64,000 bases of DNA, taken from the NCBI RefSeq assembly GCF_000190595.1, contig NC_015167.1:3146501-3210500 (forward strand), written 5' to 3'. Positions 1-64,000 of the stretch are shown here, in pieces; the stretch's first letter is position 1, and each line of letters starts with the position of its first letter. A model generated the notes under the pieces. That model was given only the letters and a program-made list of their open reading frames with translations, did not search any database and was not told the origin of the DNA. Both the position numbers and the translations under genes were made by a program. The stretch is from Cellulophaga lytica DSM 7489. Lineage in GTDB: Bacteria; Bacteroidota; Bacteroidia; Flavobacteriales; Flavobacteriaceae.

Positions 1-94
1 TCTTTCTTACATTCTAAACATGTCATTAATAGTAGGTTTAATAAGGTTTGGGATTATTATAACCGTGCTTTTTTAGGTTTATTATTTACGTTTC

Positions 95-138
95 GATGAA
101 ATACACACAAGTTTTTGCTTTTTAGATGAAATGCACAC
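95..138. repeat. Pair of 14-nt direct repeats upstream of the ilv leader
   Basis: GATGAAATRCACAC occurs at 95-108 and again at 125-138, differing only at one purine. The copies are exactly 30 bp apart, about three helical turns, and lie 60-120 bp upstream of the best promoter candidate for the ilv leader. This spacing suits a pair of operator half-sites for a regulator bound on one DNA face, but no known site is recognised, so the role is inference. Confidence 0.4.
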
Positions 139-175
139 TTTTTAAGAAGATGTTAAGTAATTTCTCAAAAAAAAT

Positions 176-206
176 ATTGTCAATAAATAAAAAATATCTA
201 ATATTG
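176..206 (+). promoter_or_regulatory. Candidate promoter of the ilv leader
   Basis: ATTG at 176-179 is followed after 19 nt by TAATATTG at 199-206, one mismatch from the Bacteroidota -7 consensus TAnnTTTG, with the usual spacing to the -33 TTTG element. It would start transcription near 211-213, only a few bases before the leader-peptide ATG at 216. A start further upstream cannot be excluded. Confidence 0.4.
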
Positions 207-215
207 CTATCAGCA

Positions 216-272
216 ATGAAAAACAACATAATTATTATCGTATTAGTCATTATTATCTCTCTCTGGGGATGA
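216..272 (+). CDS. ilv operon leader peptide (attenuator ORF)
   Basis: This 18-codon ORF reads MKNNIIIIVLVIIISLWG and stops at TGA 270-272. Eleven of the 18 residues are Ile (7), Val (2) or Leu (2), exactly the products of the operon that follows. It is too short and too biased to be a functional protein; the composition is that of a ribosome-stalling leader peptide as in classical ilv attenuators. The last codons and stop overlap segment 2 of the attenuator (270-277), so a ribosome reaching the stop would mask it. No clear Shine-Dalgarno sequence is seen, as is usual in this phylum. Confidence 0.85.
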   Translation: MKNNIIIIVLVIIISLWG

Positions 273-336
273 TACGGTCTTATATTGATTTTAAGAAAAG
301 CCTGTGTCATATAAAATTGACACAGGCTTTTTTTTG
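238..336 (+). promoter_or_regulatory. Transcription attenuator of the ilv operon (segments 1-4)
   Basis: Four mutually exclusive pairing segments are visible. Segment 1 is TCGTATTA at 238-245, inside the Ile-Val-Leu codons. Segment 2 is TGATACGG at 270-277, including the leader stop. Segment 3 is CTGTGTCA at 302-309 and segment 4 is at 318-331. Pairs 1:2 and 2:3 are each 8 bp with G-T wobbles. Pair 3:4 is a perfect 14-bp stem (296-309 with 318-331, loop 310-317) followed by a T tract, that is, an intrinsic terminator. Stalling at Ile/Val/Leu codons would free segment 2 to pair with 3 and prevent termination; fast translation would cover segment 2 and let 3:4 form. This mechanism is inferred from the pairing pattern. 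Confidence 0.8.
296..336 (+). terminator. Attenuator terminator before ilvD
   Basis: The arms AAAAGCCTGTGTCA (296-309) and TGACACAGGCTTTT (318-331) are perfectly complementary around an 8-nt loop, and a run of T follows to 335. It lies between the leader ORF and ilvD, so it can only act as a conditional terminator if the operon is to be expressed from the upstream promoter. Confidence 0.85.
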
Positions 337-566
337 TTTTCAACTTTATTACAACCATTATCTAATTAAACTATTAAAGGAAATAAAATAGCTGAATGTG
401 ATACAAAATATGGTTTTATATTGTTGTAAATCAGTTAATTAAATTAATATATAGGAAGTTGGATTTATACTAAAAAACAATGTTAAAAAAATGAAGAAAG
501 TGAAAGAATTATATTTGAATAGTAAATTATATTCAATAAACAATAAGAATTACAAGATATAGCCAA
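337..566 (+). promoter_or_regulatory. 230-nt spacer between attenuator and ilvD with one candidate internal promoter
   Basis: No convincing ORF is present; a 23-codon ATG reading frame from 491 has no branched-chain bias and no family resemblance. TATATTTG at 510-517 matches the TAnnTTTG -7 element exactly, but no clear TTG lies 19-21 nt upstream. If active, it would start transcripts near 523 and let ilvD escape the attenuator. Otherwise the spacer is AT-rich with no visible structure. Confidence 0.3.
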
Positions 567-2243
567 ATGGAGTTAAATAAGTACAGTAAAAATGTAACAC
601 AAGATCCTACGCAACCTGCCGCACAAGCAATGTTGTATGGTATAGGTTTTAAAGATGAAGATTTTAGTAAACCAATTGTGGGTATTGCAAGTACTGGTTA
701 CGAAGGTAACCCGTGTAATATGCACTTAAATGATTTGGCTAAAGAGGTTAAAGAGGGTGTTAATACAAACGAATCTGTAGGTTTAATATTTAATACAATT
801 GGTGTTAGTGATGGTATATCAATGGGTACTCCTGGTATGCGTTTTTCTTTACCGTCTAGAGATATTATTGCAGACTCTATGGAGACTGTTGTACAAGGTA
901 TGTCTTATGATGGTTTAGTTACTGTTGTAGGTTGTGATAAAAATATGCCAGGTGCCTTAATGGCAATGATTCGTTTAAATAGACCATCTATATTAGTTTA
1001 TGGTGGTACAATTGCATCTGGTTGCCACAATGATAGAAAACTAGATATTGTTTCTGCATTTGAGGCATGGGGAGAAAAAGTAGCAGGTACAATGCAACAA
1101 GAGGAGTTTGGCTGTATTATTAAAAAAGCTATTCCTGGTGCGGGTGCTTGCGGTGGTATGTATACTGCAAATACTATGGCTTCTGCAATTGAGGCTTTAG
1201 GTATGTCTTTACCTTTTAATTCATCAAACCCAGCTATTGGAAAAGAAAAAAAGCAAGAGTGTGTAGCAGCTGGTAAACAAATGTATCACTTACTAAAAAA
1301 TGATATAAAACCTTTAGATATCGTTACTAGGAAATCTTTAGAAAACGCTATTCGTTTGGTAACTATAATGGGTGGTTCTACAAATGCAGTATTACATTTT
1401 TTAGCTATTGCAAGAGCGGCAGACATTGATTTTACGCTTCAGGATTTTCAGAAAATTAGTGATACCACGCCTTTTATAGCAGACTTAAAACCTAGTGGTA
1501 AATATTTAATGGAAGATGTACACCGTATTGGTGGTATTCCGGCAGTATTAAAATATTTATTGGAAAACGGATTATTACATGGCGATTGTTTAACTGTTAC
1601 AGGTAAAACGCTAGCAGAAAACTTAGAAGATGTGCCAAGCTTAATAGACGGACAAGATGTTATTCGTCCTCTAGAAAATCCAATAAAAGCAACTGGTCAC
1701 TTACGTATGCTGTATGGTAATTTGGCAGAAAATGGTTCTGTAGCAAAAATTACAGGTAAAGAAGGATTACTTTTTAAAGGAACAGCAAAGGTTTTTAATA
1801 GTGAGTATGACGCTAATGATGGTATTAGAGATGGTAAAGTTAAAAAAGGTGATGTAGTCGTCATAAGGTATGAGGGACCAAAAGGCGGACCAGGAATGCC
1901 TGAAATGCTTAAGCCAACAGCTGCAATTATGGGTGCTGGTTTGGGTAAAGACGTAGCCTTAATTACAGACGGTCGTTTCTCTGGAGGTACGCACGGTTTT
2001 GTTGTAGGTCATATTGCGCCAGAGGCTCAAGATGGTGGTACTATTGCTCTTGTAAAAGACGGTGATATTATTACAATAGATGCAGAAACTAATGCTATTA
2101 ATGTAGATGTTACACCAGAAGAATTGACTAAACGTAAAGCTGCTTGGGTGGCTCCAGAATTAAAATTTAAAAAAGGTGTATTGTACAAGTACGCTCGTTC
2201 AGTATCATCTGCAGCCCAAGGTTGTGTTACAGATGAGTTTTAA
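567..2243 (+). CDS. ilvD: Dihydroxy-acid dehydratase
   Basis: IlvD dehydrates 2,3-dihydroxy-isovalerate and 2,3-dihydroxy-3-methylvalerate to the 2-oxoacids that precede valine/leucine and isoleucine. The protein is 558 aa, normal for the family. It carries the three expected iron-sulfur cysteines: Cys50 (GNPCN), Cys123 ([10 protein letters not shown]) and Cys195 ([10 protein letters not shown]). The C-terminal [19 protein letters not shown] signature is also present. The ATG at 567 fits the family's N-terminus. It is the first structural gene of the operon, 230 nt after the attenuator terminator, with ilvB about 80 nt downstream. Regulation by leader-peptide attenuation is inferred. Confidence 0.97.
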
Positions 2244-2324
2244 TAAAAAATAAAAAATTGAAAAAGTACTATTGTCTAAGCTCTAAAACAGTACAATAAC
2301 ACTTTTTACTTTAACTCTTTGAAA

Positions 2325-4058
2325 ATGGAAACAGTAAAAGAACAAAAGATAACATCAAAAAATAATAAAACCATAAAAATTAGTGGAGCAGAAGCTATTA
2401 TACATTGTTTATTAGCAGAGGGTGTAGATTTAATTTATGGTTATCCGGGCGGAGCAATTATGCCTGTTTATGACGAATTATACAAGTTTCAAGATAAACT
2501 AACACATATTCTTACTCGTCATGAGCAAGGAGCAACACACGCTGCACAAGGTTACGCAAGAGTTTCTGGTAAAGTAGGTGTTGCTATGGCAACTTCTGGT
2601 CCGGGAGCAACAAACTTAGTTACAGGGCTGGCAGACGCACAGATAGATTCTACTCCTATGGTTTGTATTACAGGACAAGTTCCTAGGCAACTGTTAGGTA
2701 CAGACGCTTTTCAAGAAACAGATATTATTGGTATATCTACTCCTGTTACTAAATGGAATTATCAAGTTACTAGGGCAGAAGAAATTCCAGAAATACTGGC
2801 AAAAGCATTTTACATTGCTAAATCTGGTAGGCCTGGTCCAGTACTTGTAGATATTACAAAAAATGCCCAATTTGATGAGTTAGATTTTAGCTATGAAGCC
2901 TGTACAGGTGTGCGTAGTTATAATCCGTACCCTAAGGTAGATGTTAACCAAGTTAAGGCAGCAGCTGCATTAATTAACTCAGCAAAAAAACCATTTATAG
3001 TATTTGGGCAGGGAGTAATTTTGGGAGAGGCAGAAGCTCAATTAAAAACCGTTATAGAAAAAGCAGGGATCCCAGCAGCGTGGACAATTTTAGGTGTAGC
3101 AGCTTTAGATAGTGAGCACCCTTTAAACGTTGGTATGGTTGGTATGCACGGTAATTATGCGCCAAATTTATTAACTAATGAGTGCGATGTTTTAATTGCT
3201 ATTGGTATGCGTTTTGATGATCGTGTTACTGGTAATTTAGATAGCTATGCTAAACAGGCTAAAATTATACACTTTGATATTGATCCTGCAGAAATAAATA
3301 AAAATGTTCCTACAGATGTTGCTGTATTGGGTAATGCTAAAGATAGTTTAGAAGCATTAATTCCGCTTTTAAATGACAATAAACATACAGACTGGCACAA
3401 CGTTTTTAAAGAAAAATACAAAGTAGAATTTACTACAGTTATAGAAAAAGATATTCATCCTACTAAAGAAAAATTAACAATGGGTGAGGTTATAGAGCAA
3501 ATTAATATTGCTTCTAACAACAGTGCAGTTATTGTTAGTGATGTTGGTCAGCACCAAATGATAGCTTGTAGATATGCAAAGTTTAACCAAACAAAAAGTA
3601 ACATTACATCTGGTGGTTTAGGTACTATGGGCTTTGCCTTACCAGCTGCTATAGGGGCAAAAATGGGAGCTATGGATAGGGAAGTGGTTGCTATTATTGG
3701 TGATGGTGGCTATCAAATGACAATACAGGAGTTGGGCGTAATTTTTCAGCACAATGTACCTGTAAAAATTATTGTTTTAAATAACGATCATTTAGGAATG
3801 GTACGCCAATGGCAAGAGTTATTTTTTGATAAAAGGTATGCATCTACCGTAATGGTGAATCCAGATTTTGTAAAAATAGCAGAGGGCTATCACATTAAAT
3901 CTAAACGAGTTAGTGAGCGTAGCGAATTAAAATCTACTATAGAAGAAATGTTGGCATCAAAAGATCCGTATTTTTTAGAAGTTAAGGTAGAAAAAGAGGA
4001 TAATGTGTTTCCTATGATTCCTTCAGGAGCTTCAGTATCAGACGTTAGGTTAAAATAA
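2325..4058 (+). CDS. ilvB: Acetolactate synthase large (catalytic) subunit
   Basis: The enzyme condenses two pyruvates to acetolactate, or pyruvate with 2-oxobutyrate to acetohydroxybutyrate, using ThDP and FAD. The sequence has the N-terminal pyrimidine-binding domain with YGYPGGAIMPVYDEL and the activating Glu in RHEQGATHAAQGYAR. A central Rossmann-like domain follows, then the ThDP-Mg domain with GDGGYQMTIQELGVI and the family motif DHLGMVRQWQELFF. The frame is open from a TTG at 2319, but the ATG at 2325 is the more likely start and gives 577 aa. ilvN follows after about 58 nt, completing the holoenzyme. Confidence 0.97.
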   Translation: METVKEQKITSKNNKTIKISGAEAIIHCLLAEGVDLIYGYPGGAIMPVYDELYKFQDKLTHILTRHEQGATHAAQGYARVSGKVGVAMATSGPGATNLVTGLADAQIDSTPMVCITGQVPRQLLGTDAFQETDIIGISTPVTKWNYQVTRAEEIPEILAKAFYIAKSGRPGPVLVDITKNAQFDELDFSYEACTGVRSYNPYPKVDVNQVKAAAALINSAKKPFIVFGQGVILGEAEAQLKTVIEKAGIPAAWTILGVAALDSEHPLNVGMVGMHGNYAPNLLTNECDVLIAIGMRFDDRVTGNLDSYAKQAKIIHFDIDPAEINKNVPTDVAVLGNAKDSLEALIPLLNDNKHTDWHNVFKEKYKVEFTTVIEKDIHPTKEKLTMGEVIEQINIASNNSAVIVSDVGQHQMIACRYAKFNQTKSNITSGGLGTMGFALPAAIGAKMGAMDREVVAIIGDGGYQMTIQELGVIFQHNVPVKIIVLNNDHLGMVRQWQELFFDKRYASTVMVNPDFVKIAEGYHIKSKRVSERSELKSTIEEMLASKDPYFLEVKVEKEDNVFPMIPSGASVSDVRLK

Positions 4059-4116
4059 GTTTAATTAAAAAATTCCAAAGGAACTTTAAATTAAGTGAAA
4101 TTGGGGCAATAAAAAA

Positions 4117-4644
4117 ATGGAAAATAATTGGTATACCATATCGGTTTATTCTGAAAACAACGTTGGGTTGTTAAACAGAATATCGGGCATATTTTTAAAA
4201 AGACATATAAATATAGAGGCTTTAAATGTCTCAAAATCTGAAATTAATAGCGTTTCTAAATTTACAATTGTTGTAAATACAACAGAACAATGGGTTAAAA
4301 ATATTGTTGGTCAAATAGAAAAACAAGTAGAGGTTATTAAGGCTTTTTATCATAATGATGAAGAAATTATTTATCAAGAGTCTGCCTTGTTTAAAATTAA
4401 ATCAGATTTATTGTTTGATGAGCGTAATATTCAAAACATCATCAAAGAAAATAACTCGCAAATAGTTACTGTTGCACGCGATTTTTTTGTGCTTTCTAAA
4501 TCAGGAAAAAGAGAAGAAATAAATAAAATGCATGAGCAGTTAGAGCCATATGGTATAATGCAATTTGTACGCTCTGGTAGAATTGCAGTGAGTAAAGCAG
4601 AAATGCGTATTAGTAGTTTATTAGAAGAATTTCAACATAATTAA
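4117..4644 (+). CDS. ilvN: Acetolactate synthase small (regulatory) subunit
   Basis: This 175-aa protein begins with an ACT domain (about residues 5-75; YTISVYSENNVGLLNRISGI and the typical NIEALNVSKSE stretch). It continues with the ALS_ss_C-type second half (ALFKIKSD, DFFVLSKSGKREEI, GIMQFVRSGRIAV). The subunit activates IlvB and normally confers valine feedback inhibition. The length fits the long bacterial IlvN/IlvH class. It sits between the large-subunit gene and ilvC in the same direction. Confidence 0.95.
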   Translation: MENNWYTISVYSENNVGLLNRISGIFLKRHINIEALNVSKSEINSVSKFTIVVNTTEQWVKNIVGQIEKQVEVIKAFYHNDEEIIYQESALFKIKSDLLFDERNIQNIIKENNSQIVTVARDFFVLSKSGKREEINKMHEQLEPYGIMQFVRSGRIAVSKAEMRISSLLEEFQHN

Positions 4645-4690
4645 TTAATCATTCTTAGTTTATATACTGAGATAAAAAAGAGTACAGAAA

Positions 4691-6166
4691 ATGTCAAATT
4701 ATTTTAACACCTTATCATTAAGAGACAAGTTAACCCAGCTGGGTAAATGTAGATTTATGGATACTGCAGAATTCTCTGATGGGGTAACAGCATTAAAAGG
4801 CAAAAAAATAGTAATTATTGGCTGTGGAGCACAAGGTTTAAACCAAGGATTAAATATGAGAGATTCTGGTTTAGATATTTCTTATGCTTTGCGTGATGCT
4901 GCTATAAAAGAAAAAAGAGCATCGTACAACAATGCAACAGAAAATGGTTTTACTGTTGGTAATTATGAGGAGTTAATACCTACGGCAGACTTAGTAATTA
5001 ATCTTACACCAGATAAACAACATACTAACGTAGTTAATACTGTAATGCCTTTAATGAAAAATGGTGCTACATTATCCTATTCTCACGGTTTTAATATTGT
5101 TGAAGAAGGTACACAAGTACGTAAAGATTTAACTGTTATAATGGTGGCACCAAAGTCTCCAGGATCAGAGGTTAGAGAGGAATATAAAAGAGGTTTTGGT
5201 GTGCCAACACTTATTGCTGTACATCCAGAAAATGATCCAGAGGGCAAAGGTTTGGCTCAGGCTAAAGCATATGCAGCTGCTACAGGCGGACATAAAGCTG
5301 GGGTTTTAGAATCTTCTTTTGTAGCAGAAGTAAAGTCAGATTTAATGGGAGAACAAACCATACTTTGTGGGTTGTTACAAACTGGTTCTATACTTTGTTT
5401 TGATAAAATGGTTGAAGAAGGTATAGATGCAGGTTATGCTTCTAAACTTATACAGTATGGTTGGGAAACTGTTACAGAAGGTCTTAAATATGGTGGTATT
5501 ACTAATATGATGGATCGTTTGTCTAACCCTGCCAAAATAAAAGCTTTTGAGTTAGCAGAAGAATTAAAAGATATTATGCGTCCATTATTCCAAAAACATA
5601 TGGATGATATTATGGAAGGTGAGTTTTCTAAAACTATGATGGAAGACTGGGCTAACGGAGATAAAAACTTACTAGATTGGCGAGCTGCTACAGGAGAAAC
5701 TAATTTTGAAAAAACTCCGGCTAGTGATGTAGAAATCTCTGAACAAGAATTTTATGATAATGGAGTGTTAATGATTGCTATGGTTAGAGCTGGTGTAGAG
5801 CTTGCTTTTGAAGCTATGACAGATTCTGGTATTATTGAAGAATCTGCGTACTATGAGTCGTTACATGAAACACCGCTTATTGCCAATACCATTGCCCGTA
5901 AAAAGTTATTTGAAATGAACAGAGTAATTTCTGATACAGCAGAATACGGTTGTTATTTATTTGATCATGCTTGTAAGCCTTTATTAAAAGATTTTATGGC
6001 TAAAGTGAATACTTCTGTTATTGGCAAACCATATGCTGCAGATGCAGGTAATGGTGTAGATAATGCTAAATTAATTGCCGTTAACAAGGCATTAAGAGAG
6101 CATCCGGTAGAAATTGTTGGTGCAAGATTAAGAGCATCTATGACTGCAATGAAACCTATAGTGTAA
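4691..6166 (+). CDS. ilvC: Ketol-acid reductoisomerase (class II, long form)
   Basis: The enzyme isomerises and reduces acetolactate or acetohydroxybutyrate to the dihydroxyacid with NAD(P)H and Mg2+. At 491 aa it is the long class II type, with a Rossmann domain ([20 protein letters not shown] near residue 40) followed by a duplicated knotted helical domain. Visible motifs include [37 protein letters not shown] and, in the helical part, [13 protein letters not shown] strong hairpin begins about 20 nt after the stop codon. Confidence 0.96.
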
Positions 6167-6188
6167 ACCCAACCAAACTATTCTATAG

Positions 6189-6225
6189 CCTGTCTGGTTT
6201 TTTAGAAACTAGGCAGGTTTTTATT
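6189..6225 (+). terminator. Intrinsic terminator between ilvC and ilvA
   Basis: CCTGTCTGGTTT (6189-6200) pairs with AAACTAGGCAGG (6206-6217) over 12 bp including two G-T wobbles, followed by TTTTTATTTTTT. It ends about 12 nt before the ilvA start codon, so ilvA either needs read-through or initiates inside the hairpin region. It may set a lower ilvA level than the upstream genes. Confidence 0.7.
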
Positions 6226-6236
6226 TTTTATTAAAA

Positions 6237-7487
6237 ATGAACTATTTTCCTAACATAGAAAACATTCGCAAAGCGGCTGGTACTATAAGTGCAGTTGCAG
6301 ATACCACACCATTATTAGACAGTATACGTTATTCAAAGTTATACAATGCTAATATTCTTTTAAAAAGAGAAGATTTGCACCGTGTAAGATCCTATAAAAT
6401 AAGAGGAGCTTTTAATAAAATAAGCTCATTATCTGCACAAGAAAGACAAAAAGGTGTTGTTTGTGCAAGTGCAGGAAATCACGCGCAAGGTGTAGCTTTT
6501 GCGTGTAACCATTTGGGAATTAAAGGCACAATTTATATGCCTTCAGTTACGCCAAAACAGAAAGTAGAGCAAACAGAAATGTTTGGTGGAGATTGGGTTA
6601 CTATTGTTTTAGAAGGCGATACTTTTGACGATTCTTCTAAAGCAGCTCTTCAATTTTGTGAGGAGCACCAAAAGGTATTTGTACACCCTTTTAACGATCC
6701 AAAAACTATTGAGGGGCAGGCTACAGTTGGTTTAGAAGCCATTCATCAATCTAAAAAAACAATAGACTATATTTTTGTGGCTATTGGCGGTGGTGGTTTA
6801 GCTGCTGGTTTATGTGGTGTTTTTAAAGCGTTATCTCCTACTACTAAAATTATAGGAGTAGAGCCAGCTGGTGCTCCATCTATGAAAACCAGTATAGAAA
6901 ACGGAGTAAATACAGAGCTTGTACAAATTGATAAATTTGTTGATGGTGCTGCAGTACAACGCGTGGGCGATTTAACTTTTGAGATTTGTAAAGATTATTT
7001 AGATGCTGTTATTACGGTACCAGAAGGTAAAGTATGTCAAACTATTTTAGACTTGTATAATAGAGATGCTATTGTTGTAGAACCTGCAGGAGCTTTAACT
7101 ATTGCAGCCTTAGACCAATATGCAAAACAAATAGAAGGTAAAAATGTGGTTTGTGTTGTAAGCGGTAGTAATAATGATATTACTAGAACTGCAGAAATTA
7201 AAGAACGTGCTTTGTTATTTGCCAATTTAAAGCATTACTTTATTGTACGTTTTCCGCAACGTCCTGGAGCTTTAAAAGAGTTTGTTGCAGAAATTTTAGG
7301 ACCAACAGATGATATTACTCATTTTGAGTATTCTAAAAAATCTAGTAAAGAAAATGCTCCTGCTGTAGTTGGTATAGAGTTGAAAAAACCTGAGGATTTA
7401 GAGCCATTAATTGCTAGAATGAAAGAAAATAATTTCTTTGGCGACTACTTAAATAATAAACCAGACCTGTTTCAATATTTAGTATAA
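6237..7487 (+). CDS. ilvA: Threonine ammonia-lyase (biosynthetic threonine dehydratase)
   Basis: IlvA converts threonine to 2-oxobutyrate and ammonia, the committed step to isoleucine, using PLP. The PLP-binding Lys54 lies in RSYKIRGAF; CASAGNHAQGVAFAC and the phosphate-binding loop IGGGGLAAGL follow. The 416-aa length and a single C-terminal ACT-like segment (about 335-416, beginning LKHYFIVRFPQRPGALKEF) fit the short IlvA type, shorter than the two-ACT E. coli enzyme. The ATG lies just after the hairpin at 6189-6225. A second route to 2-oxobutyrate may exist through the synthase at 16402-17916. Confidence 0.95.
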   Translation: MNYFPNIENIRKAAGTISAVADTTPLLDSIRYSKLYNANILLKREDLHRVRSYKIRGAFNKISSLSAQERQKGVVCASAGNHAQGVAFACNHLGIKGTIYMPSVTPKQKVEQTEMFGGDWVTIVLEGDTFDDSSKAALQFCEEHQKVFVHPFNDPKTIEGQATVGLEAIHQSKKTIDYIFVAIGGGGLAAGLCGVFKALSPTTKIIGVEPAGAPSMKTSIENGVNTELVQIDKFVDGAAVQRVGDLTFEICKDYLDAVITVPEGKVCQTILDLYNRDAIVVEPAGALTIAALDQYAKQIEGKNVVCVVSGSNNDITRTAEIKERALLFANLKHYFIVRFPQRPGALKEFVAEILGPTDDITHFEYSKKSSKENAPAVVGIELKKPEDLEPLIARMKENNFFGDYLNNKPDLFQYLV

Positions 7488-7526
7488 AAAGACACATTTT
7501 ACTAAATTTTTATTAAAAAATGAAAT

Positions 7527-7540
7527 TGAAAACGTTTTCG
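7527..7540. promoter_or_regulatory. LacI-family-like operator upstream of gapN
   Basis: TGAAAACGTTTTCG contains the perfect 12-bp palindrome GAAAACGTTTTC with a central CG. It matches the general LacI/CcpA-type operator TGNAANCGNTTNCA at all but the last defined base. It lies about 105 nt before the gapN ATG. No LacI-family gene is in the window, so the regulator is unknown. Confidence 0.45.
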
Positions 7541-7543
7541 TAT

Positions 7544-7569
7544 CTAAAGCAATAAATATATTGCTTTAG
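7544..7569. repeat. Perfect 11-bp inverted repeat between ilvA and gapN
   Basis: CTAAAGCAATA (7544-7554) and TATTGCTTTAG (7559-7569) form a perfect stem with a 4-nt loop. No T tract follows on the plus strand, so it is not a standard terminator for ilvA. It sits 3 nt after the LacI-like palindrome and could be a second operator or an RNA hairpin in the gapN leader. Confidence 0.5.
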
Positions 7570-7643
7570 AACCTCAATTTTAAGCGTAAGATTTAGTAAA
7601 TTCACTATTAAAGATACTAGAAATAGTCTATAAATTGATAAAA

Positions 7644-9230
7644 ATGAGCACAACAACGATACCTGAAGAATATAAAATTACAGAGTTAATAGAGCAAAAA
7701 GAATACTTAGTTGGTGGCGATCTTAAAAAATGGGATGGCGCAACAACAGAAGTATTTTCTACAATATCATCTACAGAAGAATACAAACCTACATTATTAG
7801 GTAGTATTCCAGATATGGGAGAAGAAGAAGCTTTAGATGCATTAAATGCTGCTTTAAAGGCGTATGACCAAGGTCAAGGTGCTTGGCCAACTATGCGTGT
7901 TAAAGAGCGTATAGATTGTATGGAGAAGTTTGTAGAAAAAATGATTACTAAGCGTGATGAAGTTGTAAAACTTTTAATGTGGGAAATTGGTAAGTCTTTA
8001 CCAGATTCAGAAAAGGAATTTGACCGTACAGTAATATATATTAAAGATACTATTGAAGACTATAAGCAATTAGACAGGGATGCTGCTAAGTTTCAAAAAA
8101 ACGATGGTGTTTATGCTCATATACGTAGGGGACCACTAGGCGTAGTACTTTGTTTAGGGCCTTACAATTACCCGTTAAATGAAACATTTGCATTGCTAAT
8201 ACCAGCAATAATAATGGGAAATACTACAATATTTAAACCTGCTAAACATGGTGTTTTATTAATTACTCCTTTGTTAGAGGCTTTTCAATCATCTTTTCCT
8301 AATGGTGTTGTAAATATTATTTTTGGTAGAGGTAGAGCAGTTGCTAGTCCTATTATGAAAACAGGAAAGGTAGATGTGCTTGCTTTAATTGGTAACAGTA
8401 AATCTGCAAATGCATTACAAGAGCAGCACCCAAAAAGTAACAGGCTACGTTTGGTTTTAGGTTTAGAAGCTAAAAACCCTGCAATTATTTTACCAGATGC
8501 AGATTTAGATTTAACTATAGATGAATGTATAGCTGGTACGTTGTCTTTTAACGGTCAGCGTTGTACAGCTTTAAAAGTTGTTTATGTACACGAGAGTATT
8601 GCAGATGAGTTTAACAAACGTTTTGCTAAACGTGTAGACGAGCTTAAATTTGGTAACCCTTGGGATAATGGCGCTAAACTAACACCATTACCAGAGCCAA
8701 ATAAACCTGCTTACATACAAGAACTTATAGATGATGCTAAAGCAAAAGGAGCATCAATTTTAAATAAAAAAGGAGGTAAAACTACAGATAATTATATTTG
8801 GCCAGCAGTATTATATCCAGTTTCTAAAGATATGCGTGTGTACCAAGAAGAGCAGTTTGGACCAGTTGTACCAGTAGTTTCTTTTAGTAATATTGAAGAA
8901 CCTTTAGATGATATGGCTGCCTCTAATTACGGACAGCAAGTTAGTTTGTTTGGTAAAGATGTATATACATTAGCTCCGTTAATAGATACTTTGGTAAACT
9001 TGGTATGTAGAGTTAACTTAAATAGCTCTTGCCAAAGAGGACCAGATGTTTACCCTTTTACAGGCCGTAAAGACTCTGCACAAGCAACATTAAGTGTACA
9101 TGATGCTTTGCGTTCTTTCTCTGTACGTACGTTTGTAGCGTCTAAAGACAATGATATTAATAATGAAATTATAGAGCAATTGTTAGAGACTAGATTATCT
9201 AACTTTATTAGCACAGATTATATTTTATAA
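7644..9230 (+). CDS. gapN: NADP-dependent (non-phosphorylating) glyceraldehyde-3-phosphate dehydrogenase
   Basis: The protein belongs to the aldehyde dehydrogenase superfamily and oxidises glyceraldehyde-3-phosphate directly to 3-phosphoglycerate with NADP+, giving NADPH without ATP. With the ATG at 7644 as residue 1 (528 aa), the catalytic Cys307 is in [10 protein letters not shown] and the general-base Glu275 in [19 protein letters not shown] and the C-terminal [18 protein letters not shown] are typical of GapN rather than of betaine-aldehyde enzymes. A TTG at 7635 is in frame, but the ATG is preferred. A LacI-like palindrome and a perfect hairpin lie in its long leader; a bidirectional terminator follows. 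Confidence 0.88.
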
Positions 9231-9252
9231 GACCTAAGGTTTTAAGTTATAT

Positions 9253-9289
9253 AAAAATCCTCTCAATTAATTTTGAGAGGATTTTTTTT
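9253..9289. terminator. Bidirectional terminator between gapN and the convergent gene
   Basis: AAAAATCCTCTCAA (9253-9266) pairs perfectly with TTGAGAGGATTTTT (9273-9286), with a 6-nt loop and T tracts on both strands. The stop codon of the minus-strand gene (9267-9269) sits in the loop, so the last seven sense codons of that gene are part of the stem. Confidence 0.85.
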
Positions 9290-9905
9290 CACAGTTTTCT
9301 AATATCTCTTTAGCTCTTTCTAAACCACTATACGGGTAAAATTTAATTGTTTGTTCTTCTTTTTTAAATAATTCTATAGCTCTTTTTACATCTTTACAAA
9401 ACGGTTCTAGTGGTTGTCCAAAGAACTTTGCAGCTCCCATATCCCATTCTGCTTTACCTAAAACTACTCTTGGGTTATTTGGTGCAATTGCTAATGCTTT
9501 GTTATAAATAGCTACGTTTTTACCAGATAATGTCATTCCGTATTTTTGTCCGTCAAAAGCAATATATGCTGTGTTTAATAACGCATATGACATTAATATT
9601 TCTGGGTTATTTTCAGATAGTTTGTCAGCAGCATCTAAAAATGTTTTTGCTTTGTTTAGTTTAGCAGTTAGTTCTGCTTCATCTTTTATACCAAAAGCAC
9701 TTATAATTTCTACGGTAGCTGCATAATATGGCGGTAACCAATTGTCTTTTTCTACACTAGAAATACGCTCAAACATTTGTACTGCTTTTGCACTCTCGTT
9801 ATTTTTCCATAGTTCAAAAGCTTTGGTCATTCCTTTTTCATATTGTGTTTGTGCACTTAAACTTGCTACACATATAAAGGCTAATAATAAGGCAATCTTT
9901 TTCAT
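9267..9905 (-). CDS. Secreted TPR-like protein of unknown function
   Basis: The 212-aa product starts with a clear signal peptide (MKKIALLLAFICVASLSAQ, cleavage expected before TQYEKG). It continues as all-helical sequence with tetratricopeptide-like spacing, for example KAFELWKNNESAKAVQMFERI and IYNKALAIAPNNPRVVLGKA. No catalytic motif is visible. It is probably a periplasmic scaffold or helper. It lies about 110 nt downstream of the TonB-dependent receptor gene on the same strand and may be co-transcribed. Its 3' end overlaps the terminator stem at 9253-9289. Confidence 0.75.
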   Translation of the reverse strand: MKKIALLLAFICVASLSAQTQYEKGMTKAFELWKNNESAKAVQMFERISSVEKDNWLPPYYAATVEIISAFGIKDEAELTAKLNKAKTFLDAADKLSENNPEILMSYALLNTAYIAFDGQKYGMTLSGKNVAIYNKALAIAPNNPRVVLGKAEWDMGAAKFFGQPLEPFCKDVKRAIELFKKEEQTIKFYPYSGLERAKEILENCEKKSSQN

Positions 9906-10017
9906 TTTTTTAAGGTTTTATATTGTTGTTTATTTCTTTATTCAAATATCATAACCTTTGGCTAGTTATGCATTTTTAAGTTACTCAGCTGTAGTATTAA
10001 GTAGCTGAAATGTATAT

Positions 10018-12174
10018 TTATAAATTGTCTAACTGGTTATCTTTTTTATTATCACTAATGGTCCAAAAGAAACCAACAAAAAAGAAACGGTCTGCAGCAG
10101 GTTTAATAGTTCTACTTTCAAAAACGCCGTTGGTATTTGCTTGGTTTTTAAATTGATATCCGTTTACATTTTGAGTACCAAAAACATTACTAACAGAAAA
10201 ATAAAGTATTTTTTGTGGACTAATTAAGTATGCCCAATTGGCATTTACAGCATTGTAATTTTTTGCTTTACTATTTAAAAAACCACTTTTATTTGGGTCT
10301 GTATAGTTACGCCCAGAAGCAAAATTATAGCTTAATCCAACCTGACTTTTTAAATTACTTATAAAGTGTTTTAGAACTACAGAAGCATTGTGTTGTGATG
10401 CAAAACTTGGTGTAGCTTTGGTTGGATAATTTTTATAATCTCGTTTGGTATCTAAATACGAGTAAGAAAACCAGTATTCTGTATTTTTAATAGTTTTATT
10501 ATCTCGCCAAAATAAATCTACACCCTTTGCAAAACCACCACCATTATTGCTATAGTTTGCTGTGGGTAGTGGTTGTTCTGTGTTGTATTTAACAAGGTTA
10601 TTATAATCTTTGTAATAAGCTTCAGCCCTAAATATTTGCTTGTTTTTTACATATTGATAATTGGCAATTAAATGTGATGTATTTTCTGCAGAAAAATTGG
10701 TGTTAAATTTTAAATATTCATTTTTAGGGTTTTGGTAAAATTGTCCATATGCTAATGATACCTGAGAGTTAGCACCAGATTTATATGCTACAGAAGCTCT
10801 AGGTGAGGCGGTAAACTCATTTAATAAACTAGAATACTCGCCACGTAAACCAATATTTGCGGCTAATTTTTTAGAAAAGAAAATATTTGCTTCTGCAAAA
10901 GATGCAGTAATATTGTTATTAAACGTATAATTATAAGTATCCTCATTTAATGCAGTATAGTCTTCATTAAAACTGGTAATAAAATATTCTGCTCCAAAAT
11001 TTAAACGAAATCTGCTGTTGTAAAATTTACTTAACTTTAATTTTATATGAGCAGCGTTTTCTGTGTCTTGTACAGTATCTTCTATAATATCTAAATCAGA
11101 ATAATCATTGGCATAAGACAAGCCAGTTTGTATGCTCCAATCATTTTTTAAAAAGTCTTTATAGGATGCATTAAAGTATAAATTTCTATTTTTCATACCA
11201 AAGCGTATACCTTCTTGTATGTTTATATCTTCTTGTGTTAAATCAAAATTTACAGTGCTAAAAGCTCCATATAACTTAAGTAAACCATTAGTATTAATTT
11301 TATGTCTGTATACAGCTTCACCACCAAAAGACTGTACCGGTTTATGCCATTCATTATTATCTGGATAAAGTTCTTGGTAAGGCTGTAGATTTATATAAGA
11401 AGCATTAACACTTAAAGAGTTTTTCTCCCATTTTTGTGTATTTCCTATGCCTAAACCAACAGTCATTAAAGATATGTCTGTTCGTTCTTCCTCTGGCTCA
11501 TCAATACTATTTAAAAGTAAAACACTAGATAATGCTTGTCCGTATTCTGCAGAGTATCCGCCAGTAGAAAAAGTTATTCCTTTAAATAAAAAAGGAGACA
11601 GCCTACCTCTTGTAGGTATATTATTTGCTGTAGGTGAGTAAGGACTAAATACACGCATACCGTCTACAAAAATTTGGGTTTCTTCTGCATCTCCGCCACG
11701 TACAAATAAGCGCCCATCTTCTGCTACATTAGATGTGCCTGGCAATGTTTGTAAAGCTCCAACAAAATCTCCCATAGCGCCGGCTGTAGTAACAACATCT
11801 AACGGTTTTAGTGCGGTAACTTTTGCATTTTCTCCTGCCTTAAATGAGCCTGCATTTACAATTACGGCATCTAAAGTATTTACGTCTTCTTTAAGTTTTA
11901 TGGTTATATTTTTTAAGTTTTTAACCAAGTCAGTTAAGTGGTACGTTTCAAAAGAAATAAACGAAACTATTAAGGTTTGTTCTCCTGTTTCTTCTGTGGT
12001 AAATGTAAATGTTCCATTGTCTATAGTTGCTGTACCATCATAAGTGCCATCTAAATACACATTGGCGCCACTAATAGGAGCTCCTTTTTTATCTGTTACC
12101 TTACCAGTAATTGTTGTTTGTGCAAATAGAGAATATGTTGCTAGCACAAAGAGTAAAAAAAATAGCTGTTTCAT
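10018..12174 (-). CDS. TonB-dependent outer-membrane receptor
   Basis: This 718-aa protein has a signal peptide ending at FAQ (residue 19). A carboxypeptidase-regulatory-like beta-sandwich follows (about 20-105; TITGKVTDKKGAPISGANVY). The plug domain is at about 110-225, with FVRGGDAEETQIFVDGMRV and the proline-rich SPYSPTANNIPTRGRLSPF, and the rest is an aromatic-rich beta-barrel. It should import a TonB-dependent ligand across the outer membrane. No SusD partner is adjacent, so a SusCD glycan system is not supported and the substrate is unknown. An N-terminal TonB-box cannot be identified with confidence. Confidence 0.9.
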   Translation of the reverse strand: MKQLFFLLFVLATYSLFAQTTITGKVTDKKGAPISGANVYLDGTYDGTATIDNGTFTFTTEETGEQTLIVSFISFETYHLTDLVKNLKNITIKLKEDVNTLDAVIVNAGSFKAGENAKVTALKPLDVVTTAGAMGDFVGALQTLPGTSNVAEDGRLFVRGGDAEETQIFVDGMRVFSPYSPTANNIPTRGRLSPFLFKGITFSTGGYSAEYGQALSSVLLLNSIDEPEEERTDISLMTVGLGIGNTQKWEKNSLSVNASYINLQPYQELYPDNNEWHKPVQSFGGEAVYRHKINTNGLLKLYGAFSTVNFDLTQEDINIQEGIRFGMKNRNLYFNASYKDFLKNDWSIQTGLSYANDYSDLDIIEDTVQDTENAAHIKLKLSKFYNSRFRLNFGAEYFITSFNEDYTALNEDTYNYTFNNNITASFAEANIFFSKKLAANIGLRGEYSSLLNEFTASPRASVAYKSGANSQVSLAYGQFYQNPKNEYLKFNTNFSAENTSHLIANYQYVKNKQIFRAEAYYKDYNNLVKYNTEQPLPTANYSNNGGGFAKGVDLFWRDNKTIKNTEYWFSYSYLDTKRDYKNYPTKATPSFASQHNASVVLKHFISNLKSQVGLSYNFASGRNYTDPNKSGFLNSKAKNYNAVNANWAYLISPQKILYFSVSNVFGTQNVNGYQFKNQANTNGVFESRTIKPAADRFFFVGFFWTISDNKKDNQLDNL

Positions 12175-12346
12175 TTTAAAAAAAGTTTAATTGTTTTTTT
12201 TGATTGATGAAGCAAATGTCTATTGGTAAGTTCTGTTTTGATAAAAAGAAATACCCAATTGTAGAATTTTACAGACCAGTTGTTTTTTATGTATTAATTA
12301 ACATAAATGTGTTAATTCTGTATACAAGTTTCAGCAGTATTCTAGT

Positions 12347-12354
12347 TACCTTTG
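12347..12354 (+). promoter_or_regulatory. Candidate -7 element for the MFS gene
   Basis: TACCTTTG matches the Bacteroidota TAnnTTTG consensus exactly, about 57 nt before the MFS start codon. No good -33 TTG was seen at the expected distance. Confidence 0.4.
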
Positions 12355-12410
12355 TTCGCTTATTTTAATTGTAAAGAAGGGTCTAATTTATTTAGAAAGC
12401 AGAAGAAAAA

Positions 12411-13571
12411 ATGAGCGCAAAGAAGATGAACAAAAAGGCATTATTTGCTTTAGCTATAGGTGGTTTTGGTATTGGTATGACAGAGTTTGTTATTATGGGT
12501 ATTTTGCCAGATGTAGCAAAAGCGTTATCTATAACCATACCAGAAGCCGGACATTTTATTGCTATTTATGCATTGGGTGTTGTTGTTGGTGCTCCTTTAT
12601 TATCTAGCCTAGGTAGCAAGTGGCCTTCACATAAAATGTTACTTGGTTTAATGCTTTGGTTTACAGTTTTTAATACGCTATCTGCATTTGCAGAAAGTTA
12701 TACTTCACTGTTAATTTTTAGGTTTTTATCTGGACTACCACATGGCGCTTTTTTTGGTATTGGTGCTGTTGTAGCTGGTAAATTGGCAACTCCTGGTAAA
12801 GAACCACAGGCTATGGCAATTATGTTTGCGGGTCTTACTGTTGCTAATGTTGTTGGCGTGCCATTAGGTACGTATTTTGGACATCATTTTAGCTGGAATG
12901 TAGCTTTTATGATGGTTGGTGTTGTTGGGGTTTTGGCAATGCTAACAGTTTACTTGTGGATGCCTAAATTAAAACCAGCATCTACAGTAAGTATTAAGCA
13001 AGATTTTAAAATTTTTAAAAGAATAGAGCTTTGGATATTAATACTATTAACAACTGTAGGAACAGGTGGTTTTTTTGCCTGGTATAGTTACATAGCACCA
13101 TTAATTACAGACGTAACTAAATACCCAGAGTATATGATTGGTTATGCTATGATTTTAGCTGGTTTAGGTATGGTTGCCGGTAATTTTTTAGGAGCCAAAT
13201 TAACAGAAAAATTGTCTCCAATGAGAGCCGTAATTACAAGCTTAGGACTAATGGCAACTGTTTTGATAATTAATGCATTGGTGGCTGCAAATCCGGTAAT
13301 GGTTTTAATACTAACTTTTACTATAGGAGCTATTTCTTTTAGTGTTGTAACACCTTTACAAATGGCAATAATAAACGCATCTAAAGGTTCAGAAATGTTA
13401 GGCTCTTCAATGAACCAAAGTGCATTTAATATGGGTAATGCTTCTGGTGCATTTTTGGCAGGTTTGCCAATTGCAATGGGGTATAGCGTAGTTTCTTCTA
13501 GTTATGTGGGTGCCATTTTAGCTGGTACAGGAGCACTAATAGCAGTTGGAATTGTAATTAGCAGAAGATAA
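12411..13571 (+). CDS. Major facilitator superfamily efflux transporter (AraJ/PbuE-like)
   Basis: The 386-aa protein has about 12 hydrophobic segments. It carries the features of the small drug/sugar/purine efflux group of the MFS, such as GFGIGMTEFVIMGILPDVA in helix 1, LSGLPHGAFFGIGAVVAGK in the helix 4-5 region and a basic loop before helix 7. It is expected to export small molecules by proton antiport; the substrate cannot be read. An alternative ATG 15 nt downstream would remove five polar residues. It is divergent from the TonB receptor gene with 236 bp between them. Confidence 0.88.
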   Translation: MSAKKMNKKALFALAIGGFGIGMTEFVIMGILPDVAKALSITIPEAGHFIAIYALGVVVGAPLLSSLGSKWPSHKMLLGLMLWFTVFNTLSAFAESYTSLLIFRFLSGLPHGAFFGIGAVVAGKLATPGKEPQAMAIMFAGLTVANVVGVPLGTYFGHHFSWNVAFMMVGVVGVLAMLTVYLWMPKLKPASTVSIKQDFKIFKRIELWILILLTTVGTGGFFAWYSYIAPLITDVTKYPEYMIGYAMILAGLGMVAGNFLGAKLTEKLSPMRAVITSLGLMATVLIINALVAANPVMVLILTFTIGAISFSVVTPLQMAIINASKGSEMLGSSMNQSAFNMGNASGAFLAGLPIAMGYSVVSSSYVGAILAGTGALIAVGIVISRR

Positions 13572-13670
13572 AAAAGAAAATTAAATATTTCTAAAGAGTA
13601 AATACTCAAGTAATTTTAGTTTGTTTGCCTTATTTTTTATTTCTAGTTTAGTTTAATATATAACTAACCT

Positions 13671-15242
13671 ATGAAATTTAAACACTATTGCTATTTCTTT
13701 TTATTCCTATTTTTAGTTACATCTTGTAAAGACCAAAACAAAGAGGAAATAGATTATTCTGAAGTTGAAGAAGTAATTATTTATGATGATTCAGATGATG
13801 AAATAATAATAGAATCAAATACAGGGGAAGAAGAAGTAGAAGAAGTTGGGTTTGATGAAGATATTGAAGAAGTAGAAGATCTAGATTTTCCAGAAACGTT
13901 AACATCAGAAGTAGAAACGGAAACAGAACAACAATCTTACAGTTCTATAAATTACCCAGTTTTTACTGCACCAACATACTCTAATAGGGATATAGATTAT
14001 TACTCTATACTAGAAATTCCTAAACCTAGAGGAAAAGGTATTTTAGGATATGTATCTGATCCAGATGGTTATATTTCTGCTATTTACGAAGAAGAAATTA
14101 ATAAAGTATTATTTGAGTTAGAAAGGAATACATCTGCAGAAGTTGCCATTGTTGTTGTTAAAAGTATAGGTGATGAAATACCTAAAAAATTTGCAACAAA
14201 ACTTTTTAATAAATGGAGAATTGGCAAAGCTGATAAAGACAACGGTTTGCTAATTTTAACGGTAATGGACCAGCGTAGAACGGAGTTTGAAACTGGTTAT
14301 GGTTTAGAAGCTATATTAACAGATAATATTTGTTATAGAATTGGTACAGATGAAATTGTTCCGTTTTTTAAAGAAGGTAAATATGGAGAAGGCCTTTTAA
14401 AAGCCGCAGACAAAGTAAAAGAAGTTGTAGAAAACCCAAATACCATAGATTATATCTATTCTAATGATGTTACTTATGAAGTAGATGATGACGATTCTGC
14501 ATTTTTATTATTTATAGACGACTTATTAGCAACAAATAAATGGATTCTTTTATCGATTGTATATGTGTTTTTTTTAATTTTTCTTACCATTTATTATTCT
14601 CTTAAAATTAAATTTATAGATGCATCCAAAGAAGACTATTATGATAAATACAATAGTCTAAAAAAAGTTGAAATAGGTTGTTTTGCTTTTCTATTTCCTT
14701 TTCCGTTATGGGGAATGAGTACTACTATAAAAACAAGGCTAAAGCAATATAGATATGACCCCAGATTTAGTAAAGTAAATGGCAAACCTTTAATTTTATT
14801 AGACTCTAAAAAAGAAAGAAGTTTTTTAAAAGAAGGTGAAATTGTTGAAGAATATATAAATTCTGTAGACTATGATGTCTGGGTTACAGAGGATAAAAGT
14901 GATATTTTAATATTAAAGTATGATGGTATTTCTAGTAGAAAATACTCAAAATGTTACCAATGTAACTATAAGACTAAAGGAAAAACAAAGTCTACGGTTA
15001 GAATAAGACCTAATTACGATAGGGAAGGAGAACGTATAGATTTTTACGAATGTAAAAACTGTAATGATAAAACATCTGAGATTGTTGTATTGGCTAAATT
15101 GGTTAGAGAAAGCTCTAGTTCATCAAGCAGTTCAAGTTCCTCAAGTAGTAGTTATTCATCTTCATCCTCATCGTCATCCTCTTCATCTTCAAGTTTTGGT
15201 GGTGGTAGATCTGGTGGCGGTGGATCTGGAGTTAGTTGGTAA
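13671..15242 (+). CDS. TPM-domain membrane lipoprotein with zinc-ribbon-like insert and poly-Ser/Gly tail
   Basis: The 523-aa product has a lipoprotein signal with lipobox LVTSC (Cys19), a very acidic linker (about 22-90) and a TPM domain (about 125-255; DNGLLILTVMDQRRTEFETGYGLEAILTD). A transmembrane helix follows (about 290-312), then a soluble region with two CxxC pairs (Cys428/431 and Cys461/464) that could bind zinc. The protein ends in a run of about 28 residues nearly all Ser and a glycine-rich end, FGGGRSGGGGSGVSW. That tail is typical of the YgcG/TPM family, proposed to act in membrane-protein maintenance. The CxxC pairs are an unusual addition. The exact function is unknown. Confidence 0.82.
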   Translation: MKFKHYCYFFLFLFLVTSCKDQNKEEIDYSEVEEVIIYDDSDDEIIIESNTGEEEVEEVGFDEDIEEVEDLDFPETLTSEVETETEQQSYSSINYPVFTAPTYSNRDIDYYSILEIPKPRGKGILGYVSDPDGYISAIYEEEINKVLFELERNTSAEVAIVVVKSIGDEIPKKFATKLFNKWRIGKADKDNGLLILTVMDQRRTEFETGYGLEAILTDNICYRIGTDEIVPFFKEGKYGEGLLKAADKVKEVVENPNTIDYIYSNDVTYEVDDDDSAFLLFIDDLLATNKWILLSIVYVFFLIFLTIYYSLKIKFIDASKEDYYDKYNSLKKVEIGCFAFLFPFPLWGMSTTIKTRLKQYRYDPRFSKVNGKPLILLDSKKERSFLKEGEIVEEYINSVDYDVWVTEDKSDILILKYDGISSRKYSKCYQCNYKTKGKTKSTVRIRPNYDREGERIDFYECKNCNDKTSEIVVLAKLVRESSSSSSSSSSSSSSYSSSSSSSSSSSSSFGGGRSGGGGSGVSW

Positions 15243-15253
15243 TAAACATAAAA

Positions 15254-15285
15254 AAAGCCTCTGAAATTAAATTCAGAGGCTTTTA
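15254..15285. terminator. Bidirectional terminator between the TPM gene and leuB
   Basis: AAAAGCCTCTGAA (15254-15266) pairs with TTCAGAGGCTTTT (15273-15285) around a 6-nt loop, with A/T tracts on both sides. It serves the two convergent genes. Confidence 0.85.
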
Positions 15286-15308
15286 ACTACTATATAATTG
15301 TACTAAGA

Positions 15309-16364
15309 TTATATGTTTTCTGCTAACCAATCTCCAACTTCACTGGTTTTGTATGCTTTACCACCTTCAGATAAATCCTCGGTAACTATACCTTCTGCCA
15401 AAGATTTGTTTACAACGTCTCTTATAGCTTGTGCTTCTTCAACCAATTTAAAATCTTCAAATAACATTGCTGCAGATAATACTGTAGCCAATGGGTTTGC
15501 AATATCTTTACCAGCAGCTTGCGGATATGAGCCGTGAATTGGTTCGTATAATTTTGCTTTTTCACCTACAGATGCAGATGGCATTAATCCCATTGATCCT
15601 GATATAACAGAAGCTTCATCAGTTAAAATATCACCAAAAAGATTTTCAGTAATCATAACATCATAAGAGTTTGGCCATTGTACCAAACGCATTGCTACAG
15701 CATCTACAAACTCATAAGAAACTTCTACCTCTGGATACTCTTTTTCCATTGCTTGTACAGTTTCTCTCCATAATCTAGAAGATTCTAAAACATTAGCTTT
15801 ATCTACACAACAAAGTTTTTTAGAACGTGTCATAGCCAATTCAAATCCTTTTTTAGCCAAACGTTGCACTTCTGCTCTTGTATAGGTACAAGTGTCAAAA
15901 GCAGTATCTCCATTGTCTTTACGTCCGCGTTCACCAAAATAAATTCCGCCAGTAAGTTCTCTTAAAATAATAAGATCTGTACCTTCTATACGCTCTCTTT
16001 TTAAGGGAGATTTATCTATTAAAGAAGGAAATGTAAATGTTGGTCTAACATTAGCAAACAAACCTAATTTTTGTCTCATTTTAAGTAAACCTTGTTCTGG
16101 TCTTACTTTAGCAGATGGGTCATTATCAAACCTAGGGTGACCAATTGCTCCAAATAAAACAGCATCTGCAGCTTCACAAATAGCGTGTGTTTCATCTGGG
16201 TAAGGTTCTCCAACAGCATCAATAGCTGCAGCACCAGTTAAAGCTGGTGTCCAGTTAATTTCATGATTAAACTTTTTTGCAATAGCATTAGATACTTTCA
16301 CTGCTTGGTCTATTACTTCCGGACCAATACCGTCTCCTGCTAATAGTGCTATATTTAATTTCAT
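15309..16364 (-). CDS. leuB: 3-isopropylmalate dehydrogenase
   Basis: LeuB oxidatively decarboxylates 3-isopropylmalate to 2-oxoisocaproate with NAD+; in several bacteria it also acts on 3-methylmalate in the citramalate route. The 351-aa sequence shows LLAGDGIGPEV at the N-terminus, the substrate-binding ELTGGIYFGERG, and the metal-binding NLFGDILTDEASVISGSMG, followed by EPIHGSYPQAAGKDIANP. It is the last gene of the minus-strand leuCD-synthase-leuB cluster, 37 nt after the synthase gene, and ends at a bidirectional terminator. Confidence 0.96.
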   Translation of the reverse strand: MKLNIALLAGDGIGPEVIDQAVKVSNAIAKKFNHEINWTPALTGAAAIDAVGEPYPDETHAICEAADAVLFGAIGHPRFDNDPSAKVRPEQGLLKMRQKLGLFANVRPTFTFPSLIDKSPLKRERIEGTDLIILRELTGGIYFGERGRKDNGDTAFDTCTYTRAEVQRLAKKGFELAMTRSKKLCCVDKANVLESSRLWRETVQAMEKEYPEVEVSYEFVDAVAMRLVQWPNSYDVMITENLFGDILTDEASVISGSMGLMPSASVGEKAKLYEPIHGSYPQAAGKDIANPLATVLSAAMLFEDFKLVEEAQAIRDVVNKSLAEGIVTEDLSEGGKAYKTSEVGDWLAENI

Positions 16365-16401
16365 AGGTATGTTTTTTCTCTTTAATTATTTTTTAATTCT
16401 G

Positions 16402-17916
16402 CTAAATTATATTTAGCATTTTTTCTGTTGCTTTTATTGCCGATACAGTTTGGTCAGAGTCTAGTCCACGAGTTTTAAATTCGTTTTCTCCGTTTTGCCA
16501 TGTTATAATGGTTTCACAAAGTGCGTCAGAATTACTGCCAGGCGGTATACGCACAGCATAATCTATTAATTTAGGAAGCTTAATATTTTTAGCTTTAAAA
16601 ATTTTGGTAATAGCATTCATAAAAGCATCATATTGTCCGTCACCCTGCGCGTTTTCTTCAAACAATTCATTTTCAATTTCTACGGCAACCGTTGTGCTTG
16701 GTTTTAAGCCTTTAGAATGGGTAAGCACATAGCTTTTTACAATAACTTTATCTTGGTAACTATCACTATCAAGAACATCAGAAATTATATAAGGTAAATC
16801 CTCTTTAGTAACTTTTTCCTTTTTATCACCCAACTCAATAATTCGTTGTGTAACTTTTCCTAAATCATCATCATTTAGTGTTAGTCCTAGCTCTTGTAAG
16901 TTTTTTAAAATATTAGCTTTGCCAGATGTTTTTCCTAAAGCATATTGTCTTTTTCTACCAAAACGTTCAGGAAGTAAATCATTAAAATAAAGATTCTTTT
17001 TGCTGTCTCCGTCTGCATGAATACCTGCCGTTTGTGTAAAAACATTTTCACCAACAATAGGTTTGTTTGCAGGTATTCCAAAACCAGTAAATGTAGATAC
17101 CAGTCTGCTTACCTTGTATAATGATGTTTCTTTTAAATCAATTTCTACATCGGGTAAAAAATCATTAATTACCGCAACAACACTGGCCATTGGTGCATTA
17201 CCAGCACGTTCTCCCATACCATTAATGGTTAGGTGTAAACCGTGACAACCGGCTTTAATAGCCTCCATTACGTTAGCAACACTTAAATCATAATCATTAT
17301 GACCGTGAAAATCAAAATGAAGGTTTGGGTATTTTTTTACCAGTTCTGAGATGTACGTAAATGTTTCAGTGTGTGTTAGTACACCTAATGTGTCTGGTAA
17401 TAAAACTCTTTTTATAGGTTGATGAGATAAAAAATCTAAAAACTGATACACATATGCTTTAGAATTTCGCATACCGTTGCTCCAATCTTCTAAATATACA
17501 TTTGTTTCTATTTGATGATTTTGAGCAAGAAGAATAGTTTCTTTAATTTCTTTAAAGTGCTGTTCTGGTGTTTTTTTTAACTGATGTGTTAAATGATTTA
17601 AAGATCCTTTGGTTAATAAGTTTTGCACTTTAGCACCTGCATCTTGCATCCATTTAATAGATACACCTTTATCTACAAAAGTTAAAACCTCTACATTGTT
17701 AATGTAGTTGTGTGCAGTTGCCCAACTTGTAATTTGTTGTACAGCTTGCAGTTCACCATCAGACACACGTGCAGATGCAACTTCAATCCTATCAACCTTT
17801 AACTCTTCTAATAATAATTTAGCAAGAGTTAATTTTTCAGAAACAGAAAAGGACACTCCAGAGGTTTGTTCACCATCACGGAGTGTGGTATCCATTATTT
17901 CAATCTTTCTTTTCAT
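16402..17916 (-). CDS. cimA: Citramalate synthase-like member of the 2-isopropylmalate synthase family
   Basis: The protein condenses acetyl-CoA with a 2-oxoacid. It has a HMGL-type TIM barrel (residues 1-275; DTTLRDGEQTSGVSFS, metal ligands in HFDFHGHNDYDLSVAN, GERAGNAP). A C-terminal LeuA-type regulatory domain follows (about 365-504). As remembered, the Leptospira interrogans citramalate synthase selects pyruvate through Leu81, Leu104 and Tyr144; the equivalent residues here are Leu78 (EVLTF), Leu101 (NLLTKG) and Tyr141 (NVYLEDWSNG). Long stretches such as RIEVASARVSDGEL and ENVFTQTAGIHADGD also resemble that enzyme. It may therefore make citramalate rather than 2-isopropylmalate. Automatic pipelines would probably call it leuA; the substrate is not proven. 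Confidence 0.7.
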   Translation of the reverse strand: MKRKIEIMDTTLRDGEQTSGVSFSVSEKLTLAKLLLEELKVDRIEVASARVSDGELQAVQQITSWATAHNYINNVEVLTFVDKGVSIKWMQDAGAKVQNLLTKGSLNHLTHQLKKTPEQHFKEIKETILLAQNHQIETNVYLEDWSNGMRNSKAYVYQFLDFLSHQPIKRVLLPDTLGVLTHTETFTYISELVKKYPNLHFDFHGHNDYDLSVANVMEAIKAGCHGLHLTINGMGERAGNAPMASVVAVINDFLPDVEIDLKETSLYKVSRLVSTFTGFGIPANKPIVGENVFTQTAGIHADGDSKKNLYFNDLLPERFGRKRQYALGKTSGKANILKNLQELGLTLNDDDLGKVTQRIIELGDKKEKVTKEDLPYIISDVLDSDSYQDKVIVKSYVLTHSKGLKPSTTVAVEIENELFEENAQGDGQYDAFMNAITKIFKAKNIKLPKLIDYAVRIPPGSNSDALCETIITWQNGENEFKTRGLDSDQTVSAIKATEKMLNII

Positions 17917-17951
17917 TATAGTATTGGCGGGTTATTCTGGTACGTATTAAA

Positions 17952-18548
17952 TTACAAAGGAGTATTTTCAGCAAAAGCCGTAATTTCTTCTTTCATATTT
18001 AACAGGTAGTCAATATCATCAAAACCATTAAGCATATTTTCTTTTTTATACGCATTAATGTCAAAAGATTCTTTGTCGCCAATATTAACAATAGTAATTG
18101 TTTGTTCTTGTAAATTTACCTCTACTTGTGAGTCAGCGTCTTTTTCTGTCTCTGCAAATATTTTTTCTAAAAATTCAGGAGAAACCTGTACAGGTAATAC
18201 ACCAACGTTTAAACAGTTGTTTCTAAAAATATCTGCAAAAAAACTAGATACTACACATCTAAAACCATAGTCATATACGGCCCAAGCTGCGTGCTCACGA
18301 GAAGAACCAGAACCAAAGTTTTTACCACCAACTAGTATTTTACCAGAGTATTTATCTTGGTTTAAAACAAAATCTTTTTTAGGAGAATTGTCTGCATTGT
18401 AGCGCCAATCTCTAAATAAATTATCTCCAAAACCTTTACGTTCTGTAGCTTTTAAAAAACGTGCTGGTATAATTTGGTCTGTATCTACGTTTTCTATTGG
18501 TAGCGGAACTACACTACTTTTTAAGATGTTAAATTTATCGTATGCCAT
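17952..18548 (-). CDS. leuD: 3-isopropylmalate dehydratase small subunit
   Basis: LeuD is the swivel-domain subunit of isopropylmalate isomerase and forms the active enzyme with LeuC. The 198-aa length is typical. Motifs include IPARFLKATERKGFGDNLF, the conserved GKNFGSGSSREHAAWAVYDYG and NNCLNVGVLPV. It lies between leuC (104 nt upstream on the minus strand) and the synthase gene (35 nt downstream), in the same orientation. Confidence 0.96.
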   Translation of the reverse strand: MAYDKFNILKSSVVPLPIENVDTDQIIPARFLKATERKGFGDNLFRDWRYNADNSPKKDFVLNQDKYSGKILVGGKNFGSGSSREHAAWAVYDYGFRCVVSSFFADIFRNNCLNVGVLPVQVSPEFLEKIFAETEKDADSQVEVNLQEQTITIVNIGDKESFDINAYKKENMLNGFDDIDYLLNMKEEITAFAENTPL

Positions 18549-18652
18549 TTTAATTTACTTTTTGCCTCTAGCTTTTGGCTAGTGGTATATGTTGATTATT
18601 AATTTTTATGTAGCATTTAACCAAGGTTAATTGCTAGCAACTAACAGCTATT

Positions 18653-20044
18653 TTATAGCAATTCTCTAGGGTCTGTAACTTTACCGGTTACTGCAGCTGC
18701 GGCAGCTACAAGCGGAGAAGCTAATAGTGTTCTAGATCCAGGACCTTGCCTACCTTCAAAATTTCTGTTAGATGTACTTACTGCATATTTACCAGCAGGT
18801 ACTTTATCATCATTCATAGCTAAACACGCAGAACAACCAGGTTCTCTTAACTCAAAACCAGCAGCTGTTAAAATATCTAATAAACCTTCTTCTTTAATAG
18901 CTGCTTCTACTTTATGCGAGCCCGGCACCAACCACGCAGTTACATTTGGCGCTTTTTGCTTGCCTTTTACAATTTCTGTAAAAGCTCTAAAATCTTCAAT
19001 TCTTCCGTTAGTACAGCTTCCTAAAAACACAAAGTCAATTGGCTTACCAATCATAGAATCTCCTTCATTAAAAGCCATATATTGTAAAGACTTTTTATAG
19101 GTAGATACACCACCCTCTAAACTCTCTGCAGTTGGTATATCTTTGCCAATACCCATTCCCATACCAGGATTAGTACCATAGGTAATCATAGGTTCTATAT
19201 CTGCTCCTTTAAAAGTAAGTTCTTTATCAAATTTAGCGTCTTCTTCTGTGTACAAAGTATCCCAGTATGCTTTTGCTTTATCCCAAGCAGCACCAGTTGG
19301 TGTAAACTCTCTTCCTTTAACGTATTCTAATGTTTTTTCGTCAGGAGCAATCATACCTCCACGGGCACCCATTTCTATACTAAGGTTACAAACCGTCATA
19401 CGGCCTTCCATAGTCATATTTTTAAATACATCACCTGCGTATTCTACAAAGTAACCTGTTGCACCAGAAGTGGTAAGCTGTGATATAATGTATAAAGCAA
19501 CATCTTTAGGTGTAACCCCTTTGTTTAAGTTGCCTACAACATTAATACGCATACTTTTTGGTTTAGGTTGCATAATACATTGTGTAGCTAAAACCATTTC
19601 TACCTCAGATGTACCAATACCAAATGCAATTGCGCCAAAGGCACCGTGAGTAGAGGTGTGTGAGTCTCCACAAACAATAGTGGCTCCTGGTTGTGTAATA
19701 CCATACTCAGGACCAACAACGTGTACAATACCGTTTTTTTCATGACCTAATCCCCAGTAACTAATACCGTGAGCTTTAGAGTTTTCTTCTAATGCTTTTA
19801 ATTGGTTAGCAGATAAAGGATCTTTAACCGGTAAGTGCTGATTAATAGTTGGTGTGTTATGGTCTGCAGTAGCAAATGTTTTTTCTGGGTGTTTTACACC
19901 AATATTTCTACTTTTTAAACCTAAAAATGCAACCGGACTAGTAACTTCATGTACCATATGGCGATCTATAAAAAGAACATCTGGTCCGTTTTCTATTTTT
20001 TTTACTACGTGGGAGTCCCACACCTTGTCAAACAGTGTTTTCAT
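18653..20044 (-). CDS. leuC: 3-isopropylmalate dehydratase large subunit
   Basis: LeuC carries the [4Fe-4S] cluster of the isomerase that interconverts 2- and 3-isopropylmalate; the same enzyme works on citramalate in the citramalate pathway. The cluster ligands are Cys344 (LGSCTNGR) and Cys404/Cys407 (PGCSACLAM). Other family signatures are [29 protein letters not shown] and [15 protein letters not shown]. Length is 463 aa, normal. It is the first gene of the leu cluster, with a candidate promoter at 20133-20140. Confidence 0.97.
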
Positions 20045-20101
20045 GTATTATTTATTTTCATCTTGGTTTTGCAAAAGAATAGGTATTTCTACACTAATCT
20101 T

Positions 20102-20122
20102 GTTTTACAATCTATGTAAAAC
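20102..20122. repeat. Inverted repeat in the leuC leader
   Basis: GTTTTACA (20102-20109) and TGTAAAAC (20115-20122) form a perfect 8-bp dyad with a 5-nt centre, just downstream of the predicted leuC transcription start. It could be an operator or a 5' mRNA hairpin. No leucine-rich leader peptide was found here, unlike the ilv operon. Confidence 0.4.
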
Positions 20123-20132
20123 CTCTAACTCT

Positions 20133-20140
20133 CAAAAATA
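20133..20140 (-). promoter_or_regulatory. Candidate -7 element for the leu cluster
   Basis: On the minus strand this reads TATTTTTG, an exact TAnnTTTG match, and would start transcription near 20127, giving a leader of about 80 nt before leuC. A -33 TTTG is not clear. Confidence 0.4.
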
Positions 20141-20188
20141 AAGAATACTATAAATTATCTGTTAAAAGATAGTTTTAAATTACGATGT

Positions 20189-22294
20189 TCAACTTATGTA
20201 GGTCCATATGTTTTTATGCTTTACAAGTTGCGCGTAAGCTTGTGAAACCACGTTATTATTGGGGTGGCTAAGACTAGGGTCTTCTTTTAAAATTTTAATA
20301 GCATAATGCCTAGCCGTTTGTAAAATGTCGTTGTCTTTTACAATATCTGCTATTTTAAGATTTAAAACTCCACTTTGTTGTGTGCCCATAATATCTCCAG
20401 GACCACGTAGTTTTAAATCTACTTCTGCAATTTCAAAACCATCATTGGTACGTACCATAGTTTCTAGTCTTGTTTTTGCGTCTTCAGATAATTTGTGACC
20501 AGTCATTAAAATACAATAACTTTGGTCTGCACCTCTACCAACTCTACCACGCAATTGGTGTAATTGAGATAAGCCAAAACGCTCTGCGCTTTCTATAATC
20601 ATTACAGATGCATTAGGTACATTTACACCAACCTCTATAACAGTAGTGGCAACCATAATTTGAGTTTCTCCTTTAATAAAGCGTTGCATTTCAAACTCTT
20701 TATCATCTGGTTTCATTTGCCCGTGTACAATAGATATTTGGTATTTTGGAGCCGGAAAATCTCTAGCAATACTCTCATAACCATCCATTAAATCTTTATA
20801 ATCTAAAGCTTCAGATTCTTTTATTAATGGATATACCACATACACTTGTCTTCCTATATTTATTTCATCTTTTAAAAATCTAAAAACTTTTAAACGGTTT
20901 GCATCAAACCTATGCACAGTTTTTATTGGTTTACGTCCTGGTGGTAGTTCATCTATTACAGAAATATCTAAATCACCATACAAACTCATAGCTAATGTTC
21001 TAGGGATTGGTGTGGCCGTCATTACCAAAATATGAGGAGGCATTGTGTTTTTACGCCATAATTTTGCTCGTTGTGCTACTCCAAATCTATGTTGCTCATC
21101 TATAATAGCTAACCCTAAATTTTTGTATTGTACCTTGTCTTCTAAGAGTGCGTGTGTGCCAATTAAAATGTGTAACTCGCCACTCTCTAGTTCTTCATGT
21201 ATAATTCTTCGGGCAGATTTTTTTACAGAACCTGTTAGTAATGATACTTTAATTTTTAAGCCTTGTAATAATTCTGTTATTCCGTTGTAATGTTGTGTAG
21301 CTAAAATTTCGGTAGGAGCCATTAAACAAGCCTGAAAACCGTTGTCTAAAGCCAATAACATTGTCATTAATGCCACAATGGTTTTACCAGAGCCAACGTC
21401 TCCTTGTAAAAGCCTATTCATTTGTGCGTTACTACCTAAGTCTGCCCTAATTTCTTTAACTACGCGTTTTTGAGCATTGGTAAGCTCAAAAGGTAAATAA
21501 TTATTATAAAAGTCACTAAAATAGGTGCCAACAGCGTTAAAAGGAAAGCCTTTAATTTTGTTTTTACGCACCATTTTTTTAGCAATAAGTTGTAATTGTA
21601 TATAAAACAATTCTTCAAACTTTAGCCTAAATTGTGCTTTTGCTAAATCTTGCTGACTTTTAGGAAAATGTATGTTTAGTAGCGCATCACTCTTGCCTAT
21701 TAACTTTAACTCTTTTAGTAAATAAACAGGTAATGTTTCTGCAAATTGAGCTTTAGTATCTATAAATAACTGCTGTAAAAGTTTGCTTGTTACTTTATTT
21801 GTAATGCCTTTGTTAGTTAGTTTTTCTGAAGAAGGGTATATAGGCTGCATACTAACCTTTAAACCGTTTTTATGGTCTTCTAATAATTCCATTTCTGGGT
21901 GAGGCATAGAAAATGTACCATTAAACCAATTTGTTTTGCCATAAATTACATATGGCACATTTAGTTTAATATTTTCTTTAATCCATTTTTGGCCTCTAAA
22001 CCAAACTAGTTCCATTTTACCTGTATCATCTACAAAAGTGGCAACTAGTCTTTTTCCTCTTTTTTGACCAACTTCTTTTAAGTGTATTATTTTTCCAATT
22101 ACTTGTACTTCTGCACTGTTGCGTTGCAATTGGCTAATTTTGTAATATTGGGTTTTATCTAAATACCTGTTAGGAAAAAGATTAAGTAAATCCTGATAGG
22201 TATACACGCCCAGCTCACTCTGTAAGGTTTGAGCTCTACTTGGCCCAACACCTTTTAGATATGCAATAGGAGTTTGTAAATAATTAGGATTCAT
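20189..22294 (-). CDS. recG: ATP-dependent DNA helicase RecG
   Basis: RecG remodels stalled forks and branch-migrates Holliday junctions. The 701-aa protein has the N-terminal wedge/OB region (about 1-220) and superfamily 2 motor motifs: RLLQGDVGSGKTIVAL (Walker A), IIDEQHRFGVAQR (DEQH box), MTATPIPRTLAMSLYGDLD and the C-terminal RLRG-type motif in QLHQLRGRVGRG with ESAERFGLSQLH. Length fits the family. It is divergent from the M1 peptidase gene with under 70 bp between the starts, so the two promoters must be close or overlap. Confidence 0.96.
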   Translation of the reverse strand: MNPNYLQTPIAYLKGVGPSRAQTLQSELGVYTYQDLLNLFPNRYLDKTQYYKISQLQRNSAEVQVIGKIIHLKEVGQKRGKRLVATFVDDTGKMELVWFRGQKWIKENIKLNVPYVIYGKTNWFNGTFSMPHPEMELLEDHKNGLKVSMQPIYPSSEKLTNKGITNKVTSKLLQQLFIDTKAQFAETLPVYLLKELKLIGKSDALLNIHFPKSQQDLAKAQFRLKFEELFYIQLQLIAKKMVRKNKIKGFPFNAVGTYFSDFYNNYLPFELTNAQKRVVKEIRADLGSNAQMNRLLQGDVGSGKTIVALMTMLLALDNGFQACLMAPTEILATQHYNGITELLQGLKIKVSLLTGSVKKSARRIIHEELESGELHILIGTHALLEDKVQYKNLGLAIIDEQHRFGVAQRAKLWRKNTMPPHILVMTATPIPRTLAMSLYGDLDISVIDELPPGRKPIKTVHRFDANRLKVFRFLKDEINIGRQVYVVYPLIKESEALDYKDLMDGYESIARDFPAPKYQISIVHGQMKPDDKEFEMQRFIKGETQIMVATTVIEVGVNVPNASVMIIESAERFGLSQLHQLRGRVGRGADQSYCILMTGHKLSEDAKTRLETMVRTNDGFEIAEVDLKLRGPGDIMGTQQSGVLNLKIADIVKDNDILQTARHYAIKILKEDPSLSHPNNNVVSQAYAQLVKHKNIWTYIS

Positions 22295-22362
22295 ACGACT
22301 AAAATAAACCGAATCTGAACAACCACAAAAGATGAAAATGCTTATTTTGGTTGAAAATTAAA

Positions 22363-24453
22363 ATGATGATTTTTTTTAGATACCTTACGCTGTTTTTAAT
22401 TTGCACGCAATGCGTTGTTTTACAGGCACAAGAACAACCTAAAGTAGACTTTTTAACCGCAAATGTAGATGTTAAGCCAAATGAGCAGGCTAAAAAAATT
22501 AATGGTACTGTTACCTATGCTTTTAATGTATTAGCAACTGTAGACTCCGTTTTTTTAGATGCAAAAAAAATGAATTTCACAACAGTTTTACTTAACAATA
22601 AGCGTGTAAAATATAAGGTAGATGAAAATAGAATTACCATTTATAAAAAGCTAAAAAAGGGTAAAAAATATAATTTAAAACTTACTTACCAAGCACAACC
22701 AAAACAGACACTGTATTTTGTAGGTTGGAATAAAAAAGATGATAAAAACAATCAAATTTGGACACAAGGTCAAGGGAAATATACAAGCCATTGGCTGCCA
22801 AGTTTTGATGATATGAATGAGAAAGTTATTTTTAACTTAACTATTATTTTTAATGAAAATTACCAAGTTATTGCTAATGGTAAGTTAAAAACAACTAATG
22901 TAAAGGATAACTTAAAGGAATGGGAATTTAGGATGAAAAATCCAATGTCTAGTTATTTGTTAGCCTTTGCAATTGGTAAATACGCTGTTAATAAACAATT
23001 TTCTGCTTCTGGCGTGCCTTTAGAGTTGTATTACTACCCAAAAGATTCAGCAAAAGTAGAAACCACATATAAATACAGTAAAGCTATTTTTAATTTTTTA
23101 GAAGAAGAAATTGGTGTTGCATACCCTTGGCAAGTATATAAACAAATACCTGTACGCGATTTTTTATATGCTGGTATGGAAAATACAACAACTACTATTT
23201 TTTCTGATGCTTATGTGGTAGATTCTGTGGCGTATAATGATACCAATTATGTAAATGTAAATGCTCATGAGCTTGCTCATCAATGGTTTGGAGATTTGGT
23301 TACAGAAGTAGATAGCAAAAATCACTGGTTACATGAAGGTTTTGCTACTTATTACGCCTATTTAGCAGAGAAAGAGGTGTTAGGAGAAGAACATTTTAAT
23401 TGGAAACTATTTTCTACAGCTTTACAACTAGATAAGTTTAGTCAAAAAAATAAAGGAGAGTCTTTGCTAAACCCAAAAGCGAGTAGTTTAACCTTTTATG
23501 AAAAAGGTGCTTGGGCATTACACGCATTAGTAGATTTAGTTGGTAAAAATGCTTTTAAAGAGGGAGTAAAAAACTATTTAGAAAAGCATAAATACAAAAA
23601 TGTTACTGTTTCAGATTTTTTATCAAGTATAGAAGCGGCAAGTGGTATTAATTTAAAAGACTATAAGTCTACCTGGTTAACAGCAAAAGATTTTCCTACA
23701 AGCAAGGCTAAAAATATTTTAAAAAGGTCATCATCATCTATAGCAACATTTTATAAATTACAAAAGGAGCTAACGGTTAGTAATAAAAAAAATAGTGTAA
23801 TAATAGATAGGTATTGGGATAAAGCTACATCAACCCAACTAAAAAAATATATTGTAGAGTTTTATTCTAAGTCGTTATCTAAAACAGTTAAAAAACATAT
23901 ATTAACATCTAATGATGTAACGTTAAGGCAAACATTGCTATTAAATACGCAAAAATTAATAGGAGAGGATATTGCTTATTTTGAATCTTTTTTAATGGAT
24001 AAAAGTTATACTACTGTAGAAAATGCACTGTATAAGCTTTGGATTTACAACCCAGAAAAACGTGTTACATATTTAAATAAAACTAAAGGTATTATAGGTT
24101 TTTCTAGCAAAAATGTGAGGCAATTATGGCTTGCATTGGCAATTATGACTAAAGAATATAATGTAGATTTAAAAAATGAATATTTAAAAGAACTAAGGGG
24201 CTACACTAGTGAAGCAGAACATTTTGAAACCAGACAATTGGCTTTTTCTTATTTAAACGATTTATTTTATTTAGATAAAACTAATTTAGTAGATTTAATA
24301 CATGCAACAAACCATCCTGTGTGGCAATTTAAAAGTTTTGCTAGAGGTTTAGTTAATGATATTTTAGAAAAAAAAGAATACAGAAAAATGTTTTTAGAGC
24401 TAGAGCCACAAGTTTCTAAAGAAGATTTTAAATATATAAAAAGTAAGTTGTAA
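22363..24453 (+). CDS. M1 family (gluzincin) metallo-aminopeptidase, secreted
   Basis: This zinc aminopeptidase of about 696 aa has an N-terminal hydrophobic signal ending near VVLQAQ. The zinc site HELAHQ is at residues 302-307 with the third ligand Glu325 in HWLHEGFAT. The exopeptidase motif appears as AGMEN (usually GxMEN). The first 200 residues are the M1 N-terminal beta-domain. The frame is open from a TTG at 22351; the ATG at 22363 is the more likely start, though the next codon is also ATG. The patatin gene begins 2 nt after the stop, so it forms an operon with the two patatins. Confidence 0.92.
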   Translation: MMIFFRYLTLFLICTQCVVLQAQEQPKVDFLTANVDVKPNEQAKKINGTVTYAFNVLATVDSVFLDAKKMNFTTVLLNNKRVKYKVDENRITIYKKLKKGKKYNLKLTYQAQPKQTLYFVGWNKKDDKNNQIWTQGQGKYTSHWLPSFDDMNEKVIFNLTIIFNENYQVIANGKLKTTNVKDNLKEWEFRMKNPMSSYLLAFAIGKYAVNKQFSASGVPLELYYYPKDSAKVETTYKYSKAIFNFLEEEIGVAYPWQVYKQIPVRDFLYAGMENTTTTIFSDAYVVDSVAYNDTNYVNVNAHELAHQWFGDLVTEVDSKNHWLHEGFATYYAYLAEKEVLGEEHFNWKLFSTALQLDKFSQKNKGESLLNPKASSLTFYEKGAWALHALVDLVGKNAFKEGVKNYLEKHKYKNVTVSDFLSSIEAASGINLKDYKSTWLTAKDFPTSKAKNILKRSSSSIATFYKLQKELTVSNKKNSVIIDRYWDKATSTQLKKYIVEFYSKSLSKTVKKHILTSNDVTLRQTLLLNTQKLIGEDIAYFESFLMDKSYTTVENALYKLWIYNPEKRVTYLNKTKGIIGFSSKNVRQLWLALAIMTKEYNVDLKNEYLKELRGYTSEAEHFETRQLAFSYLNDLFYLDKTNLVDLIHATNHPVWQFKSFARGLVNDILEKKEYRKMFLELEPQVSKEDFKYIKSKL

Positions 24454-24455
24454 GT

Positions 24456-25361
24456 ATGCGTGCAATGGTAATTTCTGGAGGAGGTAGTAAAGGCGCTTTT
24501 GCAGGAGGTGTTGCACAGTATTTAATACAAGATGCCAAGCATACATACAATATGTTTATAGGAACCTCTACAGGTAGCTTGTTAATTTCTCATTTAGCTT
24601 TACAAAAAATTGAAAAAATTAAACAAATTTATACTTCTGTAAATGAAGATGATATTTTTAGCTTATGTCCGTATACTAAAACAAAAAAACAAGGTGTAGA
24701 AACTATAGGTATTAATCACTTTAGTGTATTAAAAAACTTATTACGTGGCAGCAAAACTTTTGGTGAGAGTTATAACCTTTTAAAGTTGATAAAAAAATCT
24801 ATTACAGAGCAAGAGTTTCATCAACTTAAAAAAAATAATACAGAAATTGTAGTTACTGTAGCCAATTTGTCTTTAAATAAAGTAGAGTATAAATCTATTA
24901 AAAATTGTACATATAATGAGTTTTGTGAATGGGTTTGGATTTCTTGTAATTACACTCCGTTTATGAGTTTGGTTAAAAAAAATGGATGTGAGTATGCAGA
25001 TGGTGGTTTGGGTAGTATGGTACCAATTGAAGAAGCTATTAAAAGAGGAGCCACAATTGTAGATGCTATTATATTACAAACAGAAACTAATTTATTTAAT
25101 AGAATGCCTTCTAAAAATGCGTTTTCATTGTTAACAAATATGTTTGCTTTTATGGCAGACAGAATAGAGCAACAAAACATACGTATAGGTAAGTTTGTAG
25201 CTAACCATAATAATGCAATTATTAACTTTTATTACACTCCAACAATTTTAACTACAAATTCTCTTATTTTTGAAGAAAAAAAAATGACGACTTGGTGGAA
25301 AAGTGGTTATGATTTTGCAAAAAATAAGAATACAGAAACCAACCTTATAGATATAGAATGA
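24456..25361 (+). CDS. Patatin-like phospholipase, copy 1
   Basis: The 301-aa protein has the patatin serine-hydrolase layout. The oxyanion-hole glycines are SGGGSKGAFAGG (residues 7-18), the nucleophile is Ser38 in GTSTG, and the catalytic Asp182 is in DGGLGSMVPI. No signal peptide is seen, so a cytoplasmic or inner-membrane-associated acyl hydrolase is likely. It starts 2 nt after the M1 peptidase stop and overlaps the next patatin gene by 4 nt (ATGA). The two patatins are clear paralogues from an old tandem duplication. Confidence 0.9.
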   Translation: MRAMVISGGGSKGAFAGGVAQYLIQDAKHTYNMFIGTSTGSLLISHLALQKIEKIKQIYTSVNEDDIFSLCPYTKTKKQGVETIGINHFSVLKNLLRGSKTFGESYNLLKLIKKSITEQEFHQLKKNNTEIVVTVANLSLNKVEYKSIKNCTYNEFCEWVWISCNYTPFMSLVKKNGCEYADGGLGSMVPIEEAIKRGATIVDAIILQTETNLFNRMPSKNAFSLLTNMFAFMADRIEQQNIRIGKFVANHNNAIINFYYTPTILTTNSLIFEEKKMTTWWKSGYDFAKNKNTETNLIDIE

Positions 25362-26272
25362 GAGCATTAGTAATAAGTGGCGGCGGTAGTAAAGGTGCAT
25401 TTGCCGGTGGAGTAGCTCAGTATTTGATGGAAATTGAACACAGAGATTATGATATTCTTGTAGGTACATCTACAGGCAGTTTATTAATTTCTCATTTGGC
25501 ATTAAACAATGTAGGGTTGTTGTATGATTTGTACACCAATGTAAACCAGCGTAAAATTTTTAGCTTAAACCCGTTTGTAGTTAAGCGTAAAGGAGAAAGA
25601 GAGTTTGTTTCTATTAACTACTTTAATGTTTTATTGCAGTTTATAAAACGTAAAAGAACCTTTGGAGAAAGTAAATCTTTACGATCTACAATTAAAAAGA
25701 ATTTTACAATATCTGATTTTAGACAAATAAAAGAGAATACAGCTAAAGACGTTGTTGTAACAGTATCTAATTTATCAAAAAATAGGGTAGAGTATAAGTC
25801 TATTAGAGATTTTAGTTATGAAGAGTTTTGTGATTGGGTGTGGATTTCTTGTAATTACATACCATTTATGTCTTTAGTAAAAAAAGATGGTTATGAATAT
25901 GGTGATGGTGGTTTAGGTTGTGTTTTACCTATTAGAGAAGCAATAGAGCGTGGTGCTACAGAGGTAGATGCTATTATTTTAGAATCTGAAAAAATGGAAC
26001 ATAACAAAGTATTGGGGAAGAATCCGTTTTCTTTAATGCTTAGTATTTATGGTTTTGTTTTAGATCAAATAGAATACCATGATATATCTGAAGGTGTAAT
26101 TTATGCCAAACACAAAGGTGTTAAGTTAAATTTGTATTATACACCAACTAAGTTAACAGAAAACTCTTTAGTATTTAATAAAAAACTAATGGCACAATGG
26201 TGGGAGCAAGGTTTTAGTTATGCAGAAAAGAAAGCTGCAAAATTAAAAGTTAGCATTCCTATGTCTAAATAA
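25358..26272 (+). CDS. Patatin-like phospholipase, copy 2
   Basis: The 304-aa paralogue of the preceding gene has the same motifs: SGGGSKGAFAGG, Ser38 in GTSTG, and Asp183 in GDGGLGCVLPI. Shared blocks (VEYKSI, WVWISCNY, PFMSLVKK) run the whole length, while the segments between have diverged, so both copies appear to be kept by selection. Its start codon overlaps the stop of copy 1 in ATGA, which suggests translational coupling. Substrate is unknown. Confidence 0.9.
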   Translation: MRALVISGGGSKGAFAGGVAQYLMEIEHRDYDILVGTSTGSLLISHLALNNVGLLYDLYTNVNQRKIFSLNPFVVKRKGEREFVSINYFNVLLQFIKRKRTFGESKSLRSTIKKNFTISDFRQIKENTAKDVVVTVSNLSKNRVEYKSIRDFSYEEFCDWVWISCNYIPFMSLVKKDGYEYGDGGLGCVLPIREAIERGATEVDAIILESEKMEHNKVLGKNPFSLMLSIYGFVLDQIEYHDISEGVIYAKHKGVKLNLYYTPTKLTENSLVFNKKLMAQWWEQGFSYAEKKAAKLKVSIPMSK

Positions 26273-26294
26273 TATACAATAGTTGATATAAAAA

Positions 26295-26320
26295 AAAGAC
26301 CGCTTTTAAAAGCAGTCTTT
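26295..26320. terminator. Terminator between patatin 2 and the convergent gene
   Basis: AAAGACCGCTTTT folds back on AAAAGCAGTCTTT with one C-A mismatch and A/T tracts on both sides, between two convergent genes. Confidence 0.65.
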
Positions 26321-26346
26321 AAGTATAAGTTATAACGGATGTAAGT

Positions 26347-26865
26347 TTACCAAAGTTCACTAATTTCCTTTTTAATGTAGCTTAATGCTGTAGCAGATGG
26401 TGATGCCTTATCCATTGTATCATTTAAAATATCTTCACGTAATTTATCTGCAGAATCTGCTTCACTCATAGCGGCTTTGCGTATGGTTTGTATTGTAGCG
26501 CTTTTAGCCGTTTTAATAATATTCCAGCTTTCATCAGACAAATATATTTGTTGAGACAAGTTGTGGTCAAACTCTTTTTCAATATTCTTTATTAATAAAG
26601 TTTCATATGCATTTTTATCATTACCCACAGGAGCAACACGTACTACTAAACTAGGTATAGATATACGCTCTAAAAATAAAGCCATACGCTCATAAGCTTG
26701 TAATCTGGTAGGTATGGTATTTTTTTGAGAATCTTTATGTAATAAAAAACGTCTTCTGCCTTCCTCATTTTTAGTATGCATTTTAAAAAAATAAAAAGCT
26801 ACCATACCAGTTACTACACTAGGCAATAAATAGGCAAACATTTGTAATATAATTTCTGTTGTCAT
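26347..26865 (-). CDS. Conserved membrane-anchored protein of unknown function
   Basis: The 172-aa protein has one N-terminal transmembrane helix (about residues 6-26, ILQMFAYLLPSVVTGMVAFYFF) and a charged, mainly helical cytoplasmic part with RLQAYERMALFLERI and a C-terminal acidic helix. I believe it belongs to a family of small Bacteroidota proteins without known function, but I cannot name it with certainty. It ends near a shared terminator and starts about 90 bp downstream of the next minus-strand gene, with which it may be co-transcribed. Confidence 0.7.
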   Translation of the reverse strand: MTTEIILQMFAYLLPSVVTGMVAFYFFKMHTKNEEGRRRFLLHKDSQKNTIPTRLQAYERMALFLERISIPSLVVRVAPVGNDKNAYETLLIKNIEKEFDHNLSQQIYLSDESWNIIKTAKSATIQTIRKAAMSEADSADKLREDILNDTMDKASPSATALSYIKKEISELW

Positions 26866-26954
26866 TGCGGGTTATATTTTAAGTTTGATTACGGTTGTAA
26901 AACGCACAATTTGCACAAAAATTATATGAATATTAAATATCAACAAACATCACA

Positions 26955-27698
26955 TTAGTTAATGCTTTTCATATGCTCTCTAACGCGTAAATAAAAGTTA
27001 GCATAATCTGTATGTATTTTAAACAAAACAGTATTGTTATTCTGCGTAGTACTTTCTAAGCTAATACGCTCTGTAACAACATTAAACTTGCTAACTAGGC
27101 TATTTTGTAATGCAGATAAGCTAGAGCTTGTACTAGTTATAGTTAGTTTAGAGTCTATATTTAACTCTAGTATTTTAGATATTTTTTCAAGAAAAGCTTC
27201 TCCTGTAGCGCTTACTTTTGTTTTTGATGCATCTAATATATTTTGCTCTGTTTCGGTAATTACAACTTCACCATTGGTTACTGCAATTTTAGCATTTTCA
27301 CCTAAAGACTGTTTAGCGTTTGTTAATATAACAATAGCAGTAGAATCGTTTTTACTAAAAGAGTCTTCAATAATAGAAAGTTGAGATTCCTTAGCCTTTA
27401 AAGCTTCTAAAGTTCTTGCCATATTTTTAGAATTTTGACTAGATACTTGCGTAAAGTTTTTAAGATTAGTTAATAAGGATTTATTTGCATTTTGTAACTC
27501 TGTAGCTTGGTTTTTATATAAGTCTGCTTCTGCAACACTTACTTTTGCTACTTTATTAGCTTCTGCTAAGGCAATGTTGGTTTGTGAAATACTATCTTTT
27601 AGTGTCTGTATTTGAGCAATTAAGTCGCTCTTTTTTTGAGCAAAAGATACTATTGTAAAACATAAAAGTAGTAGGGTAGATAGGGTATTTTTTTTCAT
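26955..27698 (-). CDS. Secreted coiled-coil protein with degenerate OmpA-like domain
   Basis: The 247-aa protein has a signal peptide (cleavage near SFAQ, residue 21) and a long coiled coil (about 24-125). A C-terminal segment (about 125-247) follows in register with the OmpA lipoprotein at 37493-38344. NMARTLEALKAKESQL matches NLEKSLESLKEKDLT, and IAVTNGEVVITETEQNIL matches ISVEKGVVFVSISDKLLF. Where the paralogue has the peptidoglycan-binding EGHTDAVP, this protein has ITSTSSSL (from residue 187), and the NRRTRIVV block is absent. It is probably a diverged paralogue that no longer binds peptidoglycan. A good promoter lies just upstream. Confidence 0.75.
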   Translation of the reverse strand: MKKNTLSTLLLLCFTIVSFAQKKSDLIAQIQTLKDSISQTNIALAEANKVAKVSVAEADLYKNQATELQNANKSLLTNLKNFTQVSSQNSKNMARTLEALKAKESQLSIIEDSFSKNDSTAIVILTNAKQSLGENAKIAVTNGEVVITETEQNILDASKTKVSATGEAFLEKISKILELNIDSKLTITSTSSSLSALQNSLVSKFNVVTERISLESTTQNNNTVLFKIHTDYANFYLRVREHMKSIN

Positions 27699-27720
27699 AA
27701 AATTTATAAGATTTAAGTGA

Positions 27721-27750
27721 CAAATTTAAACATTTAATTTAGCTTACAAA
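27721..27750 (-). promoter_or_regulatory. Promoter of the degenerate OmpA-like gene
   Basis: On the minus strand TTTG (27750-27747) and TAAATTTG (27728-27721) are separated by 18 nt, a near-ideal Bacteroidota -33/-7 pair. The predicted start near 27715 gives a short leader of about 17 nt. Confidence 0.6.
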
Positions 27751-27882
27751 TTAATTTTAATAAGTTGTGTTTTTTATAAATAATGGTATAGTTTCCTAAT
27801 AATAACGTAAAGATGTGTGGTAATAATGACTGGCATATTGTTTTTTAATATCTTGCACACCAAAAATTAATTACTGTTGCAT

Positions 27883-28641
27883 ATGTCATATACTACCTGT
27901 GTAGTAATACCTTGTTATAATGAAGTTAAAGAACTTAAAAATAGAGTTTATGATGGCTTTTTAAAAGAAGATACAAATACGCTTATTTGTTTTGTAGATG
28001 ATGGCTCTACAGACGGTACTTATACAGAACTAAAAAGTTTAGAAAAACAGTATCCAACCAAGGTTGTAGTTTATAAAAACCCCAATAATGTTGGTAAAGC
28101 AGAATCTGTTAGAAACGGAGTAAATTTTGCTTGTGAAAATTATGAAATAAAACTTGTGGGTTATTTAGATGCCGATTTGGCAACTTCATTAGAAGAGTTT
28201 TCTTTTTTAACCACTTATATAGACAATACTATTTCTTTTGTTTTTGGCTCTAGAATAATGAAGCTTGGCTCTACAATAGAGCGCAAGGCATCTCGTTTTT
28301 TTATTGGTAGGTTTATAGCTACAGTAATTTCTACAATTTTAGATTTAAAAGTTTACGATACACAATGCGGCTGTAAAATATTTAAAAAAGATTTGGCTTT
28401 AGAAGTTTTTAATAAACCATTTGTTTCTCGTTGGCTTTTTGATGTAGAAATATTTAATAGAATTGTAGTATTTTACGGTAAAGAAAAAGCTCTAACAAAA
28501 ATGTTAGAAGTCCCCTTAAAGCGTTGGGTAGATCAAGGAGATTCTAAAGTAAAAACATCTTACTTTTTTCAGCTTTGGTTAGATTTATATAAAATTAATA
28601 AAATTTGCAAAAAGGGATTAAAACACAATAATAGTATATAA
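27883..28641 (+). CDS. Family 2 glycosyltransferase (dolichyl/undecaprenyl-phosphate sugar type)
   Basis: The roughly 252-aa GT-A fold enzyme has VVIPCYNEVKEL at the N-terminus, the nucleotide-binding FVDDGSTDGTY, VGKAESVRNGV and the metal-binding YLDADLATSLEEF. The segment DTQCGCKIFKKDLA and the W(Lx)F-type block SRWLFDVEI are typical of DPM1/ALG5-like enzymes that put a sugar on a polyprenyl phosphate. A TTG at 27877 is in frame, but the ATG at 27883 is preferred. The next gene starts 1 nt after its stop, and that neighbour uses polyprenyl-phosphate sugars, which supports the role. Confidence 0.88.
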   Translation: MSYTTCVVIPCYNEVKELKNRVYDGFLKEDTNTLICFVDDGSTDGTYTELKSLEKQYPTKVVVYKNPNNVGKAESVRNGVNFACENYEIKLVGYLDADLATSLEEFSFLTTYIDNTISFVFGSRIMKLGSTIERKASRFFIGRFIATVISTILDLKVYDTQCGCKIFKKDLALEVFNKPFVSRWLFDVEIFNRIVVFYGKEKALTKMLEVPLKRWVDQGDSKVKTSYFFQLWLDLYKINKICKKGLKHNNSI

Positions 28642-28642
28642 A

Positions 28643-30064
28643 ATGACAGAGAAGAAAACTACAGTAAATTATATGTTGATAGCAGTTTTGTCTATCGTTG
28701 TCTTCAGGTTTATTATTACAGGAGCAATACCTTTGTTAGATAAAACAGAGGCTCGTTATGCAGAAATATCTAGACTAATGCAAGAAACGGGAGAGTGGGT
28801 TGTACTACAAATAGATTATAACGAACCTTTTTGGGCTAAACCACCGCTATCTACTTGGATGTCTGCAATGAGTTTTGAGCTTTTTGGAGTAAATGAGTTA
28901 ACAGCAAGGCTGCCATCATTTTTGCTAGGTGTTGCAATGCTTTTTATACTAGGTTACTTTGTTAAAAAAACAAAAGTATCTCCGTTAGTGCCAGCTTTAG
29001 TTTTAGTTACTACACCAGAGTTTTTAATTCATATGGGAGTGGTTTCTACAGATTCTGCTTTGTGTTTTAGTGTAATGTTAATTATGCTATCATTCTGGAA
29101 AAGTATTACATCAGACAAAAAAACAATTTGGAATTACCTCTTTTTTGTTGGCTTAGGTTTAGGTTTTTTAGCCAAAGGACCATTGGTGTTAGTATTAACG
29201 GGAGCTCCAGTGTTTTTTTGGTTGTTGTTAGACCGTAAAACGTTTTTCTCTAACTTAGCTAAATTGCCTTGGATAGTTGGTTTGCTAGTTACTGTAGTTA
29301 TTGCGTTACCTTGGTATTTATTAACAGAACAAAGATCACCAGGTTTTATAGATTATTTTATTGTTGGTGAGCATTTTAATAGGTTTTTAAAGCCAGGATG
29401 GAGCGGAGATTTATATGGTCAGCCAAAAACACAGCCATTAGGTTTAATTTGGGTATTTATGTTGTCTTTTTGTTTGCCTTGGTTTTATATAGTATTGGCA
29501 AAAATAGTAAAGCTTAAAAAGCGCATTTTAGATGATAAGTATGTAGCGTTTTTATTGTTTTGGTTGTTTTGGACACCAATTTTCTTTACCATATCTAAAA
29601 ATATTTTACATACCTACATTTTGCCTTCTACAGTACCAATGGCACTTTTAATTGCACATTGGTGGCCAGAATACAAGCATAAAAAGAAGGCACTAATTGC
29701 CTGTTCTATATTTCCTATTTTAGTTTTTATAGCAGGTGCAGGACTTTTGGTTACTGACCAATGGAAAGTATATATGAACTCTGATAAATTACTAGTAGCT
29801 AAATCTGAAGAATTAAAAATTGATAAAAATCCTCCTATTTTGTACCTAGATTCTAAAACATACTCTAGTCAGTTTTATAACAAAGGTAATGTTATAGATA
29901 CTAGAGATGAACCTACTAAAATAGATTCTATTTTAGAGGCTTATGATAAACTTTATATTTTATCGGATAAAAGAGAGTTTTACCTTTTACCTAAAAAGTA
30001 CGTAAGTAAATTACAGGTAATAGATACAACAAAAAAAGCACGTCTATATTTGTACAATAAATAA
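28643..30064 (+). CDS. ArnT/PMT-like integral membrane glycosyltransferase (GT83-type)
   Basis: The 473-aa protein has about 10-12 transmembrane helices and the GT-C features of the ArnT/PMT group. These include an early acidic DKTEARYAEISR in the first external loop and WAKPPLSTWMSA nearby. It is expected to move a sugar from a polyprenyl-phosphate carrier to lipid A or another envelope acceptor on the periplasmic side. The GT2 gene immediately upstream (1 nt gap) would make the donor. A terminator shared with the convergent gene follows. Sugar and acceptor cannot be read from sequence. Confidence 0.85.
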   Translation: MTEKKTTVNYMLIAVLSIVVFRFIITGAIPLLDKTEARYAEISRLMQETGEWVVLQIDYNEPFWAKPPLSTWMSAMSFELFGVNELTARLPSFLLGVAMLFILGYFVKKTKVSPLVPALVLVTTPEFLIHMGVVSTDSALCFSVMLIMLSFWKSITSDKKTIWNYLFFVGLGLGFLAKGPLVLVLTGAPVFFWLLLDRKTFFSNLAKLPWIVGLLVTVVIALPWYLLTEQRSPGFIDYFIVGEHFNRFLKPGWSGDLYGQPKTQPLGLIWVFMLSFCLPWFYIVLAKIVKLKKRILDDKYVAFLLFWLFWTPIFFTISKNILHTYILPSTVPMALLIAHWWPEYKHKKKALIACSIFPILVFIAGAGLLVTDQWKVYMNSDKLLVAKSEELKIDKNPPILYLDSKTYSSQFYNKGNVIDTRDEPTKIDSILEAYDKLYILSDKREFYLLPKKYVSKLQVIDTTKKARLYLYNK

Positions 30065-30094
30065 GCGCTTTTGCCATTATAATTTAAAAAAAAT

Positions 30095-30120
30095 GAGCCT
30101 ATTTTTTAGGCTCGTTTTTC
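30095..30120. terminator. Terminator between ArnT-like and GltB-like genes
   Basis: GAGCCTA (30095-30101) pairs with TAGGCTC (30107-30113), flanked by A- and T-rich tracts. The stop codon and last codons of the minus-strand gene (ending at 30099) lie within it. Confidence 0.65.
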
Positions 30121-31679
30121 ATATATTCTTTTCCGCCTAAGTGTACACAATCATATAGTTCTTGCATGCCATTAAAAGGAACTTTTGCTTTGTTGTAACC
30201 ATAGGTAAAAGCTAAACTTCTATTTAGTTCATTATCGTCTAGGTTTACTTGTATATCATCCATAGTATATTGGCAAGGATGCTCATAACCAGAGGCGTGT
30301 GTAATTTCTATTAACTCTTTTCTAAAACTTTTAAAATATTGAGCCAAACGATCTGACTTAAGAGGAACATTTATGCCTCTTTGTAACCACTGATTTTGTG
30401 TAGCTATACCAGCCGGACACGTGTTTGTATGGCAAGATTGTGCTTGTATACACCCAATACTCATCATTGCTTCACGTGCAACATTTATACAATCTACTCC
30501 CATTGCAAATGCCATTGCAGCTTTTGCAGGGAAACCTAATTTACCGCTACCAATAAACACAATTCTGTCTGTTAGTTTTTTCTCTAAAAACAATTTGTAT
30601 AAGCTAGAGAAACCATAAACCCACGGTAAAGAAACGTGGTCTGCAAAACTTGGCGGAGCAGCACCAGTACCACCTTCACCACCATCTACAGTAATAAAAT
30701 CTGGTCCTTTACCTGTTTTTAACATAATATCTGCTAGCTCTTCCCACTGATCTAATTTTCCAATAGCTCCTTTAATACCTACGGGTAATCCTGTTTTTTC
30801 TGCTATTTCTTCAATTAAATTTACCAATTCTTGTACAGAACTAAACGCTTTATGTGTAGCTGGTGACAAAACATCTTTTCCTATTTCTACACCACGTATT
30901 TCTGCTAATTCTGCAGTAATTTTAGCTCCAGGTAAAACACCACCTTTTCCTGGTTTAGCTCCTTGAGATAATTTTATTTCAATGGCTTTAATACAAGGGT
31001 TGTTTTCTACTAAATTGGTTAGCTTTTCCATAGATAAATTTCCGTCTTCAGATCTTACTCCAAAGTAGCCAGTTCCAAAATGAAAAATTACATCTCCTCC
31101 TTGTTTATGGTAAGGAGATAAACCACCTTCACCAGTATTATGGTAAGCGCCACTTTTTAACACACCTTTGTTCATAGCTTCTACAGCAGCAGCAGATAAA
31201 GAACCAAAGCTCATTGCAGATACATTTATTGCAGATGCAGGTCTAAAAGGTTTTTTACGTTTATTGTATGCACCTATTACTTTAGCGCAAGGTAAAAAGG
31301 TTTTGTCTTTAGCGTTAGGATGATTTTCATCAATTTTATAAGCCATCATTTGGTTTTTAACAAAAATATGCTGGTGTGCATATACATCTCTGTCTGTACC
31401 AAAGCCTTCGTAATTATTTTCGCTTTTTGCAGAAGCATAAATCCATCCGCGCTCTATGCGGTTAAAAGGTAATTCTTCTCTATTGTTAGCAACAAAATAT
31501 TGTCTCATTTCTGGACCAATACTTTCTAACATATACCTTATATGCCCAACAATGGGAAAGTTGTGAGAAATAGTATGTTTTTTCTGAAAAAAAATATCTC
31601 GTATAGCAACTAAAGCTAATACTATTAATACCCATATCCACCATGAGATACTAGATATAAAACTTAAAAAAGAATCCAT
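30099..31679 (-). CDS. Membrane-anchored FMN-binding glutamate synthase-family protein
   Basis: The 526-aa protein has one N-terminal transmembrane helix (about residues 10-28) followed by the central/FMN domain of glutamate synthase large subunit. Visible features are NVSAMSFGSLSAAAVEAMN, AIEIKLSQGAKPGKGG, the catalytic-loop FITVDGGEGGTGAAP and the cysteine cluster CIQAQSCHTNTCP for a [3Fe-4S] centre. It lacks the glutaminase domain, so it cannot take nitrogen from glutamine alone. The membrane anchor is unlike true GltB. The physiological reaction is unknown. Confidence 0.85.
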   Translation of the reverse strand: MDSFLSFISSISWWIWVLIVLALVAIRDIFFQKKHTISHNFPIVGHIRYMLESIGPEMRQYFVANNREELPFNRIERGWIYASAKSENNYEGFGTDRDVYAHQHIFVKNQMMAYKIDENHPNAKDKTFLPCAKVIGAYNKRKKPFRPASAINVSAMSFGSLSAAAVEAMNKGVLKSGAYHNTGEGGLSPYHKQGGDVIFHFGTGYFGVRSEDGNLSMEKLTNLVENNPCIKAIEIKLSQGAKPGKGGVLPGAKITAELAEIRGVEIGKDVLSPATHKAFSSVQELVNLIEEIAEKTGLPVGIKGAIGKLDQWEELADIMLKTGKGPDFITVDGGEGGTGAAPPSFADHVSLPWVYGFSSLYKLFLEKKLTDRIVFIGSGKLGFPAKAAMAFAMGVDCINVAREAMMSIGCIQAQSCHTNTCPAGIATQNQWLQRGINVPLKSDRLAQYFKSFRKELIEITHASGYEHPCQYTMDDIQVNLDDNELNRSLAFTYGYNKAKVPFNGMQELYDCVHLGGKEYMKNEPKK

Positions 31680-31700
31680 TTAATTATGTATTTGTTAACT

Positions 31701-31729
31701 AAAGCCAAACTTATTATAAGTTTGGCTTT
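31701..31729. terminator. Hairpin between the M20 and GltB-like genes
   Basis: AAAGCCAAACTTA (31701-31713) pairs perfectly with TAAGTTTGGCTTT (31717-31729), 3-nt loop. It probably ends the M20 transcript. A TAnnTTTG match on the minus strand (31749-31742) would place it inside the 5' leader of the GltB-like gene, so a leader hairpin is the alternative. Confidence 0.6.
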
Positions 31730-31784
31730 GTAATTATGCTACAAAAATAACCAAATCTGTGGTCATTTATTGTTAGGTTTAACG

Positions 31785-33065
31785 TTATTTATTTAAATAA
31801 TCTAGACTCATTTCTGTTAGTGTTTTAACACCTAAAAGCATTCCGTTATCATCTATTTTAAAGTCTGGCGTATGGTGTGGGTAAGCTTCTTTGTTTCCAG
31901 GAGTCATTCCGCCTAAAAAGAAATAGAAACCAGGGACTAGTTCTTGAAAATATGAAAAATCTTCGCCGCCAGTAGTAGCTTTAGTTAACTGCACATTTTT
32001 ATTACCCGCAACTCGTTGCATTGTTGGTAACATTTGGTTTACCAAGGCAATATCATTATACGTAATAGAGGTCTGACTTTCTACACTAAATGTTGCACTA
32101 CCACCATAAGCTTTAGCAATAGTTTCTGTCATTTCTTTCATTCTACGTAAAATAAGCTCTCGCATATCCGGATTTAAAGTTCTTACAGTGCCAATAAGTT
32201 CGGCACTTTCTGGAATAATGTTAAAACGAACACCACTTGTAATTTTACCAACAGTAATAACTGCTGCTTCTTCAGTTAGTTTAGATTCTCTACTAATTAT
32301 GGTTTGCAAGCCGTCTATAATTTTAGCAGAAATTACTATGGGATCTACACCAGACCAAGGTTGTGAACCGTGCGTTTGTTTACCTTTTACGTTAATAACA
32401 AAACGCTCTACTGCAGCCATTATACCCTCTGTTTTGTATTTAATAACACCTACTGGTGTACCAGAATTAATGTGTAATCCAAAAATAGCATCTACTTTAG
32501 GGTTTTCCATAACACCTTCTTTTATCATTAAAGCAGCACCACCTTCTTCTCCTGGAGGTGCACCTTCTTCCGCAGGTTGAAAAATAAACTTAACAGTACC
32601 GTTTATTTTGTCTTTATTTTTAGCTAAAATCTCTGCAACACCCATTAAAATTGCAGTATGTGTATCATGGCCACAAGCGTGCATAACACCAGTTTCTACG
32701 CCTAAAAATGTATCTGTAACGTTAGATTTAAATGGTAAATTATTGCGTTCAGTAACAGGTAAAGCATCTATATCTGCCCTTAAAGCAATTACTTTACCCG
32801 GTTTTTTACCTTTTAAAATACCTACAACACCAGTTATAGCAACCTTAGTTTGTACTTCTATACCTAATGATTTTAAATGAGCAGCAATTTTTTCTGCAGT
32901 TTTAAACTCTCTGTTAGATAATTCAGGATTTTGATGAAAATGATGCCTCCATTCTATAACTTTTTTTTCTATGTTTTTGTAATCGTTCTCTAACTTATAA
33001 TTTTGTGCTTGTAGGGCAGAACCGCAAAGCAAGAGTGTTAAAATAAATTTGTTTTTAGTTTTCAT
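31785..33065 (-). CDS. M20 family metallo-amidohydrolase, secreted
   Basis: The 426-aa protein has a signal peptide ending near ALQAQ (residue 21), then the M20D fold. Metal-site motifs are HACGHDTH (residues 129-136), FIFQPAEEGAPPGEEGGA and GLHINSGTPVG, and the late TTGGEDFSYF; the dimerisation insert lies in the middle. Relatives hydrolyse N-acyl amino acids, hippurate or indole-acetyl amino acids; the substrate is not known. A GNAT gene lies 48 nt upstream on the same strand and may be co-transcribed. Confidence 0.9.
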   Translation of the reverse strand: MKTKNKFILTLLLCGSALQAQNYKLENDYKNIEKKVIEWRHHFHQNPELSNREFKTAEKIAAHLKSLGIEVQTKVAITGVVGILKGKKPGKVIALRADIDALPVTERNNLPFKSNVTDTFLGVETGVMHACGHDTHTAILMGVAEILAKNKDKINGTVKFIFQPAEEGAPPGEEGGAALMIKEGVMENPKVDAIFGLHINSGTPVGVIKYKTEGIMAAVERFVINVKGKQTHGSQPWSGVDPIVISAKIIDGLQTIISRESKLTEEAAVITVGKITSGVRFNIIPESAELIGTVRTLNPDMRELILRRMKEMTETIAKAYGGSATFSVESQTSITYNDIALVNQMLPTMQRVAGNKNVQLTKATTGGEDFSYFQELVPGFYFFLGGMTPGNKEAYPHHTPDFKIDDNGMLLGVKTLTEMSLDYLNK

Positions 33066-33113
33066 ATTTATATAATTAGTCAGTTATTTTGGTTTTTTTA
33101 TTAATCTTAAAAA

Positions 33114-33575
33114 TTAGATTTCCATTCTCATATTTACTAAGTGTTTTTTAAATCCGGCTTTTTCATAAGCCCGTAAGGCAGCAGTATTTTCGCTGTAGAC
33201 ATCTAACCTAACTTCTGTAGTATTCTGTTCTTTTATCCATTTAAATAAAAAATCTATAATATTTTTATTTATTCCTTTTCCTCGGTATTTAGGGTCTATA
33301 TACATAAAACCTAAATAGGCGTAATTGTTGTGTTTTAAATGTTTTTTAGCTTGTTTAATTGTTGCGTACGCAGAGCCAATTAATGTATTGTTTAGTGTTG
33401 CAACAGCTACAAGTGTGTTTGTATCTTCTAATAAATTTTTAATACTGTAATAAGAAATTGGATCTGGTTTTAGAGTTTTATCAAAAGGACGCTCGGCAGA
33501 AATAATGCCTTGCTCAAAAGATTTTAAAGTTTGCAAATCTTTTAATTCTGCTGCTCTAATTTTAATTTCTTTCAA
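33114..33575 (-). CDS. GNAT family N-acetyltransferase with TTG start
   Basis: The 153-aa protein has the GNAT fold: IRAAELKDLQTL at the N-terminus, the acetyl-CoA loop DPKYRGKGINKNIIDFLF and LDVYSENTAALRAYEKAGF near the end. The reading frame has no ATG between the upstream in-frame stop and the conserved first strand, so TTG at 33575-33573 must be the start. It is divergent from the helicase gene at 33729, which also starts with TTG. Substrate unknown. Confidence 0.82.
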   Translation of the reverse strand: MKEIKIRAAELKDLQTLKSFEQGIISAERPFDKTLKPDPISYYSIKNLLEDTNTLVAVATLNNTLIGSAYATIKQAKKHLKHNNYAYLGFMYIDPKYRGKGINKNIIDFLFKWIKEQNTTEVRLDVYSENTAALRAYEKAGFKKHLVNMRMEI

Positions 33576-33728
33576 TATTTTTATGGTTTAAATTGTAGTA
33601 TTCTCTAAAGATATTTAAAATTAAACTGCTATTAAATTTTATTGTTTATAATTATTAAAACTACTTGTTTTATCTGGAGTTAATTATGGTTAAATTTACA
33701 CTTCTCTAAATTATATAAGAAAAAACAA

Positions 33729-36050
33729 TTGGAAGAATTTATTGCCCAACTTAACGAGGCTCAAAAAGCACCTGTTTTACACACAAAAGGACCATTAATG
33801 GTAATTGCCGGAGCTGGTTCTGGTAAAACAAGAGTGTTAACATACCGTATAGCATATTTAATACAGCAGGGTGTAGACCCGTACAATATTTTATCACTTA
33901 CGTTTACCAATAAGGCGGCAAGAGAAATGAAAGTACGTATTGCAGATATTGCAGGTAGTGCAGAGACAAAGAGTTTATGGATGGGAACTTTTCACTCTAT
34001 ATTTGCTAAATTATTGCGTTATGAGGCAGACAAGTTAGGTTATCCAAATAATTTTACTATTTACGATACTCAAGATTCTCAGCGTTTAATTGCATCTATT
34101 ATTAAAGAAATGCAATTAGATAAGGATATATATAAGTACAAGCAAATACAAAACAGAATATCATCTTACAAAAACAGTTTAATTACTGTAAAGGCATATT
34201 TTAATAATCCAGATTTAATGGAGGCAGATGCAATGGCAAAACGCCCACGTACTGGTGAAATTTATAAAAATTATGTAGAGAGATGTTTTAAGGCAGGAGC
34301 AATGGATTTTGATGATTTATTATTAAAAACCAATGAGCTTTTAAACGTTTTTCCAGAAGTGCTTCAAAAGTACCAAAATAGGTTTCAGTATATAATGGTA
34401 GATGAGTACCAAGATACCAACCACTCACAATACTTAATAGTTAAGGCTTTATCAGACAAATTTCAGAACATATGTGTGGTAGGTGATGATGCACAGAGTA
34501 TTTATTCTTTTAGAGGAGCAAACATTAGTAATATTCTAAACTTTCAAAAAGATTATGATAATGTTGCAATGTACAGGTTAGAGCAGAATTACCGTTCTAC
34601 TGGTAATATTGTAAATGCCGCAAACTCTATCATAGAAAAAAATAAAAATCAGCTTGAAAAAGTTGTATGGACCTCTAATGATGATGGGCCACTGATTAAA
34701 GTTCATCGTAGTATTACAGATGCAGAGGAAGGTAGATTTGTAGCGGGTACTATTTTTGAAACAAGAATGAACGAGCAACTGCATAACGGAGAATTTGCAG
34801 TGCTTTACCGTACCAACTCCCAATCTAGATCTATTGAAGATGCTTTGCGTAAAAGAGACATACCGTACAGAATATATGGAGGTTTATCTTTTTACCAACG
34901 TAAAGAAATTAAAGATGTGTTAGCATATTTAAGGTTAGTAATTAACCCTAAAGATGAAGAGGCATTAAAGCGCGTTATAAATTTTCCGGGTAGGGGAATT
35001 GGGCAAGCAACTATAGATAAACTATTAGTTACGGCTAACCATTATGGACGCTCTATGTTTGAAGTTATGGAAAACATAGATAAAATAGAATTAAAAATAA
35101 ACGCTGGTACCAAACGTAGATTAACAGAATTTGTTAATATGATTAAAGGTTTTCAGATAATGAATAAAGGAGCAGATGCTTTTTCTTTGTCTGAACACGT
35201 AGCTAAAAAAACAGGTATTCTTTTAGAGTTTAAAAAAGACGGCACACCAGAAGGTATTGCCAAAATGGAAAACATAGAAGAGCTTTTAAATGGTATAAAG
35301 GATTTTGTTGAAGGGCAAATGGAACTTGCTGATGCAACAGGTAATATAGCAGAATTTTTAGAAGATGTAGCACTTGCTACAGATTTAGATAATGATAAAG
35401 GTGATGATGACCGTGTTGCGCTTATGACCATACATATGGCAAAAGGGTTAGAGTTTCCGCACGTATTTATTGTTGGTATGGAAGAAGACTTGTTCCCATC
35501 TGCAATGAGTATGAACACGCGTACTGAGCTTGAAGAGGAGCGAAGATTATTTTATGTAGCTTTAACCAGAGCAGAAAAACAAGCTTATTTAACATATACA
35601 GAAAGTAGATACCGTTGGGGTAAATTAGTAGATGCAGAGCCAAGTAGATTTATAGAGGAGATAGATGAAAAGTATATAGAAAACCTAACTCCGGTAAGTA
35701 ATTATAAATACAAATCTTTAATAGATAAAAATATTTTTGGTGAAGTAGATAAAAGTAAACTTAGACAAGTTAAACCTGTTTCAGGTATACCACCAAGTGC
35801 CCCTAAACCAAATGAAAACCAACTACGTAAGCTACGTAAACTAAAACCAGAACTTGCGCAGCCAATAGCAAATAATGCCAACCTAGATCCTAATTTGGTA
35901 GAAGGTGCAGCAGTTAACCATACGAGGTTTGGTAGGGGAGTTATACTTAAAATTGATGGTGTAGGTAACGATAAAAAAGCAGAAATTAAGTTTGATAAAG
36001 GTGATATTAAAAAACTTTTACTACGTTTTGCTAAGTTAGAAGTACTGTAA
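33729..36050 (+). CDS. UvrD/PcrA-type superfamily 1 DNA helicase with TTG start
   Basis: The 773-aa 3'-5' helicase has LNEAQKAPV (Q motif), Walker A IAGAGSGKTRVL, TFTNKAAREMKVRI, the Walker B MVDEYQDTN, VVGDDAQSIYSFRGA, LEQNYRS, HMAKGLEFPHVF and RRLFYVALTRAEK. The C-terminus is a Tudor-like domain (AAVNHTRFGRGVILKID) as in PcrA, which binds RNA polymerase. No ATG lies upstream in frame before a stop at 33681, and the next ATG is inside Walker A, so TTG is the start. PcrA/UvrD acts in nucleotide excision repair and in clearing replication blocks. Confidence 0.93.
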   Translation: MEEFIAQLNEAQKAPVLHTKGPLMVIAGAGSGKTRVLTYRIAYLIQQGVDPYNILSLTFTNKAAREMKVRIADIAGSAETKSLWMGTFHSIFAKLLRYEADKLGYPNNFTIYDTQDSQRLIASIIKEMQLDKDIYKYKQIQNRISSYKNSLITVKAYFNNPDLMEADAMAKRPRTGEIYKNYVERCFKAGAMDFDDLLLKTNELLNVFPEVLQKYQNRFQYIMVDEYQDTNHSQYLIVKALSDKFQNICVVGDDAQSIYSFRGANISNILNFQKDYDNVAMYRLEQNYRSTGNIVNAANSIIEKNKNQLEKVVWTSNDDGPLIKVHRSITDAEEGRFVAGTIFETRMNEQLHNGEFAVLYRTNSQSRSIEDALRKRDIPYRIYGGLSFYQRKEIKDVLAYLRLVINPKDEEALKRVINFPGRGIGQATIDKLLVTANHYGRSMFEVMENIDKIELKINAGTKRRLTEFVNMIKGFQIMNKGADAFSLSEHVAKKTGILLEFKKDGTPEGIAKMENIEELLNGIKDFVEGQMELADATGNIAEFLEDVALATDLDNDKGDDDRVALMTIHMAKGLEFPHVFIVGMEEDLFPSAMSMNTRTELEEERRLFYVALTRAEKQAYLTYTESRYRWGKLVDAEPSRFIEEIDEKYIENLTPVSNYKYKSLIDKNIFGEVDKSKLRQVKPVSGIPPSAPKPNENQLRKLRKLKPELAQPIANNANLDPNLVEGAAVNHTRFGRGVILKIDGVGNDKKAEIKFDKGDIKKLLLRFAKLEVL

Positions 36051-36126
36051 ACAGGGATGTAATTTTCCTACTAAATAGTTTTATTTGTGTTATATTTATT
36101 ACAAATAACCACCAATTTTTTTTAGT

Positions 36127-36729
36127 ATGATATTTTACGGATCTAATTCATCGCAATTAAAGTCTAAGTTAACAAGGCAAATACCTTGTGCTAACTGTAA
36201 TGAGAGTGCAAAATTTAATGTAGAAGTTTATGGCAAGTACGCCCATTTGTATTGGATACCTATTTTTCCAATAGGTAAAACAGGTGGTGCAGTATGTACC
36301 AATTGTAATACTGTTTTTGAGCCAAAGCAAATGGACCATAATTTAAAATTAGAATACCAAAATGTTAAAGACGAAGCTAAAACACCAATAAGACATTTTT
36401 CTGCATTATTTATTATTGCTATATTAATTACAGGATTAAGTGTTTCTTCATTTTTAGATGGTAAAAACTCTGAAGAATATATAGCACACCCTATGGTTAA
36501 CGATTTGTATGAGTTTAAAACTGAAGCTAATTATTATTCTACAATGAAGATTTCTTCTATATCAGATAGTATATACTTTAAGTTTAATGAATATGAAACC
36601 AATAAAAAGTCTGGAATTTCTGAAATTGATATACCAAAAAATTATGAAGAGCAAGAATATGGGTATACAACAAAAGAGTTGCAAGGACTGTTTAAAGACA
36701 ATATTATTTACGAGGTAAAAAGAAACTAA
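36127..36729 (+). CDS. Zinc-ribbon, single-pass membrane protein of unknown function
   Basis: The 200-aa protein starts with two CxxC pairs (PCANCNESAKF and VCTNCNTVFEP) separated by YWIPIFPIGK. This is the arrangement of a zinc-ribbon domain seen in small Bacteroidota proteins. One transmembrane helix follows (about residues 95-115, ALFIIAILITGLSVSSFL), then an extracytoplasmic part without motifs. It follows the helicase gene in the same direction after about 75 nt; a functional link is not evident. Confidence 0.72.
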   Translation: MIFYGSNSSQLKSKLTRQIPCANCNESAKFNVEVYGKYAHLYWIPIFPIGKTGGAVCTNCNTVFEPKQMDHNLKLEYQNVKDEAKTPIRHFSALFIIAILITGLSVSSFLDGKNSEEYIAHPMVNDLYEFKTEANYYSTMKISSISDSIYFKFNEYETNKKSGISEIDIPKNYEEQEYGYTTKELQGLFKDNIIYEVKRN

Positions 36730-36793
36730 GTGTATTGTAAGGTTTTTTATAATACTAAGACTTATTTTTATCTGTTATTAAATACATAAAATT

Positions 36794-37414
36794 ATGGCTC
36801 AGTTTATTAAAATATACCCAGAGAATCCTAATGCAGATGCAATTAAAAAAGTTGTAGATGTTTTAAAAAAAGGAGGTTTGGTTATATATCCTACAGATAC
36901 TGTTTACGGTCTAGGTTGTGATATAACCAATACTAAGGCTTTAGAGAAAATAGCACGTATTAAAGGAGTTAAGCTTGCCAAAGCTAATTTTTCATTTATT
37001 TGTGCAGACCTTAGCAATTTGTCTGAGTATGTAAAACAAATTGATACAGCTACATTTAAAATTTTAAAAAGAGCATTACCAGGGCCTTATACTTTTATAT
37101 TGCCTGGTAATAATAATTTACCTAAAGATTTTAAAAAGAAAAAGACTGTAGGTATACGTGTGCCAGATAATTCTATAGCAAATGCAATGGTACAAGCACT
37201 AGGAAACCCAATAGTGTCTACATCTATTAGAGATGAAGATGAGTTGTTAGAATATACTACAGATCCAGAATTAATTTATGAAAAATGGGATAATTTAGTA
37301 GACATTGTTATAGATGGTGGTTACGGAGATAATACGGCATCTACTGTGGTAGATTTATCTGATGGCGAACCAGAGATAATAAGAGAAGGTAAAGGAAGTA
37401 TAGATATATTTTAA
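36794..37414 (+). CDS. Threonylcarbamoyl-AMP synthase (Sua5/YrdC/YciO family)
   Basis: The 206-aa protein has the YrdC fold. KKGGLVIYPTDTVYGLGCD is the substrate pocket, KGVKLAKANFSFICADL follows, and later come GPYTFILPG and VGIRVPDN. The family makes threonylcarbamoyl-AMP for the t6A modification of ANN-decoding tRNAs. The length matches the short YrdC/TsaC or YciO class without the C-terminal Sua5 domain. In YciO-like members the canonical KRxxxxP motif is altered, and here KGVKLAKANF stands in its place, so a YciO-type paralogue is possible. Confidence 0.8.
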   Translation: MAQFIKIYPENPNADAIKKVVDVLKKGGLVIYPTDTVYGLGCDITNTKALEKIARIKGVKLAKANFSFICADLSNLSEYVKQIDTATFKILKRALPGPYTFILPGNNNLPKDFKKKKTVGIRVPDNSIANAMVQALGNPIVSTSIRDEDELLEYTTDPELIYEKWDNLVDIVIDGGYGDNTASTVVDLSDGEPEIIREGKGSIDIF

Positions 37415-37444
37415 TTGTAAATAAAATATAAGTTAAGAATAAAA

Positions 37445-37469
37445 AAAGCCTCGCATTATGCGAGGCTTT
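37445..37469. terminator. Bidirectional terminator
   Basis: AAAGCCTCGCA (37445-37455) and TGCGAGGCTTT (37459-37469) form a perfect 11-bp stem with a 3-nt loop, between the convergent YrdC-family and OmpA genes. Confidence 0.88.
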
Positions 37470-37492
37470 CTTATTATAAATAATAATTAATA

Positions 37493-38344
37493 CTATTTGT
37501 TTATTGCAGGATCTTTCATTCCTTCTTCAATCATACTGTAAAACTGATCAATTTTAGGAAGTACTACAATTCTTGTTCTTCTGTTTCTAGCTTTATCTGT
37601 AGAAGATACTGGTATGTATTGAGATCTACCTGCAGCCGTCATACGCTTAGGATCTACTCCGTACTCATTTTGTAATATACGAACTACAGCAGTTGCACGC
37701 TTAACACTTAAATCCCAGTTGTCTAATAAAACACCTTTTCTGTAAGGTACAGCATCTGTGTGTCCTTCTACCATAAATTCAAAATCTGGCTTGTTATTTA
37801 CAACTTGTGCAACTTTACCTAATACTTCTTTAGCTCTTGTTGCTACATTGTAGCTACCGCTGCTAAATAATAATTTATCAGATATAGATACAAAAACCAC
37901 ACCTTTTTCTACGCTAATTTCAATATCCTCGTCATCTAAATTACCAAGAACACCTTTTAAACTCTGTACTAATGAAAGGTTTACAGAATCTCTACGTGTA
38001 ATTGCATCGTTTAATTTACGTATTGTTAAATCTTTTTCTTTTAAACTTTCTAAAGACTTTTCTAAGTTTTCAGCACCTTTCGCAGACAAATCTGTTAGGT
38101 TACCCATATTATCTACTAATACTTGGTTGTTGGCTTTAAGAAAATCGTTTTGGTCTTCTAAAGTTCTTAACCTTGCATCTGCAGTAGCTTTTTCTTCTAT
38201 ACAGCTATTAAGCTTAACCGTTGCTGAATTTAATAAATCTTCAGTTTCTTTATTTTTTGCCTCTAACTCCGCATATTTCTTTTGCGATACGCAAGAAGAT
38301 AATAATATTGTAGCTCCTAAAGCGCCTAAAAAAATCTTTTTCAT
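37493..38344 (-). CDS. OmpA/MotB-family lipoprotein
   Basis: With the ATG at 38344, the protein begins MKKIFLGALGATILLSSC, a lipoprotein signal with the acylated Cys at residue 18. A coiled coil follows (about 25-130), then a C-terminal OmpA domain with the peptidoglycan-binding EGHTDAVPYRKG, WDLSVKRATAVVRIL, AAGRSQYIPV and NRRTRIVVLP. It should tether the outer membrane to the cell wall. The frame extends to a TTG at 38377, but a promoter -7 element overlaps that point, supporting the downstream ATG (38350 is a second option). A degenerate paralogue is at 26955-27698. Confidence 0.9.
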   Translation of the reverse strand: MKKIFLGALGATILLSSCVSQKKYAELEAKNKETEDLLNSATVKLNSCIEEKATADARLRTLEDQNDFLKANNQVLVDNMGNLTDLSAKGAENLEKSLESLKEKDLTIRKLNDAITRRDSVNLSLVQSLKGVLGNLDDEDIEISVEKGVVFVSISDKLLFSSGSYNVATRAKEVLGKVAQVVNNKPDFEFMVEGHTDAVPYRKGVLLDNWDLSVKRATAVVRILQNEYGVDPKRMTAAGRSQYIPVSSTDKARNRRTRIVVLPKIDQFYSMIEEGMKDPAINK

Positions 38345-38374
38345 ATTCATATTACTATTAATTGTTATTTGTTT

Positions 38375-38382
38375 CAAAATTA
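38375..38382 (-). promoter_or_regulatory. Candidate -7 element of the OmpA lipoprotein gene
   Basis: On the minus strand this reads TAATTTTG, an exact TAnnTTTG match. The predicted start near 38370 lies downstream of the TTG at 38377, so translation must begin at 38350 or 38344. Confidence 0.5.
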
Positions 38383-38417
38383 TATAAAATGTTCTATCTA
38401 ATGGTACTACAATTTAG

Positions 38418-39422
38418 TTAATCTTTTACTAAATTGTTAAATTCCTTATAACCATTTACGAAATAAGACCACACAACGGATTTAATTAAATAATATTTTT
38501 TTGTTCTACTGTTTAACTCTTTCTTTTTTAGTGTTTTAGGTAAATTCCAATAAAAACTAAAATGTGCCTTAACAATTGCTAAACAATGTGTAAATCTCAT
38601 TTGCGATAAAAATCGTAAACCTGCTATACCATCCAACAATAACCTTGCCATAACTATAAAAAATGCCTTATAAATTGGTATATTTTTTACAATACTGTAA
38701 AGTGAATTTCTAAAGTTTAAAAATGTCTTTTTTGGATTCATTTCATTAAGAGTAGACCCGCCTAAATGGTAAACTGTAGAAGCACCAACATACATAATTT
38801 CTAGGCCTTTGTTTTGTGCACGCCAACATAAATCTATTTCTTCTTGGTGCGCAAAGTAATCTTCATCAAAACCACCTAAATTAAAAAAAGTAGCTTTACG
38901 TATAAATAAGCAGGCACCACTTGCCCAAAATATTGGCAAATTGTCATTGTATTGTCCTTTATCTTCTTCTAATGTGTCAAAAATTCTACCTCTACAAAAC
39001 GGATAGCCAAAACTGTCTAAAAAACCACCTGCAGCACCGGCATATTCAAAATGAGACTTCTTTTTTAAGTCTAAAATTTTTGGTTGTATTATAGCAGTGT
39101 TTTTATTTTCATTAAAATAGTTTTCAATAGGAGTTAACCAGTTAGGTGTAACTTCTACATCTGAATTAAGTAAGCAAAATATATCTTCTTTTACATTTGG
39201 TAACGCATCATTATACCCTTTTGCATAACCTCCATTGCTTGTGTTTTGTATAATTTTTACACCAGGAAAATTCTCTTTTACATAGCGTATAGATGTATCT
39301 GTAGAAGCATTGTCTGCTACATAAATTTTATGGTTGTTAGAGTGTTTTATAACTAATGGCAAAAAACGTTCTAATAGTTGTACGCCATTCCAGTTTAAAA
39401 TAACAACAGCAATTTTAGGCAT
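38418..39422 (-). CDS. Family 2 glycosyltransferase (rhamnosyltransferase-like)
   Basis: The 334-aa GT-A enzyme has VVILNWNGVQLLERFLP at the N-terminus, VADNASTDTSIRYV, TSNGGYAKGYNDAL and the metal-binding LLNSDVEVTPNWL. Later come ACLFIRKATFFNLGGFDEDYF and EEIDLCWRAQNKG, as in WbbL-like transferases. It is a probable transferase for surface polysaccharide or glycolipid. A basic C-terminus with amphipathic helices suggests peripheral membrane binding. It stands alone rather than in a polysaccharide cluster, and lies 37 nt downstream of the HsdR_N-like gene on the same strand. Confidence 0.88.
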   Translation of the reverse strand: MPKIAVVILNWNGVQLLERFLPLVIKHSNNHKIYVADNASTDTSIRYVKENFPGVKIIQNTSNGGYAKGYNDALPNVKEDIFCLLNSDVEVTPNWLTPIENYFNENKNTAIIQPKILDLKKKSHFEYAGAAGGFLDSFGYPFCRGRIFDTLEEDKGQYNDNLPIFWASGACLFIRKATFFNLGGFDEDYFAHQEEIDLCWRAQNKGLEIMYVGASTVYHLGGSTLNEMNPKKTFLNFRNSLYSIVKNIPIYKAFFIVMARLLLDGIAGLRFLSQMRFTHCLAIVKAHFSFYWNLPKTLKKKELNSRTKKYYLIKSVVWSYFVNGYKEFNNLVKD

Positions 39423-39459
39423 AATGTATATCTTACTTTATCTAAGTTCATTTACAAAT

Positions 39460-39906
39460 TTAACGGTTAAAATCAGGAATATCACGTAAAAACGTATAAT
39501 TATCTTCGGTACTATTTGTTTTGCAATAAAAATGATTTAATCCGTTAGTAACCATTAAATAATTTGCATCTAATTGCATATTGTAACGTGCAATTTGGTC
39601 AAAAGTAGCTTGTGTAATTGTTATTTCTGGAGCTTTACATTCTACCAAAATGTTAATGTTTCCATTTGGTTTAAAAACAACAACATCATATCTTTTTTTT
39701 AAGTCATTAATTACCAGTTGTTTTTCTACATTAATAAGGCTAATTGGGTATTTTTTTTGATGAATAAGATGATGTACCACATGTTGCCTAACCCATTCTT
39801 CAGGTTGTAAAACCACAAACTTTTTTCGTATTACATCAAAAATATAGACTTTATTTTCGCTATTTTTGAAACGGAAGTTGTGCGTGGAAAAATTTAGCTT
39901 CTGCAT
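39460..39906 (-). CDS. Standalone HsdR N-terminal (PD-(D/E)xK) domain protein
   Basis: The 148-aa protein matches the N-terminal nuclease domain of type I restriction subunit R. PEEWVRQHVVHHLI comes first, then KRYDVVVF with Asp74 and ILVECKAPE with Glu89 and Lys91, giving a complete D-ExK catalytic triad. The post-triad ITQATFDQIARYN follows. There is no helicase motor, and no hsdM or hsdS gene is near, so it is not a restriction system. It is divergent from holA with only 26 bp between the start codons. A role in DNA metabolism is inferred from this position only. Confidence 0.85.
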   Translation of the reverse strand: MQKLNFSTHNFRFKNSENKVYIFDVIRKKFVVLQPEEWVRQHVVHHLIHQKKYPISLINVEKQLVINDLKKRYDVVVFKPNGNINILVECKAPEITITQATFDQIARYNMQLDANYLMVTNGLNHFYCKTNSTEDNYTFLRDIPDFNR

Positions 39907-39932
39907 ACTGCAAATTTGATGATTTTTTTTAA

Positions 39933-40934
39933 ATGGACGAAGTAAAAAAACTAATCTCCGATATAAAAAACGGAAACGTAAAACCTATATATTTTTTAAT
40001 GGGAGAGGAGTCTTACTATATAGATAAGATATCTGAATATATTGAAAAAACTGTGTTAACAGAAGAGGAGCGTGGTTTTAACCAAATGGTATTGTATGGT
40101 AAGGATGTAACTATAGATGACATTGTTTCTAATGCCAAGCGTTACCCAATGATGGCAGAAAAGCAAGTTGTAGTTGTAAAAGAAGCGCAACATTTATCTA
40201 GAACAATAGATAACTTAACAAGCTACGCTAACAACCCACAACTAACCACGGTACTGGTAATTTGTTATAAGTATGGTAAGTTAGATAAGCGTAAAAAATT
40301 GTATAAAGCTGTACAAAAAACTGGTGTTTTGTTTGAAAGTAAAAGTTTGTATGAAAACAAAGTCGCAGACTGGATAATGAAAGTGTTAAAAGGCAGTGGT
40401 TATACAATTACACCTGTTGCTGCACAGTTGCTTGTAGAGTATTTGGGTACCAGTTTAAGTAAAATTAATAACGAGTTAGAAAAGCTAAAAATAGTTATTA
40501 CAAAAGATACGCAAATTACACCTGCAACCATAGAGGAACATATTGGTATTAGTAAGGATTTTAATAATTTTGAGCTTAAAAAGGCAATAGGCGAGCGTAA
40601 TACTTTAAAAGCAGCGCGTATTATAAACTACTTTGCACAAAACCCAAAGGATAACCCGTTTGTGGTAACAGTAACCGTGTTGCATACTTATTTTACACAA
40701 ATACTACAGTACCACGGATTAAAAGACCATTCTAAAAGCAATGTAGCTAAAGTGTTGGGTGTAAATCCATATTTTGTTAATGAATACCAAACAGCAGCCA
40801 GAAATTTTCCAATGAAAAAAGTTAGTGGAATAATATCTGCTTTACGAGATTTAGATTTAAAGGGGAAAGGTGTAGGTGCCTATAATATGTCTCAGGCAGA
40901 CTTACTAAAAGAGCTTTTGGTAAAAGTTTTTTAA
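39933..40934 (+). CDS. holA: DNA polymerase III delta subunit
   Basis: Delta opens the beta sliding clamp within the clamp loader. The 333-aa protein has the expected weak AAA+-like start (KPIYFLMGEESYYIDKISEYI), EERGFNQMVLYGKD, PMMAEKQVVVVKEAQ and the C-terminal collar with DNPFVVTVTVLHTYFTQILQY. The length and layout match HolA proteins. Its stop abuts the convergent DoxX gene with no gap and no terminator. Its promoter must lie in the 26-bp divergent gap or inside the neighbouring HsdR_N coding sequence. Confidence 0.9.
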   Translation: MDEVKKLISDIKNGNVKPIYFLMGEESYYIDKISEYIEKTVLTEEERGFNQMVLYGKDVTIDDIVSNAKRYPMMAEKQVVVVKEAQHLSRTIDNLTSYANNPQLTTVLVICYKYGKLDKRKKLYKAVQKTGVLFESKSLYENKVADWIMKVLKGSGYTITPVAAQLLVEYLGTSLSKINNELEKLKIVITKDTQITPATIEEHIGISKDFNNFELKKAIGERNTLKAARIINYFAQNPKDNPFVVTVTVLHTYFTQILQYHGLKDHSKSNVAKVLGVNPYFVNEYQTAARNFPMKKVSGIISALRDLDLKGKGVGAYNMSQADLLKELLVKVF

Positions 40935-41315
40935 TTATTTACCGTCTACACTAAATCTACCAGGACCTAAAAGAAATATAATCATAAAAAACAGAAGGTA
41001 AAGTACAGCCATTTCTTTTACACTAAAAGGATCTGCAGCGTGTTGTACAAATGCAGCAATTAACATTGTTACAGCAGCTGGTACAGCAAACCATCTTGTT
41101 TTGTACCCTAATATTATAAAAATTGGACATAAAACTTCACCAATTACCGCTAAAAATAAAGAAGGGCTAGCTCCTATACCAATTGGGTCTGGAAATTTTA
41201 TTTCATCGCCACTAAAAAAGTTTTGTAATTTAGGTATTCCGTGTGTAAGCATCATTGCAGATGGCGCAATACGCAAAAGCGCCAATCCTATATTTGTCTT
41301 TATATTATCTCTCAT
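40935..41315 (-). CDS. DoxX family membrane protein
   Basis: The 126-aa protein has four hydrophobic segments and the DoxX features LALLRIAPSAMMLTHGIPKL at the start and AVIGEVLCPIFIILGYKTRW in the second helix. Relatives are small quinone-linked or redox-stress membrane proteins; the exact role is unknown. It is convergent with holA: the two stop codons are adjacent. A TAnnTTTG element is at 41353-41360. Confidence 0.88.
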   Translation of the reverse strand: MRDNIKTNIGLALLRIAPSAMMLTHGIPKLQNFFSGDEIKFPDPIGIGASPSLFLAVIGEVLCPIFIILGYKTRWFAVPAAVTMLIAAFVQHAADPFSVKEMAVLYLLFFMIIFLLGPGRFSVDGK

Positions 41316-41352
41316 TCTATTTGGCTCCGGGGATATAAATATCTATGTATTC

Positions 41353-41360
41353 CAAATTTA
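41353..41360 (-). promoter_or_regulatory. Candidate -7 element of the DoxX gene
   Basis: Reads TAAATTTG on the minus strand, an exact consensus match, with an imperfect TTTCG near 41384-41380 in place of the -33 TTTG. Predicted leader about 30 nt. Confidence 0.4.
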
Positions 41361-41436
41361 GAAATATTTTTTTAATACACGAAAAATAACAACTAATAAA
41401 AGAATAAAATTAGACAAAAAGTGTTATTTACAACAA

Positions 41437-43848
41437 TTACCTAAGTTTTGGAAAACTGCTAGGATTAGCTTCATGCATTATATCGTATATTTTTTCAAAT
41501 ATATCTTCTGCATTTGGCTTAGAAAAATAGTCACCATCTGTTGCATATGCAGGTCTATGGGCATTAGCAGTTATTGCTTGTGGCATACTGTCTAAATACT
41601 TGTAAGCTCCTTGTTTTTCTGTTATTTCTTGTAGTAAATAAGCAGAGCATCCTCCTGGTACATCTTCATCAACAACTAGTAATCTGTTGGTTTTTTGCAC
41701 ACTTTTTACCACATCATGATTAATATCAAAAGGTAGTAAACTTTGAGCATCTATTACTTCTATATCTATTCCAACCTCTAACAATTCTTTTGCTACTTGT
41801 TGTACAATACGTAGTGTAGACCCATAAGATAATACGGTTATGTCTGTACCCTCTTTTACCGTTTCTACAACTCCAATAGGAGTACAGTGTTCTCCTAAGT
41901 TAGCTGGCTTATCTTCTTTTAATCTGTAGCCATTTAAGCACTCTATTACCAAAGCAGGCTCATCAGACTTTAATAAGGTGTTATAAAAACCTGCGGCTTT
42001 AACCATATTACGCGGTACAAGAATATGCATACCTCTTAACAGGTGTATAAAACCACCCATTTGTGATCCAGAATGCCATATACCTTCTAATCTGTGTCCT
42101 CTAGTTCTAATTATTAAAGGAGCTTTTTGTTTACCAACAGTACGGTATAGTAGTGTTGCTAAATCATCACTTAATGTTTGCAATGCATACATTAAATAAT
42201 CTAAATATTGAATTTCTGCTATAGGTCTTAATCCTCTTAAAGCCATACCAATTCCTTGGCCAATAATAGTAGCTTCTCTAATACCAGTATCTGCAACTCT
42301 ATGTTCTCCGTATTTAGCTTGTAAGCCCTCTAGTCCTTGATTTACATCTCCAATAGCACCAGCATCTTCACCAAATATTAAAGTGTTAGGGTTGTTCCCA
42401 AAAATGTGATCAAAATTATCTCTTAGTATTACTCTACCATCTACAGATTCTGGGTTTTCATCATAAACTGGTTTAACCTCTTCTATATTTGTAGCTTTGT
42501 TAGGTAAATTACTATATAAATGAGAGCTGTACTTAGGTTGCATTTCATTTAAATAGTTTGTAATCCAGTTTGTTAAAGCCTGTTTCTCAGGTGAGTTTTC
42601 ACCAATTAAATAACGTAAAGCTTTTCTGGCACTAGATGCTAAATCTCTTTTAATTGGTTCTTCTATTGCAATTAAATCGTTTTTAATTTTTGCAATAAAA
42701 TTTTTGTTAGGGCTTTTGCTAGCAGCATTATCTAAAACAACAACTAAAGCTTTTTTTTCTTCTTTATTAGGGTTAATAAATTCTGCCCAAGCTTCTTTTT
42801 TGGCAGTACGTACTTCCTTTTTAGTTTCTTTATCTATAGCGTTCAGTTCTTCTTCTGTAGCTATATTATTTTCTATAATCCACTCTTTAAAACGTTTGTT
42901 ACAATCGTTTTCCTTTTCCCACTCTAGTCTTTCAGGAGATTTGTATCTTTCGTGTGAACCAGAAGTAGAGTGCCCTTGAGGCTGTGTTAATTCTTTTACG
43001 TGAATAAGTACAGGAACGTGTTCTGTTCTTGCAATTTCAGAAGCATTCTCGTAAGCGTGAATTAATGCGGTATAATCCCAGCCGTTAACTTTTATAATTT
43101 CATAACCCTTATTATTTTCATCTCTTTGAAAACCTTTAAGAATTTCAGAAATATTTTCTTTTGTAGTTTGGTGTCTTGCGTGTACAGAAATACCGTAAGC
43201 ATCATCCCATACACTAATTACCATAGGTACTTGTAAAACACCAGCAGCATTTATAGTTTCAAAAAAGTGTCCTTCACTTGTGCTTGCATTACCAATTGTA
43301 CCCCAAGCAACCTCATTACCGTTGTTAGAGAAGTTTGTAGTGTCTATGCCAGAAACATTTCTGTAAATTTTAGACGCTTGTGCCAAACCTAATAACCTAG
43401 GCATTTGCCCAGCAGTAGGAGAAATATCTGGACTACTATTTTTTTGTTCTGTTAAGTTTTTCCAACTACCATCTTCGTTTAAACTATGTGTACCAAAATG
43501 ACCACCCATTTGTCTACCGGCACTCATAGGGTCTTTGGTAATATCTGTGGTAGCATATAAACCATGAAAAAACTGCTTAGCGTTTAATAAACCTAAAGCC
43601 ATCATAAAAGTTTGGTCTCTATAGTACCCACTTCTAAAATCGCCGTTTTTAAAAGAACGTGCCATTGCTAATTGTGGAAGCTCTTTACCGTCACCAAATA
43701 TTCCAAATTTAGCTTTACCAGTTAAGACTTCTCGTCTCCCTAACAAGCTGCACTCCCTACTTAATACGGCTATTTCATAATCTTTAATGATTTGCGATTT
43801 AAAATCGTCGAAAGAAATATCGTCTTTTGTTTGTGGTTTTACGCTCAT
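41437..43848 (-). CDS. Fused E1alpha-E1beta 2-oxoacid dehydrogenase (branched-chain type)
   Basis: The 803-aa protein joins the two E1 subunits. The alpha half (about 20-400) shows GDGKELPQLAMARSFKNGDF, the ThDP region GTIGNASTSEGHFFETINAA and WDDAYGISVHARHQ. The beta half (about 470-800) shows NTLIFGEDAGAIGDVNQGLE, IAEIQYLDYLMYALQ, RGHRLEGIWHSG and the late DAQSLLPFD. Such fusions are common in Bacteroidota and decarboxylate branched-chain 2-oxoacids with E2/E3 partners encoded elsewhere. It has a well-formed promoter about 20 nt upstream. Confidence 0.9.
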   Translation of the reverse strand: MSVKPQTKDDISFDDFKSQIIKDYEIAVLSRECSLLGRREVLTGKAKFGIFGDGKELPQLAMARSFKNGDFRSGYYRDQTFMMALGLLNAKQFFHGLYATTDITKDPMSAGRQMGGHFGTHSLNEDGSWKNLTEQKNSSPDISPTAGQMPRLLGLAQASKIYRNVSGIDTTNFSNNGNEVAWGTIGNASTSEGHFFETINAAGVLQVPMVISVWDDAYGISVHARHQTTKENISEILKGFQRDENNKGYEIIKVNGWDYTALIHAYENASEIARTEHVPVLIHVKELTQPQGHSTSGSHERYKSPERLEWEKENDCNKRFKEWIIENNIATEEELNAIDKETKKEVRTAKKEAWAEFINPNKEEKKALVVVLDNAASKSPNKNFIAKIKNDLIAIEEPIKRDLASSARKALRYLIGENSPEKQALTNWITNYLNEMQPKYSSHLYSNLPNKATNIEEVKPVYDENPESVDGRVILRDNFDHIFGNNPNTLIFGEDAGAIGDVNQGLEGLQAKYGEHRVADTGIREATIIGQGIGMALRGLRPIAEIQYLDYLMYALQTLSDDLATLLYRTVGKQKAPLIIRTRGHRLEGIWHSGSQMGGFIHLLRGMHILVPRNMVKAAGFYNTLLKSDEPALVIECLNGYRLKEDKPANLGEHCTPIGVVETVKEGTDITVLSYGSTLRIVQQVAKELLEVGIDIEVIDAQSLLPFDINHDVVKSVQKTNRLLVVDEDVPGGCSAYLLQEITEKQGAYKYLDSMPQAITANAHRPAYATDGDYFSKPNAEDIFEKIYDIMHEANPSSFPKLR

Positions 43849-43870
43849 AGCTTACGAAGTTATATTTCTG

Positions 43871-43901
43871 CAAAAGTACCAAATTTGATTGGTTTTTGCA
43901 A
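43871..43901 (-). promoter_or_regulatory. Promoter of the E1 fusion gene
   Basis: On the minus strand TTG (43901-43899) and TACTTTTG (43878-43871) are separated by 20 nt, a canonical Bacteroidota arrangement. The predicted leader is about 17 nt. Confidence 0.6.
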
Positions 43902-44011
43902 TAGCTATTAGCGATATGTTATTGAATATTTATCAAAATAAGGTGTAATTGGGTGTTTTAAATTATGAAATACTTAAAATATTTACCTTAAAATGACAAT
44001 TTGCTATTTAA

Positions 44012-46855
44012 TTAAAACCATTTTCTTGTAAATAACCCAGTTAGGGACTTTGGGCTTAAAGTAACAATAAAACGTATTTTTTCTCCGTAATTTGGTTGAG
44101 ACACTTCCCATCCATTATTAGAATACATAGGAAAAAATAGCTCAAAATAATCTGTTACTAAGTTTAAACGTATACCAGCATCATACACAAAGCGTGCTTT
44201 AGAGCCTTTGTTTTTTAAGTAGCCAATATCTCCGTAAGCTTCTATCCACCTATAAATATTGGTACTTGCGTTTGTAGTAGCTATCCAATCATTAGCAAAG
44301 GGGTTATCTAATTTAGATTTAAATCCTCCTTCTGCAATAATTATTTGTTGGCTATAAATACCAGAAGATGCTGATCTACCTAAATAAGAGTAATCAAACA
44401 AATAATCTGTAGGTCTGTCTAATGCATAACTAAAATAGTCATCATCAGTTTTATTGTTTATAAACTTACCAGCAAAAAACCTTAAATTAAATTGTCTGTT
44501 ATTTTGAAAAAGTTTGCGATATTCTAAGTCAAAAGAAAGTTTAGAAAATTTGCCTGCATATTGTGCATCTACAAACCAAGATAAATAATTTATTAAGTCG
44601 TTATTTGTATCTCTAAATCTTGCATTTAAAACACTATAATCTGGCTCTAGCTCATTAGCTTCTACAAAAGTTGGGTCAAAATCACGAAATACATTTATAT
44701 AGCGTACAAAAAGACTTTGACCTCTGTTAGATCTTAGGTCTTTTGGTCTCCACGCTAGTCCAAAAGAAGGAGTAATGGTAGAGTATCTAGAGTTTTTTTG
44801 AAAATGAAATGTAGAAAAGCTTAAAGAGTATGTACTTAAAAATAAGTTTTTATTTTTATGCTGATCTCTAATTGTAAAGTTTCCAGAACCAACAAAAGCA
44901 TTTTCCTTTGTTGCATAACCTGGGTTTAGTGCAAATACAAATGGCCTATCTAGTAACGTTTTGTTGTGCAGTTTTAAAATAGGTGTAAAGCCATCATAAG
45001 CATTAAACCTCATTTCTGGATTGTAAAATATTTGGTTATAGTATGGGTTTTCTGCATCTTTAAAAAACTGTAATCTTAACTTTTTGTTACTAGCTAAAAA
45101 GCCTTTTAGAGATTTCCAGTTGTCTCTTTGGTTGTACTCTGGTATTTTTTTATCGTAGTTTAATACCAACTTATCTTCTCCGTTTCTTGGTATAGTTACG
45201 TTTTTTTGAGTTACTACATTAGATACCCAATATTTAGATACTATAGAATCATTTTTTAAACCAAATAAGGAAATAGGAAGATTTGTAGATGTTTTATTTT
45301 TAATTGTAACAGTTAGTGAGTCTTCAGTTTTTTCAATTTTTTTAATTTTAAAATCTATTCTATCATTGGTAGATATAAACTCATTAAAAAACCAATTTAT
45401 ATCTTTATTGGTAGATTTTTTTAAAATATTTTCAAAATCATTAGTAGTAACTTTTTGTTGGTTGTATTTTTTGTAAAATTCCTTAATACTTCCTTTTACA
45501 TTATTATAACCAATATATTCTGATAAATAGGTGAGTCCTAAGCCAGATTTATAACTGTTTGCTATTCGTTGATTAAATTTTATTAAAGAATCGTTAGATG
45601 CTGTTAATGGTTGATCTAGATTTTTTCTGCTGGTAAGCATAGACATTAAGGCGTACTGATCATTAAAATCATACTTAGAAATTTCAAAACTTCTAACTCC
45701 CCATATTTTTGAAAACTTACCCAGTAATTTTTGACCATTGTAAAACTCATCTACATACGTAATCATTAAATAATTAACTATAGCATCTGTAACCCATTTT
45801 TCTTTTCTGGGGTTTAAATATACACTCTCATTTAAAATTTTATAAAGTGTAGTTTTTAATAGTTTTAGTTCATAACTAAAGGCTTCTGAGTAAGGAACTA
45901 TAAAAGAAGGTAGTTGGTTAATGCCGTATAATGGGTTCTTTTTATAATCTAACTCACTTACTAATATTTTCTTATGTGGGTATTCTCCTAAATTATCTTT
46001 TATATATTTGGCAACTTTATTAATAGAAATTCCTTGTAAAATTTCGGGGTATTTTGAAGCTTTAAAATCGGTTTCTATTGTAAGGTCTGGAGTAATATGG
46101 GTAATAAATTCTTTTTGATTACTTAGAATTACTTCGGCACTTTTTCTGTTTTCTCCATCAATAACTATTGTTTTATTCCCGTTTAAACTGTATTCATTAG
46201 TTTTATTAAGGTTTGTAGTAACGTAATAGTCTTTATTTATAGTTAAGTAGAGTTTGGTTGTTGTAGCATCTGTTTGTAAGTCCTCTAGGTTTTTGTTAGA
46301 GTAAAGGTTCCATTTGCCATTGTAGGTTGCAGGTGTTAAATACCAGTCTTTTAGGTAGTAAGTACTATCATTACTATAACCAAAATTAGTGTATTTGTTT
46401 GGTGGTAACTGTACTTTGTAATTTATTTTTAGTGTTAAGGTAGTATCTGGAGCTAGTGGTTTATTAAGTATAAACATCACTATGTCTTTACTTTTTGTAT
46501 GTTTGTTAGCAAGTGTGTTACCTTTATTGTCCTTGGCTTTAATAATATTTGTGTAGCCTCTTTCTTTAGGTTTTGCTAAATGTAAACTTTTTTTAAATTC
46601 TTCAGAAAAACGTTTTGCTAAAGCTGTTTTTTTGCTAGAATAGGCGTTAGGCCAATCGTTAAAATATAAAACCTCTAATGTATCTTTTGATGTGTTTTTA
46701 TAGTTAAACTCTTGCTGAATAGAAATTTCATGACAAGATGTATCTAAAAAAGCATTTATAATAGTTTTGTGTTGCGCACGTAATTGTACACAGTTTAGGA
46801 AAAGTATTCCTATAACTGTGTATATTACATTTTTCTTTATTTTAAATGCTGTCAT
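44012..46855 (-). CDS. M1-like (gluzincin) pseudoenzyme fused to a predicted outer-membrane beta-barrel
   Basis: The 947-aa protein has a signal peptide ending near LRAQ (residue 27). An M1-peptidase-like N-terminal beta-domain and helical domain follow (about 30-490), and then a long aromatic-rich beta-strand region (about 600-947) ending in the charged tail TRKWF, typical of an outer-membrane barrel. Where M1 enzymes have HExxH there is YKILN (338-342), and the third-ligand helix reads WVTDAIVNYL (354-363), so no zinc ligand remains. It is thus unlikely to be a peptidase. The start lies 7 nt after the LOG gene stop, suggesting an operon with it. Function is unknown. Confidence 0.78.
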   Translation of the reverse strand: MTAFKIKKNVIYTVIGILFLNCVQLRAQHKTIINAFLDTSCHEISIQQEFNYKNTSKDTLEVLYFNDWPNAYSSKKTALAKRFSEEFKKSLHLAKPKERGYTNIIKAKDNKGNTLANKHTKSKDIVMFILNKPLAPDTTLTLKINYKVQLPPNKYTNFGYSNDSTYYLKDWYLTPATYNGKWNLYSNKNLEDLQTDATTTKLYLTINKDYYVTTNLNKTNEYSLNGNKTIVIDGENRKSAEVILSNQKEFITHITPDLTIETDFKASKYPEILQGISINKVAKYIKDNLGEYPHKKILVSELDYKKNPLYGINQLPSFIVPYSEAFSYELKLLKTTLYKILNESVYLNPRKEKWVTDAIVNYLMITYVDEFYNGQKLLGKFSKIWGVRSFEISKYDFNDQYALMSMLTSRKNLDQPLTASNDSLIKFNQRIANSYKSGLGLTYLSEYIGYNNVKGSIKEFYKKYNQQKVTTNDFENILKKSTNKDINWFFNEFISTNDRIDFKIKKIEKTEDSLTVTIKNKTSTNLPISLFGLKNDSIVSKYWVSNVVTQKNVTIPRNGEDKLVLNYDKKIPEYNQRDNWKSLKGFLASNKKLRLQFFKDAENPYYNQIFYNPEMRFNAYDGFTPILKLHNKTLLDRPFVFALNPGYATKENAFVGSGNFTIRDQHKNKNLFLSTYSLSFSTFHFQKNSRYSTITPSFGLAWRPKDLRSNRGQSLFVRYINVFRDFDPTFVEANELEPDYSVLNARFRDTNNDLINYLSWFVDAQYAGKFSKLSFDLEYRKLFQNNRQFNLRFFAGKFINNKTDDDYFSYALDRPTDYLFDYSYLGRSASSGIYSQQIIIAEGGFKSKLDNPFANDWIATTNASTNIYRWIEAYGDIGYLKNKGSKARFVYDAGIRLNLVTDYFELFFPMYSNNGWEVSQPNYGEKIRFIVTLSPKSLTGLFTRKWF

Positions 46856-46862
46856 ACTTTAA

Positions 46863-47549
46863 TTAGAAGTTAGGACTAAGATCATGTCCTTTGTAGAAGG
46901 CATCAATTATTTCTACAACTTCGTCTGCAGTATCTACTATTTTAATAAGATCTAAATCTGAAGCACTAATATTACCCTCACCAAGCATTGTTTCTTTAAC
47001 CCAATCAATTAAACCAGTCCAGAAGCTAGTACCAACAAGTATAATTGGGAATTTTCCAATTTTGTTAGTTTGTATTAGTGTAATGGCTTCAAAAAGTTCA
47101 TCTAAAGTTCCAAATCCGCCAGGCATTACAACAAAACCTTGAGAATATTTTACAAACATTACTTTTCTAACAAAAAAGTAGTCAAAGTTTATGCTTTTGT
47201 CATGGTCTATATATGGATTGTCATGCTGTTCAAAAGGCAATTCTATATTTAAACCAACAGATGTGCCACCTGCTAAGTGAGCACCTTTATTACCAGCTTC
47301 CATAATACCTGGTCCGCCACCAGTAATAACACCGTAACCAGCTTCTGCAATACTTTTTGCTACGTCTACAGCTAGTTCATAATATTTAGACCCCTCTTTT
47401 GTACGTGCAGACCCAAATACAGAAACACAAGGTCCAATGGCACTCATTTTTTCAAATCCGTGTACAAATTCTCCCATTATTTTAAAAAGTGCCCAAGAGT
47501 CGTTAGTTTTTATCTCGTTCCAGCCTTTAGGGTGTTTTTCTCTTCTCAT
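46863..47549 (-). CDS. LOG-family (TIGR00730) Rossmann-fold protein
   Basis: The 228-aa protein has the two LOG motifs GGGPGIMEA (77-85) and PGGFGTLDE (143-151). These mark nucleotide 5'-monophosphate phosphoribohydrolases, often mislabelled lysine decarboxylases. It may release cytokinin-like bases or cleave a nucleotide monophosphate; the substrate is not readable. It lies between uvrA (53 nt upstream on the minus strand) and the gluzincin-like gene (7 nt downstream). Confidence 0.88.
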   Translation of the reverse strand: MRREKHPKGWNEIKTNDSWALFKIMGEFVHGFEKMSAIGPCVSVFGSARTKEGSKYYELAVDVAKSIAEAGYGVITGGGPGIMEAGNKGAHLAGGTSVGLNIELPFEQHDNPYIDHDKSINFDYFFVRKVMFVKYSQGFVVMPGGFGTLDELFEAITLIQTNKIGKFPIILVGTSFWTGLIDWVKETMLGEGNISASDLDLIKIVDTADEVVEIIDAFYKGHDLSPNF

Positions 47550-47602
47550 TTTATTCTATTTTATTAGCAGCAAACGTTATTCTGTTTGCAATATTTTTAA
47601 TG

Positions 47603-50431
47603 TTATAATTCTTTTTTAAGAAACTTTGCAGTGTAACTTTTTTTATCCTTAATAATTTCTTCTGGTGTTCCTTTTGCTACCAATTTTCCTCCGCCACGGC
47701 CACCTTCATAACCAATATCTATAATATAATCTACCATTTTAATTACATCCATATTGTGTTCAATAACTAAAACTGTATTTCCTTTGTCTACTAATTTGTT
47801 TAAAACTTCCATTAGTACACGAATATCTTCAAAATGCAATCCTGTTGTAGGCTCATCTAAAATATAAAAAGTATTACCTGTATCTCTTTTAGATAATTCT
47901 GTAGCTAACTTAATACGTTGTGCTTCACCACCAGATAATGTAGTAGATTGTTGGCCAAGAGAAATGTATCCTAAACCTACATCTTGTATGGTTTTTAATT
48001 TGCGATTAATTTTTGGGATGTTTTCAAAAAAAGTAACAGCTTCATTAATTGTCATTTCTAATACATCTGCAATAGATTTTCCTTTGTATCTAATTTCTAA
48101 GGTTTCTCTATTAAAACGTTTGCCATTACAGGTTTCACAATCTACGTAAACATCTGGTAAAAAGTTCATTTCTATAACGCGTAGACCTCCACCTTGACAA
48201 GTCTCACACCTTCCGCCAGTAACATTAAAACTAAAACGACCTGGTTTGTAGCCTCTAATTGCTGCTTCTTGTGTTTTAGCAAATAAGGCTCGTATTTCTC
48301 CAAAAACACCTGTATATGTTGCTGGGTTAGAACGTGGAGTTCTGCCAATTGGTGATTGGTTAATATCTATTACTTTATCTATATGCTCTAAGCCTGTAAT
48401 TTTTTTATACGGCATTGGTTTTTTAACACCGTTAAAATAGTAAGCATTTAAAATAGGGTAGAGGGTTTCATTAATTAAGGTAGATTTTCCACTGCCTGAA
48501 ACTCCTGTTACTCCAATCATTTGACCTAGAGGAAATTCTACTGAAACATTTTTTAAATTGTTACCTGTACAACCCGTAAGTTTTATTTTTTTACCATTTC
48601 CTTTTCTTCGTTTTTTAGGAACGGAAATTTCTCTCTTACCTGTAATATAATCAGCAGTAAGTGTATTGTAATTTTTTAAATCTTCAGGTTTACCTTCAGA
48701 AATTATTTGTCCGCCGTGCTTGCCCGCTTTTGGTCCAATATCTATAACGTGGTCTGCACGCTCTATCATATCTTTGTCATGTTCTACTACAATAACAGAG
48801 TTTCCTATATCTCTTAAAGCCTCTAAAGATGCTATTAAACGCTCGTTGTCTCTTTGGTGTAACCCAATACTTGGTTCATCTAAAATATATAAAACACCTA
48901 CTAGTTGAGATCCTATTTGTGTGGCTAAACGTATACGTTGTGCCTCACCACCAGATAAAGATTTAGAGCTTCTGTTTAATGATAAATAGTCTAAACCAAC
49001 ATTTAGTAAAAATTGTAGCCTAGTTTTTATTTCTTTAATGACTTCTTCAGCAATTTTAAGTTGATTTTTAGTGAGCTTTTTATCAACCTTACTAAAAAAC
49101 TCTGCCAAGTCAACAATATCCATTGTTGCTAAATCTGCAATATTTTTATCATCAAATTTAAAATATAAAGATGCTTTTTGCAGTCTAGAGCCTTCACAAG
49201 TAGGACAAACAACTTTGTCCATAAACTCTTTAGCCCAACGTTTAATAGGAGCAGAGTTAGCCTCGTTATATTGGCTTTCAATAAAATTAGAAATACCCTC
49301 GTATTCAATTTTATAGTTTCGTTTTATGCCTAGTGTTTTAGAATCTACCTCAAAACTTTCATTACCACCATTTAAAATAACTTCTATAGCCTCTTCTGGT
49401 ATTTTAGAAATAGGATCTGTTAATTTAAAATTGTAACGCTGAGCAATAACATCTAACTGTTTAAAAGCCCAAGAATTTTTAAACTTACCTAATGGAGCAA
49501 TACCACCATCCTTAATAGATAACTTAGTATCTGGAAAAATTTTAGATGTATTAACTTGGTATTTATGACCCAAGCCATTACAGCTAGGGCACATACCCTT
49601 TGGTGAGTTAAAAGAAAATGTATTTGGTTCTGGTTTTGGGTAAGATATACCTGTGGTAGGGCACATTAAATCTCTACTAAAATAGCGAGGTTCTTTTTTA
49701 CCTTCTTCCAAAATCATTAATACATTATCACCACTATACATTGCTGTATTTATGGTTTCTGTAATACGTTTATCTAGGTCTGCGTTGTCTGATATTTTTA
49801 ACCTGTCTATAACAATCTCTATATCATGTACTTTGTAACGATCTAATTTTAAACCTTTAACAATGTCTACAATTTCGCCGTCTACTCTTACTTTTACAAA
49901 TCCTTGTTTAGCAATTTGCTCAAACAACTCACGGTAATGACCTTTTCTAGATTTAATAACAGGAGCAAGAACGTTTATTTTTTTGTCTTTAAAATCGTTT
50001 ATAATAAGCTCCTTTATTTGAGCATCACTATAACTAACCATTTTTTCTCCTGTGTTGTAACTATGTGCATCTGCTGCACGAGCAAAAAGGAGTCTTAAAA
50101 AGTCATATATTTCGGTAATTGTACCTACTGTAGATCGTGGAGACTTTGACGTTGTCTTTTGCTCTATGGCAATTACTGGCGATAATCCATCTATTTTATC
50201 CACATCTGGACGCTCTAAACCACCTAAAAACTGACGAGCATAGGCAGAAAAAGTTTCTATATACCTACGTTGGCCTTCTGCATAAATAGTGTCAAAAGCT
50301 AATGAAGACTTACCACTACCAGACAGGCCTGTAATAACAACAAGCTTTTCTCTAGGTATGGTAACGTCTATATTTTTAAGGTTGTGCACACGTGCACCTT
50401 TTACCTCTATGTTTTCTTCGTATGTAATCAT
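47603..50431 (-). CDS. uvrA: Excinuclease ABC subunit A
   Basis: UvrA finds bulky DNA lesions and loads UvrB in nucleotide excision repair. The 942-aa protein has two ABC ATPase modules. Walker A sequences are [12 protein letters not shown] (about residue 33) and [13 protein letters not shown] (about 647), and the signatures are [12 protein letters not shown] and [12 protein letters not shown]. Zinc-binding modules appear as [11 protein letters not shown] with a CPTTGISYP partner and as CETCQGG with [22 protein letters not shown] is also present. Length and order are standard. Confidence 0.98.
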
Positions 50432-50555
50432 TTACTAATTTGGCAAAGTTGCTAAGTTACGATTTTGGATTTTAATTTAATAATTGCGTCTATTTAGTTT
50501 TTGTTAATTAGTACTGTAATTATATTTTAGCAGCATTAACTAAAAAAATACAACA

Positions 50556-51083
50556 ATGCAATTATTAGGAATAGGCTCTAGAATACAACATAATGAATTA
50601 GGAAAAGGCGTGGTAACCAATGTTACAAGTAAACATTATTGGGTTACTTTTATAGAGAATGGTTTAGAAACTATAGATATAGATTCTGATTTTGAGGTTA
50701 TTGAAGCTGTAGAGGATGAAGTAGACAGTGTTAGTTTTTCTGATGTAGAAAACTCTTTAATAACAATATTAAGAAAATGGAGTGATGCATCTAGCATAAC
50801 GCCAATTGCAGATAAATGGAAAAAAGGAACGCTTGTATTAGAGCCAGGAGATGGCAAATCATCAAATAAGGAAATACCAATTGATACTTTTTTTCATAAA
50901 ATAGTTATGGTGCGTGACAGAATTAGAGTAATGGAGCAAAAAATTAATGCTAGTAAAAACCTTGTAGATCAAGAAAAAGTAGATTTACAACAATATATTA
51001 CGCGTATTTACGGTAGTTTTACTTCTTTTAATGTGTTATTTAAAAGTAAAGAAGATCAATTTGTAGGTGAGCGTAGTAAATAG
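50556..51083 (+). CDS. Tudor-like domain protein of unknown function
   Basis: The 175-aa protein starts with GIGSRIQHNELGKGVVTNV and YWVTFIENGLETIDID. This resembles the Tudor-like C-terminal domain of PcrA/UvrD (compare VNHTRFGRGVILKIDG in the helicase at 33729-36050). The remaining 110 residues are helical and charged, with no catalytic motif. Similarity suggests binding to a protein or nucleic acid, possibly RNA polymerase; this is inference. It is divergent from uvrA with 124 bp between starts. Confidence 0.7.
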   Translation: MQLLGIGSRIQHNELGKGVVTNVTSKHYWVTFIENGLETIDIDSDFEVIEAVEDEVDSVSFSDVENSLITILRKWSDASSITPIADKWKKGTLVLEPGDGKSSNKEIPIDTFFHKIVMVRDRIRVMEQKINASKNLVDQEKVDLQQYITRIYGSFTSFNVLFKSKEDQFVGERSK

Positions 51084-51103
51084 AGAATTAATATAGAAAA
51101 AAT

Positions 51104-51136
51104 AAAAGCCCAAACTAAAACATAGTTTGGGCTTTT
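51104..51136. terminator. Bidirectional terminator, copy A
   Basis: AAAAGCCCAAACTA (51104-51117) pairs with TAGTTTGGGCTTTT (51123-51136), 5-nt loop. It ends both the Tudor-like gene and lipoprotein A. A second copy is at 52350-52382, exactly 1246 bp away. Confidence 0.9.
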
Positions 51137-51165
51137 AATCTGTTAATCTGCTAATTTTAAATTAG

Positions 51166-52242
51166 TTATTCTTTTTCGAAGAAATATTCGTAAATATCTA
51201 TTTCTACACCATCATAAGAATCAGATTCTGTAATTTTTAAAGTAGAATTAGAAATATCTAAAGGACCATCTAGGCCTAAATCACCAAATTCGTATGTTTC
51301 AGATTCTATTTCATCACCATAATCAAACACATCAGAAAAAATAACTAAAGTAAGTCTGTTTTCCTCCTCATTGTATGCCCACTTACCTGTAGATTTATAC
51401 GTGAAATCTGATTCTTTATAGATAACCTCGCAAGCAGCTTCACTTTCTTGATAGTTTAAGTATTTCTCAGCTTGAGAAGTATTTAATTCGTAAGTTCCAT
51501 CATTGTTAAATTTTAGCTGAATAGAGTTTAATATATCACACTCATCAACAGAATATTCTTCGTTACAGATGTTGTTAGTAAAAGATTCACAATCTTCCTC
51601 GGTAACTTTTATTTCTCTTCCGTTTTCAATTTGTTTTGTGTAGTTCCAAGTACCAACTAAATCACTATTACCTCCCCAGGCTTCAACGGTTACACAAACC
51701 TCTGTAGGTTCACTAATATTACCTTCACCATCATACAAACAAATAACATAACAGAAAGTACCTGCTGTAACAGTTTCAGCTAAGTTTACTTCAATAATAG
51801 CATCGTTTTCTTTACCTGCAGATTTTCCTTTTAAAAAGCCTCTACTTTTTTTAGTTTGTTCGCCTTTACCAGAAACATAAATCTCAGATCTAGGAACATC
51901 AAAATAAGAATCTGCCGTTCCGTTTTCATCCTTTAATTGTATGTAAACGCCAGTATAATTTGATGCGGAATTAAATTCAATTTCAAATCCGTTTTTCTGA
52001 AAAGCAGATTGTTTGCTGTAATCCATAGTAAACTCTAAACCACCTGTAGGAGTTAGGGTTCCTGTTTTTTTAGTAGCTCCTTCTATAATAAGTGCAGAAC
52101 TTACGCTGTTTATTTCTAAAGGTTCATCTTCCTGAGCATTAATTTCTGCATCATTATTTTTAGAAGATGAGTCATCATCAGATGAACAAGAGAAAAAATT
52201 TAGTGCTAAAAAGCACACAATCATAATGTTAATTTTTTTCAT
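51166..52242 (-). CDS. Lipoprotein with lipocalin-like C-terminal domain, copy A
   Basis: The 358-aa protein has a lipoprotein signal with lipobox FFSC (Cys19) followed by SSDDDSS. An Ig-like or beta-rich region follows (about 45-190; EIYVSGKGEQTKK, CYVICLYDGEGNISEPTEV). The C-terminal domain starts at SDLVGTWNYTKQI (about 195-358) and looks like the small lipocalin-like fold of Bacteroidota lipoproteins. Three or four cysteines in it may form disulfides. A near twin lies just upstream at 52412-53488. Residues 1-200 are almost identical between the two; the rest is strongly diverged. Confidence 0.8.
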   Translation of the reverse strand: MKKINIMIVCFLALNFFSCSSDDDSSSKNNDAEINAQEDEPLEINSVSSALIIEGATKKTGTLTPTGGLEFTMDYSKQSAFQKNGFEIEFNSASNYTGVYIQLKDENGTADSYFDVPRSEIYVSGKGEQTKKSRGFLKGKSAGKENDAIIEVNLAETVTAGTFCYVICLYDGEGNISEPTEVCVTVEAWGGNSDLVGTWNYTKQIENGREIKVTEEDCESFTNNICNEEYSVDECDILNSIQLKFNNDGTYELNTSQAEKYLNYQESEAACEVIYKESDFTYKSTGKWAYNEEENRLTLVIFSDVFDYGDEIESETYEFGDLGLDGPLDISNSTLKITESDSYDGVEIDIYEYFFEKE

Positions 52243-52349
52243 TATAAAAATTGATTAAGGTTATAAGTTAGATAAACGAATGTAGTACTAATTTAGTATT
52301 TATACGTAAGGTATTTCGTATATTTTAAGTAGTGTAAGTGTATAAATAA

Positions 52350-52382
52350 AAAAGCCCAAACTAAAATATAGTTTGGGCTTTT
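52350..52382. terminator. Terminator, copy B
   Basis: AAAAGCCCAAACTA (52350-52363) pairs with TAGTTTGGGCTTTT (52369-52382). It is the duplicated copy of the hairpin at 51104-51136, so the duplication carried gene, terminator and a short upstream stretch. Confidence 0.9.
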
Positions 52383-52411
52383 AATCTGTTAATGTATTGA
52401 TTTTAAATTAG

Positions 52412-53488
52412 TTATTCTTTTTCAAAATAGTACTCATAAATATCATCTTCTAAACCAACATTTTCAAATAATTCTTTTATTATTAATGAAGATCCAGAAA
52501 CTGTAGCTTCTCCTTCAATATCTAATGCACCATTCTCGTAAACATAAGATTCTTCTTCGTTATTATAAGTTTCTGTTTCAGAAAAAGCAACTAAAGTAAG
52601 CTGGTTCTCTTCCTCATTGTACGCCCATTTTCCAGATGTATCTGAAGAAGATTCATCATTGTTATAAATAACTTCACAAGCTTCATCACTATCTATCCAA
52701 TTTATATTTTTATCAGAAAATGAATTATTATATGTAAATGTTCCATCACTATTAAATTTTATTTTTAAAAAATTTATGGTAGAACATTCGTCAACAATTA
52801 CTTCTTCATTACATAAAGTATAGTCAAAAGTAAAACAATCCTCTTCATTCACTTTTACTTCATCACCATCCGAAATTTCTTTTGTAAAGTTCCAAGTACC
52901 AACTAAATCACTATTACCACCCCAAGCTTCAACTGTTACACAAATCTCTGTAGGTTCACTAATGTTACCCTCACCATCATACAAACAAATAACATAACAA
53001 AAAGTACCTGCTGTAACACTTTCGTCAAGGTTTACTTCAATAGTAGCATCGTTTTCTTTACCTGCAGATTTTCCTTTTAAAAAGTTTCTATTCTTTTTAG
53101 TTTGTTCTCCTTTACCAGAAACATAAATCTCAGATCTAGGAACATCAAAATAAGAATCTGCCATTCCGTTTTCATCTTTTAATTGTATATAAGCGCCAGT
53201 ATAATTTGATGCGGAATTAAATTCAATTTCAAATCCATTTTTTTGAAAAGCAGATTGTTTGCTGTAATCCATAGTAAACTCTAAACCACCTGTAGGAGTT
53301 AGGGTTCCTGTTTTTCTAGTAGCTCCTTCTATAATAAGTGCAGAACTTACGCTGTTTATTTCTAGAGGTTCATCTTCCTGAGCATTAATTTCTGCATCGT
53401 TATTTTTTACAGATGAGTCATCATCAGATGAACAAGAGAAAAAATTTAGTGCTAAAAAGCACACAAGCATAATGTTAATTTTTTTCAT
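52412..53488 (-). CDS. Lipoprotein with lipocalin-like C-terminal domain, copy B
   Basis: This is the 358-aa paralogue of the gene at 51166-52242, offset by exactly 1246 bp. It shares the lipoprotein signal (Cys19), the SGKGEQTKK and GEGNISEPTE blocks and the SDLVGTWNFTKEI start of the C-terminal domain. About a dozen substitutions are seen in the first 200 residues. After that only scattered blocks match, such as NEEENQLTLVAFS and IYEYYFEKE. The pattern points to a recent duplication with gene conversion of the 5' part, or to fast divergence of the exposed domain. Its start is divergent from the LexA-like regulator gene, 150 bp away. Confidence 0.8.
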   Translation of the reverse strand: MKKINIMLVCFLALNFFSCSSDDDSSVKNNDAEINAQEDEPLEINSVSSALIIEGATRKTGTLTPTGGLEFTMDYSKQSAFQKNGFEIEFNSASNYTGAYIQLKDENGMADSYFDVPRSEIYVSGKGEQTKKNRNFLKGKSAGKENDATIEVNLDESVTAGTFCYVICLYDGEGNISEPTEICVTVEAWGGNSDLVGTWNFTKEISDGDEVKVNEEDCFTFDYTLCNEEVIVDECSTINFLKIKFNSDGTFTYNNSFSDKNINWIDSDEACEVIYNNDESSSDTSGKWAYNEEENQLTLVAFSETETYNNEEESYVYENGALDIEGEATVSGSSLIIKELFENVGLEDDIYEYYFEKE

Positions 53489-53585
53489 TATAAAAATTGA
53501 TTAAGGTTATAAGTTAATTTAACGCTATAAGAGATGTTTTAGTATTGTTTTTGTAGGTATTTACATAGATAAGTTATTAAAAAAT

Positions 53586-53620
53586 TGGATTTATTCCATT
53601 TTTGCAATGGATTTATTCCA
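53586..53620. promoter_or_regulatory. Double operator before the LexA-like regulator
   Basis: TGGATTTATTCCA occurs at 53586-53598 and 53608-53620, a 22-bp period (two helical turns). Each copy is a dyad of the form TGGAnnnnnTCCA. The second copy lies between the -33 and -7 elements of the candidate promoter, so binding would block transcription. Autorepression by the adjacent XRE/S24 protein is the likely explanation. Confidence 0.65.
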
Positions 53621-53631
53621 AAATAACTATA
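53601..53631 (+). promoter_or_regulatory. Candidate promoter of the LexA-like regulator gene
   Basis: TTTG at 53601-53604, 19-nt spacer, TAACTATA at 53624-53631 (two mismatches from TAnnTTTG). The start would be within about 5 nt of the ATG at 53639, an almost leaderless mRNA. Confidence 0.45.
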
Positions 53632-53638
53632 TTAGCGT

Positions 53639-54394
53639 ATGGGAAATGATTATAGTATAGAGGTAAAACGGTTTACAGAGGTACGTAGAGACTTAGGTTT
53701 TACTCAAGCAGAATTCGCAAAATTATTAGGAATATCTAGTACAACAGCAGATATAGAACGAGGACGAACTAAACTTTCTGGTAAAGTTGTTACAGAACTA
53801 TTAAAACAATTTAAAATTAATCCGCTATGGCTTTTTGGAGAGGGAAATCAGAAATACCTATCTGCTACAGCAAATAGTGTAATTCCAAAATTTGTTACAG
53901 TAGATGCAGAAGACAACGAGAATATGGTGTTGGTAAATGCTAAAGCTGCAGCTGGTTACCCACAAAATATACAAGATGCTAGTTGGTATAAGCAATTGCC
54001 TGCTTTTGATTTGCCCATTCCGGAATTTAGAAATGCAACCTATAGAGGGTTCCAAGTAGAAGGTGATAGTATGTTGCCTAATTTATACCCTGGAGAGTGG
54101 GTTTTGGCTAAAGCAACAGAAAGTTTAAATGACATTAGTGCAAATAAAATGTATGTAGTTGTTTTGTATGATGCTGTATTGGTTAAAAAAATAGAAAAAG
54201 TACCTAATAGTAATTTTGTATCCTTAATTTCTTTAAATGAAACGTATCCACCATACCAAGTGGCAGCAGACCAAATACAAGAACTTTGGCAAGTAAATAG
54301 TAAAATTTCTTTTGGTTTAGATACAACCACAGAAAAAGGTTTGTTAAAAGAACTGCAGCAATCTATGGAGGAGTTAAAGAAAAGAATTAAGTAA
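53639..54394 (+). CDS. XRE-family/S24 LexA-like self-cleaving regulator
   Basis: The 251-aa protein has an N-terminal helix-turn-helix (about 12-66; GFTQAEFAKLLGISSTTADI) and a C-terminal S24 peptidase domain. The catalytic Ser144 is in VEGDSMLP and the Lys is at 183/184 in AVLVKKIEK. An Ala-Gly cleavage site is at 105-106 (KAAAGYPQ). The layout matches LexA/CI-type repressors that cleave themselves on RecA filament or other stress. A C-terminal coiled coil (about 228-251) is an addition. Two identical operators lie just upstream. It may control the DNA-damage response or an element elsewhere; no phage genes are near. Confidence 0.88.
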   Translation: MGNDYSIEVKRFTEVRRDLGFTQAEFAKLLGISSTTADIERGRTKLSGKVVTELLKQFKINPLWLFGEGNQKYLSATANSVIPKFVTVDAEDNENMVLVNAKAAAGYPQNIQDASWYKQLPAFDLPIPEFRNATYRGFQVEGDSMLPNLYPGEWVLAKATESLNDISANKMYVVVLYDAVLVKKIEKVPNSNFVSLISLNETYPPYQVAADQIQELWQVNSKISFGLDTTTEKGLLKELQQSMEELKKRIK

Positions 54395-54399
54395 AATAA

Positions 54400-54858
54400 C
54401 TACGCCATACCTTGCATGGCTAAATAGGTAACAACCCATACAATTACAGAAGAAAAGAAAATGCCAATGGTGTTAGCTAAAAAAGCTTTTTTTCTTTCTA
54501 TTTTAAATAAATAAGTAGCTATTGTACCTGCGTATACACCTGTACCAGGTACCGGTAGCATAACAAAAAATATTAATCCCCAAAAGCCGTACTTTTTAAT
54601 CTTATCTCCAGATCCTGTTTTTGCTTTTCTGGCAACAAATATTGCTCCTTTTTTATATACACGCCATTTTAGTAAATAATGATTTATTTTATTTAAAAAA
54701 AATAACATCACAGGAAAAACAAGCACGTTAGACGCAAAGCATAAAATAAAAACAACGTAAATGTTTAGCCCGTTGTACATACCATAAGGAATACCAACTT
54801 TGGCCTCTCCAAACGGAGACAAGCTCCATAACATTGCTATAATATATTTTATAATCAC
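54400..54858 (-). CDS. Small multidrug export family (COG2426) membrane protein
   Basis: The 152-aa protein has about four hydrophobic segments. The family-typical SPFGEAKVGIPYGMYNGLNI is near the N-terminus, and GFWGLIFFVMLPVPGTGVYAGTIATYLF lies in the middle. The family (PF06695) was named for export but the function is unproven. The start is a GTG at 54858-54856; an ATG eight codons later is the alternative. It is convergent with the LexA-like gene, with 5 bp between stops. Confidence 0.8.
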   Translation of the reverse strand: MIIKYIIAMLWSLSPFGEAKVGIPYGMYNGLNIYVVFILCFASNVLVFPVMLFFLNKINHYLLKWRVYKKGAIFVARKAKTGSGDKIKKYGFWGLIFFVMLPVPGTGVYAGTIATYLFKIERKKAFLANTIGIFFSSVIVWVVTYLAMQGMA

Positions 54859-55181
54859 TCTTGGTTAGGTTTTAATTTGCAAATCTAACATTCCACTTTT
54901 AATATTAACTTATTATAAACATAAAAAAATATTAATTTTTAAAATCAAGATCGGTTTAATAACGGTCTATTAGTCGTAATATTATTTTATTCATACAAAA
55001 CGTTTTTATGCTTGGTTACTTTTCTTTTATTAAAAAAATAAGTTAAATGCATAAAGGAAATACTATATTTATTTGTGATGCTCTTTATTTTTTATTACCA
55101 TAGCTTTATAGTGAAATATGTATCAAACAGCATTAAGTCCAACATACTACTGTTACACGTATATTTTATAGAAATTTAGGT
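54859..55181. other. 323-bp intergenic region without a recognisable gene
   Basis: The stretch before the P-type ATPase gene is AT-rich. Only very short ORFs occur on either strand (16 codons or fewer with no similarity). No tRNA, hairpin with T tract or exact TAnnTTTG promoter was seen. It must contain the promoters of the two divergent genes. Confidence 0.5.
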
Positions 55182-57107
55182 ATGAGTGAGAGAAAAGAGA
55201 AGAATAGTCTAAATGTAAAAAAACAAAATCATAATTATTTTAATATAGCAACAGGTTTTAAAGCATATTTACCCGCAATACTAAGTTTTGTAATACTCCT
55301 TATAGGTATTGCTTTAGATTACTTTAATAGTACTCCATATTTTAAAGGATGGTATAGATTAGTTTGGTATACATTAGCATACTTACCAGTAGGATTACCA
55401 GTTTTAAAAGCAGGGTTTAAAAGTATTCAAAAAGGAAATTATTTTACAGAGTTTTTATTAATGTCTATAGCTACAATAGGCGCTTTTGCTATAGGTGAGT
55501 ATCCAGAGGGTGTAACTGTAATGCTTTTTTATACCATAGGAGAGTTATTTCAAGGAGCAGCAGTAACTAAAGCTAAAAGCAATATTAAAGCGCTATTAGA
55601 TATTAGACCAAAAGAGGCGTTAGTACTTAGAAATAGTAGTTATGTAAGTGTAAAACCAGATACTATAAAAATTGGAGAAATTATAAAGGTTAGATCTGGA
55701 GAAAAAATACCTGTAGACGGTATTTTGTTATCTAGCAATGCATCTTTAAACACTGCAGCTATAACAGGAGAAAGTAAACCTTGTAATATAGGTAAAAACT
55801 CTGCCGTTTATGCAGGTAGTATAAACTTGCAAAATGTTATAGAAATTAAGTCTACTAAAGAGTTTAAAAACAGTTCTATAGCTCGTATCCTAAACTTGGT
55901 ACAAAATGCTACAGCTCGTAAATCTAAAACGGAATTATTTATTAGAAAATTTGCAAAAATATACACGCCAATAGTAGTTTTTTTAGCCGTAGGGCTTACG
56001 CTTTTACCTTTCTTTTTTGTAAATGATTATGTTTTTAGAGATTGGCTGTACAGAGCATTAGTTTTTTTAGTTATTTCTTGCCCTTGTGCATTAGTAATAT
56101 CTATTCCTTTGGGGTATTTTGGTGGACTTGGAGCAGCTTCTAAAAACGGAATTTTGTTTAAAGGAGCATCTTTTTTAGACATCATTGCAAAAGTAAATAC
56201 TTTAGCAATGGATAAAACAGGTACAATTACCAAAGGTGTTTTTAAAATTCAAGAAATAAAAGCACTATCTATTAATGAACCAGAAATGATGAAATATATG
56301 CTTGCATTAGAGGCTTCGTCTACGCACCCTATAGCAAAAGCATTATTAGATTATCCTTTAAATGAAACTTTTAATGCAATAAAAATTAAAGAAATAGCAG
56401 GTAAAGGAATAAAGGGTATTGTAAATGAAAAAAGAGTGTTGGTAGGCAATGCAGCGCTATTGTTAGATTATAAAATAGATGCATTAACAGAAATTGAAGA
56501 TATAGTTGAGTCTAGTGTATTAATTGCTATAGATGGCCAATTTGTGGGTTACGTAATTATATCAGATGAAATTAAAGAAGATGCTAGAGAGACTATTTCT
56601 GAGGCTTATAAAATTGGAGTTAAAGATTTTTATATGTTTTCTGGTGATAGGGAGTCTATTACTAAAAATGTAGCTAAGCAAATAAATGTATTACGTGCTA
56701 AAGGTGGTTTGCTGCCAGAACAAAAGCTAAAAGAAGTAGAAGAATTAATGAAAAACCCTAAAGCTACAGTGGCTTTTGTTGGAGACGGTATTAATGATGC
56801 TCCTGTGCTAGCAGTTAGTGATGTTGGTATTGCAATGGGTGGTTTAGGTAGTGATGTAGCTATAGAAACTGCAGATGTTATTATACAAACAGATCAACCA
56901 TCTAAAATTGTACAAGCCATAAAAATTGGCAAGTCTACAAAAACAATTGTATGGCAAAATATAGCACTAGCTTTTGGTGTAAAACTTATTGTATTGCTTT
57001 TAGGTGCTGCTGGATTGGTAACTATGTGGGCAGCTGTTTTTGCAGATGTGGGTGTGGCATTATTAGCTATTTTAAATGCTGTAAGATTACAGCGAATGAA
57101 ATGGTAA
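55182..57107 (+). CDS. Heavy-metal (Zn/Cd/Pb-type) P1B ATPase
   Basis: The 641-aa pump has the actuator motif TGES (195-198), the metal-binding CPC (Cys300-Pro-Cys302 in SCPCALVISIPLGYF), the phosphorylated Asp344 in DKTGTIT, the THPIAKALL motif and VGDGINDAP. The late NIALAFGVKLIVLLLGAAG and FADVGVALLAILNAVRL carry the Lys and Asp of the Zn/Cd/Pb-transporting P1B-2 group. There is no N-terminal metal-binding domain; the first 20 residues are a polar tail. It should export divalent toxic metals. An unknown gene follows after 18 nt. Confidence 0.92.
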   Translation: MSERKEKNSLNVKKQNHNYFNIATGFKAYLPAILSFVILLIGIALDYFNSTPYFKGWYRLVWYTLAYLPVGLPVLKAGFKSIQKGNYFTEFLLMSIATIGAFAIGEYPEGVTVMLFYTIGELFQGAAVTKAKSNIKALLDIRPKEALVLRNSSYVSVKPDTIKIGEIIKVRSGEKIPVDGILLSSNASLNTAAITGESKPCNIGKNSAVYAGSINLQNVIEIKSTKEFKNSSIARILNLVQNATARKSKTELFIRKFAKIYTPIVVFLAVGLTLLPFFFVNDYVFRDWLYRALVFLVISCPCALVISIPLGYFGGLGAASKNGILFKGASFLDIIAKVNTLAMDKTGTITKGVFKIQEIKALSINEPEMMKYMLALEASSTHPIAKALLDYPLNETFNAIKIKEIAGKGIKGIVNEKRVLVGNAALLLDYKIDALTEIEDIVESSVLIAIDGQFVGYVIISDEIKEDARETISEAYKIGVKDFYMFSGDRESITKNVAKQINVLRAKGGLLPEQKLKEVEELMKNPKATVAFVGDGINDAPVLAVSDVGIAMGGLGSDVAIETADVIIQTDQPSKIVQAIKIGKSTKTIVWQNIALAFGVKLIVLLLGAAGLVTMWAAVFADVGVALLAILNAVRLQRMKW

Positions 57108-57125
57108 AAAACTAGAGATTAGTAT

Positions 57126-58220
57126 ATGAAAAACATAGAAGAAATTACACCTTTTAAGGTTACTACTAATGAGTTGAGCTTAGGTGTAATTACTGCATTA
57201 GAAATGAAAAACGGAATATCGGTAAAAAACAGTATTTACTGTAAAAAACAAACATTAATAGCTAGTTATGTTTATGATATAGATGGTGGTTATAATCTGG
57301 TATATACAATTATAGATAACAAGGGAAAAGCAGAAAACTTTAAAGAAGAAGATGGGGTTTTGCCAACATTATTTTTTAGTCCGTCTTTAGAAAATTACGT
57401 GTCTGTTGTTCCTTACCACCCAAACAAACAATTAGAAATTAGTATTCCGATTTTTAATAGAGAAGAAACTAAATTACCAAAAGGGAATAGACCTTTTACG
57501 GGTAAATTTATAGGGGTTTCTAATCAGTTTTCAATTTTTTATGACGTAGATATTTGGAATGATAAAGAACCAGATAAACTTTTAGCAATAGAGTTTAAAA
57601 ATAATATACTTAAGAAAAAACATAATATAAAAGTTCCTTTACCAAGAAACAATAAAATATTTATACAAAATAATGAAATTCATTTGCTCTCTAATACCAG
57701 AACTACTTGGTTGCACAGACAAATAGATGAAAAAGGTAAAGAGATAAGACGCAGAGAACTACAAGCTTCTACCAACTTTTATAGAGAAATTATTAGTTTA
57801 TCTTTTGAGTCTAACTCTTATGTTTTAACCCAAGAAAATGGGAAACTAAGTATAGAAACAATAACAGTTGATGCTATTTGTACGTCTAAAATATTAGCAG
57901 ATATTAAAGATGATTTATTTAATACGTGGCAACCAGAGAAAATTAGTAATAACACTTGTGTTATAAGGTTTAATACAGAATTTGGTAATGGTTGGTTTAC
58001 TATAAGGGGCAACGAAATTCTAGAACTTTTTTATAGTAAAGATGTTAAAGGATTTAAAGACTTAATTAGTGGCGAGGTTATAGAGTTTAGCTACTCTAAT
58101 TTAATTATATCTAATATTAATAAAACAAAAGATAACGGCTATGCAGTTGTTTTGTATCCTGTGGTAGAGCGTAAAGAAAAGAATAAAGAAATGTTTGTAT
58201 TTCAAAGGGTTTTGGAGTAA
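57126..58220 (+). CDS. Hypothetical protein, beta-rich, no recognised family
   Basis: The 364-aa protein has no signal peptide, no transmembrane helix and no motif I recognise. It is rich in short beta-strand-like segments with repeated turns, which could be a propeller or sandwich (for example KPDKLLAIEFKNNILKK-like strands and LLSNTRTTWLHRQ). It follows the P-type ATPase gene by 18 nt and precedes the Crp/Fnr gene by about 38 nt in the same direction, so it may be co-transcribed with the pump. No function is assigned. Confidence 0.65.
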   Translation: MKNIEEITPFKVTTNELSLGVITALEMKNGISVKNSIYCKKQTLIASYVYDIDGGYNLVYTIIDNKGKAENFKEEDGVLPTLFFSPSLENYVSVVPYHPNKQLEISIPIFNREETKLPKGNRPFTGKFIGVSNQFSIFYDVDIWNDKEPDKLLAIEFKNNILKKKHNIKVPLPRNNKIFIQNNEIHLLSNTRTTWLHRQIDEKGKEIRRRELQASTNFYREIISLSFESNSYVLTQENGKLSIETITVDAICTSKILADIKDDLFNTWQPEKISNNTCVIRFNTEFGNGWFTIRGNEILELFYSKDVKGFKDLISGEVIEFSYSNLIISNINKTKDNGYAVVLYPVVERKEKNKEMFVFQRVLE

Positions 58221-58257
58221 TATAAATAAGAGTACTTTTATAGTCTACAAATTAGTT

Positions 58258-58851
58258 ATGGAACAAAACTTTAAAACATATCTTTTTGATAAAATGGGGG
58301 TAAGTACTGTTGCTTTTAAGCAATTAGAACCTCATATAAAAACTAAAAAAGTACTAAAAGGAGAACAACTTTTAAAAGCAGGAGATGTTTGTAAGCATAC
58401 ATTTTATGTAGAAAAGGGTGTTTTACGCCTATATGGTTTAGATGAAAATGGTAAAGAAAATATTCTGCAATTTGGTACAGAAAATTGGTTTGTTACAGAT
58501 AGAGATAGTGTGTATTTTAAAGAACCATCAAACTATTATATAGATGCTTTAGAGGACACAACTGTAATACTGTTAGATGAAGATTTTGTAGAGCTTGTGG
58601 CCGATTTAAATCCATCTTTTAGAAAAAAAAATGAAAAATTATTACACAACCATATTCGTCATTTAAACAGAAGAATACATTTACTTTTAGGGGCTTCTGC
58701 TAAAACAAGGTATTTAGAGTTTATAAAATTATATCCAGATGTTTTGTTGCGTGTACCACAATGGATGATAGCATCTTACTTGGGTATTACACCAGAGAGT
58801 TTAAGTAGAATACGTAAAGACTTGGCAAAGCAAAACTTTACCAAGTATTAA
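58258..58851 (+). CDS. Crp/Fnr-family transcriptional regulator
   Basis: With the ATG at 58258 the protein is 197 aa. An N-terminal cyclic-nucleotide-binding fold (about 15-115; LLKAGDVCKHTFYVEKGVLR) is followed by a C-terminal helix-turn-helix (about 160-190; WMIASYLGITPESLSRIRKDL). Phosphate-binding Arg and Glu of true CRP are not conserved, so cAMP binding is doubtful. The frame is open from a TTG at 58195, but that would overlap the previous gene and adds residues foreign to the family. Convergent pirin genes lie next to it and are possible targets. Confidence 0.88.
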   Translation: MEQNFKTYLFDKMGVSTVAFKQLEPHIKTKKVLKGEQLLKAGDVCKHTFYVEKGVLRLYGLDENGKENILQFGTENWFVTDRDSVYFKEPSNYYIDALEDTTVILLDEDFVELVADLNPSFRKKNEKLLHNHIRHLNRRIHLLLGASAKTRYLEFIKLYPDVLLRVPQWMIASYLGITPESLSRIRKDLAKQNFTKY

Positions 58852-58859
58852 GTATATGT

Positions 58860-59573
58860 TTAAAAAACCATAGGAACCTCTATTAATAGTACTTTACTAT
58901 TTTTACTAGCATTTATAGCTATATTGTCTGTTTCCCATAAACCAATACCATCACGTTTACTCAATTGCTCACCTTCAATACTAACATTACCTTCTAAAAC
59001 AAAAGCATATACACCATTGTCTTTTTTGTTTAAAGCATAGCTTGTAGTAGTATCTTCTGTAAAAGTACCTAAATTAAACCAGGCATCTTGGTAAATCCAC
59101 ACACCAGCATCATTAGCATTAGGAGATAATATTTGATATAACGAGTTCGGTTTTTCTAGCTCTTTTAAGGATATTTGATCATATCTGGGCTTAACATTAG
59201 TTTTATTAGGAATAATCCAAATTTGTAAAAATTCCACAGCCCTGTCTTTATTTTTGTTGTATTCACTATGCATTATTCCGGTGCCAGCACTCATTACTTG
59301 TATGTCTCCTTGCTTTATAATTGTAGCGTTTCCCATATTATCTTGGTGCTGTAAGTCGCCTTTTAATGGTATAGATATTATTTCCATATTTTGGTGTGGG
59401 TGCGTACCAAAACCTCTACCTTCACTTACAGTATCATCATTTAATACACGTAATGCTCCAAAATTCATACGTTCTGTGTTTTGGTAATTGGCAAAGCTAA
59501 AAGAGTGGTAGCTGTTTAACCAACCGTGATTAGCGTGTCCTCTTGTATTTGCTTTATGTATTACTGTTTTCAT
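58860..59573 (-). CDS. Pirin family protein (YhaK-like), copy 1
   Basis: The 237-aa bicupin has the metal-binding first cupin with FGTHPHQNMEIISIPLKG and HQDNMGN, then GTGIMHSEYNKN; the second cupin is reduced (YAFVLEGNVSIEGE). Family members are quercetinase-like or redox-sensing proteins in the cytoplasm. It is the second gene of a two-pirin operon; the other pirin ends 10 nt upstream. It ends 8 nt from the convergent Crp/Fnr gene. Confidence 0.88.
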   Translation of the reverse strand: MKTVIHKANTRGHANHGWLNSYHSFSFANYQNTERMNFGALRVLNDDTVSEGRGFGTHPHQNMEIISIPLKGDLQHQDNMGNATIIKQGDIQVMSAGTGIMHSEYNKNKDRAVEFLQIWIIPNKTNVKPRYDQISLKELEKPNSLYQILSPNANDAGVWIYQDAWFNLGTFTEDTTTSYALNKKDNGVYAFVLEGNVSIEGEQLSKRDGIGLWETDNIAINASKNSKVLLIEVPMVF

Positions 59574-59583
59574 AATTACTTTT

Positions 59584-60462
59584 TTAATCTTCTAAATAAC
59601 CAAATTTACCCATATTAAAATCGTTTATAGCTTGTGCAATTTCTTCTTTAGTGTTCATTACAAACGGACCTTGGGCTGCTATAGGCTCGTTAATTGGTTC
59701 GCCACTAAGAACTAAAACAATTGCTTGTTCTGTTGCTTTAATTGTAAAATCTTTCCCTGTATTTTCAAACAACGCAAAATGGTCTGTAGTAACATTTTCT
59801 TTATTATTTACAACTACAGAGCCTTCTATAACCAAAATTGCTGTGTTGTAATTCGCAGGAAAACTAAAGAGCGCTTCTTTATTGGTATTTAACTTAGCAT
59901 TAAGCATATGCAAGGGAGTAAAGGTACTTGCAGATCCTTTTGTGTTTTTATAATTACCAGCAATAACTTCTATTGTACCAGCATTATTATCCAATATATG
60001 TTTGTTAATATCATCATTAGAAAAACCTTGGTATTTAGGTTTGCTCATTTTGTCTTTAGCAGGCAAATTTACCCATAGCTGTACCATTTGAAACTCGCCA
60101 CCTGTTTTGCTAAACTCTTTTTCATGATATTCTTTATGTAAAACGCCAGATGCTGCTGTCATCCACTGTACACCACCTTGACCAATAATACCGCCGCCGC
60201 CGCTACTATCATGATGCGCAATTTTACCTTTGTAAGCAATTGTAACAGTTTCAAAACCTCTATGCGGATGCACACCAACACCTTTTGGAGTATCTGAAGG
60301 AGGAAAGTTGTATTTAGAATTGTAATCTAACAATATAAACGGACTCATACGTTCCATATCTAGCCTAAAACCGCTTGGGATAAAATTATGAACTCTAAAA
60401 CCATCACCCACAAAGTGTGGAGTTCTTGGTGCTGCAATAAATTCTATATTTTTTGTGCTCAT
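59584..60462 (-). CDS. Pirin family protein, copy 2
   Basis: With the ATG at 60462, the 292-aa protein has PHFVGDGFRV, the metal-binding GVHPHRGFETVTIAYKG and HHDSSGGG, GVLHKEYHEKEF, and a complete second cupin (about 180-270). The frame continues to another ATG at 60510, but a promoter -7 element (TAATTTTG on the minus strand, 60487-60480) sits inside that extension, so the downstream ATG is preferred. The N-terminal Met is followed by the usual pirin start. Downstream pirin is 10 nt away. Confidence 0.88.
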   Translation of the reverse strand: MSTKNIEFIAAPRTPHFVGDGFRVHNFIPSGFRLDMERMSPFILLDYNSKYNFPPSDTPKGVGVHPHRGFETVTIAYKGKIAHHDSSGGGGIIGQGGVQWMTAASGVLHKEYHEKEFSKTGGEFQMVQLWVNLPAKDKMSKPKYQGFSNDDINKHILDNNAGTIEVIAGNYKNTKGSASTFTPLHMLNAKLNTNKEALFSFPANYNTAILVIEGSVVVNNKENVTTDHFALFENTGKDFTIKATEQAIVLVLSGEPINEPIAAQGPFVMNTKEEIAQAINDFNMGKFGYLED

Positions 60463-60479
60463 ATTATAACTATTTGTAA

Positions 60480-60487
60480 CAAAATTA
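60480..60487 (-). promoter_or_regulatory. Candidate -7 element of the pirin operon
   Basis: On the minus strand this reads TAATTTTG, an exact TAnnTTTG match. The predicted start near 60475 is 13 nt before the ATG at 60462 and excludes the longer ORF start at 60510. A -33 TTG is not clear. Confidence 0.45.
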
Positions 60488-60571
60488 CACAGGTATGGTA
60501 AAAAGTACATTGATGTATGATAAGAAACAAATAAGCCTATATTTATTATCTTTTTACTTAAAACTAATACT

Positions 60572-60579
60572 TACTTTTG
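60572..60579 (+). promoter_or_regulatory. Candidate -7 element of the EamA gene
   Basis: TACTTTTG matches TAnnTTTG exactly, about 26 nt before the EamA ATG. The -33 region lacks a clear TTG. Confidence 0.4.
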
Positions 60580-60604
60580 CTGCTTTATTTTTTATCCCTT
60601 TATT

Positions 60605-61540
60605 ATGAGTAAATCATCTAATACAACCTTAATAATATTGGCTTTTTTCTCTATCTACGTTATATGGGGATCTACCTATTTATTAAATAAAATAGCAGTA
60701 ACAGAGTTGCCACCTTTTATGTTAGCAGCTATACGTTTTATTACTGCAGGTATACTTGTATTTGTAATTAGTAAATTTTTAAAGTTTAAATTAAAAATAA
60801 CAGCAAGGCAATTACTAAATACCATAATAGCAGGTTTTTTATTTTTAGCATTAGGTAATGGAGTAGTGGTTTGGGCTTTACGTTATGTAGATAGTGGCTT
60901 TGCTGCTTTAGAAATATCTGCGCAACCGTTAGTTGTTTTATTGTTAATGAGAATTTTTCAAGGTAAAAAAATACAACCAATGTCTATTGTAGGTGTTGTT
61001 TTAGGTATAATTGGTATTTACCTTTTGGTTAGTCAAAAACAAGTGGTAAATAAAGAAGGATCTTTGTTGGGAATGATAATGATTTTTGTGTGTATGGTAA
61101 GCTGGTCTAGTAGTAGTTTATTTGTTGCAAAGTCAGATTTGCCAAAAAATTACTTTGTAAATACAGGTTATCAAATGTTATCTGGAGGCTTCTTTTTGTT
61201 AATAGCAAGTTTTTGTTTTGGAGAAACTTGGTCTTTACCAACCCAGTGGCAAGGAAAAACACAAATGGCTATGCTATTATTAATTGTTTTTGGTAGTATT
61301 GTAGCGTTTACTTCTTTTAACTATTTATTAAAATTTGTTTCTCCAGAAAAAGTAGCCACTTCTACTTATGTAAACCCAATTATTGCATTGCTTTTGGGGT
61401 GGTATTTTTTAGATGAAACCATTACCATACAATCTGTTATAGCTGCAGTTGTACTTTTAACAGGAGTTTATTTTATTAATACCAAGAAAAAAATTATGAT
61501 ATTCTCTAGATTCTCTAACAGAATAGGAAAAAAGTCTTAG
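60605..61540 (+). CDS. EamA/DMT-family exporter
   Basis: The 311-aa protein has ten hydrophobic segments in two EamA repeats. The first begins FFSIYVIWGSTYLLNKIAV, PPFMLAAIRF and ALRYVDSGFAALEIS; the second has VSPEKVATSTYVNP and LLGWYFLDETITIQS. It is an inner-membrane drug/metabolite exporter; the substrate is unknown. A basic C-terminus faces the cytoplasm. A TAnnTTTG promoter precedes it. Confidence 0.9.
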   Translation: MSKSSNTTLIILAFFSIYVIWGSTYLLNKIAVTELPPFMLAAIRFITAGILVFVISKFLKFKLKITARQLLNTIIAGFLFLALGNGVVVWALRYVDSGFAALEISAQPLVVLLLMRIFQGKKIQPMSIVGVVLGIIGIYLLVSQKQVVNKEGSLLGMIMIFVCMVSWSSSSLFVAKSDLPKNYFVNTGYQMLSGGFFLLIASFCFGETWSLPTQWQGKTQMAMLLLIVFGSIVAFTSFNYLLKFVSPEKVATSTYVNPIIALLLGWYFLDETITIQSVIAAVVLLTGVYFINTKKKIMIFSRFSNRIGKKS

Positions 61541-61620
61541 TTTTTACGATATCCCTATTTTTTTTAAAATTTGTGAATAGTTTTTTAGCTAATTATTCGT
61601 TAAAAACGCAGCAAAGAGCG

Positions 61621-61628
61621 TATTTTTG
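61621..61628 (+). promoter_or_regulatory. Candidate -7 element of the SF2 helicase gene
   Basis: TATTTTTG at 61621-61628 is an exact TAnnTTTG match and would start transcripts near 61633, about 10 nt before the ATG at 61643. The -33 position reads TTCG. Confidence 0.45.
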
Positions 61629-61642
61629 CAGCCCAATTAGAT

Positions 61643-63205
61643 ATGGATACTATGACGAAGACTGCTTTCGAACTACAAGAAAAGAAGACAGATAAAGAGC
61701 TGTATGACTACCAAAAAGGAGCTTTAAATGAAATTTTTGAGCGATTTGAAACAGCTCCAGATGACCATCACTTACTATACCAATTACCAACAGGTGGTGG
61801 TAAAACTGTTATTTTTTCTGAAATAGTTAGGCAATACTTAAAGCACCACCAAAAAAAGGTGTTAATAATGACACACCGTGTAGAGCTGTGTAACCAAACA
61901 TCTAAAATGTTAGATAGTTTTGGTGTAATAAGTAAGGTGGTAAATAGTACTGCTAATTTAGATGACCAAGAAAGGTATAGCTGTTTTGTAGCAATGGTAG
62001 AAACACTTAACAATCGTTTGAATGACGATATGTTAGATATTTCTGATATTGGATTGGTTATTATTGATGAGGCACACTACAACTCATTTACTAAATTATT
62101 TAAGTTTTTTGATAAATCTTTTATATTGGGTGTCACGGCAACACCGTTAAGTTCTAATAAGAACTTGCCAATGAAAGATAATTATGATGAGTTAATTACT
62201 GGAGAAAGCATTGGTTCTCTTATAGAAAATGAGTTTTTGGCTCGTGCAGAAGTTCATCAATATAATATGGGGTTAACCTCATTAGAAATTGGTTCTAATG
62301 GAGATTATACTGTAAAATCTTCTGAAGATTTATACTCTAGTACTGCAATGTTAGATAAGCTTGTAGAAGCTTATAAAGAACACTCTAAAGGTAAAAAAAC
62401 ATTAATATTTAATAACGGTATTAATACATCTATACAGGTATATTATACTTTTAAAGATGCTGGTTTTCCTGTAATGCACCTAGATAATACAGCTACAAAA
62501 AAACAGCGTAAACAAATATTAAAATGGTTTAAAGAAACTCCAGATGCTATACTAACATCTGTAAGTATATTAACTACTGGTTTTGATGAACCTACTATAG
62601 ATACCATTATCCTTAACAGGGCTACTAAGTCATTAACTTTGTATTACCAAATGATTGGTCGTGGTTCTCGTATACTTAATAACAAATCTAAATTTACAGT
62701 AATAGATTTAGGTAATAATTACCATAGATTTGGACCTTGGGGAGCAGATTTAGATTGGCAAACAATTTTTCATAACCCTAATTTCTATATGGATCGTTTA
62801 AAGAACGATGAAGAAATAGAAAGCACTTTTAAGCATGAAATGCCAGAAGAAATTCGTGAGCAATTTGCTAAGTCAGAAGAGGTTTATTTTGATATTAAAG
62901 AAACTTATGTAAATGCTGTTTCTGCAGGAGAATCTTCTAAAGTTGTATTGGAGCGTTCTATAGAGCAACATGCAAAAATTTGTATAGAAAATAGCGAAGA
63001 TGTTTATGATGCTTTAGCCTTAGCTAAATTGTTAGATGTAGATATAGATTACCGTATACAAATGTATGCAAAGTGTATTAGTAGAAGTACTTATAATTTT
63101 TTAAGTTGGTTAAAGGACGATTATAAGAAGCGATTAACAGCTTATTTACGAGAGAATTTTGATAGAGATTTTGAAAAAATACACGGTTACCCGCCAGAAG
63201 AATAA
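61643..63205 (+). CDS. DEAD/DEAH-box superfamily 2 helicase
   Basis: The 520-aa protein has a Q-like LYDYQKGALNEIF, Walker A LPTGGGKTVIF, IMTHRVEL, the DEAH box VIIDEAHYNSF, GVTATPLSSN and, in the second RecA domain, LTTGFDEPTIDTIILNRAT and QMIGRGSRI. The remaining C-terminal 130 residues are an unassigned helical region (DIDYRIQMYAKCISRSTYNFLSW). This is the SSL2/YqhH-like group; its substrate, DNA or RNA, is uncertain. A second ATG three codons in is possible. Confidence 0.9.
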   Translation: MDTMTKTAFELQEKKTDKELYDYQKGALNEIFERFETAPDDHHLLYQLPTGGGKTVIFSEIVRQYLKHHQKKVLIMTHRVELCNQTSKMLDSFGVISKVVNSTANLDDQERYSCFVAMVETLNNRLNDDMLDISDIGLVIIDEAHYNSFTKLFKFFDKSFILGVTATPLSSNKNLPMKDNYDELITGESIGSLIENEFLARAEVHQYNMGLTSLEIGSNGDYTVKSSEDLYSSTAMLDKLVEAYKEHSKGKKTLIFNNGINTSIQVYYTFKDAGFPVMHLDNTATKKQRKQILKWFKETPDAILTSVSILTTGFDEPTIDTIILNRATKSLTLYYQMIGRGSRILNNKSKFTVIDLGNNYHRFGPWGADLDWQTIFHNPNFYMDRLKNDEEIESTFKHEMPEEIREQFAKSEEVYFDIKETYVNAVSAGESSKVVLERSIEQHAKICIENSEDVYDALALAKLLDVDIDYRIQMYAKCISRSTYNFLSWLKDDYKKRLTAYLRENFDRDFEKIHGYPPEE

Positions 63206-63227
63206 TTTTTATAAATAGTAAAATAAC

Positions 63228-63260
63228 AAAAAGTGTTCAGTAGTAATTGAGCACTTTTTT
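63228..63260 (+). terminator. Terminator of the SF2 helicase gene
   Basis: AAAAGTGTTCA (arm 63228-63239) pairs with TTGAGCACTTTTT (arm 63248-63259) through one G-T wobble, with an 8-nt loop and a T tract, 22 nt after the stop codon. Confidence 0.8.
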
Positions 63261-63298
63261 GTTTTTAGTATGTATTGTTTGTAATAGTGCATAAAATG

Positions 63299-63334
63299 AA
63301 AAAGAGTCTTGTCGGCAAAAACAAGACTCTTTTT
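63299..63334. terminator. Hairpin of non-coding repeat unit 1
   Basis: AAAAAGAGTCTTGT (63299-63312) pairs perfectly with ACAAGACTCTTTTT (63321-63334) around an 8-nt loop. The stem has A/T runs on both sides, so it could terminate transcription in either direction. Confidence 0.8.
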
Positions 63335-63542
63335 ACGAGAACACTATATGAAAATGAAAATTTTATTCTATTTTAATTACACTACTAATATATATAGAGT
63401 ATAAAGGTTTTAAAACTTTATGTTGTAAAAGAGCTCTTTTATGTGGTAAGCATAGTCTTTTTTGATGTAACAAATTTTACAGCGCTGTATAAATGCTTTT
63501 AAAAAGAGAATAATTAACCTTAAGCTAGTGTATTAAATAAAA

Positions 63543-63576
63543 AAAAGAGTCTTGCCGGCAAAAACAAGACTCTTTT
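63543..63576. terminator. Hairpin of non-coding repeat unit 2
   Basis: AAAAGAGTCTTG (63543-63554) pairs with CAAGACTCTTTT (63565-63576). The loop CCGGCAAAAA resembles that of unit 1. Confidence 0.8.
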
Positions 63577-63726
63577 GTGAGAACACTATATGAAAATGAA
63601 AAATTTTATTCTAACTAAACTACACTGTAAATATATAATCAGTATATAGTTTTAAAAATTTATTGTTGTAAACAGTACCTTATTTGTGGTTAGCACAAGT
63701 AAGTATGTTGTAGCGCTATTTTGCAT

Positions 63727-64000
63727 CTATTTTATAGCCTTAACAATTCCGCCTAAAAAACCATTTAAATCAAAAATAGGGTAAGTAGCCAACCCTGTTC
63801 TAACAACTACTAAATTTTTAGATGGTACTATAAAAACATACTGTCCTTGGTATCCACTTGCATAGTACATATCCTTAGGAACATCTGGGAACCTACCTTC
63901 AGCATTTAGCCAAAAGTGTGCACCATAGGTACCGTTAGAGTGTGCTGTTGGTTTAGCAACATAATCTACCCAATTGGCATCAAAAATCCTTTCTCCGTTC
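63727..64000 (-). CDS. Serine hydrolase (beta-lactamase class C/PBP4*-like), C-terminal part
   Basis: The window edge cuts the gene: only the last 91 codons are present, reading minus from 63999 to the TAG at 63729-63727. The fragment contains TYGAHFWLNAEGRFPDVP, YYASGYQGQYVFIVPSKN and LVVVRTG, typical of the last strand region of class C-type serine hydrolases. There the SGYQGQ segment stands in the KTG-motif region. Catalytic residues SxxK and YxN would be outside. The function cannot be narrowed. Confidence 0.8.
   Translation of the reverse strand, partial: NGERIFDANWVDYVAKPTAHSNGTYGAHFWLNAEGRFPDVPKDMYYASGYQGQYVFIVPSKNLVVVRTGLATYPIFDLNGFLGGIVKAIK

Follow-up and report, generated by a model that had tools for sequence, protein, structure and literature searches.

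A probable leader-peptide attenuator before the ilvDBNCA operon of Cellulophaga lytica, and its single and tandem counterparts in relatives

The DNA directly before the ilv operon of Cellulophaga lytica DSM 7489 raises the question of whether transcription of these genes is attenuated by translation of a short leader peptide, and of how translation of such a leader would begin in a phylum where mRNAs carry no Shine-Dalgarno sequences. A preliminary description, made from the letters of the sequence, had claimed a complete attenuator with the logic of enterobacterial ilv at this place. Having compared the locus with its relatives, we consider that a ribosome-mediated (leader-peptide) transcription attenuator before ilvDBNCA is very probably the best explanation of what is found there.

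The window, i.e., the whole stretch of 64,000 nucleotides that was analysed, belongs to a genome of 3.77 Mb in a single contig, and starts between ilvD and an upstream ORF that is divergent from the leader (L082 4583-5026, minus strand). On the plus strand, 3' of the putative attenuator, the operon has the order ilvD (567-2243, dihydroxy-acid dehydratase, TIGR00110), ilvB (2319-4058, acetolactate synthase large subunit, TIGR00118), ilvN (4117-4644, acetolactate synthase small subunit, TIGR00119), ilvC (4691-6166, ketol-acid reductoisomerase, NF003557) and ilvA (6237-7487, threonine ammonia-lyase, NF006390). Between ilvC and ilvA lies a terminator-like hairpin followed by T-rich sequence (6187-6219), which could set relative expression inside the operon. 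Farther along, on the minus strand at 15309-20044, are ORFs resembling leuC, leuD, an HMGL-family synthase and leuB, of which only the synthase has profile support (PF00682), the leu names having been given by reading the translations.

Leader and terminator in the window and in relatives

The leader ORF (MKNNIIIIVLVIIISLWG) occupies 216-272 of the plus strand, with its ATG at 216-218 and its TGA at 270-272, and re-reading of the sequence bore out the 18 codons and the 11 Ile, Val or Leu codons (7 Ile, 2 Val, and 2 Leu) first reported for it. The terminator hairpin with its T tract also stood: it spans 293-334 on the same strand, with arms 293-309 and 318-334 (core 300-309 and 318-327), a loop at 310-317, T residues at 328-335 and a folding energy of −24.7 kcal/mol for the whole hairpin, and its core occurs only once in the genome. 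Comparison with the corresponding locus of Cellulophaga fucicola (L002), which shares 96% identity with the window genome in IlvD, reveals a clear footprint, in which 114 of 120 bases are identical from leader to terminator (216-335), against 28 of 36 in the promoter stretch (171-206), 31 of 56 just 3' of the terminator (336-391) and 69 of 144 at 27-170.

Scanned for terminator patterns, the first 9.6 kb of the window by themselves gave a count near chance (6, against 4.5 in shuffles), and the case therefore rests on relatives. We assembled 201 ilvD upstream regions: that of the window itself, those of the 80 best among 590 ilvD relatives (the named loci), and a manual selection of 120 more, of which 88 belong to the family of the window and 32 come from elsewhere in the phylum. 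A strict filter asked for a terminator at or below −9 kcal/mol, preceded within 60 nt by the end of an ORF of 10–32 codons in which I, V, and L make up 38% or more and include a run of three. In this set, 103 of 157 terminators were preceded by an I/V/L-rich leader, compared with 7.2 expected from dinucleotide shuffles and with 4 of 63 terminators on the reverse strand. Strict units were present in 85 of the 201 regions, or 81 once the exact duplicates L089, L091, L094, and L120 were removed; this removal came after the count of 103/157, and same-genome pairs (e.g., L004/L083 and L056/L110) were kept both in that count and in the relaxed ones. With a relaxed filter, at least one unit was found in 95/197 regions, vs. 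10/197 on the reverse strand, and no unit was detected in the other 102. Four of these (L102, L124, L125, and L152) have a terminator with arms of the window's type at about −1090, the edge of the stretch examined, which hints at a first gene other than ilvD in these loci. Of the 32 regions from outside the family, 8 scored, two of them (L171 and L177) doubtfully, with units about 1 kb upstream.

It might be argued that the hairpin simply ends the transcript of an upstream gene or of a small RNA and that the I/V/L-rich ORF is an accident of AT-rich sequence, since the region is indeed AT-rich and the scan of the 9.6 kb alone was near chance. However, the upstream ORF is divergent, on the minus strand, so that the hairpin is not its terminator, and we rejected this origin. 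Leaders and terminators further co-occur far above both shuffles and the reverse strand, the conservation of the leader and terminator falls off sharply just downstream, and a helix inside the ORF covaries (see below), all of which make this explanation very improbable.

The amino acids to which the leaders would respond are suggested by their composition. The preliminary description held that the operon is controlled by charged Ile, Val, and Leu tRNA. Among 95 leaders of relatives, Ile accounts for 31% and Val for 14% of the residues after Met, and Leu, for which the claim is not supported as it stood, accounts for 5.5%; the filter weighs I, V, and L alike, and the Leu share is given without a computed background. 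In 93 pairs of similar leaders, which are not independent of one another, there were 374 single-base codon differences, of which 132 were synonymous (73.8 expected at random, an excess that would fit a translated leader), 72 were exchanges among I, L, and V, and 170 were other changes. The last I/V/L codon lies 0–4 codons before the stop in 92/95 leaders (none in 15, one in 13), and a ribosome stalled within the run, rather than at the very last of these codons, would leave the segment beginning at the stop codon free to pair. Four of the eight loci of genus g128, perhaps Flavobacterium (L163, L166, L167, and L170), share closely similar leaders, MQISIIITSVxVVNV-, and there the terminator stands just some 60 nt ahead of ilvD.

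Conserved structure in the 5' region ahead of a biosynthetic operon might instead mean a riboswitch or T-box, an RNA that binds a ligand or tRNA and uses the terminator, with the ORF being incidental. However, Ile and Val codons are retained in leaders that otherwise vary, and an Rfam scan of the window, T-box and other riboswitches included, returned no match at gathering score, so that a known Rfam element was rejected and this alternative appears hardly credible. The best of the weak matches was Thr_leader (RF00506), at 28.4 bits against a gathering score of 55, which is itself a leader-peptide attenuator.

Mutually exclusive pairings and the proposed mechanism

A leader-peptide attenuator of the trp/ilv type would require alternative helices (1:2, 2:3, and 3:4). 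Segment 2 (270-277) starts with the leader stop codon and pairs with segment 3 (302-309) over 8 pairs, as had been described, both on the plus strand; segment 3 is also part of 3:4, and the antiterminator 2:3 and the terminator 3:4 are consequently mutually exclusive. In an alignment of 30 units of the window's type, 96.0% of the 3:4 cells are paired (23–41% when slid), 7 cells being changed on both sides, and 96.7% of the 2:3 cells are paired (22–43% when slid). Within this type (B), 2:3 shows both-sided changes in none of 240 cells, and column shuffles also give 96.7%; its support therefore comes from the slid control and from agreement across types. The terminator arms of relatives are of the types CTGTATC (as in the window), CCTTCC, CCCTTC, and CCCTTT. 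Compared with shuffled linkers, the 2:3 duplex that a unit forms with its own linker ranks among the best 5% in 63/95 units (A 26/45, B 19/30, C1 8/10, and C2 10/10), and in a swap test linkers favour the arms of their own sequence group in 64/95 units, L171, L177, L184, and L186 having been dropped beforehand for lack of a clear arm type.

The one segment that had to be moved is segment 1. Its earlier placement at 238-245 can be drawn in the window (238-245:270-277, 8 pairs, −4.1 kcal/mol). However, this helix pairs in 47.5% of cells of the 30 units, within the slid range of 22.5–60.4%, and we rejected it as unconserved. Applied to the alignment of the same 30 units, RNAalifold instead placed the 5' arm of 1:2 at 252-259 and its 3' arm at 266-273 (plus strand), inside the leader and overlapping segment 2 by TGAT, such that this protector hairpin and 2:3 exclude each other. 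The helix is paired in 94.6% of cells (34.6–54.2% when slid), its covariation of 0.505 compares with 0.319 in column shuffles and was reached by 0/500 of them, and 25 cells are changed on both sides (8.8 in shuffles); both-sided changes occur at 4 pairs, a number that 195/500 shuffles reach and that is therefore no excess. Related sequences may surpass column shuffles even without structure, hence the slid control is counted too. Towards the end of the leader, type A units have a covarying hairpin of their own, which is 88.2% paired and has a covariation of 0.448 (vs. 0.250 in shuffles, 0/500 reaching it) in an alignment, A2, of 38/45 units, from which L031, L156, L170, L195, L197, L198, and L199 were left out by hand. 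The comparison of related flavobacteria proposed in the preliminary description thus came out in its favour: the leader recurs, and 1:2 at its new position shows compensatory changes.

Folding of partial window transcripts gives 1:2 when the RNA is free, 2:3 (269-277:302-310) when the RNA is free from 266 on but lacks segment 4, and 3:4 when the RNA before 284 is omitted; a trp-type attenuator should have just these three states. With −24.7 kcal/mol, against −5.7 for 2:3 as a bare helix, 3:4 is by far the stabler, and the fold is always 3:4 once segment 4 is present, which means that antitermination must be kinetic.

From these elements we infer a course that runs from transcription through translation and stalling to termination or read-through. 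RNA polymerase would start at about 211, and the near-leaderless message would be translated from 216. With ample Ile- and Val-tRNA, the ribosome would reach the stop codon and cover segment 2 (270-277), and 3:4 would terminate transcription at about 335. If Ile- or Val-tRNA were short, the ribosome would stall in the Ile/Val run and block 1:2 (252-259:266-273), leaving segment 2 free, so that 2:3 (270-277:302-309) would form before segment 4 is made and polymerase would read into ilvDBNCA. Without translation, 1:2 would form and 3:4 would terminate. The leader ORF, the three helices with their mutual exclusion and the geometry of the predicted promoter are shown by sequence and comparison; leader, 1:2, 2:3, and 3:4 recur in relatives, and all sequence tests speak for an ilv leader-peptide attenuator, as first claimed.

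Predicted promoters before and after the attenuator

In Flavobacterium psychrophilum, the −7 box TAnnTTTG spans −12 to −5 (PMC9723704). The window has a −33-like TTG at 177-179 and, 19 nt later, the −7-like box TAATATTG at 199-206 (one mismatch to this consensus), both on the plus strand; transcription from this predicted promoter, P1, should therefore begin near 211, 5 nt before the leader ATG. Such boxes are frequent among relatives: a box with at least five of six matches ends 3–11 nt before the ATG in 58/80 first leaders, whereas 200 rounds of shuffling give 16.2 (at most 26), and windows of equal width further upstream give 14/80 and 22/80. The distance window was chosen after a first look at the data; the test covers 80 of 81 first leaders, L171 having too little upstream sequence, and the 80 include L031, L070, L077, and L080, in which, on reading, the strict filter had mistaken a wrong or second ORF for the first leader. 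The commonest distances between box and ATG are 9, 8, and 5 nt, corresponding to predicted 5' ends 5, 4, and 1 nt from the ATG. The message thus seems to start almost at the leader start codon, as far as the predicted P1 tells. This geometry is not universal, for the called ATG of L163, L166, L167, and L170 lies 19 nt past the end of the box.

Leaderless mRNAs make up only 5.5% of those with mapped starts in F. psychrophilum (PMC9723704), and about 3.7% of 5' UTRs are under 10 nt in Bacteroides thetaiotaomicron (PMC7366714). The near-leaderless trait is known elsewhere, because C. glutamicum ilvBNC and Sinorhizobium meliloti trpL are near-leaderless or leaderless.

A second conserved element follows the terminator at 392-521 on the plus strand (108/130 identical to L002), with TTGAAT-type repeats, TGTTAAAA and, at 510-517, a −7-like box, TATATTTG, that matches TAnnTTTG perfectly. 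We predict that this is a second promoter, P2, with the binding array of a regulator and a start at 522. With fixed offsets imposed, the element is found in 37 loci, 15 with and 22 without a strict attenuator call; the gap-free alignment of these loci is partly by construction, the count has no chance control, and the duplicates in L004/L083 and L056/L110 were dropped from it. The blocks keep a constant spacing, with the final −7-like box 53–58 nt before ilvD in most loci that have them.

P2 may give ilv expression independent of the attenuator. Since a promoter-like element lies past the terminator, the claim that charged tRNA governs the operon as a whole is not supported as it stood. It is conceivable, if somewhat less likely than the converse, that the attenuator is real but minor, with most ilv transcription coming from P2 and the leader from P1 adding only under starvation. 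The conservation of the element relative to L002 and its occurrence in 22 loci without a strict call would fit such a division of labour. However, P2 is predicted from sequence without a chance control, inspection by eye recognised no −33-like TTG where one would be expected ahead of its −7 box, and at least four of the 22 loci (L005, L010, L056, and L085) carry a CTGTATC-type terminator, the strict filter missing some attenuators.

Stacked attenuators, known systems, and other amino acids

Whereas the window has a single unit, of the CTGTATC type, two leaders and two terminators in series were found by the strict filter in 18 of 81 distinct loci; the relaxed filter gives 22/197 regions, vs. 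1/197 on the reverse strand, L170 being apparently spurious. In L038, L044, L054, L101, L106, L118, L122, L142, L149, L150, and L151, the first unit is of the CCTTCC type (CCCTCC in L106 and CCTTCT in L118) and the second of the CTGTATC type, that of the window. The strict set further includes L036, L042, L049, L051, L061, L063, and L069, and in the seven Aquimarina tandem loci both units are of CCC types. The second leader starts 9–45 nt past the first terminator stem in 16/18 loci and 86 and 101 nt past it in two; at 101 nt (L049) it has a −7-like box of its own. Overall, 2 of 18 second leaders have such a box 3–11 nt before the ATG, vs. 2.7 in shuffles.

Enterobacterial ilvGMEDA is preceded by a leader-peptide attenuator, and the window resembles it in the I/V/L-rich leader peptide, the alternative hairpins and the terminator before ilv genes, but differs in gene order, in its predicted near-leaderless start and in its mostly Ile and Val codons. 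C. glutamicum ilvBNC combines a leader peptide rich in branched-chain amino acids with translation-dependent attenuation and begins transcription one nucleotide from the leader start codon, but it belongs to Actinobacteria and has another leader peptide, operon and hairpins (PMC11857589). The 5' end of the attenuator RNA of S. meliloti trpL coincides with the leader ATG, although this is a Trp attenuator in Alphaproteobacteria (PMC7298713). Salmonella mgtCBR, like the flavobacterial tandem relatives, has two short ORFs and attenuators in series in one leader, but these answer two signals (ATP and proline), whereas both leaders of the relatives are I/V/L-rich and the window has one unit (PMC3641672). 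The preliminary description was fair in calling such control far less examined in this phylum, but indications of it are already in print. Among the structured 5' regions of F. psychrophilum, of the same family, strong clues to leader-peptide attenuation have been reported ahead of amino-acid operons (PMC9723704), and short ORFs reminiscent of attenuation leader peptides have been noted in B. thetaiotaomicron (PMC7366714). An ilv operon, a tandem unit and a near-leaderless leader are not named in the passages of the former that were considered (PMC9723704). Leader-peptide attenuation is known, and its principle is in print within the family; new here are the predicted near-leaderless start and the tandem relatives. 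Our literature search of open papers found no description of a flavobacterial ilv attenuator or of same-signal tandem attenuators. A comparative study of attenuation in bacteria by Lopatovskaya et al. from 2010 may cover Bacteroidetes.

Of ten other upstream regions examined in the same genome, three (L203, L204, and L208) hold a leader followed by a terminator, these leaders being counted without a chance control: a His leader (MRNKNTHHHHFTPCYQAS) before hisG, a Trp leader (MKITTNIWWWNNLRQTS) before a trpE-like PF00425 gene, where a longer in-frame ORF is possible, and a Phe leader (MNTRYFWNGFYFYFFFKRGTGLL) before pheA. A −7-like box ends 7 nt before the leader ATG in his and 5 nt before it in trp; for phe there is none that close, and the start of pheA was not located within the stretch. 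No leader with a terminator was found before leuC in the window, the HMGL gene at 3064650, two of three PF00425 genes or the amino-acid kinases at 2209613 and 2717358, and the upstream region at 1954556 has just a doubtful hairpin of −10.5.

Taken together, these observations allow a joint reading that we regard as evenly balanced between right and wrong. Flavobacteria would attenuate on near-leaderless leader mRNAs, with 5' ends about 0–6 nt from the AUG, as an answer to the absent Shine-Dalgarno sequence, and many genera would stack two same-signal attenuators before ilv; with the second leader mostly lacking a recognisable promoter, the two terminators would multiply and sharpen the response to Ile and Val, and the lineage of the window would have kept just the second unit type, with a promoter directly before it. 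The ilv, his, trp, and phe leaders provide sequence-level evidence for trp/ilv-type attenuation of several amino acids in one Bacteroidota genome, and the geometry of the predicted starts suggests how leader translation begins in this phylum. The relatives, with one unit, two, or none detected, form a natural series for testing the effect of stacked same-signal attenuators.
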